From positions 1-39,454 of the forward strand of contig CAIQJL010000337.1 of assembly GCA_903872185.1 (NCBI GenBank): a stretch of DNA of 39,454 nucleotides, read 5' to 3'. Below are positions 1 to 39,454 of the stretch, one piece after another. The stretch comes from an uncultured Bacteroidota bacterium (GTDB lineage Bacteria > Bacteroidota > Bacteroidia > Bacteroidales > GWA2-32-17). Position 1 is the first letter of the stretch; each line of letters begins with the position of its first letter. Below the pieces are notes generated by a model. That model was not told the origin of the DNA, ran no database searches, and saw only the letters and a list, made by a program, of their open reading frames with translations. The translations under genes were made by a program, and so were the position numbers.

Positions 1-549
1 CAATATAAAATTGATGGTTCTAAAATTATTCTTCATGATCAAAATGATCAAACTTTATCAAATGGGTTATATGTAGATTATATGCCTGATGCAAGTTTTG
101 GTTTATACCTATACTCGAGTAAATATTCCGTTGGCATAGCAGTTAACCAGCTTAATAACAATATTAAATTTAAGGAAGTTGACCAACTTGGAATAAACAA
201 AATAAAAAGCCATATTTTACTTTCAGGCTCTTATATTTATGCTATTAATTCCGACTTTGATATTGAACCTTCGTTAATGTTAAAATTTGTTTCTCCTGCC
301 CCATTACAGGCTGATATTAATTTAAAAGCAACATACAAAAAAATGGTTTGGCTTGGATTCTCATGGAGAACAAAAGATGCTCTTTCGATTATGGTTGGAT
401 ATAATTACAATGATTTATTATTATTTGGATATTCATATGACATTACAACCACTAACCTTAAAAATTATAGCTCTGGCACACACGAACTAATGATTGGCGT
501 TAGATTTAATAAATTTAAGCAATCACAAACAAGAGCAAAAATAGAATAG
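1..549 (+). CDS. PorP/SprF family type IX secretion outer-membrane protein, 3' part
   Basis: The reading frame is open from the first base of the window, so the gene starts upstream; 182 C-terminal residues are visible. Alternating aromatic and polar strands and a closing segment containing GTHELMIGVRF resemble the end of the PorP/SprF family, beta-barrel proteins about 300 residues long that work with the type IX secretion or gliding machinery. An internal ATG at 82 is not the true start, since the frame upstream of it reads as the same protein (GLYVDYMPDASFG). The stop is followed after one base by the DUF4296 gene, suggesting one transcript. Many Bacteroidota carry several PorP/SprF paralogues, and which one this is cannot be told here. 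Confidence 0.75.
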   Translation, partial: QYKIDGSKIILHDQNDQTLSNGLYVDYMPDASFGLYLYSSKYSVGIAVNQLNNNIKFKEVDQLGINKIKSHILLSGSYIYAINSDFDIEPSLMLKFVSPAPLQADINLKATYKKMVWLGFSWRTKDALSIMVGYNYNDLLLFGYSYDITTTNLKNYSSGTHELMIGVRFNKFKQSQTRAKIE

Positions 550-550
550 T

Positions 551-916
551 ATGCGATTTACTTTTTTCTTATTGGTTTTTCTCTCTGTTATTTCAACAAA
601 TTGCACAAACAACCAAAGTAAGGCAACAAATAGCTTACATAGAGATACAATGGTTCAAATAATTGCAGAGATGCATCTTGCCGACGCAATTTTAATTTCT
701 CCAAAAATTCAACAAAGTCCAAAAAAAATTAATTCGCAGAATTTATATCTCGAAATATTAAAAAAACATAATGTAACAAATAAACTTTTTGAAGACAACT
801 TGAAATACCTAAGCATTGATACCCCCCAATTTAAAACAGTTTACGAAGATGTTATTAAAAAACTTACCATAATGCAAGGAGACATTATGAGTATAGATAG
901 CACAAGCAAAAAATAA
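551..916 (+). CDS. DUF4296 domain lipoprotein
   Basis: The 121-residue product begins with a lipoprotein-type signal: a hydrophobic run ending in ISTNC, with Cys18 as the probable lipidated residue. The mature part contains MVQIIAEMHLADAIL, the helix that typifies the DUF4296 family of small Bacteroidota lipoproteins. The function of that family is unknown. The gene starts one base after the PorP/SprF stop and ends eight bases before the amidohydrolase, so the three are probably co-transcribed. Family assignment rests on the conserved helix and overall size; no role is proposed. Confidence 0.75.
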   Translation: MRFTFFLLVFLSVISTNCTNNQSKATNSLHRDTMVQIIAEMHLADAILISPKIQQSPKKINSQNLYLEILKKHNVTNKLFEDNLKYLSIDTPQFKTVYEDVIKKLTIMQGDIMSIDSTSKK

Positions 917-924
917 CTTTTAAT

Positions 925-2112
925 ATGCGAAATATTTCTGCTTCGTATATTTTTACAGGTAAAGGTAAATTTCTAAAAAATGGAATAATAAAACTTGACG
1001 ATAACAATATAATTATAGACGTTGTTGATACAAAAGGAGAAATTAAAGAGACTCCACAACTCGAACACTACAATGGAATTATTTGTCCGGGTTTTGTAAA
1101 TGCACATTGTCACCTCGAACTTTCATACATGAAAGGCATGTTCGAGAAATCTGAGAATATTACTGGATTTATTTCTCAAATGATTAAAAAAAGAGAAATT
1201 AATAAATCAAACTCTGAAGAATCCATATTGCTAGCAGATAACGATATGCAAAGAAATGGGATTATTGCCTGTGGTGATATATCTAATACCGAAAAGAGTT
1301 TTACTGTTAAAGCAAATAGCAAAATTAAATACTATAATTTTATTGAAGTTTTAGGTCTAAATGAAAATGATTCTAATAACATAATTAATAAAGCCAAAGA
1401 AATTGTACAGGCTGCTTTTAAAACTAATGCCGGCGATTCCTCAATCTCTCCCCACGCATCATATTCTTTATCATTAAAATTATTAAAAGCAGTAAAAGAA
1501 AATGCAGAAAAAACTAAGAGTATAATTTCATTCCATAATCAAGAATCAAAAGAAGAAGCCGGACTTTTTTCAAAAACTTCAAATAACTTAACTGACATTT
1601 TAAATAAAATTGGTTTAACAGAAAACAATTTTCCGAAAACAGATAAAAGTACTTTAGAAAGCTTAATAAATAATTTACCTCAACACAATAACATTTTATT
1701 AATTCATAATGTTTTTACCGAATCTAAAGACATAGAATTAGCTAATAAATATTTCAACCATCATTTTTGGGTTTTTTGTCCAAAATCAAATTTATTTATA
1801 AGTAACACTCTACCTAACATTTCACTTTTTATGCAGAGTATTGATAATATTTGCATTGGCACTGATAGTCTGTCAAGCAATAATACATTATCAATTCTTG
1901 AAGAAATAAAAGTAATTCAACATCATTTCCCTCAAATTTCCCTTGAACTTCTTTTACAATGGAGTACAATAAATGGGGCAAAAGCTTTAAAAATGGATAA
2001 AGTAATTGGCGATTTTGAAAAAGGAAAAAAGCCTGGTGTTAATTTAATTTACAATTTAGATTTATTAAATTTAAAATTAACAAATAACACCGCAATAAAA
2101 GTACTTGTTTAA
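925..2112 (+). CDS. Amidohydrolase-family metal-dependent deaminase
   Basis: This 395-residue protein has the layout of the amidohydrolase superfamily (chlorohydrolase/TRZ or aminodeoxyfutalosine deaminase branch). Visible metal and catalytic motifs, in order, are NAHCHLE (His61, His63), SPHASYS (about 175-181), FHNQES with His204 and Glu208, IHN with His261, and GTDS with Asp314. The N-terminal 55 residues form the small beta domain that flanks the barrel in this family. Enzymes of this branch deaminate purine-like or triazine-like substrates, and one group acts in the futalosine route to menaquinone. No other mqn gene is in view, so the substrate is left open. It is the last gene of the + strand group and converges on the metallopeptidase with a one-base gap. 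Confidence 0.8.
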   Translation: MRNISASYIFTGKGKFLKNGIIKLDDNNIIIDVVDTKGEIKETPQLEHYNGIICPGFVNAHCHLELSYMKGMFEKSENITGFISQMIKKREINKSNSEESILLADNDMQRNGIIACGDISNTEKSFTVKANSKIKYYNFIEVLGLNENDSNNIINKAKEIVQAAFKTNAGDSSISPHASYSLSLKLLKAVKENAEKTKSIISFHNQESKEEAGLFSKTSNNLTDILNKIGLTENNFPKTDKSTLESLINNLPQHNNILLIHNVFTESKDIELANKYFNHHFWVFCPKSNLFISNTLPNISLFMQSIDNICIGTDSLSSNNTLSILEEIKVIQHHFPQISLELLLQWSTINGAKALKMDKVIGDFEKGKKPGVNLIYNLDLLNLKLTNNTAIKVLV

Positions 2113-2113
2113 T

Positions 2114-2794
2114 TTAATCTCTCCTACCGTTAAAAATTGCAATATAATATAACAACGTTGCTAATGAAGCTAATGCTGCTACAACATAAGTATAGGCGGC
2201 CCATTTTAATGCGTCTTTTGCTTTTGGATAAGTTGTAGAATTTGTAACCCCACTATTTGTTAGCCAAACCAAAGCACGCCTACTTGCATTTATTTCAACA
2301 GGAAGTGTAATAAAGCTAAATAGAGTTGTTAATGCAAATAACACTATTCCACCTAAAAGGAGATAGGGAAAACTCTGCAAAGCTAGAATACCTCCCAAAA
2401 GTATCCACTGAACCCATTTTGACGAAAAACTAACAATGGGCACTAATGCAGTTCGTACCTTCAAAAAAGAATATGCATCTGCATGCTGAATTGCGTGACC
2501 ACATTCATGTGCAGCTACAGCAGCGGCAGCTACATTCCTTCCATTATAAACTTCAGGACTAAGATTTACTGTTTTCTCTACTGGATTATAGTGATCAGTT
2601 AAAGATCCTGGTACCGAAATAACTCTTACATCAAGTATGATGTTTTCTCTAAGCATTCTTTCAGCTACTTCTTTACCACTCAAAGAATTGTTTACAGGAA
2701 TTTGAGAATAAGCTTTAAATTTCGATTTCAATCGCATTCCTATCAGCCAGCTGATAAGCATAAACACACCAAAAATAATCCAAATAGTAGGCAT
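2114..2794 (-). CDS. YugP-type zinc metallopeptidase, membrane protein
   Basis: The 226-residue protein has an N-terminal membrane helix (about 4-20), a zinc-binding HECGH at 96-100 in the context AAHECGHAIQHA, and at least two further hydrophobic helices (about 125-160 and 195-220). This is the pattern of the YugP/DUF2223 family of neutral zinc metallopeptidases. The metal-binding motif is intact, so the protein is probably active, but its substrate is not known. It lies alone on the minus strand, convergent with the amidohydrolase. A hairpin that looks like a terminator for the small peptide gene lies about 95 bases upstream. Confidence 0.85.
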   Translation of the reverse strand: MPTIWIIFGVFMLISWLIGMRLKSKFKAYSQIPVNNSLSGKEVAERMLRENIILDVRVISVPGSLTDHYNPVEKTVNLSPEVYNGRNVAAAAVAAHECGHAIQHADAYSFLKVRTALVPIVSFSSKWVQWILLGGILALQSFPYLLLGGIVLFALTTLFSFITLPVEINASRRALVWLTNSGVTNSTTYPKAKDALKWAAYTYVVAALASLATLLYYIAIFNGRRD

Positions 2795-2889
2795 AATAAT
2801 TTAATTTTTTAATAGAACTTTATTTCAAACTATTTGCCAATTTTAATTAGTGACTAAATGGCAGTATTATAATGTATCTGTAAAATTAA

Positions 2890-2919
2890 AAAGACCGCCC
2901 TTAAATAATGACGGTCTTT
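2890..2919 (-). terminator. Rho-independent terminator for the small membrane-peptide gene
   Basis: AAAGACCG at 2890-2897 pairs with CGGTCTTT at 2912-2919, an 8-bp stem. Read on the minus strand the stem is followed by a T-rich run, while on the plus strand it is followed by a mixed sequence. This fits a terminator for the minus-strand peptide ending at 2998, separating it from the metallopeptidase gene. Confidence 0.6.
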
Positions 2920-2997
2920 AACTTTAAAACTTAGAAAAATATCTGGCTGTACTAATAAGACTAAAAAAATGTAAAATGGTTGCCTAACAAAACACCC

Positions 2998-3102
2998 CTA
3001 AAACATGTTCTGCAACATTGAAATAAGTAAAAATGCCAATAAAGCAGAAATAACAATAACTGCTGAAGGCAAAATAACTTTTCTAACAAATATTGTATTC
3101 AT
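2998..3102 (-). CDS. Small single-pass membrane peptide, 34 residues
   Basis: A minus-strand frame begins with ATG at 3102 and ends with TAG at 2998, encoding 34 residues. The start reads MNTIFVRKVILP, followed by an uninterrupted hydrophobic stretch of about 20 residues (VIVISALLAFLLI) and a short tail ending in QNMF. Basic residues before the helix suggest the N-terminus stays in the cytoplasm. The sequence before the ATG is A-rich, as is common upstream of Bacteroidota starts, and a terminator-like hairpin lies 78 bases past the stop. I recognise no family, and expression is inferred only from this layout. Confidence 0.45.
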   Translation of the reverse strand: MNTIFVRKVILPSAVIVISALLAFLLISMLQNMF

Positions 3103-3318
3103 GTTTTTTTTATTTTTTATCTCATCTACATAAAATTTGCTATAAATAATCATAAGATTTTTAAAATGATTTCTACAACAACTATTTTATATTTTTAAAA
3201 TTTAGTTTCAATATATAGACATATAAGTAAAACTAAAGGTTGCCTAGGAATATTGCAAAACTGCTCAATAACAGTTATCTTAAGATTTATTAAGAAACAT
3301 CCTATTTTAAAAAATATA

Positions 3319-3349
3319 TTTAGAAATACCAGTAATATCTTTATTTTTG
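3319..3349 (+). promoter_or_regulatory. Candidate promoter for the 3373 lipoprotein
   Basis: TATTTTTG at 3342-3349 matches the Bacteroidota -7 consensus TAnnTTTG. A weak -33 element, TTTA at 3319-3322, lies 19 bases upstream. Transcription would begin near 3356, giving a leader of about 17 bases before the ATG at 3373. The element supports the inner ATG over the longer frame, whose ATG at 3253 lies upstream of this promoter. Confidence 0.4.
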
Positions 3350-3372
3350 TAAAAAAAATAAAACAAAATATT

Positions 3373-3981
3373 ATGAAAAACATTTTTTACTTATTTGCAA
3401 TTATTTCAGCTCTGTCATTTACATACTCTTGTGACAATAAGGGGAATGGCGAAAATGCTGGAAAAGACAGTTTGGCTTTTGCTTCACAGGTAACAACAGT
3501 AGATACATTTTTAGCTACTCCTGAAAAATGGGCTTTTAATAAAATTACTATTACTGGAACTGTTTCTCATGTTTGCCGCCATAGTGGTAAAAAATTATTC
3601 TTATTTGGTACCGATGCCAATAATACAGTTAAAGTAAATGCTGGTACTGAAGTTACTGGTTTTGATGTAGCACTTGAAGGTAGTGATGTTGAAATCACGG
3701 GTAATGTTATTGAAGATTCAAGAATTGACGAGCAATATTTAAATGACTGGGAGAAAGAAGTAAAAACAGCTGTTGATGATGGGTCTATTAAAGTTTGTAC
3801 AGCAGACGGAAAAGCACTTACCGGACAAGGAAAGAAAACAGAGATAAAAGCAGATAGCACAGCAGTTGTTGATCCATATGCTGACATTAAAGAAATGCGT
3901 AAAAAACTTGCAGAAAGCGGAAAAACTTATATTGCTGTATATTCAATTGATTGCTTGACATTAAAAGAAATTAAAAAATAG
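3373..3981 (+). CDS. Lipoprotein with an OB-fold-like domain
   Basis: I place the start at 3373, because translation from there gives MKNIFYLF followed by a hydrophobic run ending in FTYSC, a lipoprotein signal with Cys20. The frame is open back to 3253, but the extra 40 residues are basic and unlike a signal sequence. The 202-residue product has a central segment of alternating beta strands with ITITGTVSHVCRHSGKKLFLFG and VEITGNVIED, resembling the tRNA_anti-like OB-fold lipoproteins of Bacteroidota. The C-R-H segment holds a Cys and two His and might bind a metal or ligand, which is speculation. A terminator follows, then a PepSY-type gene on the same strand. Exact function unknown. Confidence 0.75.
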   Translation: MKNIFYLFAIISALSFTYSCDNKGNGENAGKDSLAFASQVTTVDTFLATPEKWAFNKITITGTVSHVCRHSGKKLFLFGTDANNTVKVNAGTEVTGFDVALEGSDVEITGNVIEDSRIDEQYLNDWEKEVKTAVDDGSIKVCTADGKALTGQGKKTEIKADSTAVVDPYADIKEMRKKLAESGKTYIAVYSIDCLTLKEIKK

Positions 3982-4006
3982 TATTTTAAACTTTTCTTAA
4001 TTTAAG

Positions 4007-4036
4007 AGGTCAATGCAATCCGTATTGACCTTTTTT
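4007..4036 (+). terminator. Rho-independent terminator after the OB-fold-like lipoprotein gene
   Basis: AGGTCAAT at 4007-4014 pairs with ATTGACCT at 4024-4031 across a nine-base loop and is followed directly by five further T residues. It lies between the lipoprotein stop at 3981 and the next ATG at 4050, so some or all transcription should stop before the PepSY-type gene. Confidence 0.75.
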
Positions 4037-4049
4037 AATCTATTTTTTT

Positions 4050-4622
4050 ATGACAAGTAACGCAACAAAAGTTTTTAGAAAGTGGAACAGAATTATTCAC
4101 CGTGATTTTGGATATTTCTTTTTTGGTATAACTGTTATTTATTGCATTTCAGGAATTGCAGTAAACCATAAGGCAAACTGGAATCCAAATTATAACATAA
4201 CTCAAAAAACTTTTAAAGTTGAGCATATGTTACCTAAGGAATATATCGATGAAGCTTTTGTGCTAGGAGTTTTAAAAACATTAGGCGAAGAAGAAAATTA
4301 CAAGAAATTTTATTTCCCATCCGATAATGAATTAAGAATTTTTTTAAAAAATACCAGCTCAGCTACAATTAACATTGAGAAAAAAACTGGATATATTGAG
4401 ACTTTAAAAAAACGGCCATTCTTTTATGAGTTTAACTTTTTACACTATAATCCAGGAAAATGGTGGGTTTGGTTTTCAGATATTTTTTGTGTTGCATTAA
4501 TTCTAATTGCAATTTCGGGATTGTTAATAATAAGCCAAGGCTCTAACAGCCTTTTAAGAAGAGGTATTTGGTTTGTAATAGGTGGTCTTATTATTCCTAT
4601 TTTGGCAATATTTTTATTGTAA
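4050..4622 (+). CDS. PepSY-associated transmembrane protein
   Basis: The 190-residue protein opens with KWNRIIHRDFGYFFFGITVIYCISG, whose Arg/His-rich start followed by a membrane helix is typical of PepSY-associated TM proteins. A periplasmic segment of about 90 residues follows, then two more hydrophobic helices (about 143-163 and 170-190), with YNPGKWWVWFSDIFC at the membrane border. Relatives are often tied to iron or haem uptake or to membrane redox chemistry, but no such partner lies here. The gene is downstream of a terminator and just before a long non-coding gap, so it may have its own weak promoter. Confidence 0.7.
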   Translation: MTSNATKVFRKWNRIIHRDFGYFFFGITVIYCISGIAVNHKANWNPNYNITQKTFKVEHMLPKEYIDEAFVLGVLKTLGEEENYKKFYFPSDNELRIFLKNTSSATINIEKKTGYIETLKKRPFFYEFNFLHYNPGKWWVWFSDIFCVALILIAISGLLIISQGSNSLLRRGIWFVIGGLIIPILAIFLL

Positions 4623-4802
4623 TTTCCATGGTCTGTGACGCAAAAACCATGTATTAATTCCAATTAAAATCATAGTTGCACAAGTGGATATAGTGCCCAA
4701 TTTCTGTGTCACAGATTCTCCTGAAAGGGATTCTCTGCAAACATTTCATCATAAATATTCTGCTAAATAGTAGGAGATAACACCAAATACATTTATATAA
4801 TA

Positions 4803-4858
4803 GTCCCGTTTTTTATTCATCTCCCTACCCTCTTCAAAAAAACGGGACAATAGGTAGG
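4803..4858. repeat. Interlocking inverted repeats in a non-coding gap
   Basis: GTCCCGTTTTTT at 4803-4814 is perfectly complementary to AAAAAACGGGAC at 4837-4848, a 12-bp stem with a 22-base loop. Inside the loop, CCTACC at 4824-4829 is complementary to GGTAGG at 4853-4858, just past the stem, the arrangement of a pseudoknot. The gap 4623-4993 has no credible coding frame. Besides this structure it holds a short CTGTG-T-CACAG palindrome at 4704-4714, the GC-rich palindrome at 4867-4882 and the terminator at 4948-4974. The repeats might belong to a structured RNA, a mobile-element remnant or a terminator-like structure. Confidence 0.5.
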
Positions 4859-4866
4859 ATTATTTT

Positions 4867-4882
4867 ATCCGCCGCGGCGGAT
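4867..4882. repeat. GC-rich perfect 16-bp palindrome
   Basis: ATCCGCCGCGGCGGAT is a perfect palindrome, and its all-GC core stands out in an intergenic stretch that is otherwise strongly AT-rich. It looks like an inserted short repeat of the kind scattered between genes, or a protein-binding site. Only one copy is present in this window. Confidence 0.55.
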
Positions 4883-4947
4883 TATAGTTGGGATAACTGT
4901 TAGAGATAACCCCTACAGAAGCGATAAAAATAATTTTTTTACAAAAA

Positions 4948-4974
4948 AAATCCCCAAGCAATGCTTGAGGATTT
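4948..4974 (-). terminator. Terminator of the type IX cargo gene, symmetric stem
   Basis: AAATCCCCAAGC at 4948-4959 pairs with GCTTGAGGATTT at 4963-4974, with one mismatch and a three-base loop. A long A run precedes it and a T run follows it, so it could act in both directions. It lies 20 bases past the stop of the minus-strand cargo gene, its most likely user. Confidence 0.75.
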
Positions 4975-4993
4975 TTTTAGAATGTTATAATTA

Positions 4994-6793
4994 TTATCTA
5001 ACAATATTAATTTTTTCTGTAATAGTTTTGTCAGCAGTAACAACTTTCACAAGATAAGAACCTTGAGCAAGTTTTGTAACATCAATTACATTCTCATTAT
5101 TATATGAAGCAACAACTTGACCAGATAGATTATAAATATCTACACTGATAGCTTTTTTATTCATAACATAAAGAGTATTACTAACTGGATTAGGATAAAC
5201 AAATAAATCTTTTGATAATAAATTGCTATTAATACCAGTAGCTCTGTCAATTACTAAACCTACGATAGGAACAGTACCTGTTACATAATACCAACCCCAA
5301 GCACCAGAAACTTTTAAATAAGCTGCACCACCAACACCAGCATCACCTGCGAAAGTATTATCTGCACCAATTTTAATAGTATCACGAGGAGCTGTAGTTA
5401 CATTTAAATTAAGTTGAACTGCTGCTGTTAAAACTGCAGGAACTGTAGGAATTGTATAGAAAGATGTAAATGGAAGAGCTGCAATTTCTGGTAATCCAGA
5501 TGGTGTGTAAGCAGCTGTTTGTGCAACAACTGTACGTGCACCAGTAGTTAAATCTTGATTATATAATTTACCTGTTACTGTACCTGTTCCGTTTGCACCA
5601 TAAATTAACACAAAAAGTGTATCAATTTTGTCAGCATTTAAGAAATGATAATTACAACCATATTCCATACCTGTAATTGCAGGAGCACCTGTACCAAAAC
5701 TATAAGAAGTTAATAAGCTTGTTAAATTTGTGCTTCTAGCATACATTGAAGGATCTGTACTGAAATATATTGAGTCACCAGCGTTATTAGCAGGAACTTC
5801 ATCAGTTTGTGTTTGAGTAGCCCACATTTTAAAACCATAATCTTTAGCATTTACATTATCTAAAGTAGCAACATAAATCATTGTATCAATTTGAGCAGCT
5901 GGTTGTGATGGAATAATTGTTGTTCCAGTAATTGCGTTAGTAGCATCAGTAGCATGTAAGGTTACGTTTGTTTGAGCTGCTGAACCATTGTTTACAACTG
6001 CACCACATAAATTAACATCACCTGCTTGTGTTAAAGGAGTAAGTTCATAATAACTCATTCCAGAGAAATCAGCATATGTGCTTAGAACTTGAATATCATT
6101 TACTGCTGTTACGATATCAGCTTCTGGACCAGTAACATCATCAATACCAACACCCATTCCGCCGTAATCAGAAACACCTCTTAATCTAACCATTACAGTA
6201 GCACCATTATAAGCAGCTAAGCTAGCAGTTTGAGTTACCCAACCAGAACTTGTTACATTATAATTTGGTAAAGTAGCAAGTACGTTAGTTGTACTTGTTG
6301 TCCATGTAGTACCACCATTAGTAGAAAATTCAATAAAAATTTTAGGTCCGCCAGCTAAATAAGTTGTATTTAACAAGTAGCAATTTACTTTATAAGAAAA
6401 AGTATTACTTGCTGCTGTTGGATGTAAAACAGGAGTTACTAAAGAAGCAACTGCCAAATCAGCTAAATTAAAACAATCAAAATAAGCGAAATGTCCATTA
6501 GGTGTACCATTAGCTTCGTATTGATTAATTGAAGCATTACCGCTATTAAACCAAGCACTTGCTACTCCTGATACTGACCAAGAAGCTGGTGGAAAAGAAA
6601 TAACATCAAAATTTTGATTTAATGTAGCATTGATGTCTTTAGACTGTGATAATACGTTTGAAACAGCAGGTTTTACGCTATTTGAAATAGCTACAGGAAC
6701 TGACTGTTTTTTAAAAGTATGCATCTGCAATGATTGTGCAGAAGCTCCGCCTGCTATAATAACTGCAAGCAATAAGGTGTAGATTTTTTTCAT
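4994..6793 (-). CDS. Type IX secretion cargo protein with choice-of-anchor-type domain and C-terminal sorting domain
   Basis: The start is placed at 6793, where MKKIYTLLLAVIIAGGASAQ forms a normal signal peptide; the longer frame from 6880 adds 29 residues unlike a leader. The product has 599 residues. After the signal, about residues 45-220 contain FPPASWSV, SYKVNCY, FSTNGGTTW and a closing GIDDV, the pattern of a choice-of-anchor J-type beta-sandwich. The middle is rich in Ala, Thr and Asn. The last 75 residues start with LFVYPNPVSNTLYV and end in KINIVR, a type A sorting domain recognised by the type IX system. The protein should be exported and then released or held at the cell surface. 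SprA, encoded near 28.7 kb, belongs to that same export machine. Confidence 0.85.
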   Translation of the reverse strand: MKKIYTLLLAVIIAGGASAQSLQMHTFKKQSVPVAISNSVKPAVSNVLSQSKDINATLNQNFDVISFPPASWSVSGVASAWFNSGNASINQYEANGTPNGHFAYFDCFNLADLAVASLVTPVLHPTAASNTFSYKVNCYLLNTTYLAGGPKIFIEFSTNGGTTWTTSTTNVLATLPNYNVTSSGWVTQTASLAAYNGATVMVRLRGVSDYGGMGVGIDDVTGPEADIVTAVNDIQVLSTYADFSGMSYYELTPLTQAGDVNLCGAVVNNGSAAQTNVTLHATDATNAITGTTIIPSQPAAQIDTMIYVATLDNVNAKDYGFKMWATQTQTDEVPANNAGDSIYFSTDPSMYARSTNLTSLLTSYSFGTGAPAITGMEYGCNYHFLNADKIDTLFVLIYGANGTGTVTGKLYNQDLTTGARTVVAQTAAYTPSGLPEIAALPFTSFYTIPTVPAVLTAAVQLNLNVTTAPRDTIKIGADNTFAGDAGVGGAAYLKVSGAWGWYYVTGTVPIVGLVIDRATGINSNLLSKDLFVYPNPVSNTLYVMNKKAISVDIYNLSGQVVASYNNENVIDVTKLAQGSYLVKVVTADKTITEKINIVR

Positions 6794-6828
6794 AATTACT
6801 TTTTTTTGGTTAAACATAAATTTTGGTT

Positions 6829-6836
6829 CAAAATTA
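6829..6836 (-). promoter_or_regulatory. Candidate -7 element for the type IX cargo gene
   Basis: Read on the minus strand this is TAATTTTG, matching TAnnTTTG. It would place the transcript start near 6822 and leave a leader of about 29 bases before the chosen ATG at 6793. No convincing -33 element is visible. The site supports the shorter start, as the alternative ATG at 6880 lies upstream of it. Confidence 0.35.
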
Positions 6837-6927
6837 AATAAAATTTCGAATAAGACTATAACTTTTATATAAGGTTGCACAATCTATTTTAACAAAATCT
6901 TCATTATATGCCTTAAAACATACTTCT

Positions 6928-8529
6928 CTAATTTTTCTCAAGATAATTAATTGCTGTTTTATATACATTATCAATACTTAAAGCTACGGGATAAAAACCC
7001 TTATCATCAAAAATATTTCTAATTATATACGCCTTAAGATGAGCGCGTAACAGCTCATTTGATTTTTTTATTTCTGCATTATTTTCAACTAATCCGTTTT
7101 TACTTGCAAAGGCAACAAATAACTTTAATACATCTACTTTATTTAAATTTTTATCTAATTCCTGCCAGGTTGAAAATGTTTTAAAAAACTTTCTATTTTC
7201 ATCTGTATAATCAAAGGCAAATCGATAAATTAAAGCTTGAATAACCGCCTCTTTAAAATAATTTGTAATATCAGATGTGTCATTATTAACAAAAATATCT
7301 GGCGTTATTCCACCTCCACCATAAACTATTTTACCACCTGGAGTTTTAAATTTTAATGAATCAAAAAGTTTAAGGCTATCTTTTTCTTCCGATTCATTAG
7401 TATGAAATCTGTCTGCAATTTCTTCATAATAACTCATCGACCCATTTTTATACGAACGTTGTATGCATCTTCCTGTTGGCGTATAATATCGTGCAACTGT
7501 TAACCTTAGCGAAGAACCATCATTAAAAGAAACAGGCTCCTGAACTAATCCTTTACCAAAAGATCTTCGACCTATAATTGTTCCTCGGTCATTATCCTGT
7601 ATAGCTCCAGCAAAAATTTCACTCGCTGATGCAGACCATTCATCAATTAAAACTACAATTTTTTCATCCTGACAATATCCATAAGAAGTAGCAAACGTAT
7701 TAACTTTTGGTTTCGATCTTCCTTTAGTATAAACAATTAAACTTCCTTCTTTTAAAAACTCATCTGCCAAATTTGTAGCTGCATCTAAGTATCCACCCCC
7801 ATTTCCACGTAAATCAACAATTATTTTTTTCATACCCTTTGCCTTTAAAGCATCAACCGCCTGATGAAATTCGGCTGTAGTAGTACGGGCAAATTTGCTT
7901 ACTTTAATATATCCTATATCATTTTTAACTATAAAAGAAGCATCAACACTAACAAGTGGAATTTTATCGCGGGTAATTTCAAATGGAATAAGATTTTTAG
8001 TGTTTTTTCTTTTTACATAAATTTTTACAACAGTCCCTTTTTTCCCTTTTAGTTTTTTTATTACATCTGCATTTTCAATTTTAACACCAGCAACTAATGT
8101 GTCATTTATTTTTACAATTCTGTCACCACCCATGACTCCTCTTCGTTCTGATGGTCCTCCAGAAATTGTATTTACTACAATAATAGTATCCTTTTGTATA
8201 TTAAATTCAACGCCTATGCCTTCAAATTCTCCCTCAAGCGGATCATTTAATTCATGAAAATCAGAAGCAGGAATATAAACAGAATGAGGATCTAGATTTT
8301 CTAAAATAGCTGGAATAGATAATTCCACCAATTCATCCTTTGATACAGAATCAACATATTCTTCCTGAATATATCCTAAAATTGCATCCAGCTTATTTGT
8401 TAGAGGTATATTGTGAATAAAAACTGCTTTGCCTCCAGGCAAATAATGACCTGCAAACATTCCACCAACAAAAATAACACTAAGAATAATTGGCAAATAA
8501 ATATAAATTCTTTTATTCTTTTCCGACAT
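6928..8529 (-). CDS. S41-family C-terminal processing protease
   Basis: This 533-residue protein has one N-terminal membrane anchor (about 8-28), a helical pre-domain, a PDZ domain (about 100-180, with FEGIGVEF and GGDRIVKIND) and the S41 catalytic core. Visible catalytic features are LRGNGGGYLDAA (240-251), the nucleophile segment EWSASASE with Ser301, and RSFGKG with Lys326. The 25-residue gap between Ser and Lys agrees with the Ser-Lys dyad of the CtpA/Prc family. Such proteases trim or degrade periplasmic proteins from their C-termini. About 100 residues after the core form an extra helical C-terminal region. The gene starts three bases after the dCMP deaminase stop, so the two are almost certainly co-transcribed. 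Confidence 0.92.
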   Translation of the reverse strand: MSEKNKRIYIYLPIILSVIFVGGMFAGHYLPGGKAVFIHNIPLTNKLDAILGYIQEEYVDSVSKDELVELSIPAILENLDPHSVYIPASDFHELNDPLEGEFEGIGVEFNIQKDTIIVVNTISGGPSERRGVMGGDRIVKINDTLVAGVKIENADVIKKLKGKKGTVVKIYVKRKNTKNLIPFEITRDKIPLVSVDASFIVKNDIGYIKVSKFARTTTAEFHQAVDALKAKGMKKIIVDLRGNGGGYLDAATNLADEFLKEGSLIVYTKGRSKPKVNTFATSYGYCQDEKIVVLIDEWSASASEIFAGAIQDNDRGTIIGRRSFGKGLVQEPVSFNDGSSLRLTVARYYTPTGRCIQRSYKNGSMSYYEEIADRFHTNESEEKDSLKLFDSLKFKTPGGKIVYGGGGITPDIFVNNDTSDITNYFKEAVIQALIYRFAFDYTDENRKFFKTFSTWQELDKNLNKVDVLKLFVAFASKNGLVENNAEIKKSNELLRAHLKAYIIRNIFDDKGFYPVALSIDNVYKTAINYLEKN

Positions 8530-8532
8530 ATT

Positions 8533-8985
8533 TTATTTTTCAAAAGGAATATGAATAATCTCAACTTCTGCTTTCTGAAGCAGTTCTAATCCGGCTACGT
8601 TATGATATTTATCGCTAAAAACAACCCTATTAACACCTGCTTGAATAATTAATTTTGAGCACTCAACACATGGCGAAGTAGTAACATACAAAGTTGCACC
8701 TTGACTACTGTTATTAGATTTAGCAACTTTTGTAATTGCATTGGCTTCGGCATGTAAAACATAAGGAAAAGTTACATTATTTTCGTCTTCGCATTTATTT
8801 TCAAAACCCGAAGGTGTTCCATTATAACCATCAGAAATAATCATTTTATCTTTTACAATTAATGCACCTACTTTTCGCCTGACACAATAACTATTTTCTG
8901 CCCAAATATTTGCCATATGCAAATAACGTTTGTCTAAACCAAACTGTTTTTCTTTAGAATTAACCAATAAATCTGAATTATTCAT
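8533..8985 (-). CDS. dCMP deaminase, zinc-dependent
   Basis: The 150-residue protein carries the cytidine/deoxycytidylate deaminase zinc site: HAEANA (His78, catalytic Glu80) and PCVEC (Cys106, Cys109). The N-terminal RYLHMANIWAENSYC and DGYNGTPSG segments fit the dCMP deaminase (ComEB) branch, which makes dUMP for thymidylate synthesis, rather than tRNA adenosine or riboflavin deaminases. Length is normal for the family. It is the first gene of a two-gene unit with the S41 protease. A -7-like element lies only four bases before the ATG, so the transcript may have almost no leader. Confidence 0.9.
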   Translation of the reverse strand: MNNSDLLVNSKEKQFGLDKRYLHMANIWAENSYCVRRKVGALIVKDKMIISDGYNGTPSGFENKCEDENNVTFPYVLHAEANAITKVAKSNNSSQGATLYVTTSPCVECSKLIIQAGVNRVVFSDKYHNVAGLELLQKAEVEIIHIPFEK

Positions 8986-8989
8986 GCGG

Positions 8990-8997
8990 CAAAAATA
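8990..8997 (-). promoter_or_regulatory. -7-like element immediately before the dCMP deaminase start
   Basis: On the minus strand this reads TATTTTTG, a match to TAnnTTTG, followed by CCGC and then the ATG at 8985. It lies in the T-rich tail of the preceding terminator, so it may be chance. If real, the message would start at or within a few bases of the start codon. Confidence 0.3.
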
Positions 8998-9003
8998 ATA
9001 AAA

Positions 9004-9025
9004 AAAACCTCCTTTTTAAGGTTTT
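9004..9025 (-). terminator. Rho-independent terminator of the GH97 gene
   Basis: AAAACCT at 9004-9010 pairs with AGGTTTT at 9019-9025. Read on the minus strand the stem is followed by more T residues and a T/A-rich stretch. It lies 57 bases beyond the stop of the GH97 gene and before the dCMP deaminase, separating the two units. Confidence 0.6.
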
Positions 9026-9081
9026 CTTCCTTAAGTTATGTAAGTAAACTATTAAATTTCTTTAAATTGATCTTAAATTAG

Positions 9082-11115
9082 CTATTTCACTAATTCGATT
9101 TTTAAACATGCACCTCCGCCCCTAGCAAGTTTAATAGTAACTGAATCTGTAGAATTTATTTTAAGTTCATTAATTAATATTGATTCTGGATTTTTTTCGA
9201 AATCTGCATCATTTCCGTCTGCATAAATAACGGCATTGTACTCTTTGTTATTTTCTAGAAAACTAAACGAAATAGTTAGTTCACGTTTATACTCATTTGT
9301 AATGGCACCCACAAACCAATTATTTTCTTTTCTTCGTGCAATAATTATATATTCTCCAATTGATGCGTCGATTACTTTTGATTCATCCCAGCTTGTAGGT
9401 AAATTTTCGATAAAAGCAAAAGCCTTATTACCTTCATAATTTTCGGGTAAATCAGATGCCATTTGAAGCGGGCTATATAGCACTAACATCAATGCCAGTT
9501 GATTTGCAATTGTACTATGAACGGCAGAATTTCCATTATCTAGTGAATTCCATTTCACTCTTTCCCCAGAATGCGATGAAAGATCAATATCAAATATTCC
9601 TGGAGTATAATCCATTGGCCCTGCAATACCTCTTGTAAACGGAAGCGTACAAGTATGCGAAGGAAGATTCCCATCACTCCAGGCATTCCATTCCATCCCC
9701 CGAACTCCTTCGGCAGTCATTAAGTTTGGAAACGCTCTGCTTAATCCTGAAAGCACAATGGGTTCATGTACATCAAGCATTAATTTATATTTTGCCGCCA
9801 ATCTCATTACTTTGTTATAATGCATCACCATGCACTGGCCATGGTGATATTCTCCAACAGGAACAACCGGGCCAGCATATCCTGTTTTTACAATATTTAT
9901 TCCTAACATTTTATACGATGCAAATGCTTCTTCAATATGTTTTTCGTACGATTCGGTATCTCCACCAGTTTCGTGATGACCAATAATTTCTATATTTTTT
10001 GATTTAGCATAATTTGTTACTTCTTTTATATTAAAATCTTTATACGGTGTTACAAAATCAAATGCATCTTTTTTTCCCCAGTTTTCCCAACCAGTATTCC
10101 AACCTTCAATTAAAACTCCTTTTACATTATGTTTTGAAGCAAAATCAATATACCTTTTTGCATTTTCTGTTGTTGCTCCATGATTTTTTCCAGGTATCCA
10201 CTGAGAAATACCCAAATGCATTTCCCACCATATACCAACATAAGTCATCGGTTTAATCCACGAAACATCTTTAATTTGACAAGTATCATTAAGATTTAAT
10301 ATAAGATTTGATTCTATTAATCCACCCGGTTTGTCTGCTAAAATAATGGCCCTCCACGGAGAAAGCATTGGTGTTTTTGCTTTAACTAATGTGCCATCGG
10401 CCCAAGGAACCAAATTAACTTTAAAATCATGATCCTTATCTCCTTCGCGCTTTAAAGTCATTGTTGAATAATTTTCAATAGCAGCCTCGTGTATTGAAAG
10501 ATACACATTGTTAGATCGTTTTAAAGTAAAAGGAGTAGCAACATGAGTTGCACTATCTATCGAAGTATGATAAAAAAGTTTTTCAAGTGTATTATAATCT
10601 GCCCAACTCCACCAGCATTCATATTTGCCGTTAAAAGACATTCTACTTTCTTCTGACATTATAACAATATCGTTTAGACCTGATTGATTTGGAATCTCAT
10701 AGCGAAATGCAAAACCATCATCATAAACCCGCATATAAAAATTTAAAAGTCTTCCTTTAAAATCTCTAAGTTCTATTTTAATTTCATTAAACTCATTTTT
10801 AATTAATGACGACTGTCCCCAAACAGGTTTCCAGTTTTCATTTTTGTAATTTGTTTTATTTTTAATCCATCGAAAACGATTTAAACTATCGTTTCCTTCT
10901 AGAACATATCCAAGAGAAGAATAATTAAATATTGTATCGCCCCTATATTTTAAAGTCCAGAAAGCAAGCCCATCCTGTTGAAGAATAAATTTTGCCTCAA
11001 CTAATTTTGACTGTGATAAAATTGATTGTGTATATTCTCTAGCAATACTTTTAGTTGGAATTATTATGCAAACAATACATACAAACAAAATCAAATGATT
11101 CTGAAATCCCTTCAT
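9082..11115 (-). CDS. GH97 alpha-glucosidase, inverting SusB type
   Basis: The 677-residue product has a signal peptide (1 to about 25), a GH97 N-terminal beta domain (about 30-285), a TIM-barrel catalytic domain (about 290-570) and a C-terminal beta domain. Three acidic residues match the inverting SusB enzyme in both context and spacing: Glu382 in GHHETGG, Glu451 in HEPI and Glu475 in RGMEW; their intervals (69 and 24) equal those of Glu439, Glu508 and Glu532 in SusB as I recall them. The segment VKTGYAG has Gly where retaining GH97 galactosidases have an Asp nucleophile, again pointing to an inverting alpha-glucosidase. It should act on alpha-glucosides in the periplasm or outer membrane. 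No SusC/SusD pair is nearby, so this is not a typical polysaccharide-utilisation locus. Confidence 0.9.
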   Translation of the reverse strand: MKGFQNHLILFVCIVCIIIPTKSIAREYTQSILSQSKLVEAKFILQQDGLAFWTLKYRGDTIFNYSSLGYVLEGNDSLNRFRWIKNKTNYKNENWKPVWGQSSLIKNEFNEIKIELRDFKGRLLNFYMRVYDDGFAFRYEIPNQSGLNDIVIMSEESRMSFNGKYECWWSWADYNTLEKLFYHTSIDSATHVATPFTLKRSNNVYLSIHEAAIENYSTMTLKREGDKDHDFKVNLVPWADGTLVKAKTPMLSPWRAIILADKPGGLIESNLILNLNDTCQIKDVSWIKPMTYVGIWWEMHLGISQWIPGKNHGATTENAKRYIDFASKHNVKGVLIEGWNTGWENWGKKDAFDFVTPYKDFNIKEVTNYAKSKNIEIIGHHETGGDTESYEKHIEEAFASYKMLGINIVKTGYAGPVVPVGEYHHGQCMVMHYNKVMRLAAKYKLMLDVHEPIVLSGLSRAFPNLMTAEGVRGMEWNAWSDGNLPSHTCTLPFTRGIAGPMDYTPGIFDIDLSSHSGERVKWNSLDNGNSAVHSTIANQLALMLVLYSPLQMASDLPENYEGNKAFAFIENLPTSWDESKVIDASIGEYIIIARRKENNWFVGAITNEYKRELTISFSFLENNKEYNAVIYADGNDADFEKNPESILINELKINSTDSVTIKLARGGGACLKIELVK

Positions 11116-11144
11116 TTTAGAAATAAAATATGATATTAACTGCC

Positions 11145-12758
11145 CTAAAGAATAATCTTAGATATTCCATATTTAATTTTGGTAAACATAGCAAAACAGT
11201 TACATGAAAATGCAGAAGGAGCCATAGTTATAGGCATTATATATTGTCCGTTCCCAACTTTTATTGCACTTTCAGGCATAGTAACAATCTTTTTCTGAGG
11301 AACATCATAAACCTTTTGTTTTGTAACGGAGCCATCTTTTTTCATTTCAACCGCAACAAGAGTTGCTTTTGCAACATTGCCCATTCTCTTCATGTCTTTT
11401 AAAGTTTTTGCTGTACCAAAAAGATTCTCTGCTGCATCATTATATATAAAAAATAATCTCTCGTCTTTTTCAAACAATAAGAATGAGCTATACCTTCCTC
11501 CATCATTTATTGTGTACTGATATTTTGGAATATTTGTAAAAGATAATATTGATCCATCATTAGCAATATTTATTACAAAAATATTTTTTCTATAGTAATG
11601 ATATGTAGTAGTAGTTGTTGTAACACCATTTACGGTTGAAGTTGACCGAACAACAACTATTGTTCTGTACTCTGTTATCAATGTTGTTGTTCCGTCTTTT
11701 CTTGGGATTAAATCCATTATTTCAAAATTCTTAGAACCAGCTGCTTTTTTTGCATTTTTATCTATTTTCTCTTCTTTAATGTCTAAAATTTCAGCAAGAA
11801 CCGAGTTCTCAATTGTTTTAAAACCAGTTGCTTCAACTACATTTTTTGTAACATCGGCACGTAAATAAAACAATCCATCTATCTTTTTTCCTTCATAACC
11901 TTTAGAAATATCTGAATATAATCCACTACAAATTATTCTGTTTGCATTTTCATCAAGTCGTAATGCAATTGTTTCAATATTCTTTTCGGGAAGTTTAACA
12001 AGAAATTCTGCCATTGAGCCCTCGTTACCTTTAAATGAAAGTATAGAATAAAAAGTACGATCTTCACCTTTTTCTTTCTTTTCTTTAACAACAGAAGCTA
12101 ACATATAAATAGTTCCATCATTACCTAAATAATAATCAGAAATAGAAAGGTCTTTGTCTTTATATGGTAATGCTGCACTAAAATTTGTGAGATTTTCTAA
12201 CTTGGTATTATATACTTTAAAAACAAATTTTTCTCCTGCATATTTTTCAAATGGCGGATTCTGAATTATTAAAAATTTTGTACTGTCTTTGCATTGCCAT
12301 GTTAAGAAACTACCTGCATTACGACGACTTTCGGAAGGTATTTTATCAATTATTACGAGTTTTCCTTCAAAATTTCCTTGTTCGTTAATTATTTGCGCAA
12401 AAAGTATATTTTGTTTTGATGATTTTTCATAAGAACTAAAAAACATAATTATTTTGTCCTTCATGAAAAGGGTTTTTTCGTATCCAAAATCGTTATTAAT
12501 ACAATCCTTAATTCCCTTACAATTATCTTGTTGAATTATTCTACTTGATAAATATTTTAATGTTGTTGGATTATAAAATTTTAGACTCATTATTTTCCCT
12601 ACAGATTCAACCACAAATAGTTTATTTCCTAACATACCAGCATCTAACATTCGAGCTCGTCTATTTGTTGGAATTAGTTCACCAAAATTTAATTGCAAAT
12701 TCTGAGCATAGCATTCTGCAACAAATAGTGACAAAATAACAAATATAAATGTTTTCAT
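11145..12758 (-). CDS. Exported protein of unknown function, 537 residues
   Basis: The protein starts with a clear signal peptide (MKTFIFVILSLFVAECYAQ). The mature part has repeating strand-rich blocks with GNDGTIYML, LIPRKDGTTTLITEY and NIANDGSIL, spaced like blades of a beta-propeller, but I do not recognise a named family. A short Thr-rich stretch (VNGVTTTTTTYHYY) lies near residue 380. There is no type IX sorting domain at the C-terminus and no lipobox, so it is probably periplasmic. It lies upstream of the GH97 gene with a 29-base gap on the same strand, so co-transcription is likely, though a functional link is not shown. A good promoter precedes it. Confidence 0.7.
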   Translation of the reverse strand: MKTFIFVILSLFVAECYAQNLQLNFGELIPTNRRARMLDAGMLGNKLFVVESVGKIMSLKFYNPTTLKYLSSRIIQQDNCKGIKDCINNDFGYEKTLFMKDKIIMFFSSYEKSSKQNILFAQIINEQGNFEGKLVIIDKIPSESRRNAGSFLTWQCKDSTKFLIIQNPPFEKYAGEKFVFKVYNTKLENLTNFSAALPYKDKDLSISDYYLGNDGTIYMLASVVKEKKEKGEDRTFYSILSFKGNEGSMAEFLVKLPEKNIETIALRLDENANRIICSGLYSDISKGYEGKKIDGLFYLRADVTKNVVEATGFKTIENSVLAEILDIKEEKIDKNAKKAAGSKNFEIMDLIPRKDGTTTLITEYRTIVVVRSTSTVNGVTTTTTTYHYYRKNIFVINIANDGSILSFTNIPKYQYTINDGGRYSSFLLFEKDERLFFIYNDAAENLFGTAKTLKDMKRMGNVAKATLVAVEMKKDGSVTKQKVYDVPQKKIVTMPESAIKVGNGQYIMPITMAPSAFSCNCFAMFTKIKYGISKIIL

Positions 12759-12788
12759 AATTAGTTAAATAGTTTGCATTTAGTATTG

Positions 12789-12818
12789 CAAATATATTAC
12801 AAATAATTATTTTTACAA
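12789..12818 (-). promoter_or_regulatory. Promoter of the 11145-12758 gene
   Basis: On the minus strand, TATATTTG (12796-12789) fits the -7 consensus TAnnTTTG, and TTG (12818-12816) lies 19 bases upstream as a -33 element. The start of transcription would be near 12782, leaving a leader of about 24 bases. This divergent gap must also hold the promoter of the + strand cluster; a weaker TATTTTAG at 12834-12841 may serve that side. Confidence 0.45.
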
Positions 12819-12851
12819 TTATTTGTTAATTCATATTTTAGCTAAATTCAT

Positions 12852-13568
12852 ATGAAAAAGCTCCCTATTTTAATATTTTTATTATATTCTTTTAACTTGT
12901 TTTCACAAGTTAAAGACAGCACAAAGATTACAGTTTTTGACCCATTTAATGCTACAGAAACTGTTGACATACAAAAAGACATTAAATACGACAAAAACAT
13001 TGTTAAATGGAATATTGGAATGATTTGTAGAGGTGCTTTTGAAATGGATTATGAGCGTTCTATTTCCGATAAATTTACTTTTGAGTTTGGCGCAGGAATA
13101 ACTTACAGAGATCTTTTTTACAATCTGTTAACAGAATTAGAAAATGATTTCTCTTCAGAAAACACAAAATACAAATATGGCCCTTTACTCTCATGTGGAA
13201 TTAGATTTTACCCACAATCAGTTTTAGGTTTCGATGGGCTTTACATTTCTATTCCTTTAAGATATCGTTATTATACAGCAGACAAAACAGTTACTTACAA
13301 CAATAACTCAAGTGGCAATTATGTAGATTATACTGCTGTTTTTAAAAACAATCATGAGCATTTTGAAGCTGGTTTTATTATAGGCAGACAAACGGGCAAC
13401 GACTGGGATCTTACCTTTGACAGCTATATTGGCATAGGCATTAATTCTGTAAATTCTACTAAACCTATTTATAGCGACGTTGGAAATTTCAGTATACCTA
13501 TTCAACAAAGCGAAACTATTTCACGACCATTTCTTTTGTTAGGTGTTAAAGTTGGCTTACCTTTTTAA
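12852..13568 (+). CDS. Outer-membrane beta-barrel protein, unknown role
   Basis: The 238-residue protein has a signal peptide (MKKLPILIFLLYSFNLFSQ) and then alternating amphipathic strands such as MDYERSISDKFTFEFGAGITY and LLSCGIRFYP, ending in GVKVGLPF with a terminal Phe, as in outer-membrane barrels. It resembles the small 8- to 10-strand barrels found in Bacteroidota, though I cannot name the family. The YidD-type gene begins one base after its stop, so it is the first gene of a four-gene unit running to 15506. The promoter is not sharply defined. Confidence 0.7.
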   Translation: MKKLPILIFLLYSFNLFSQVKDSTKITVFDPFNATETVDIQKDIKYDKNIVKWNIGMICRGAFEMDYERSISDKFTFEFGAGITYRDLFYNLLTELENDFSSENTKYKYGPLLSCGIRFYPQSVLGFDGLYISIPLRYRYYTADKTVTYNNNSSGNYVDYTAVFKNNHEHFEAGFIIGRQTGNDWDLTFDSYIGIGINSVNSTKPIYSDVGNFSIPIQQSETISRPFLLLGVKVGLPF

Positions 13569-13569
13569 A

Positions 13570-14007
13570 ATGAAGAAACTGCATTTATTACTTTTATTTA
13601 TATCTATTTCGTATTTATGCATTAGTCAGCAAACAAATGATAAATTATATTACTACAACTATTTTAAAATAGATACCTCCCAGCTTCATTTAACAAATCA
13701 TAAACAATATAAAGTATTTGGTAATCATGATAATATTTTAAACAAACCATTTACTTTATTATTATTATTTTACAAGTCGGTATTATCTGAACAATTATCT
13801 TCTGATTGTGCATTTTCTCCTTCCTGTTCGAGTTTTTCATTTCAGGCAATTCAGGAATTTGGATTTATAAAGGGAATTTTTTTAACGGCAGATAGGTTAA
13901 CCAGATGTAATGGAAATGCAAATCTTGACACTGCTCCATATTTAATTGATAATAACAAGAATGCGAAAGTTAACGATATCCCTTCTTTTTATAGGTCTTC
14001 TAAGTAA
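13570..14007 (+). CDS. YidD-domain protein with a signal peptide
   Basis: Translation from the ATG at 13570 gives 145 residues starting MKKLHLLLLFISISYLCISQ, a signal peptide. An upstream ATG at 13543 would overlap the barrel gene and spoil this leader. Residues 60-118 form a YidD domain: LLLFYKSVLSEQL, then CAFSPSCSSFS with Cys80 and Cys86, FGFIKGIFLTADRL, and RCN with Cys113. E. coli YidD is a short cytoplasmic-side membrane protein that helps YidC insert proteins. Here the domain follows an export signal and a spacer of about 40 residues, so it should lie outside the inner membrane or be anchored by an uncleaved leader. Its end overlaps the next gene by 47 bases. The domain call is firm; the role is not. 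Confidence 0.85.
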   Translation: MKKLHLLLLFISISYLCISQQTNDKLYYYNYFKIDTSQLHLTNHKQYKVFGNHDNILNKPFTLLLLFYKSVLSEQLSSDCAFSPSCSSFSFQAIQEFGFIKGIFLTADRLTRCNGNANLDTAPYLIDNNKNAKVNDIPSFYRSSK

Positions 14008-14749
14008 TTTCTGCGCCGCACAAAATAATATTTATTCGTGGGACTTTTACAGTTATTTGCTTTCTAACAATTTGCACAGAGATGCAATAGAATGGTTAAA
14101 TAATTATCCTGATAGCAATAACATTGAAATAACAAATAAAATTAATACCGAAAAGGCTAATATTTTTCTCGTAACAAATAAAACAGATTCGGCTAACTTT
14201 TATTACAAAAAAATTAAATATATTACAGATACTTTAGTACTTTATAAAGCAATTTGTATTGCATTTATTGAGAATGATACTACTGCAATTAATAATTATT
14301 TAAAAAACAATAATACTTTAATAAATAATGACGAATATTTAATCTCGTATAAAATTCTGAAACAAGATACTTGCTTTTCCGACTCGTTACAAATTAATGA
14401 TTTTTTTAAACAACTAACAAATAAATATTCTAACTATAAAACTAAATCTCCTTTTATTGCTGCATTATTATCGGCTGCAATACCTGGATTAGGAAAATAT
14501 TACTTAGGCTACAATCATCAAGGCCGTAGCGCATTAGTGTTTAATGTTATACTTGGTCTTGTTCTGGCAGAATCGATACTTGTACCAATAAGTAATGTTT
14601 ATATTGGATTATGTATAGCTAATTCTTCTGTTTTTTATATTGGCAATATTTGGGGCTCTGCTCTTTCTGCAAAAAAAAGAAAAACTGATTTTTATAATCA
14701 AATAAATGAAGATATTTCTAACTATTATTATTGTAAGCTTTATCCTTAG
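13961..14749 (+). CDS. Exported helical-repeat and membrane protein, first of two paralogues
   Basis: The start is placed at 13961 (MRKLTISLLFIGLLSNFCAAQ, a signal peptide), not the upstream ATG at 13946. The 262-residue product overlaps the YidD-type gene by 47 bases in another frame. Residues 25-155 are helical with TPR-like spacing. At 163-181 comes SPFIAALLSAAIPGLGKYY, followed by hydrophobic helices to about 235. The PGLG-K/Q-YY-x-G element resembles the DUF5683/TM2-like membrane hairpin of Bacteroidota. The next gene encodes a protein of the same length and layout with the motif at the same residue numbers, so the two arose by duplication. Function unknown; perhaps a scaffold for envelope assembly. 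Confidence 0.65.
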   Translation: MRKLTISLLFIGLLSNFCAAQNNIYSWDFYSYLLSNNLHRDAIEWLNNYPDSNNIEITNKINTEKANIFLVTNKTDSANFYYKKIKYITDTLVLYKAICIAFIENDTTAINNYLKNNNTLINNDEYLISYKILKQDTCFSDSLQINDFFKQLTNKYSNYKTKSPFIAALLSAAIPGLGKYYLGYNHQGRSALVFNVILGLVLAESILVPISNVYIGLCIANSSVFYIGNIWGSALSAKKRKTDFYNQINEDISNYYYCKLYP

Positions 14750-15506
14750 TGCATTTGCTCAGGGAAAAAGTAATTTAGGTAAAGATCTTCTTGCTATTGA
14801 GTTTTCTATTTGGAATTCTCAGGATAAAAAGGAAGTTTCTGAAATGATAGTATTAAAGGCAGAAAAACTAACTCAACAAGGTAGCTTTTATGACGCAAAT
14901 AATGAATTAAACCGCATTAAAGATTGCACTTATATTGACACTAACAAACTTTTATATAAAAAATCATTAAACCATTTTATGTTGGGAAATTATGAAGACA
15001 CTTACAATCTTTTACAAGAAATTCCAGATTCTTTAAGATTACTAAACAAAGAATACATTACATTATGGCTTTTTACTTTAAATGAATTAAAACAATGGGA
15101 TAAATGTAAACAAATACTAAAAACCATTATTGACACAACAGCTTTTCAAAAAGAAGAACTTGAAAAATTACCAATTGGAATAAAATATAAATCGCCACTT
15201 AAAGCAATGCATTTGTCTGGATTATTTCCTGGCTTAGGCCAATATTATGCAGGATACCCCACAAAAGGAACAACAAGTATTTTATTACATGCAACATTTG
15301 GTTTTGTATTAGTTGAAAGTATAATATCTGGACTATATGTAACTAGCGTTATATACGGACTAAATCCAATTCTTAGATTTTATGTTGGCGGAAAACAAAA
15401 CGGTTATCACCTTACAGAAGACTATAACAACAAACAAATTTCACAATTAAAAAACAAATACCTGAGAAATATAAATTTATTGACCAACAGATTTGATACA
15501 AAGTAA
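14706..15506 (+). CDS. Exported helical-repeat and membrane protein, second of two paralogues
   Basis: The 266-residue protein starts with a signal peptide (MKIFLTIIIVSFILSAFAQ) and overlaps the preceding gene by 44 bases. Residues 40-145 contain paired helices with TPR-like features, such as LNHFMLGNYEDTYNLLQEI. Then come KSPLKAMHLSGLFPGLGQYY (the motif at 175-181) and hydrophobic helices to about 230, closely parallel to the upstream paralogue. The C-terminal tail is polar. Translational coupling through the overlap suggests that the YidD-type protein and the two paralogues are made in fixed ratio. The gene is followed by a strong terminator shared with the convergent tRNA. Confidence 0.65.
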   Translation: MKIFLTIIIVSFILSAFAQGKSNLGKDLLAIEFSIWNSQDKKEVSEMIVLKAEKLTQQGSFYDANNELNRIKDCTYIDTNKLLYKKSLNHFMLGNYEDTYNLLQEIPDSLRLLNKEYITLWLFTLNELKQWDKCKQILKTIIDTTAFQKEELEKLPIGIKYKSPLKAMHLSGLFPGLGQYYAGYPTKGTTSILLHATFGFVLVESIISGLYVTSVIYGLNPILRFYVGGKQNGYHLTEDYNNKQISQLKNKYLRNINLLTNRFDTK

Positions 15507-15537
15507 AAAAGACACTTTACTCTGTGGTTTTATACAA

Positions 15538-15573
15538 AAAAGCCAGTTTTACATTAAAGTAATTCTGGCTTTT
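15538..15573. terminator. Bidirectional terminator between the YidD cluster and tRNA-Leu
   Basis: AAAAGCCAG at 15538-15546 pairs perfectly with CTGGCTTTT at 15565-15573, and an inner TTAC/GTAA stem extends it. A-rich sequence on one side and T-rich on the other allow it to act in both directions. It lies 31 bases after the last + strand gene and 11 bases past the 3' end of the minus-strand tRNA. Confidence 0.8.
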
Positions 15574-15584
15574 ATCTTAATCTG

Positions 15585-15668
15585 TACCCGGAGCCGGGGT
15601 CGAACCGGCACGAGTATGACCTCACTGGTGTTTGAGACCAGCGCGTCTACCAATTCCGCCATCCGGGC
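15585..15668 (-). tRNA. tRNA-Leu (anticodon CAA)
   Basis: The minus strand folds into an 84-base class II tRNA. The acceptor stem is GCCCGGA/TCCGGGT, the anticodon arm CTGGT-CTCAAAC-ACCAG gives anticodon CAA (reads UUG), the long variable arm is GAG-GTCATA-CTC-like, and the T arm is GCCGG-TTCGACC-CCGGC. The discriminator base is A, as expected for leucine. CCA is not encoded. The 1-72 pair is a G-U wobble, less common than G-C. Confidence 0.95.
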
Positions 15669-15685
15669 AAAACAATTAAGGGATG

Positions 15686-15717
15686 CGAAGATATGTAATA
15701 GTTTTTTTACAGCCAAA
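15686..15717 (-). promoter_or_regulatory. Candidate promoter of tRNA-Leu
   Basis: On the minus strand TTTG (15717-15714) is followed after 20 bases by TATCTTCG (15693-15686), one base off the TAnnTTTG consensus. Transcription would begin near 15679, about 11 bases before the mature tRNA 5' end. Confidence 0.45.
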
Positions 15718-15828
15718 TACATTAATGAAATTTATATTTTAATACTAAAAGGATACTATAAAAATAATACAATACAAGCCTCCACAATAGCATTATTCCT
15801 TTTTATAATCCAAATTAATCACAATAGC

Positions 15829-15856
15829 TTAATCTGGAATTAACATCTAGTTAATA
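15829..15856 (+). promoter_or_regulatory. Putative Pho box upstream of the porin
   Basis: Three hexamers related to TTAACA lie in strict 11-bp phase: TTAATC at 15829, TTAACA at 15840 and TTAATA at 15851. The last covers the place where a -33 element should be, 15 bases (start to start) before the -7 element at 15866. Eleven-bp direct repeats are the form of PhoB and PhoP binding sites in other phyla. The same layout recurs before pstS. Regulation by a PhoB-like protein is inferred; no such gene is in the window. Confidence 0.65.
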
Positions 15857-15865
15857 TTGGGAGAA

Positions 15866-15873
15866 TACATTTG
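15866..15873 (+). promoter_or_regulatory. -7 element of the porin gene
   Basis: TACATTTG is a full match to TAnnTTTG. It predicts transcription from about 15880. There is no recognisable -33 element, whose place is taken by the last 11-bp repeat, as expected for an activator-dependent promoter. The first ATG (15887) would have a leader of about 7 bases and the second (15899) about 19. Confidence 0.6.
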
Positions 15874-15886
15874 CAATATAATTTAA

Positions 15887-17215
15887 ATGAAAACAAAGAT
15901 GAAAAAACATTTTTTTCTAAACACAATTCTGGTAACACTATTAATGAATTTGTCACTAATAACTAAAGCCCAGGAAACAGAACTTACACCATTTGACACA
16001 TTGGCTAATAGTGTAAATAAAATTAAAGATGATGTAGATTTACTGAAACGTATAAAAATTTCTGGTTATTTACAACCTCAATTTCAAATGACAGATTCAA
16101 ACGGATCTGCAAATTATTCTGGTGGAAATTTCAATGCTAACACAGATAAACGTTTCTTATTAAGAAGAGCACGTATAAAATTTTCTTATGAAACATTATT
16201 AACCCAATATGTATTTCAAATAGATGCAACGCAATCTGGATTGGCAATAAAAGACATGTATGCTAAATTTACTGAGCCTTGGGCAAAGGCGGTTTCGTTA
16301 ACAGTTGGTTGTATGAATCGTCCTTTTGGTTACGAAATAGGTTACTCTTCAAGCTTAAGAGAATCTCCAGAAAGAGGTAGAATGTCTCAAATTATTTTTC
16401 CTAGCGAAAGAGATTTAGGTGCAATGATAACATTACAAATGCCAAAAACATCAAGATGGAATTATATAAAAGCCGAAGCTGGGATGTTTAACGGAACAGG
16501 ACCAACTGCAGTTGACTTTGATTATCAAAAGGATTTTATTGGCAGAATTAGAATTGATAAATCTACAAAATCAGAGAAAATATCTTATGGAGCAGGACTT
16601 TCATATTATAATGGTGGATATCGCCAAGGAAGAAAAAATGTTTATACCAATGCAGCCGATTCATCAGGTTTAATGGCTTATGTTTTAAATAGCGATACTA
16701 CTAATTATGGTAAAATAGCAAAGCGCACATATCTGGGTGGCGACTTTCAATTGAATCTTGATCTACCAATAGGTATGACAACTATTCGTGCAGAATATAT
16801 TCAAGGACAACAACCAGGAACATCATCATCAACTGCTAGTCCAACAGCACAGCCAACAACAGATAACTACATGAGAAATTTTAATGGTGCATATTTTTAT
16901 TTCTTGCAAAATATATGGACAACAAAATTTCAACTTATTGCAAAATATGATTGGTATGATCCAAATACCGATGTAGCAGGTGATATAATTGGACAAACAG
17001 TAAAATCTTCTGCAGATATAAAAGTTACTAAGACTGGGAAACAAGATTTGAGATACACAACCATTGGATTAGGTATAGCATATCGCTGGGATAACAACAT
17101 TAAAATTACTGCTTACTATGATATAGTTAAAAATGAAACAAGTAAAAATGTTGTAGGATATACAAAAGACTTAAAAGATAATGTTTTTACTTTAAGGGTT
17201 CAGTATAAGTTTTAA
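15887..17215 (+). CDS. OprP/OprO-type phosphate-selective porin
   Basis: The product (442 residues from the first ATG) has a signal peptide ending near LITKAQE, a short coiled segment (DTLANSVNKIKDDVDLLKRI), and then barrel strands starting with ISGYLQPQFQMTD. RFLLRRARIKFSYE, MNRPFGYEIGYSS and the final FTLRVQYKF are typical of the OprO/OprP porin family. It would carry phosphate or polyphosphate across the outer membrane for the Pst transporter encoded directly downstream. Position and the shared Pho-box-like promoter support this. Translation could instead start at 15899 (MKKHFFL), which leaves a longer leader and an equally good signal; I list the longer form. There is no terminator before pstS. 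Confidence 0.88.
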   Translation: MKTKMKKHFFLNTILVTLLMNLSLITKAQETELTPFDTLANSVNKIKDDVDLLKRIKISGYLQPQFQMTDSNGSANYSGGNFNANTDKRFLLRRARIKFSYETLLTQYVFQIDATQSGLAIKDMYAKFTEPWAKAVSLTVGCMNRPFGYEIGYSSSLRESPERGRMSQIIFPSERDLGAMITLQMPKTSRWNYIKAEAGMFNGTGPTAVDFDYQKDFIGRIRIDKSTKSEKISYGAGLSYYNGGYRQGRKNVYTNAADSSGLMAYVLNSDTTNYGKIAKRTYLGGDFQLNLDLPIGMTTIRAEYIQGQQPGTSSSTASPTAQPTTDNYMRNFNGAYFYFLQNIWTTKFQLIAKYDWYDPNTDVAGDIIGQTVKSSADIKVTKTGKQDLRYTTIGLGIAYRWDNNIKITAYYDIVKNETSKNVVGYTKDLKDNVFTLRVQYKF

Positions 17216-17221
17216 AATAAC

Positions 17222-17260
17222 TTAACAATAACTTAAGATTACGAAAACATTGAGTTAATA
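17222..17260 (+). promoter_or_regulatory. Putative Pho box upstream of pstS
   Basis: TTAACA at 17222, TTAAGA at 17233, the degenerate AAAACA at 17244 and TTAATA at 17255 lie in exact 11-bp phase. The last repeat starts 15 bases before the -7-like element at 17270, the same distance as before the porin. Agreement of period and spacing at two neighbouring phosphate promoters makes chance unlikely. Confidence 0.65.
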
Positions 17261-17269
17261 CTATAAAAC

Positions 17270-17277
17270 GAAATTTG
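17270..17277 (+). promoter_or_regulatory. -7-like element of pstS
   Basis: GAAATTTG differs from TAnnTTTG at one base. It predicts a start near 17284 and a leader of about 14 bases before the ATG at 17298. A weak -7 with no separate -33 is consistent with activation from the adjoining repeats. Confidence 0.45.
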
Positions 17278-17297
17278 TAATATAAAATATTAAGATA

Positions 17298-18131
17298 ATG
17301 AAAACAAAAATCACAGCAGCACTTTTTATAGCAATAGTTATAAATTTAAGTGCATTCACACAAAACGTAGTGAATATTAAAATTAAAGGAAGCGACACAG
17401 TTCTTCCTCTTTCACAAAAAGAAGCCGAAACTTTTATGAAAAAAAATAAAACTGCAAAAATAACAGTTACTGGTGGTGGAAGCGGTGTTGGAATTGCAGC
17501 TTTTGTTGATGGTTCAACTGATATAGCAATGTCATCACGAAAAATGAAAATGAGTGAAAAAATGAAAATGCAAGATGCTGGAAAAGCTTTTAAAGAAGTA
17601 ATAATTGCAAATGATGCACTTTCGGTTATTGTAAACCCTGCTAATAAAGTAAGTCAGCTTACCCGCGAACAAATTGAAGGAATCTTTACAGGAAAAATAA
17701 CAAATTGGAAAGAAGTAGGTGGCGATGACGAAAAAATTGTTGCTTACTCACGCGAATCTAGCTCAGGAACATTTGAATTTTTTAAAGAACACCTTTTAAA
17801 TAACAAAAATTACGGAACAGCAATTTTAATGATGCCTGCAACTGGTGCTGTTGTGCAATCTGTTAGCCAGACAAAAGGCGCTATCGGATATGTAGGTTTT
17901 GCATATATTGAAAAAAATATAAAAGCTATAAAAATATCTTATGATAAAGGTAAAACGTTTATTGAACCTACAGTAGTTAACGCTAAGAACAAAACTTACC
18001 CTGTTGTACGTCCTTTATATTACTATTACCTAACAAAAGATGAAGCTAAAGTAAAAACATTTGTTGATTACATTTTATCTGAAGAAGGACAAAAAGTAGT
18101 TAACGAAGTTGGATATATTAGTTTGAAATAA
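17298..18131 (+). CDS. pstS: PstS phosphate-binding protein
   Basis: The 277-residue protein has a signal peptide (to about residue 22) and the phosphate-binding motifs of the PstS family: KGSDTVLPLSQ (30-40), TGGGSGVGIAAF (58-69) and SRESSSGTFEFF (151-162). The stretch IEGIFTGKITNWKEVGG (126-142) is the usual link in domain II. It captures phosphate in the periplasm and hands it to the PstCA channel. It is followed after 14 bases by pstC. The 82-base gap upstream carries the putative Pho box and no terminator, so it can be read from its own promoter and from the porin. Confidence 0.93.
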   Translation: MKTKITAALFIAIVINLSAFTQNVVNIKIKGSDTVLPLSQKEAETFMKKNKTAKITVTGGGSGVGIAAFVDGSTDIAMSSRKMKMSEKMKMQDAGKAFKEVIIANDALSVIVNPANKVSQLTREQIEGIFTGKITNWKEVGGDDEKIVAYSRESSSGTFEFFKEHLLNNKNYGTAILMMPATGAVVQSVSQTKGAIGYVGFAYIEKNIKAIKISYDKGKTFIEPTVVNAKNKTYPVVRPLYYYYLTKDEAKVKTFVDYILSEEGQKVVNEVGYISLK

Positions 18132-18145
18132 TTGAAACTATAAAA

Positions 18146-19354
18146 ATGATTAAGTTCTTAAAATCCATATTTGAAAAGCTTATAGAAGGAACATTATTTT
18201 TAAGCAGCACTATAACCACATTGGCTATAGTGCTGATTATTATTTTCCTTTTTAAAGAAGGAATTGGAACTTTTAATCAGACTCCTATTGAAGATGGTTT
18301 TTCGTTAGTAGTAAATAAGAACAATCCCATTAATGAATTATCTGCCCCGGAAATTAAAAATATTTTCGATCAAAATATTACAAACTGGAAAACAGTAGGT
18401 GGTAAAAATGATTCTATAACATTATTCAATTTAGATAATATCGGCGAATTCTATTCAGATTCTGCAATAGGTGAAAATTTTGAATTTCTTCCACAATGCA
18501 TAAGTGATTATACCGAAAAAAACCCAGGAGTGGTAGCCTTTGTTTCAACAAGGTATACAGAAAAAGGTTTTACTGGAAAAATATTAACTACACCAAAAGT
18601 AAAAGTTACAGAGTTTATCTCTCAAAAAGAATGGTTTCCTACTGCACAGCCAGCAGCACAACTAGGAGTTTTACCATTAATCTTAGGAACACTTTGGGTA
18701 AGTTTTGGTGCAATATTAATTGCTCTTCCGTTAGGATTATCCACCTCTATTTATATGGCAGAAATAGCCAGTCCGAAAATCAGAAATATTTTAAAACCAC
18801 TTATTGAATTATTAGCTGGCATTCCGTCTGTAGTATATGGATTTTTTGGTTTAGTTGTTATAGTTCCCGAAATACAGAAACTATTTAATTTACCTGTAGG
18901 CGAAACAGCATTGGCAGGAAGCATTGTTCTAGCTATTATGGCATTGCCTACAATAATTACAATTTCTGAAGATGCACTTAGAACAACTCCAAAATCTATG
19001 AAAGAAGCCAGTCTGGCACTTGGAGCCAACAAATGGCAAACAATATACAGAGTTGTTATTCCTTACTCTGGTTCGGGCATTACAGCTGCTACAATACTTG
19101 GTATTGGTCGTGCAATTGGTGAAACCATGGCAGTATTAATGGTAACAGGTAATGCAGCAGTTATTCCGCATTCATTTTTAGAACCCGTCAGAACAATTCC
19201 TGCAACTATAGCTGCAGAATTGGGAGAGGCTCCACAAGGCGGCCTTCATTACAAAGCATTATTTGCGCTTGGTTGTATATTATTTATTATAACAATGGCT
19301 ATAAATCTTATAGTAGGATATATTTCCTCTAAGAAAAAGTATAACGCAAAATGA
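18146..19354 (+). CDS. pstC: PstC phosphate permease with a PstS-like insert
   Basis: At 402 residues this is about 80 longer than E. coli PstC. Helix 1 (about 18-37) is followed by an extra region, 47-160, which resembles PstS: SLVVNKNNPINELSAPEIKN and IFDQNITNWKTVGG parallel PstS 109-142, and NPGVVAFVSTRY parallels the PstS segment GAIGYVGFAYIE. The phosphate-contacting SRESSSGT and the whole first PstS lobe are absent, so the insert probably does not bind phosphate itself. The permease domain starts at about 172 and has the conserved EAxxxLGA loop (EASLALGANKWQT) for contact with PstB. The stop overlaps the pstA start by four bases (ATGA), indicating translational coupling. Confidence 0.92.
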   Translation: MIKFLKSIFEKLIEGTLFLSSTITTLAIVLIIIFLFKEGIGTFNQTPIEDGFSLVVNKNNPINELSAPEIKNIFDQNITNWKTVGGKNDSITLFNLDNIGEFYSDSAIGENFEFLPQCISDYTEKNPGVVAFVSTRYTEKGFTGKILTTPKVKVTEFISQKEWFPTAQPAAQLGVLPLILGTLWVSFGAILIALPLGLSTSIYMAEIASPKIRNILKPLIELLAGIPSVVYGFFGLVVIVPEIQKLFNLPVGETALAGSIVLAIMALPTIITISEDALRTTPKSMKEASLALGANKWQTIYRVVIPYSGSGITAATILGIGRAIGETMAVLMVTGNAAVIPHSFLEPVRTIPATIAAELGEAPQGGLHYKALFALGCILFIITMAINLIVGYISSKKKYNAK

Positions 19355-20229
19355 TAATTAGTAAAAAAGTCATACAGAATAAGAATTTAAAAGAAAAAAT
19401 TGCATTTAATATTTTTCGAATTTTTAGTGCAATTGTAGTTCTAAGTTTAATTGCTATTTTATCCTTTATTACTTATAATGGTATCAGCGTTATAAACTGG
19501 AATTTTTTAACTCAAATGCCAGAAGATGGGATGACAAAAGGAGGCATTTATCCTGCTATAATTGGCACTTTATATTTAGTTGCAGGAAGTATGATTTTTG
19601 CAATTCCAATTGGAGTTTTTTCTGGAATATATATTAATGAATATACTAAAGACAGTTGGTATAAGCGCTTTATTAAATTAATGACAAATAATCTTGCAGG
19701 AATTCCATCCATTGTATTTGGATTATTTGGAATGTCATTATTTGTAAACACATTAGGTTTTGGCGATTCAATAATTGCTGGGTCACTCACATTAGGGTTA
19801 ATGGTGCTGCCCGTTGTTATAAGAACTACTGAAGAAGCATTAAAAGCAGTCGATAATTCGTTTAGATTAGCCAGTTTAGCATTAGGTGCAACTAAGCTAC
19901 AAACAATCAGAAAAGTTGTTCTGCCAATGGCTTTCCCAAATATTATAACAGGAATTATTCTTTCAATAGGAAGAGTCTCTGGAGAAACTGCACCTATTTT
20001 ATTTACAGTTGCTGCATATTTTTTACCTAAATTACCTTCAAGCATTTTCGATCAGGTTATGGCATTACCTTACCATCTTTATGTGATTTCTACAAGTGGA
20101 ACAAACGTTGAAGCATCTCGACCAATAGCTTACGGAACAGCTTTAGTTTTAATTGGATTTGTTTTAATTGTGAACTTATTAGCAAATGCATTAAGAAGAT
20201 ACTTTGGAAAAAAAGTTAAAATGAATTAA
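19351..20229 (+). CDS. pstA: PstA phosphate permease
   Basis: The 292-residue protein has six hydrophobic helices, an N-terminal one at about 25-45 and five in the permease domain. Conserved features include [14 protein letters not shown] (about 112-125) and the EAA-like loop [14 protein letters not shown], the contact site for the ATPase. It pairs with PstC to form the membrane channel. Length is normal and there is no insert like the one in PstC. It overlaps pstC by four bases and ends one base before pstB. Confidence 0.93.
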
Positions 20230-20230
20230 A

Positions 20231-20986
20231 ATGAAAAATATTATAACAACAGATAAAGTAAATTTATTTTATGGTGAATCACAAGCCTTGAAAGATATTA
20301 CTTTAGATTTTTTACCAAATACTGTAACAGCTTTAATTGGTCCTTCGGGTTGTGGAAAATCAACCTACCTTAGGTTATTTAACCGAATGAACGACTTGAT
20401 AGACAATGTGAAAATTACTGGAAATATTACTGTAGAAGGAGAAAATATTTATCAAAAAGATACTAATATTGTTGAGTTAAGAAGAAAAGTTGGAATGGTT
20501 TTTCAAAAACCAAATCCTTTTCCAAAATCAATCTTCGAAAATGTTGCATATGGTTTAAGAGTGAACGGCGTTAACGAAATGTCGGTATTAAAAGAAAAGG
20601 TTGAATTTTCTTTAAAACAAGCTGCATTATGGGACGAAGTTAAAGATAAATTAAAAAAATCTGCCTTTGAATTATCGGGCGGACAACAACAACGACTATG
20701 TATAGCAAGGGCATTAGCTATAGAACCGTCAATAGTTTTAATGGACGAACCTGCATCTGCACTCGATCCTATTTCTACAGCAAAAATTGAAGAATTAATT
20801 TATGAATTAAAAAGTAAATACACAATTGTTATAGTAACACATAATCTTCAGCAAGCCGGGAGAGTTAGTGATTATACAGCTTTCTTCTATTTAGGCGAAC
20901 TGATAGAAAAAGGGATTACAAAAGAATTGTTTATCAACCCTAAAAACATTAAAACTCAAAATTATATAACAGGTAGATTTGGTTGA
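20231..20986 (+). CDS. pstB: PstB phosphate-transport ATPase
   Basis: The 251-residue ATPase shows Walker [10 protein letters not shown] (37-45), a Q-loop [20 protein letters not shown] typical of PstB, the signature LSGGQQQR, Walker [13 protein letters not shown] and the switch histidine in VTHNLQQA. The PNPFPKS segment after the Q-loop separates PstB from other importer ATPases. It drives phosphate import through PstCA. It begins one base after pstA and is followed by a 56-base gap before phoU. Confidence 0.95.
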
Positions 20987-21042
20987 TTATAACAAATCAC
21001 CTATTAATCCAATTTAAAATAACAATCTTATAATATTATTAT

Positions 21043-21720
21043 ATGAACCACTTAGAAACAGAAATTAAATCGTTAAAAAGAAACGTTGTTGAAATGTGGC
21101 ATTTGGTAAATAGTCAGCTTGATAAATCACAAAGAGTATTGACTGATTTTGACAAAAACCTATGTCAGAATATAAAAGTAAACGAAAAAATGGTTGATAC
21201 TTTTGAATTAATGATTGACAAAGATTGTGAAAATATTTTAGCTCTTTATAGTCCTGTTGCTATTGATTTGCGATTTGTTTTATCGGTATTAAAAGTAAAC
21301 TACAACCTTGAAAGAATTGGCGATTATGCAAGCGGAATAAGTAAATTAGTAAACGAATTAGAAAATCCAATTACTCAGGAATTATTTACTTCAACAAAAA
21401 TTGTTGAAATGTTCAATTTGTGTAAAGAGCTGTTAAAAGAAAGCTTAATTTCTTTTGAACATGAAAATAATTGGGAAACAAGAAATATTTTATGTCGCGA
21501 TAAAGCCATAAATAAAATAAATAGAGATGCAACAAAAATTGTTTCTGATTATATTATAAATAATCCCGGTGATGTAATGATTGCAATGAATGTATTATCA
21601 ATAATCAGGAAACTAGAACGCGTTGGCGATCACATACAAAATATTGCAGAAGAATTAATTTTCTTTATGGAAGCAAAAGTTTTAAAACATCAGAAAAAGA
21701 AAAAGGATATTTCAGAATAA
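21043..21720 (+). CDS. phoU: PhoU phosphate-signalling protein
   Basis: The 225-residue helical protein has the two repeats of PhoU, each with its metal-binding motif: ERIGDYASGI at 90-99 and ERVGDHIQNIAEE near 190. PhoU links the state of the Pst transporter to the PhoR sensor kinase and restrains phosphate uptake. No phoB or phoR gene lies in this window, so the sensor must be encoded elsewhere. The C-terminus is Lys-rich (KHQKKKKD). It is the last gene of the pst group and is followed by a strong terminator. Confidence 0.92.
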   Translation: MNHLETEIKSLKRNVVEMWHLVNSQLDKSQRVLTDFDKNLCQNIKVNEKMVDTFELMIDKDCENILALYSPVAIDLRFVLSVLKVNYNLERIGDYASGISKLVNELENPITQELFTSTKIVEMFNLCKELLKESLISFEHENNWETRNILCRDKAINKINRDATKIVSDYIINNPGDVMIAMNVLSIIRKLERVGDHIQNIAEELIFFMEAKVLKHQKKKKDISE

Positions 21721-21732
21721 AAACACCTAATA

Positions 21733-21768
21733 AAAAAATCCCAAAATAAATTCATTCTGGGATTTTTT
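21733..21768. terminator. Bidirectional terminator after phoU
   Basis: AAAAAATCCCA at 21733-21743 is perfectly complementary to TGGGATTTTTT at 21758-21768, an 11-bp stem with a 14-base loop and A/T tracts on both sides. It ends the pst-phoU transcript on the plus strand and the convergent aminotransferase transcript on the minus strand. Confidence 0.85.
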
Positions 21769-21789
21769 ATTTAAAAATTAATTTAATAT

Positions 21790-22989
21790 TTAAATTGTTC
21801 TTCCTGGATAAACTTTTAATGCTTCTGCAAGAACTTCCATTGCATTTCGTAAATCGTCAATATTTAAAACATATGCTAATCTACATTCATTTTTTCCTAA
21901 TGAATGGTGTGAATAAAATCCGCTTGCTGGTGCCAGCATAACAGTTTGTCCTTTATAACTAAAACTTGTTAATAGCCATTCACAAAATTTATCTGCATTA
22001 TCAATAGGGAAAGAAGCTACAGTATAAAACGCTCCTTTAGGAAGGGGGCTATATACACCAGGCATTTTATTTAATTCGGCAACCATAAAATTTCGTCGCT
22101 CTATATATTCATTGTATACTTCTGTAAAATATTCTTTAGGTGTATCAATAGCTGCTTCGGCTGCAATTTGCCCATAACTTGGTGGACACAATCTGGCTTG
22201 TGCAAAGTTCATAGTTGCACGCATTACATTACAATTATGACTAATTAGAACGCCAATCCTTACACCGCACATGCTATAACGCTTAGAAACACCATCAAGT
22301 AAAACTACATTCTGCTCTAAACCTTTTAAATTCATTGCAGAAAAATGTTTTTCTCCATCATAACAGAACTCTCTGTACACCTCATCTGCAAAAAGATACA
22401 GATTATATTTTTTTACAAGAATTGCAACTTTTTCAAGCTCTTCTTTTGAATACAAATAACCAGTTGGATTATTTGGATTACATAACATTATTCCCTTTGT
22501 TTTAGGAGTAATAATTTTTTCGAAATCTTCGATTGCTGGTAATGCAAAATCATTTTTAATTGAAGAAGCAATAGGCTTGATAACAACTCCGGCAGTTATT
22601 GCAAAACCATTATAATTTGCATAATATGGTTCGGGAATAATGACTTCTTCACCTGGATTAATACAAACCATAAATGCAAAAAGTATTGCTTCACTACCAC
22701 CATTAGTTACTATAATCTCGTTTTCGTTTATATTAATTCCAACGCTTTGATAATAGTTTGCCAATTTTTTACGATAAGATAAGAATCCAGCAGAATGGCT
22801 ATACTCTATCACTTTTAAATCAGCTTCTTTAACTGCATTTAAAGCACATTCTGGAGTTTTTATATCTGGTTGACCTATATTTAAATGATAAACCTTAGTT
22901 CCTCTTAATTTTGCTTCTTCTGCAAAAGGAACTAATTTACGTATTGGAGAAGCTGGCATCAACTTCCCCTTTTCGGAAATAGAAAGCAT
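21790..22989 (-). CDS. Class I/II pyridoxal-phosphate aminotransferase
   Basis: The 399-residue protein shows the fold-type I aminotransferase landmarks: NIGQPDIKTP (38-47), TNGGSEAI (95-102), the cofactor-binding NPNNPTG (171-177), ADEVYREF (201-208) and the PLP lysine Lys236 in DGVSKRYSMCGVRIG. It belongs to the aspartate/aromatic aminotransferase-like group, but the amino-acid substrate cannot be fixed from sequence. The gene starts 11 bases after the DUF1573 gene and is read from it, ending at the terminator shared with phoU. Confidence 0.9.
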   Translation of the reverse strand: MLSISEKGKLMPASPIRKLVPFAEEAKLRGTKVYHLNIGQPDIKTPECALNAVKEADLKVIEYSHSAGFLSYRKKLANYYQSVGININENEIIVTNGGSEAILFAFMVCINPGEEVIIPEPYYANYNGFAITAGVVIKPIASSIKNDFALPAIEDFEKIITPKTKGIMLCNPNNPTGYLYSKEELEKVAILVKKYNLYLFADEVYREFCYDGEKHFSAMNLKGLEQNVVLLDGVSKRYSMCGVRIGVLISHNCNVMRATMNFAQARLCPPSYGQIAAEAAIDTPKEYFTEVYNEYIERRNFMVAELNKMPGVYSPLPKGAFYTVASFPIDNADKFCEWLLTSFSYKGQTVMLAPASGFYSHHSLGKNECRLAYVLNIDDLRNAMEVLAEALKVYPGRTI

Positions 22990-23000
22990 ATTGAAAAATT

Positions 23001-23483
23001 TTAGTGCTGTTCGTTAACCTTATTAATGCTAGGAACAGTCTCATCTTTTGTAGGAACTGTTTTTTCTTCAGGAGCTTTTTCTACGGTTCCTTTAATAGTA
23101 ATTACTATTGGTGAATTTGAAGAATTTGAAGTTACGGTTATTGTTTTTTGGAAAGGACCAACACGTGTTGTGTTATATTTAACTTTTATTGCACCACTTG
23201 CATTTTTAGCAATAGGATCTTTTGGCCAATCAGGAACAGTACAGCCACAAGAAGCCTGACAATTACTTATAATCAAAGGGCTTTTACCTGTATTTTTGAA
23301 TTTAAAATCAACACTACCATCACCATTATATGGAATTGTGCCAAAATCATGTGTAATATTCTCGAACATTAGAAAAGCTGCATTTTTAGCCACTTTTACG
23401 CTGTCTTTATGAGACATTGTTTGAGAAAAAGTTACTCCTGCTGAAATAACTGTAAAAAGAAATACAAAAATAATTGACTTCAT
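23001..23483 (-). CDS. DUF1573 exported protein
   Basis: The 160-residue protein has a signal peptide (to about residue 20) followed by one DUF1573 domain, an immunoglobulin-like fold. ITHDFGTIPYNGDGSVDFKF, the CQASCGCTVPDWPKDPI segment with its Cys cluster, and VKYNTTRVGPFQKTITVTSN are characteristic. Such proteins are abundant in Bacteroidota and sit in the periplasm or envelope; no biochemical role is established. The tail is Lys/Glu/Pro-rich. It heads a two-gene unit with the aminotransferase. Confidence 0.88.
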   Translation of the reverse strand: MKSIIFVFLFTVISAGVTFSQTMSHKDSVKVAKNAAFLMFENITHDFGTIPYNGDGSVDFKFKNTGKSPLIISNCQASCGCTVPDWPKDPIAKNASGAIKVKYNTTRVGPFQKTITVTSNSSNSPIVITIKGTVEKAPEEKTVPTKDETVPSINKVNEQH

Positions 23484-23570
23484 AACGTTTTTATTTTAAT
23501 TGAACTTTAACATTTGCGAAATTACAGTATTTAGACGAAAAAATATATTTTTAGTTGCTTCTTTATTCAT

Positions 23571-23586
23571 CAAGGAACGTACCTTG
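23571..23586. promoter_or_regulatory. Imperfect palindrome in the DUF1573-valS gap
   Basis: CAAGG-AACGTA-CCTTG is symmetric at 14 of 16 positions about an ACGT centre. It lies 88 bases upstream of the minus-strand DUF1573 start, in the divergent gap shared with valS, the usual place for a dimeric repressor or activator site. No regulator gene is nearby, and this is a single copy. Confidence 0.3.
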
Positions 23587-23736
23587 TCGCTTAATCGCTG
23601 ATATATTGAGACATGGAATTTCTTAAATAACTTTAATTTTTTGTTTTATAAATAATCTATTAAAGATTTAGACTTAAAATTAATTGATTTATAACCGTAA
23701 AATGACAAACAGTCAATATATCATAAAGAAAATTTA

Positions 23737-23744
23737 TATTTTTG
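23737..23744 (+). promoter_or_regulatory. -7 element of valS
   Basis: TATTTTTG is a full match to TAnnTTTG. Transcription would begin near 23751, giving a leader of about 16 bases before the ATG at 23767. This leaves no room for a T-box-like leader. No clear -33 element is seen. Confidence 0.5.
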
Positions 23745-23766
23745 CAACTATAGAAAAAGAATTGAG

Positions 23767-26400
23767 ATGAAAGAAATTGAAGCAAAGTACAACCCTGCAT
23801 TAACAGAAGACAAATGGTATTCGTATTGGATGGAAAATAATTTTTTCAGGTCAATACCCGATAACCGAGAACCATATACTATAGTAATACCTCCGCCAAA
23901 CGTTACCGGTGTTCTTCACATGGGACACATGCTTAACAATACCTTGCAAGATGTTTTAATCAGACGGGCAAGAATGCTAGGAAAAAATGCATGCTGGGTT
24001 CCTGGAACCGATCATGCATCTATTGCTACCGAAGCAAGAGTTGTTGCAAAATTAAAAGAACAGGGAATTGATAAAAAATCTCTTTCAAGAGAAGAGTTTT
24101 TAAAACACGCCTGGGAATGGAAAGAAAAACATGGCGGAATAATTTTAGAACAACTTAAAAAACTTGGCGCTTCATGCGATTGGGAACGCACATGTTTTAC
24201 CATGGACAAATCACTTTCAGAAAGCGTTATTAAAGTATTTATTGATCTTTATAACAAAGGACTAATATACCGTGGAGTTAGAATGGTAAACTGGGACCCC
24301 CAGGCAAAAACAGCTGTTTCTGACGAAGAGGTAATTTACAAAGAAGAGCAATCAAATCTGTATTATGTTAAATATAAAATTGAAAACTCTGAAGAATATA
24401 TAACAATAGCTACAACTCGTCCAGAAACTATACTTGGAGATACTGCAGTTTGCGTTCATCCCGAAGACGTAAGATACGCTCATTTAAAAGGTAAAAAAGT
24501 AATTATTCCACTTGTAAACAGGGTTGTTCCCATTATTTTTGACAATTATGTTGATCGCGAATTTGGAACAGGTGCACTAAAAGTTACTCCCGCACATGAT
24601 ATTAATGACTATGAATTAGGAATTAAATACAATCTTGAAACAATAGATATTTTTAATGACGATGGAACTTTAAGCGAAAAAGCAGGATTTTATATTGGCA
24701 TTGATCGTTTTGAAGCAAAAAAACTTATAGTTCCTGAACTAGAAAAACTTGGAAATCTTATAAAAATTGAAAAACATAACAATAAGCTCGGATATTCTGA
24801 ACGCACAAATGCAGTAATAGAACCTAAACTTTCATTACAATGGTTTTTGAAAATGAAGGATCTTTCTGCTCCAGCTTTGGATAATGTTATAAACGACAAC
24901 ATCCAGCTAATTCCTGCAAAATTTAAAAACACTTACAGGCATTGGATGGAAAATGTAAAAGACTGGTGTATAAGTCGTCAGCTATGGTGGGGACAGCAAA
25001 TTCCTGCCTGGTATATAAAAGACTCTCACGAATTTGTTATTGCCGAAGATATCGAAAAAGCATTAGTTCTTGCAAGAGTAAAACATCCAGAAATTACAGC
25101 CTCTGAACTTAAACAAGATGAAGACGTTCTTGATACATGGTTCTCATCATGGTTATGGCCAATTTCGGTTTTTGACGGAATTAGAAATCCAAACAATGCC
25201 GATATCAAATATTATTATCCTACCAACGATTTAGTAACTGCACCTGAAATTCTTTTCTTTTGGGTTGCAAGAATGATAATTGCTGGATATGAATATTTAG
25301 GTGACAAACCTTTTTCTAATGTGTACCTAACCGGTATTGTAAGAGATAAACAGGGACGAAAAATGTCTAAATCACTTGGAAACTCCCCAGATCCTATTGA
25401 ACTCATGCAAAAATACGGAGCAGATGGAGTTCGTGTTGGCATGTTGTTATGTTCACCTGCAGGAAACGATTTACCATTTGATGAAAACCTTACCGAACAA
25501 GGTCGAAATTTTGGAAATAAAATATGGAACGCTTTCCGTTTAATAAATCAATGGGAAGTTGACGAAAAAGCTGCTCAACCAGAACATTCAAAAATAGCAA
25601 TTGAGTGGTTTAATTCTATTTTAAACAAAACTTTAGAAAGCGTAGATGATAATTTCTCGAAATACCGTATTTCAGAGGCTTTAATGGAAATATATAAGCT
25701 TTTCTGGGACGAATTTTCATCATGGTACTTAGAAATAATAAAACCTGCGTATCAACAACCAATAGATGGTGCTACTTTAAAATCGAGCATTGAATTTTTC
25801 GATAAACTTTTAAAATTATTGCATCCTTTTATGCCTTTTATCACTGAAGAAATTTGGCAGATAATTGAAACTCGCAAAAATGGTGAAAGTATCATGATTA
25901 CTCAAATGCCGAAATTCGAAAAATATAACCAACAACTTATAACTGATTTCGAAAACCTAAAAGAACTTACGGCAAATATTCGAACCATTAGAACCGAAAG
26001 AGGATTTCCTATGAAGGAAGCAATTGAATTATTTATTAAATCAAACGGCGAAGAAAATAAAACATATTTAAATTCAGTAACCTCAAAACTTTGTAATTTA
26101 ACAAGTATAATTGAAACTTCTGAAAAGATTGAAAACACTGCAACATTCCATGTTAAAACAGTAGAATATTTTATTCCGATTGGAACAAAATTAAATATTG
26201 AAGATGAAATTAATAAATTACAACAAGAACTTGATTATCTTCGTGGTTTCTTACTTTCTGTAAATAATAAACTGGCAAACGAAAAATTTGTAAATCATGC
26301 TCCTGAACAAGTAGTAAAAATAGAACTTGCAAAAAAATCCGATGCCGAGATAAAAATTAAATCAATAGAAAACCAAATACAATCGCTAATAAATAAATAA
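23767..26400 (+). CDS. valS: Valyl-tRNA synthetase
   Basis: The 877-residue enzyme charges tRNA-Val. Class I signatures are clear: the HIGH-type HMGH at 51-54 in [16 protein letters not shown], and KMSKS at 532-536 in [14 protein letters not shown]. The editing (CP1) domain lies between them, with [13 protein letters not shown] and [13 protein letters not shown], followed by the zinc-free [14 protein letters not shown] region. The anticodon-binding domain follows KMSKS, and a C-terminal coiled coil of about 65 residues (from about 810) is typical of ValRS and separates it from the isoleucyl and leucyl enzymes. Length is normal. Confidence 0.97.
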
Positions 26401-26408
26401 GAATTTAT

Positions 26409-26819
26409 ATGAAAAAGAATTTTTTTATTATTTCGTTAATATTTGCTGCTTTCTTTTTTTCGTGCAGCAATTCTGAAACAAAAACAGATGCTGTAACAAA
26501 TGATTCTACATCTGTTTCATCTCTTCCAAAAACTGAATTAAAAGTAACCAAACAATTTGTTACGAATCAGGATGGAACCGTTAAAGAAAACGCAGTAGTT
26601 GCTACTATTGGCTATAACGAACAAGAAGTTTCGGTTAATTTTACCGACAGTGTTGACAAATCATTTACAGTAAAAGTTATTTCTTTAGAAAAGAAAGTTG
26701 AAGGAACAATGATGAAAGTAAAAGACGGAAAATATTTTGAAGTTTTTGTTTCATCTGGCGCTCAACCTCAGGTTACTTTCACTTCTGACAGAGGTTATGG
26801 CAACATGACTTTTATGTAA
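26409..26819 (+). CDS. Small lipoprotein, unknown function
   Basis: The 136-residue protein begins MKKNFFIISLIFAAFFFSCSNSE, a lipoprotein signal with Cys19. A Ser/Thr/Asp-rich linker is followed by about 85 residues rich in beta strands (VVATIGYNEQEVSVNF, FTVKVISLEKKV). I recognise no named family. It starts eight bases after valS and is probably read from the same transcript, although pdxA downstream seems to have its own promoter. Confidence 0.7.
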   Translation: MKKNFFIISLIFAAFFFSCSNSETKTDAVTNDSTSVSSLPKTELKVTKQFVTNQDGTVKENAVVATIGYNEQEVSVNFTDSVDKSFTVKVISLEKKVEGTMMKVKDGKYFEVFVSSGAQPQVTFTSDRGYGNMTFM

Positions 26820-26898
26820 ATTTTGAAATTTAAATCCTATAATTAAGGACATTAAGACTTCTGTTTTAATTTCAATTACCCTATCACATTTTTCTTAC

Positions 26899-26906
26899 TA
26901 CCTTTG
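26899..26906 (+). promoter_or_regulatory. -7 element of pdxA
   Basis: TACCTTTG matches TAnnTTTG exactly, 30 bases before the ATG at 26937. It predicts a start near 26913. No good -33 element is seen, so the strength is uncertain. Confidence 0.5.
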
Positions 26907-26936
26907 TAGGTATTCATACTTTATTAATTATATATC

Positions 26937-27992
26937 ATGAGTGAAAAAAAGATAGTTGTTGGTATAACACATGGCGATATTAATGGCATTGGTTACGAAA
27001 TTATTTTAAAGTGTTTAAGTGACGTTAAAATTACAGAGATTTGCACACCAATAGTTTATGGATCCTCAAAAGTAGCATCATATCATCGTAAAGCATTAAA
27101 CATTGAAAACTTCAGTTTTAATCAAATTAGAAATGCTGGCGAAGCAAATCCTAAAAGAGCTAACATTATTAATTGTACCGATGAAGAAGTTAAAGTAGAG
27201 CCGGGCAAATCAACTCCAGAAAGTGGAAAAGCTGCTTTTGATGCCTTACAACGTGCAGTAAGCGATTTACAAAAAGGTGAAATTGATGTACTAGTAACTG
27301 CTCCAATAAACAAAGAAAGCATACAATCTAAAGATTTTAATTTCCCTGGTCACACCGAATATCTTCAGGAAAAATGGAAAAGTGATGATGTTTTAATGTT
27401 TATGATTAGCGATAACATGAAAGTTGGAGTAGTTACTGGCCATATTCCTATTTCACTAGTAGCGCAAAATATAAAAACAAATAAAATTCTTCAAAAACTA
27501 AGACTTATTAATCGATCATTAATTGAAGATTTTGGAATTCGTCGCCCAAGAATTGCAGTTTTAGGTTTAAACCCTCATTCTGGCGATAATGGCTTAATTG
27601 GTAACGAAGAACAAGAAGAAATTATACCCGCATTAAAAACTGCCCGCGACGAAAAAATTATGGCATTAGGTCCATATCCAGCTGATGGATTTTTTAGTTC
27701 TGGAAATTATGCAAAATTCGATGCTATACTTGCAATGTATCATGACCAAGGGCTAATTCCCTTCAAATCACTAGCTTTTGAAGATGGAATAAATTTCACT
27801 GCTGGTTTACCAATTGTTCGCACCTCACCTGCTCATGGAACGGCATATGATATTGTTGATAAGAACCAAGCGTCGCCAGATTCTTTCCGAAAAGCACTTT
27901 ATATGGCATGTGATATTTTCCGAAAAAGAATTGAATACCGCAAATTAACTGCTAATCCTCTTGTTATTCAGGAAAATGGAAATAATCAATAA
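26937..27992 (+). CDS. pdxA: 4-hydroxythreonine-4-phosphate dehydrogenase
   Basis: The 351-residue protein belongs to the PdxA family, which oxidises 4-phosphohydroxy-threonine in the DXP-dependent route to pyridoxal phosphate. Metal ligands His169 (VTGHIPI), His214 (NPHSGDNG) and His269 (MYHDQGLIPFK) keep the exact spacing of E. coli His166, His211 and His266. The start THGDINGIGYEI and the substrate-binding TAPINKES and FPGHTEYL are also present. About 20 residues longer than the E. coli enzyme. The downstream gene, ruvA, is 75 bases away and unrelated in function. Confidence 0.95.
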   Translation: MSEKKIVVGITHGDINGIGYEIILKCLSDVKITEICTPIVYGSSKVASYHRKALNIENFSFNQIRNAGEANPKRANIINCTDEEVKVEPGKSTPESGKAAFDALQRAVSDLQKGEIDVLVTAPINKESIQSKDFNFPGHTEYLQEKWKSDDVLMFMISDNMKVGVVTGHIPISLVAQNIKTNKILQKLRLINRSLIEDFGIRRPRIAVLGLNPHSGDNGLIGNEEQEEIIPALKTARDEKIMALGPYPADGFFSSGNYAKFDAILAMYHDQGLIPFKSLAFEDGINFTAGLPIVRTSPAHGTAYDIVDKNQASPDSFRKALYMACDIFRKRIEYRKLTANPLVIQENGNNQ

Positions 27993-28067
27993 GACAGTTT
28001 ATTTATAATGTTAAACCACATTTTTTAGTTATTTTAGCAAGTTTTTTAGACTTTCTAACTTTATTTT

Positions 28068-28649
28068 ATGTACGAATATATTAGCGGTAAACTAACTGAA
28101 ATTACACCAGCTTATGCTGTGGTTGAAAATAATGGAATTGGCTATATTATAAATATTTCGCTAAGTACTTATTCAAAAATTAACGGTAGCGAAAATTGCC
28201 AGTTATATCTTCATCATGTTATTCGCGAAGATGCTCAACTATTTTTTGGATTTAGCACAAGACAGGAAAGAGAATTATTTCGTCAATTAATTTCTGTAAG
28301 TGGAGTTGGCCCAAACACTGCAAGAATGATGCTTTCGTCACTTAGCGCCGAAGAAATTCAAAGAGCAATTATGGGTGCCAACATATTGTTATTAAAAGGA
28401 ATAAAAGGTATTGGACAAAAAACTGCAGAAAGAATTATTGTTGATTTGCGCGATAAAATCGCAAAAATTGGAGGTCAAGAAGAAATTTTTAAGGGCATAC
28501 ACAATACAATGAGAGATGAAGCGTTATCTGCACTGTTAATGTTAGGATTTCCAAGAAATGTATCTGAAAAAGCACTTGATAAATTACTGTCAGAAAAAGC
28601 AGGAATGTCTGCCGAAGAACTTGTGAAACAGGCATTAAAGCAACTATAA
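28068..28649 (+). CDS. ruvA: Holliday junction branch-migration protein RuvA
   Basis: The 193-residue protein has the three RuvA domains: an OB fold (1-62, MYEYISGKLTEITPAYAVVE), tandem helix-hairpin-helix motifs (SVSGVGPNTARMML and LKGIKGIGQKTAERIIVDL, about 73-130) and a C-terminal domain (from about 145, DEALSALLMLGF) that contacts RuvB. It binds Holliday junctions and loads RuvB for branch migration. It lies directly before sprA, an order seen in other Bacteroidota. The stop is 16 bases before the sprA TTG. Confidence 0.96.
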   Translation: MYEYISGKLTEITPAYAVVENNGIGYIINISLSTYSKINGSENCQLYLHHVIREDAQLFFGFSTRQERELFRQLISVSGVGPNTARMMLSSLSAEEIQRAIMGANILLLKGIKGIGQKTAERIIVDLRDKIAKIGGQEEIFKGIHNTMRDEALSALLMLGFPRNVSEKALDKLLSEKAGMSAEELVKQALKQL

Positions 28650-28665
28650 ACATCTATTAAAAAAG

Positions 28666-31600
28666 TTGAAGAGTGTATTTGTAAATATCGTTTTTTTTGC
28701 AGCCCTTGCTTCTGTTTGGCCATTTATAATGTTAAAGCCAGTTACTAAGCAACGAATTGCTACTGGGTCAGATTTATATTTTGCACCTCCCGATACCGGA
28801 AAAAAAGATTCTACAACAAACCTTCCTTTTCCATTTAACGATCAGGGAAATAAATCTGGTGTTAATCAGGGATACGAATCTGGCATGTATTTGCATAAAC
28901 CTTCAAACATCTCAACCGATGTGGAATACGACGCCGAAAACAACGAATATAATATTAATGAAAATGTTGGTAGTCTAAGATACCGCACCCCTGAATCAAT
29001 GTCTTTTGAAGACTATCAAAAAGAAGACTTTGACAGAGCAGTTAAAGGTTATTGGAGACAACGCTTTCAGGGTGAAAATTTCCAAAACCAATCACACCTT
29101 ATTCCTCAAATTAGAATATTAGGCGATGTTTTTAACACTATTTTTGGAAGCAGCACAATAGATATAAAACCTCAGGGCTCGGCTGAACTAATCTTTGGAT
29201 TAAACACTCAACGCACAGATAATCCTCAGCTTCCCGTAAAACAAAGAAAAGTTACAACTTTCGATTTTCAGGAAAAAATTCAGATGAATGTTACAGGACA
29301 AATTGGTGATAAACTAAAACTTAGCGCTAGTTATAATACCGAAGCCTCATTTGAATTTGAAAATAACATGAAGCTTGCGTATGAAGGTAAAGAGGATGAA
29401 ATTATCAGAAAAATTGAAGCTGGTAATGTAAGTTTACCTTTAACAGGATCACTTATAAATGGAAGTTATAGCTTATTTGGAATAAAAACAGAATTGCAAT
29501 TTGGTAAGTTAACAGTTACAAATATATTTTCTCAACAAAAAGGAAAATCTCAGGTAGTTGAAGTTCAAGGCGGGGCTCAAATAAGTAATTTTGAAGTATA
29601 TGCCGACCAGTATGAAGCAAATCGCCATTTTTTCCTTGGGAAATATTTTTACGACAATTACGATAATTTCTTAGCAAATCTTCCTCTTATTAATTCTGGA
29701 ATTAACATTAGCAGAATTGAAGTATGGGTTACTAATAAAAGTGGTAATTACACCGATGCCCGCAACGTAGTTGCATTTACAGATTTAGGTGAAGGAATTA
29801 ACACAGTTACAGGCTTACCAAACATTTATAATTCAACTGTTTCATTAACTCCCGGATATCCCTACCCTTACCCTAGTGATTCAATAAATTCATTAAATCA
29901 TGCCGAAGTTGATTACCCTTCTATTCGAACACTTTCTTCTGTAAATAGTATATTAAGCGGTATTTTTATAAGTGGAACAGATTATAATGCTACCGAATCG
30001 ATGAGATTGTTAAGTCCATCAGAATACACTATATTCCCAACTCTTGGATATATTTCACTTAATTCGGCATTAAATTCTGATGAAGTTTTAGCAGTTGCAT
30101 ACGAATATACTGTTGGTGGAAAAAACTTTAAAGTTGGAGAATTTTCAAACACCATTGCTTCTCCTAATGCTCTAATTTTAAAACTTATAAAAGGGACTTC
30201 GCTTACACCTCAAAACCCAATGTGGCATTTAATGATGAAAAACATATACTCGATTGGAGCATACCAGGTTAATAGCGAAGATTTTAAATTAGACGTAATG
30301 TACCAAAACGATAAAACAGGTACAGCTATAAATTTTGTTCCTGTTGGTGCTATTGATAGAAAACCACTTATTGAAGTTCTGAATCTCGACAAATTAAATT
30401 CTCAATTAGACCCTTATCCAGATGGTCGTTTTGACTTTATTGATAAAGTTACTATTAACTCATCAAATGGAAGAGTAATTTTTCCTGTAAAAGAACCATT
30501 TGGAAATTACTTATATGATAAAATGGTTTACAATGATCCTACTCAAGAAACCTTAGCATCACAATTTTCATATCAGGAACTTTACGATTCTACCCAAAGT
30601 AAAGCCAGACAACTTGCAGAGAAAAATAAATTCTTCATGAAAGGAAGTTATAAATCTGCATCGGGTTCAGATATTGCTTTAAATGCAATGAATATTCCAC
30701 AAGGTTCTGTAAAAGTAACTGCCGGCGGACAAATTTTAGTTGAAAATCAGGATTATACAGTTGATTATACTTTAGGTCGTGTAAAAATTATTAATCAAGG
30801 TTTATTGCAATCAGGAACACCAATTAAAATTTCTCTGGAAAGTCAATCTTTATTTAACATACAAAGCAAAACCTTAATGGGAATGCATTTAAATTATCAG
30901 GTTAATAAAGATTTTAGTTTAGGTGGCACAATTTTAAATTTAACCGAAAGACCATTAACTCAGAAAGTTGGCATTGGCGACGAGCCTATTTCAAACACAA
31001 TCTGGGGACTTGATGGTACTTATAGAACAGAATCTAGGCTTTTAACAAAAATTGTAGACAAACTTCCATTTTTAGAAACAAAAGCCGCATCAAATTTCAT
31101 GGTAACTGGTGAATTTGCACATCTTATTCCCGGACACAGTAAAGCAATTGCCAAAAACGGAATCTCTTATATTGATGATTTTGAAGGCAGTAAGTCATCT
31201 ATAGATTTAAGATCCGTTGGATCATGGGTGCTTGCAAGTACACCTCAAGGACAACCAGGAATGTTTGCTGAAGGAAATCTGTTTAACAATCTTTCTGTTG
31301 GTTTTAACCGTGCAAAAACTGCATGGTATGTTATCGATCCATCAGTTTTTTATCGCGAAACTTCAGTTACTCCTTCTAATATTACAGCAGATTTAACAAA
31401 TCACCTAAGTCGCGAAGTATACGAAAAAGAAATTTGGCCTAACAAAGAGCAACAAAATGGTGTACCTTCATATATTCCAATTTTAAATTTTGCCTTTTAT
31501 CCCGAAGAAAGAGGTCCATATAATTACGACATTCGTAACATTGATCCTAATACTGGAAAGTTTACAAACCCAACAAATCGTTGGGGTGGTATAATGCGAA

Positions 31601-34600
31601 AAATTGAAAGTAACGATTTTGAAGCAGCCAATATTGAGTTTGTTGAATTTTGGTTAATGGATCCATTTGTATACGAAACCGACTCTTTATATCAAGGCGG
31701 TAATCTTTATTTTAACCTTGGAGATATATCTGAAGATGTTTTGCGCGATGGCAGAAAATCATTTGAAAACGGATTACCAACAACATCCACTGTTTCTTTA
31801 GTCGACACAACTGTTTGGGGTAGAGTTCCAGTTATTCAGTCTGTTGTTAATGCATTTGATAATCAAGTTGACTCAAGACCTTTTCAGGATGTTGGTTTAG
31901 ATGGACTTTCAAATGCAAATGAACGCTCATTTTTTAGTAGCGCCAACCCAGATGTAACTTATGCTTTTATTGACTCAATGTCTAATCTGTATCCTGCCAG
32001 TGTTGCATTTAATAATGCTAATAATGATCCATCATCTGACGATTATCGTTTTTACAGAGGTAGTGATTATGATACAAGAGGGCTTGGCATTTTAGACAGA
32101 TATAAAGACTATAACGGCCTAGAGGCAAATAGCTTACCAACAGAGCTTTCCCCAGAAAGCTACCCAAATGCTGCAACCACACAACCAAATACAGAAGATA
32201 TAAACCGAGACAATACTTTAAGTGAATTTGAGAGTTATTTTCAATATAAAATTCAGATGAGTCGCGGGCAATTACAAGTTGGGCAAAATTATATTGTTGA
32301 CGAAATAACCGGTCAAAACAAAAATGGTGATCCTGTAAAATGGTATCAATTTAAAGTTCCACTTTATAAGCCAGATACTATTGTTGGAAATATTCAGGAT
32401 TTTAAATCTATTCGCTTTTTCAGAATGTTTGTAAAAGATTTTGAAAAACCTGTTATTTTGCGTTTTGCAAAACTAGAACTAGTAAGAGGCGAATGGAGAA
32501 AATACAATACTTCACTTATGGAAGGTGGAGCTGTTTTACCAGATGAACAATCTGATGCTGCATTTGATATTTCTGCTGTAAACATTGAAGAAAACGGTTC
32601 CAAATCACCTATTAATTACGTATTACCTCCAGGTGTTGACAGGGTAATTGACCCAACAAACCCTCAACTACGCCAGTTAAATGAACAGGCTCTGGTTTTA
32701 AAAGCGTGCGCACTTGAAGATGGCGATGGTCGTGCTGCGTACAGAAACGTTACACTTGACGTGAGACAATATAAGCGTTTACAAATGTTTGTACATGCTG
32801 AAGCAATGCTAGGCTTACCTCTTAGCAATAATGATGTGTGTGTGTTTATTAGAATTGGATCTGACTACCAAAACAATTTTTACGAATATGAAATTCCTCT
32901 TTCAATAACACCTCCTGGTTCTTACAATAATGATGACGAAGAAGCAAGAAAAATAGTTTGGCCGGAATCCAACATGTTCGATTTTCCATTTGAAGATTTA
33001 CAAAGAGTAAAGCAGCTTAGGAACAGCGATATGAGGCGAGGTGGAAGTGATGTTTCATTAACAAAGTTATACGACATCTCAGTTGGTAACAATAGAGTAT
33101 CTGTTGTTGGAAATCCTAATTTAAGCAATATAAGAACCATAATGATTGGGATTCGCAATCGTAAAAAAACTGAAAATAATATTCCCGATGATGGTATGTC
33201 TAAATGTATTGAAGTTTGGGTTAACGAATTACGACTTACAGATTTTGACGAAAAAGGCGGCTGGGCAGCTAATTTAAGAATGTCGGCTAAGCTTGCAGAT
33301 TTTGGTACAGTTACCGTTTCGGGATCAACTAGCACACCTGGATTTGGAAGTATTGAAAAGAAAGTTAATGAACGAAGTAAAGAACAGGCATATCAATATG
33401 ATATTGCTTCTAATTTTGAATTAGGTAAATTTTTACCCGAAAAAGTAAAGCTTAGTATACCAATGTTTATTGGATTTTCAGAAGGTTTTCGAAATCCACA
33501 ATATAATCCATTAGACCCTGATATTCCATTAAAAGTTTCACTTGCCGACCTTGAAACAAAAGAACAAAAAGACTCATTAAGAAAAATGGTTCAGGATTAC
33601 ACAAGAAGAAAAAGTTTAAATTTCACTAATGTTAAATTAAATTCTACAAGTACTACTCCTGCTCCATGGAATATTTCGAACTTTGCAGTAAGTTACTCTT
33701 ATAGCGAACAATTTTCTAGAAATATTTCTACAATATTTAATCGTCAGAAAATGTATCGTGGTGCATTAACTTATAATTATAACACTACCCCTAAAAATGT
33801 ACTACCATTTCAAAACAGTAAGTTTCTTAACAAACCTATTTTAAAACTTATTAAGGATTTTAATTTTAACTATTTGCCATCACAATTCTCGTTTATGACT
33901 GACGTAGATAGAACTTATAATGAAGTTCAGTTACGTAACATTGAAAACATGAGTTATACCATACCAACAACTTACACAAAAGACTTTCAATGGAACAGAA
34001 TTTACGATTTTAAATATGATATAACAAAGTCACTTAAATTTGATTTCTCGGCAAATAACATTGCCAAAATTGATGAGCCTGTTCAATACGGTCAAAGGGT
34101 TGATAAAGATTATAAGGAAGAGTATCAGTTATGGAAAGATTCCGTTTGGAAGAATGTTCAGAATTTTGGTCGCACAACAAATTACCGTCATAGTTTCAAT
34201 TTAAACTATACTATTCCAATAAATAAAATTCCTATCCTAAACTGGCTAACAGCATCCGCAAGATATGGAGGCACATACGAGTGGATTGCAACCCCACGTT
34301 TTGCAGACGAATCAATTAATTTAGGAAACACTATAAAAAACAGTAACACCCGTCAGATTAATGGACAAGCAAACATGCTTTCATTATATAACAAATTGCC
34401 TGTTTTACAAAGAATAAATCAGAAATATGCTAAAGGTAAAAAACCAACTAAAAAGCAAAAAGAAACTGTTATATTCCCAAAACAAGGCGATCCACCTAGA
34501 AAGTACAACTTTAAAGCTAAAATTCCTAAATCAATTTCTCACAAGCTTGCAACAATTGATGTTACAATAAAAATTACTGACTCTTCGGGTGCTGATGTAC

Positions 34601-36153
34601 CAAATGTTCTTAAAGTTGTTACGGAAAACAGAATTCTTGTTACGGTAGATAAAGACGTGGATGGAGCAACAGTTGTAATTACCGGACAAAAAGAAAAAGA
34701 AGATAATTTCTTCATTATTGCTCTTGAGCAAACAGCAAGACTTTTAATGTGCGTAAAAAACATTACTGTAACTTATTCGGATAATAGTGGAACTGTTTTA
34801 CCTGGTTTTTTACCTAGCACTAAAATAATGGGAATGGACCCAAATAGCCCTAGCTGGGCCCCTGGCTTTGGCTTTATTTCGGGCTTTCAAGATACTGCTT
34901 TTGGGTCAAAAGCAGCTAACGATCATCGCTGGGTAACAAATGATACACGGTTGAATGCAGCATACTTAATGAATAACACTAAAACCCTTAATATTCGAGC
35001 TACAATTGAACCTCTAAGCGGAATGAGAATTGATGTTACCGGTAACAGAACATTTTCTGAAAACACTACCAGATACTACACTTATGACAGCCTTACCGAC
35101 TATTTTTCTGCTTTCGGAAAACAAGTTACAGGAAGTTTTAGTATGACTTATAATACTTGGCATACAACTTTTGAAAAATTTAATGCCGATTATAGTTCAA
35201 ATAATTTTCAGCACTTTAAAGATTACAGAATTGCAATTGCAAGAAGACTTGCAGCAGAACGTGCTCAAAGCTCAATTGCTAACTCTACCGGATATATAGT
35301 ACCGTCTAGCTTAGATGAATTCCCAGAAGGATATGGCCCAACATCACAAGAAGTACTTATTCCAGCATTCTTAGCGGCATATTCTGGTAAAAGCCCAGAC
35401 CGTATTTCACTAACATCATTCCCGGGAATTACAAGCATGAGTCCAAACTGGAGTATTAATTATGGCGGCTTAACAAAGATTAAAATATTAAAAAAATATT
35501 TCCGTACAATTACTCTTGCTCATGCCTATCGTTCATCGTATAGTGTAAATTCATTTTCTACAAGTTTAGATTATAACCTTGATGACTTTAATCAAGATGG
35601 ATTTAGCTGGACTAAATACACCTTAGGAAACTTTATACCACAACGTGAAATAAATGCAGTATCAATTAGCGAACAATTTAGTCCTTTAATTAGTATTGAT
35701 GCCACTATGATTAATAGTGTAATTGCAAAATTTGAGCTTAAACGTAGCAGGAATCTTTCATTTGGTTTAAATAACAATCAAATTACTGAGATGCAAAGCA
35801 AAGAATTTATTTTCGGAACTGGATACAGATATAAAGACTTAACTCTGCAATTTGTTGGAGGAAAAACATTTAAAAGTGATTTAAATCTTCGGGCAGATTT
35901 ATCTATTAGAACTGATTATACTATCATTCACAAACTTGAAATTACTACAACAGGATTAACTGGTGGATACGATCAACTTACAGCTGGACAAAAAATGTTA
36001 ACATTAAATTTTACAGCAGATTATCAACTTGGTCAGAATTTTAATTTACAAATCTTTTATAAACGAAACGTTCGTAAACCAAAAATTTCAACAAGCTACG
36101 ATACTTACGACACTAAAATTGGTGTAAGTGTTAAATTTACGTTATCGCAATAA
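28666..36153 (+). CDS. sprA: SprA, type IX secretion translocon
   Basis: The 2495-residue protein is of the SprA (Sov) family, a giant outer-membrane barrel through which type IX cargo leaves the cell. Recognisable parts are the LRYRTPESMSFEDYQ start region, IDDFEGSK at 836-843 followed by LRSVGSWVLASTP, PAPWNISNFAVSYSYSE near 1665, and a strand-rich C-terminal half ending in KIGVSVKFTLSQ. The first in-frame start is a TTG at 28666; from there the N-terminus is a hydrophobic leader (KSVFVNIVFFAALASVW), while the first ATG, at 28729, would remove it. An in-frame stop at 28636 rules out a longer form. It follows ruvA by 16 bases. No frameshift is seen. It should export cargo such as the protein at 4994-6793. 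Confidence 0.95.
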   Translation: MKSVFVNIVFFAALASVWPFIMLKPVTKQRIATGSDLYFAPPDTGKKDSTTNLPFPFNDQGNKSGVNQGYESGMYLHKPSNISTDVEYDAENNEYNINENVGSLRYRTPESMSFEDYQKEDFDRAVKGYWRQRFQGENFQNQSHLIPQIRILGDVFNTIFGSSTIDIKPQGSAELIFGLNTQRTDNPQLPVKQRKVTTFDFQEKIQMNVTGQIGDKLKLSASYNTEASFEFENNMKLAYEGKEDEIIRKIEAGNVSLPLTGSLINGSYSLFGIKTELQFGKLTVTNIFSQQKGKSQVVEVQGGAQISNFEVYADQYEANRHFFLGKYFYDNYDNFLANLPLINSGINISRIEVWVTNKSGNYTDARNVVAFTDLGEGINTVTGLPNIYNSTVSLTPGYPYPYPSDSINSLNHAEVDYPSIRTLSSVNSILSGIFISGTDYNATESMRLLSPSEYTIFPTLGYISLNSALNSDEVLAVAYEYTVGGKNFKVGEFSNTIASPNALILKLIKGTSLTPQNPMWHLMMKNIYSIGAYQVNSEDFKLDVMYQNDKTGTAINFVPVGAIDRKPLIEVLNLDKLNSQLDPYPDGRFDFIDKVTINSSNGRVIFPVKEPFGNYLYDKMVYNDPTQETLASQFSYQELYDSTQSKARQLAEKNKFFMKGSYKSASGSDIALNAMNIPQGSVKVTAGGQILVENQDYTVDYTLGRVKIINQGLLQSGTPIKISLESQSLFNIQSKTLMGMHLNYQVNKDFSLGGTILNLTERPLTQKVGIGDEPISNTIWGLDGTYRTESRLLTKIVDKLPFLETKAASNFMVTGEFAHLIPGHSKAIAKNGISYIDDFEGSKSSIDLRSVGSWVLASTPQGQPGMFAEGNLFNNLSVGFNRAKTAWYVIDPSVFYRETSVTPSNITADLTNHLSREVYEKEIWPNKEQQNGVPSYIPILNFAFYPEERGPYNYDIRNIDPNTGKFTNPTNRWGGIMRKIESNDFEAANIEFVEFWLMDPFVYETDSLYQGGNLYFNLGDISEDVLRDGRKSFENGLPTTSTVSLVDTTVWGRVPVIQSVVNAFDNQVDSRPFQDVGLDGLSNANERSFFSSANPDVTYAFIDSMSNLYPASVAFNNANNDPSSDDYRFYRGSDYDTRGLGILDRYKDYNGLEANSLPTELSPESYPNAATTQPNTEDINRDNTLSEFESYFQYKIQMSRGQLQVGQNYIVDEITGQNKNGDPVKWYQFKVPLYKPDTIVGNIQDFKSIRFFRMFVKDFEKPVILRFAKLELVRGEWRKYNTSLMEGGAVLPDEQSDAAFDISAVNIEENGSKSPINYVLPPGVDRVIDPTNPQLRQLNEQALVLKACALEDGDGRAAYRNVTLDVRQYKRLQMFVHAEAMLGLPLSNNDVCVFIRIGSDYQNNFYEYEIPLSITPPGSYNNDDEEARKIVWPESNMFDFPFEDLQRVKQLRNSDMRRGGSDVSLTKLYDISVGNNRVSVVGNPNLSNIRTIMIGIRNRKKTENNIPDDGMSKCIEVWVNELRLTDFDEKGGWAANLRMSAKLADFGTVTVSGSTSTPGFGSIEKKVNERSKEQAYQYDIASNFELGKFLPEKVKLSIPMFIGFSEGFRNPQYNPLDPDIPLKVSLADLETKEQKDSLRKMVQDYTRRKSLNFTNVKLNSTSTTPAPWNISNFAVSYSYSEQFSRNISTIFNRQKMYRGALTYNYNTTPKNVLPFQNSKFLNKPILKLIKDFNFNYLPSQFSFMTDVDRTYNEVQLRNIENMSYTIPTTYTKDFQWNRIYDFKYDITKSLKFDFSANNIAKIDEPVQYGQRVDKDYKEEYQLWKDSVWKNVQNFGRTTNYRHSFNLNYTIPINKIPILNWLTASARYGGTYEWIATPRFADESINLGNTIKNSNTRQINGQANMLSLYNKLPVLQRINQKYAKGKKPTKKQKETVIFPKQGDPPRKYNFKAKIPKSISHKLATIDVTIKITDSSGADVPNVLKVVTENRILVTVDKDVDGATVVITGQKEKEDNFFIIALEQTARLLMCVKNITVTYSDNSGTVLPGFLPSTKIMGMDPNSPSWAPGFGFISGFQDTAFGSKAANDHRWVTNDTRLNAAYLMNNTKTLNIRATIEPLSGMRIDVTGNRTFSENTTRYYTYDSLTDYFSAFGKQVTGSFSMTYNTWHTTFEKFNADYSSNNFQHFKDYRIAIARRLAAERAQSSIANSTGYIVPSSLDEFPEGYGPTSQEVLIPAFLAAYSGKSPDRISLTSFPGITSMSPNWSINYGGLTKIKILKKYFRTITLAHAYRSSYSVNSFSTSLDYNLDDFNQDGFSWTKYTLGNFIPQREINAVSISEQFSPLISIDATMINSVIAKFELKRSRNLSFGLNNNQITEMQSKEFIFGTGYRYKDLTLQFVGGKTFKSDLNLRADLSIRTDYTIIHKLEITTTGLTGGYDQLTAGQKMLTLNFTADYQLGQNFNLQIFYKRNVRKPKISTSYDTYDTKIGVSVKFTLSQ

Positions 36154-36180
36154 GATAGTTTAATTCTTTTGGATTTTTGA

Positions 36181-36284
36181 TTTGTCATTCAGAGCGCAGC
36201 GAAGCACTTTTCTCACCGAAGGTAATCTAGTATTGAATTCAAACCAGATCCTTCGTTCCGTTACACTACACTCTGGATGACAAA
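36181..36284. repeat. Intergenic inverted-repeat element, first unit
   Basis: TTTGTCATTCAGAG at 36181-36194 is inverted as CTCTGGATGACAAA at 36271-36284 with one mismatch. The interior carries GCGCAGCGAAGC and its degenerate inverse CCTTCGTTCCG. This matches the look of a short repeat commonly found between genes in Bacteroidota (GTCATTCTGAGC-type ends). It sits between convergent sprA and sufD, where its hairpin may act as a terminator. No protein is encoded. Confidence 0.65.
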
Positions 36285-36301
36285 AAGAAAATAAGGTATC
36301 G

Positions 36302-36354
36302 TTTGTCATTTAACTTCATGCATTTTTTATAAACGGTAAAACTTAGAATGACAA
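36302..36354. repeat. Second, degenerate inverted-repeat unit
   Basis: TTTGTCATTTAA at 36302-36313 is loosely inverted by TTAGAATGACAAA at 36342-36354; the outer eight bases (TTTGTCAT, ATGACAAA) pair perfectly. The ends match those of the element 18 bases upstream, so this looks like a tandem or decayed copy with a shorter interior. Confidence 0.5.
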
Positions 36355-36371
36355 ATTAAATAATAATCAAC

Positions 36372-37742
36372 TTACCCACAATTAACCTTACACCTATTAC
36401 ATCTGGATAATTCACCACGTAAACGTTTTTCAACTAAGCCAGTAATTTCATCTCGTAAAGGAGCTACAGAAATTTTATTTATAACATCATCTGCAAAAGC
36501 AAGCATTAACAAATGACAAGCTTCTTTTTTAGAAATTCCACGTTGACGTAAATAAAACATTGCATCTTCATCAAGCTGACCAGTTGCAGAGCCATGACTA
36601 CATTTAACATCATCAGCATAAATCTCGAGTTGTGGCTTAGATCGGGTTTTTGCATCATTTGTCATCAACAAATTTTTGTTTGACTGAAAAGCAATCGTTT
36701 TCTGAGCCAATCTATCTACTAAAATTCTACCCGAAAAAATACCAGTTGACGCATTATCTAAAATTCCTTTATAAAGCTGATTGCTTTCACAGTTTGGTGC
36801 TGCGTGATGAATAAAAGTATTATTATCTATATGCTGGTTTTTATCTGCCAGCCATAAACCGTAAGATTTGTTCTGAGCATGTGTTTCAGAAAGTTTTACA
36901 TATAAATTATTGCGAACTGTACCACCGTGCAAAGTAATATAAACAGAATTCACATAACTGCTTTCTTTTTGCAAAATAAAAGTGTTAGTAAGCTGCACAG
37001 AGTGATCGTGTGCATTTTGTTGTCGATAAATCTCTAATTTAGAATTTTTACCCGCCATAACTTCTGTAGTGCTATTCAAAAGAAAAGCATGCGGATTTAA
37101 ACTATGGTCGCAAATAACAACACTTACCGAACTATCTTCTTCGGCAATAATAAGATTATGTGGCTGAACCATTAGCTCTTCTGTAGCTACAATTAAATTA
37201 ATAAGTTGAATTGGTTTTTCAATAACAACTCCCTTGGGCACATAAACAAAAAGCCCATCTTGAGCAAATGACATATTAAGCATTGACAAGGAATCATTTT
37301 GCTCGATAATATACTTGCCATAATGCTTCTCAACTATTTCAGGAAACTTTTTGGTAGCTTCTATTAAACTTCCAATAATTGCTCCATTTGGCAATACTTT
37401 TAACTTATTTTCTTTATCGTAAAACCAACCATTAACCAGCATTAAATGATTTTCTAATTCAGGCACATCACATGTAAAAACTTCTCTTATATCTATAGTT
37501 AAAGGTTGTGGTGAATATTGCCTTTTGTATGCTCCAAAGAAAGCTGATTCTATATCAGTATATTTATATGTTTCATTTTTCTTTGTTGGCAATCCAACTT
37601 TTTCAAATTCATTAAAATTTGCATCTCTTAATTTATTAATAAAATCAGGGGTTTGCTCAAAAATAACTGAACTATTTTTTCGAAAAGCATCAACAAGCTC
37701 GTCGTTTACTAACGATTTTTTTATCACTTCACTCATAATCAA
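36372..37742 (-). CDS. sufD: SufD, Fe-S cluster assembly scaffold partner
   Basis: The 456-residue protein is of the SufBD family; FVYVPKGVVIEKPIQL, FQSNKNLLMTNDAKTRSKP and VKCSHGSATGQLDEDAMFYL are diagnostic for the beta-helix core, and the order B-C-D fits SufD. It joins SufB and SufC in the SufBC2D complex. The N-terminal region (to about 130) is the variable helical domain. Translation may start at the first ATG or two codons in (MSEVIKK). The C-terminal tail has Cys448, Cys451 and Cys455 in RCNRCKVNCG, a C-x2-C-x3-C cluster that could bind metal. It starts five bases after sufC. Confidence 0.95.
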   Translation of the reverse strand: MIMSEVIKKSLVNDELVDAFRKNSSVIFEQTPDFINKLRDANFNEFEKVGLPTKKNETYKYTDIESAFFGAYKRQYSPQPLTIDIREVFTCDVPELENHLMLVNGWFYDKENKLKVLPNGAIIGSLIEATKKFPEIVEKHYGKYIIEQNDSLSMLNMSFAQDGLFVYVPKGVVIEKPIQLINLIVATEELMVQPHNLIIAEEDSSVSVVICDHSLNPHAFLLNSTTEVMAGKNSKLEIYRQQNAHDHSVQLTNTFILQKESSYVNSVYITLHGGTVRNNLYVKLSETHAQNKSYGLWLADKNQHIDNNTFIHHAAPNCESNQLYKGILDNASTGIFSGRILVDRLAQKTIAFQSNKNLLMTNDAKTRSKPQLEIYADDVKCSHGSATGQLDEDAMFYLRQRGISKKEACHLLMLAFADDVINKISVAPLRDEITGLVEKRLRGELSRCNRCKVNCG

Positions 37743-37747
37743 TATGA

Positions 37748-38500
37748 TTAAACTGCGTATTCTTTTTTAATCCAATCGTAACCCTTTTCTTCGAGTTCTA
37801 AAGCAAGTTCTTTTCCAGCTGTTTTAACTATCTGACCATTATATAAAACATGAATAACATCAGGTACAATATAATCTAATAATCTTTGATAATGTGTAAT
37901 AACAATAGTTGCATTATCTGGCCGTTTTAATTTATTTACACCATTGGCAACGATTCGCAAAGCATCAATATCAAGACCAGAATCAGTTTCGTCAAGTATT
38001 GCTAATTTAGGCTCTAGCATTGCCATCTGGAAAATTTCATTTTTCTTTTTTTCTCCACCAGAAAAGCCTTCATTAACTGAGCGATTTGTAAGTTGGGAAT
38101 CTATCTCAACCATTTCCTTTTTTTCTCGCATCATTTTCAAAAAATCTGAAGAGCTTAAAAGTGGTAAACCACGATATTTACGAATTTCGTTTACCGCTGT
38201 TTTCATAAAATTTACCATACTTACTCCAGGAATTTCAATTGGATATTGAAATCCAAGAAAAACTCCTAATCTAGCTCTGTCTTCTGGCGACATCTCTAAA
38301 AGATTTTTACCTTCCAGAATAACTTCACCACCAGTAACTTCAAATATTTCGCGACCAGCAAGAACCGATGCCAAGGTGCTTTTACCAGAACCATTTGGTC
38401 CCATAATAGCATGAACTTCACCAGCCTTTACTTCTAAGTTAATTCCTTTTAAAATTGGCTTTCCGTTTATAGATGCCTTTAAATTTCTAATCGATAACAT
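37748..38500 (-). CDS. sufC: SufC, Fe-S assembly ATPase
   Basis: The 250-residue ATPase has Walker A GPNGSGKS (34-41), a Q-loop in FLGFQYPIEIPG, the signature FSGGEKKKNEI and Walker B LAILDETDSGLD, whose ETDSGLD is typical of SufC, and the switch His in VITHYQRLL. It hydrolyses ATP to drive conformational change in SufBD during cluster assembly. It lies between sufB (107-base gap) and sufD (5-base gap). Confidence 0.97.
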   Translation of the reverse strand: MLSIRNLKASINGKPILKGINLEVKAGEVHAIMGPNGSGKSTLASVLAGREIFEVTGGEVILEGKNLLEMSPEDRARLGVFLGFQYPIEIPGVSMVNFMKTAVNEIRKYRGLPLLSSSDFLKMMREKKEMVEIDSQLTNRSVNEGFSGGEKKKNEIFQMAMLEPKLAILDETDSGLDIDALRIVANGVNKLKRPDNATIVITHYQRLLDYIVPDVIHVLYNGQIVKTAGKELALELEEKGYDWIKKEYAV

Positions 38501-38607
38501 ATATTTTTCTTTTTACTTTTTTGCCACAAATACACTAAAACTCAAAATTTCACTAAAACTTCTTTAAATTTTCAAATTAAATAATTTATTCATTTTCAAA
38601 TTATGTT

Positions 38608-39454
38608 TTATCCTACACTTCCCTCCAAACTAATCTGAAGAAGTTTTTGCGCTTCTACAGCAAATTCCATTGGTAACTGATTTAAAACTTCGCGTGCATA
38701 ACCATTAACAATCAACCCTATTGCATCTTCAGTCGATATTCCACGTTGATTGCAATAAAAAATCTGATCCTCTCCTATTCTGGACGTTGTTGCCTCGTGC
38801 TCGACTATTGCTTCTTTATTATCAACTTCGATGTATGGAAAAGTATGAGCACCGCAATTATTTCCAAGAAGTAAAGAATCGCACTGAGAAAAATTACGAG
38901 CATTTTCGGCATTTTTAAGAACTTTTACCAAACCACGATAACTATTTTGACTTTGTCCGGCAGATATCCCCTTTGACACTATCCTACTTTTTGTGTTTTT
39001 TCCAATATGCTTCATTTTTGTTCCGGTATCAGCTTGCTGATAGTTATTTGTTACCGCAACCGAATAAAACTCTGCTGATGTATTATCGCCCTTTAATATG
39101 CAACTAGGATATTTCCATGTAACTGCCGAACCAGTTTCGACCTGAGTCCACGAAATTTTTGCATTATCCTCTTTACATATTCCACGCTTTGTTACGAAAT
39201 TATAAATACCACCTTTCCCGTTTTTATCGCCGGGATACCAATTTTGTACTGTAGAATATTTTATTTCTGCATCTTTTAATGCTATTAACTCAACTACTGC
39301 AGCATGCAACTGATTTTTATCACGTTTTGGCGCGGTGCATCCTTCAAGGTAACTTACATACGAACCTTCATCGGCAATTATTAAAGTACGTTCAAACTGT
39401 CCGGTATTTTCAGCATTTATTCTGAAATAAGTTGAAAGTTCCATTGGGCAACGA
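38608..39454 (-). CDS. sufB: SufB, Fe-S assembly scaffold, 3' part
   Basis: The frame is open to the window edge, so the gene start lies beyond it; 281 C-terminal residues are visible out of about 480. The visible part begins [20 protein letters not shown] and contains [40 protein letters not shown] and [16 protein letters not shown], the SufB core, with the conserved Cys of GCTAP. An internal ATG at 39444 is not a true start, since the residues before it match the family. SufB is the scaffold on which the cluster is built. A 107-base gap separates it from sufC, without a visible terminator. Confidence 0.95.

Follow-up and report, generated by a model that had tools for sequence, protein, structure and literature searches.

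Introduction

In Escherichia coli the Pho box precedes pst and phoB, and PhoB stands in for the -35 element. The PhoP box of Bacillus subtilis consists of TT[ACT]ACA-like units with spacers of about 5 bp, and four units lie near -20 to -60. Promoters of Bacteroidota have a -7/-33 architecture that differs from the textbook -10/-35, and to our knowledge few activator sites have been defined base by base for them. In the available passages of PMC4415409, the E. coli PhoB box is described as 11-nucleotide direct repeat units, 7 nucleotides of which are well conserved (heptamer CTGTCAT), with head-to-tail binding of PhoB.

For Riemerella anatipestifer, the excerpts at hand from PMC9603813 report a PhoP DAP-seq motif with TTTAACA as the most conserved letters and a shift by PhoP of a 35-nt site upstream of its own operon. 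Bacteroides fragilis without PhoB retained a trace of pstC expression, and PhoB shifted a pstC promoter fragment (passages of PMC3547664). Phosphate depletion of Flavobacterium johnsoniae induced PhoB, PlcP, TonB transporters and other genes but left the OprP porin of the PhoBR operon uninduced (passages of PMC8115612). In the open-licence literature, as represented by titles, abstract openings and passages, no Bacteroidota Pho box was found whose 11-bp register is tied to the -7 element. A PhoB/PhoP-type site is already known, and the fixed register and its reach appear to be new.

Here we describe two arrays of 11-bp repeats in a window of 39,454 nucleotides, which is contig C337 of the draft genome (4.3 Mb, 407 contigs) of an uncultured bacterium of the Bacteroidales. 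The arrays resemble the E. coli PhoB box in their 11-nt direct repeat units. They differ from it in the heptamer, which is TTAACAT here, so that CTGTCAT as the mark of a proteobacterial Pho box is lacking, and in their placement 15+11n bp before a TAnnTTTG -7 element. The B. subtilis PhoP box, as generally described, has nearly the unit sequence, period, unit number and distance to the transcript start seen here, but belongs to a different phylum with a different sigma factor and core promoter. Riemerella PhoP is likewise an OmpR-family Pho regulator of a Bacteroidota species, and its TTTAACA letters are near the unit described here; the consulted text of that report, as distinct from its motif figure, gives no 11-bp tandem register or -7 distance and stresses pathogenicity and the Bat operon over phosphate uptake (PMC9603813). 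In B. fragilis, pst expression depends on PhoB, which binds the promoter fragment, but this was shown on 512 bp; the word "motif" is absent from the main text, and the passages give no site (PMC3547664).

Results

Two arrays precede the porin and pstS genes

The features of the locus are listed in Table 1. A sequence-only reading had proposed seven Pho-box-like hexamers upstream of the porin and pstS genes. All seven were confirmed in the sequence at the positions claimed, and direct reading showed an exact 11-bp period in both arrays. The same reading had placed the last repeat 15 bp before a TAnnTTTG-like -7 element. The distance was correct for both promoters; for pstS the octamer is GAAATTTG and departs from TAnnTTTG.

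Table 1. Genes and promoter elements of the porin-pst locus in the window
Feature	Position	Strand	Remark
tRNA-Leu (anticodon caa)	15584-15668	-	upstream of the porin promoter
Porin promoter unit TTAATC	15829-15834	+	37 bp before the -7 element; relatives have ATAAAA or TTAAAA in the same register
Porin promoter unit TTAACAT	15840-15846	+	26 bp before the -7 element; identical in 4/4 aligned genus members
Porin promoter unit TTAATAT	15851-15857	+	15 bp before the -7 element; same in three genus members, GTAACAC in G006
Porin promoter -7 element TACATTTG	15866-15873	+	predicted transcript start near 15878
Outer-membrane porin gene, first gene before pstS	15887-17215	+	without Pfam match; porin by its relatives
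pstS promoter unit TTAACA	17222-17227	+	48 bp before the -7 element
pstS promoter unit TTAAGA	17233-17238	+	37 bp before the -7 element
pstS promoter unit AAAACAT (degenerate)	17244-17250	+	26 bp before the -7 element; relatives have TACATAT, TAAATAT, GAAATAT
pstS promoter unit TTAATA	17255-17260	+	15 bp before the -7 element; AGTTAATAC identical in 4/4 aligned genus members
pstS promoter -7-like element GAAATTTG	17270-17277	+	CGAAATTTGTAA identical in 4/4; predicted transcript start near 17282
pstS, phosphate-binding protein	17298-18131	+	PF12849; TIGR02136 above cut-off
pstC-like permease, N-terminal PstS-like segment	18146-19354	+	PF00528 and PF12849
pstA-like permease	19351-20229	+	PF00528
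pstB-like ATPase	20231-20986	+	PF00005
phoU	21043-21720	+	PF01895

Both promoters were compared with those of three genus-mates (G006, G008 and G009), whose PstS proteins are 85-91% identical to that of the window. The pstS promoters aligned without gaps from the first unit to the -7 element across all four genomes, and AGTTAATAC and CGAAATTTGTAA were unchanged in the three genus-mates. At the porin promoter, TTAACAT, the last unit (in the two forms given in Table 1) and TTTG were kept in register. Thus the conservation in orthologous promoters by which the earlier reading had proposed to be judged was observed for both arrays.

The Porin_O_P family (PF07396) was searched in six porins that precede pstS in other loci; three scored above the cut-off, one just below it and two gave no match. 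In the PstC-like permease, the match to the PstS domain lies in the N-terminal stretch and has an E value of 6e-8. Beside pstS of G006, G008 and G009 stands a second frame of 404-413 aa that was also matched by the PstS query. The window's genome carries further pst-like clusters on contig C373 and, as a third, on C225.

Repeat frequency is at chance level

Counting the repeats did not reveal an excess. In the window, TTAAN7TTAAN7TTAA with at most one mismatch had 5 matches against 3.5 expected, and TTAANAN5TTAANA had 4 against 2.3 expected from shuffled DNA. With at most one mismatch, the array pattern matched 274 times in the whole genome, fewer than the 366 matches of the reversed pattern, and the two-unit pattern was likewise not enriched in the window's genome (71 matches, 84 reversed). 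Exact two-unit matches in this genome numbered two, the porin promoter and the promoter of a TonB receptor. A three-unit array without the -7 element was searched in 296 genomes and gave 28 matches against 15 for the reversed pattern, with mixed downstream genes, a result that is weakly informative. Because the counts in window and genome do not exceed chance, repeat frequency was discarded as evidence. The arrays rise above chance by their position and their conservation, as seen in the genus-mates and in phase tests on other loci.

Units stand in a fixed register across pst loci

The distance from TTAAYA to NANNTTTG was measured upstream of genes in pst loci of the class. The first set held 64 pstS genes in 59 loci, drawn from regions around 60 places of pstS matches from which second copies and weak matches had been partly excluded; neither the window nor its three genus-mates entered it. 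Before the pstS genes, offsets of 15, 26, 37 and 48 bp were counted 9, 8, 6 and 7 times, and each other offset between 5 and 61 bp 0-2 times. At least one of the four offsets was present for 20 of the 64 pstS genes, compared with 10 of 449 other genes of these loci; several of these ten were by eye porins or response-regulator genes. In 200 dinucleotide shuffles the mean was 0.42 of the 64 pstS genes. A ladder scan over periods of 7-15 bp and first offsets of 8-29 bp returned a period of 11 and a first offset of 15 as the best combination. Genes downstream of ladder, three-unit, blind, profile and spacing-control matches were named by eye throughout unless a Pfam family is cited.

As a second set, 80 loci of named organisms were collected, and 67 non-redundant loci remained after removal of 12 duplicates of earlier ones and one redundant locus. 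Ladder units were found before 6 of 71 pstS genes, 13 of 62 porins and 15 of 532 other genes. Again a period of 11 was best in the scan, here with a first offset of 26 (22) ahead of 15 (19). The porins of this set had offsets of 26, 37 and 48 bp in 4, 9 and 7 cases and the offset of 15 only once, and the unit at 15 is degenerate in many porin promoters. Up to four or five units stand at 15, 26, 37, 48 and, for a fifth, 59 bp before the -7 element.

For a phase test, the shorter core TAAYA was used on 126 pst loci, again excluding the window and the three genus-mates. In-phase cores numbered at least one in 62 loci, at least two in 35 and at least three in 15. When the register was slid by 1-10 bp in one direction or 1-7 bp in the other, these values fell to 1-9, 0-3 and 0-1. 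Among 981 other genes, at least one in-phase core was present in 41, at least two in 15 and at least three in 1. An exact in-phase TAAYA core was absent in 64 of the 126 pst loci. The counts are not independent events because the loci are related to one another; the slid registers are a fair control because they share the same relatedness. An alignment of 57 sites, with 7 from the window and its genus-mates among them, showed the other three units as the next best offsets whichever of the four was used to select sites.

The promoters of further phosphate-linked genes were included in the phase test. Loci were obtained for DUF47 genes at 30 of 67 places and for PhoX genes at 30 of 42, four of the latter being dropped with less than 120 bp upstream. 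DUF47 promoters had an in-phase core in 8 of 30 and at least two units in 5 of 30 cases, with 0-3 and 0-2 in slid registers, which is a moderate signal. PhoX promoters were weakly positive, with a core in 4 of 26 and two units in 1 of 26 (slid registers, 0-2 and 0).

A blind genome search recovers phosphate genes

The exact pattern TTAAYA-N5-TTAAYA-N10-ANNTTTG was searched blindly in 296 whole genomes of the class. It gave 39 matches in 34 genomes, compared with 9 for the backward pattern. As a spacing control, 3 bp were added before the -7 element; this gave 8 matches, and 12 for its own backward pattern. A downstream frame was present in 3 of these 8, none of them phosphate-linked by eye.

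Phosphate-linked genes lay behind 20 of the 39 blind matches, 17 of them assigned by Pfam. Eight were PstS (PF12849), seven DUF47/PhoU_div (five by PF01865, two by likeness), three porins (two by PF07396 and that of the window), one a calcineurin-like phosphoesterase and one a protein with a PhoD_N domain. The other 19 had no clear phosphate link. They included three TonB-receptor-like genes, two CarboxypepD_reg-like small proteins, two ECF sigma genes, two look-alike DUF2339 genes, a beta-propeller protein and an SprB/PKD protein; for the remainder there was no Pfam match or no gene, or the match lay inside a gene. Pfam was run on 30 proteins behind the matches, leaving out L308, L314, L326, L330 and L331, and no downstream frame stood behind the matches in L319, L333 and L340. 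L330 and L331 were scored as DUF47 by their likeness to L329 and L339, and L320 as phosphatase-linked by its PhoD_N domain alone. Together the offset, phase and blind-search results bear out the predicted enrichment of units at the stated distance before pstS, porin and PhoB-like genes.

A profile was then built from the 37 distinct blind-match sites. Five loci that had fed into it were removed, and 122 of 127 were scored, again excluding the window and its genus-mates. The best site in the whole locus (4-21 kb) preceded pstS or the porin in 66 of the 122 loci. With the reversed profile this number was 11, with the array alone reversed 10 and with permuted columns 3-6. When the array was slid away from the -7 element within the profile, pstS or the porin was still found in 34-38 of the 122 loci. 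Thus much of the signal lies in the array; the exact spacing contributes to it without being sufficient alone. Profile scores were low, from -24.8 to 10.4, for the 16 porin and pstS promoters read in eight loci of Bacteroides, Porphyromonas, Parabacteroides and kin, where the units drift to GTAAYA. Low scores and drift indicate that the code as written weakens toward these genera.

Small proteins of 112-129 aa were seen repeatedly behind the array (L062:16774-17112, L212:15516-15905, L262:7898-8248, L265:4326-4685, L211:4713-5066, and behind the blind matches in L341 and L343). Those of L062, L212, L341 and L343 have CarboxypepD_reg-like Pfam matches, and the others are alike by eye. Because of this repeated placement, the CarboxypepD_reg-like small proteins look like candidates for the phosphate regulon.

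A PhoB-like regulator gene carries the array

An OmpR-family PhoB-like gene lies directly upstream of the porin-pst genes in G009 and G008. Three in-phase TAAY cores precede it in G009 and five in G008, followed by TAACTTTA or TAATTTTA. G006 has the same gene within the same island, with four in-phase cores. In the window's genome, a look-alike of this gene is found on contig C215 (L062:7887-8585), with four in-phase cores before TAATTTTA; behind it come a receiver-only gene, a DNA-binding-domain-only gene, phoU and a Pit-type phosphate permease. At the in-phase -7 position, the PhoB-like genes of the four genus members (L059:6638-7348, L060:8930-9625, L061:12372-13076 and L062:7887-8585) have TAnnTTTA, not TAnnTTTG.

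The best NCBIfam match of the PhoB-like regulator was the Bacteroides PhoB model, below its cut-off. Two of these proteins scored 193-221 bits against the curated PhoB cut-offs of 296 and 270 (TIGR02154 and NF053854) and thus fell short of both, which are still their best-matching families. The DNA-binding domain of the regulator matched E. coli PhoB chains (E about 1e-13), and several other OmpR-family domains scored higher. A TIGR02154 search of the window's genome gave 54 matches, mostly to the receiver part only.

Other promoters of this genome were inspected as well. On C215, the promoter of the Pit permease has three TTAA units in an 11-bp series that is in register with TTTG (octamer GTAATTTG), and it was not flagged by the in-phase test. 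In-phase units precede two further genes of C215, those of a TonB receptor and of a small CarboxypepD_reg protein. By the in-phase test, the array was absent before pstS and the second porin-like gene of C373, before the kinase gene of a phoR/phoB-like pair on C158 and before the metallophosphoesterase gene beside phoB.

Interpretation and alternative explanations

We interpret the porin and pstS arrays as Bacteroidota Pho boxes, that is, as tandem nTAAYAT units that are phase-locked to the -7 element and would be read by a PhoB-type response regulator; we put the probability of this reading at roughly 0.88. Tandem direct repeat units of 11 bp are present. They stand upstream of phosphate-starvation genes, clearly so for pst, porin and PhoB-like genes and weakly for PhoX, and at a fixed distance to the core promoter of 15+11n bp before NAnnTTTG (39 matches, compared with 8 at a spacing longer by 3 bp). 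The consensus first proposed for a Bacteroidota Pho box, TTAAnA-N5, is supported in substance by conservation and by enrichment before phosphate genes, and the aligned sites of the relatives refine the unit to TTAACAT-N4 with the core nTAAYA. Very probably these bacteria use the 11-bp repeat pattern to turn genes on at low phosphate.

Chance was considered because TTAA-like words are common in AT-rich promoters and an 11-bp series of them could be coincidental. The frequency counts agree with this, as the repeats were no commoner in the window than in shuffled DNA and showed no whole-genome excess. In the genus, however, the exact register and spacing are kept, and other loci show them again; the shuffles reached at most 3 of the 64 pstS genes against the 20 observed. 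As far as sequence comparison can do so, coincidence is already refuted, and we regard its probability as negligible. It is also very unlikely that the arrays are a structural AT-tract, a curved or easily melted, UP-element-like stretch without a specific binding protein. The units are indeed AT-rich and in helical phase, but the conserved letters are specific and directional (position 5 is C or T); reversing the profile lowered its successes from 66 to 11 of 122 loci, and the blind matches favour phosphate genes.

Another OmpR-family regulator, such as an ArcA-like redox regulator or a different paralogue, might bind the arrays, the phosphate genes being only part of its targets. According to the available passages, the Riemerella PhoP motif is highly similar to that of E. 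coli ArcA and was present around 579 peaks, a number far beyond a phosphate regulon (PMC9603813). The many TIGR02154 matches in the window's genome and the 19 blind matches without a clear phosphate link point the same way. Against such a regulator, the PhoB-like genes carry the array themselves and neighbour the pst operon in the genus-mates, PstS and DUF47 dominate the blind matches (15 of 39), and pstC expression in B. fragilis requires PhoB, as stated in passages of PMC3547664. We consider another regulator unlikely. For a Pho box read by PhoB, published work, as far as it could be consulted, fits in the main; the non-induction of the F. johnsoniae OprP porin counts against it (passages of PMC8115612).

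PhoB is inferred as the binder from synteny, from the placement of arrays before phoB-like genes and from the published work on relatives. A PhoB-type (OmpR-family) regulator would be phosphorylated when phosphate is scarce and would bind the tandem 11-bp units head to tail on one face of the DNA. Available passages on Flavobacterium psychrophilum place TAnnTTTG at -12 to -5 (PMC9723704), from which the unit starts are derived. In a full site, four units would thus start at about -60, -49, -38 and -27 relative to the transcript start (48, 37, 26 and 15 bp before TAnnTTTG), and the -33 region would lie under the unit at -38. Since the units cover the place of the -33 element, the regulator would stand in for it and hold RNA polymerase on the -7 element. 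A TTG starting 21-25 bp before TAnnTTTG occurred in 0 of 27 ladder sites, and 213 comparison TAnnTTTG sites, picked by sequence, were also without a -33 peak. Activation by binding, the replacement of -33, and transcripts that begin about 12 bp past the first base of the -7 octamer are predictions. The genes turned on would be the outer-membrane porin, the pst operon with phoU, the regulator's own gene and scattered phosphate-scavenging genes.

With more reserve, we lean towards a single phosphate-starvation code for the window's class, perhaps for the phylum, in which up to four or five nTAAYAT units stand at 15+11n bp before TAnnTTTG and PhoB would take over the contact that an unusual sigma factor makes at -33. 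The data suggest that different phyla share the geometry of the PhoB/PhoP box, about four 11-bp units near -27 to -60, and differ in the core promoter. With its exact register, the motif provides a site-level hypothesis of how an OmpR-family activator meets the Bacteroidota RNA polymerase, and it allows the phosphate regulon to be read from genomes of uncultured bacteria. If true, the code alone would predict this regulon, including small CarboxypepD_reg-like proteins, TonB receptors, DUF47 and ECF sigma genes, which we have not seen named as such candidates before.

Genes adjoining the regulator

A response regulator beside phoB is split into a receiver-only and a DNA-binding-domain-only (Trans_reg_C) gene with their own starts (L062:7129-7813 and L061:11633-12315). 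A programmed frameshift between the two was rejected, as both the window's genome and G006 have them as separate frames, each with its own start. It is also contradicted by three other loci, where a receiver-only gene is present and the junction lacks a DNA-binding frame. Between pstS and pstC, G006 has a further DNA-binding-domain-only gene (L061:6659-6952).

A calcineurin-like phosphoesterase and a glycosyltransferase adjoin phoB in the window's genome (L062:8911-10828). The pair is reminiscent of lipid remodelling by PlcP-Agt in phosphate stress. The locus L189 has its best profile site before a look-alike phosphoesterase.
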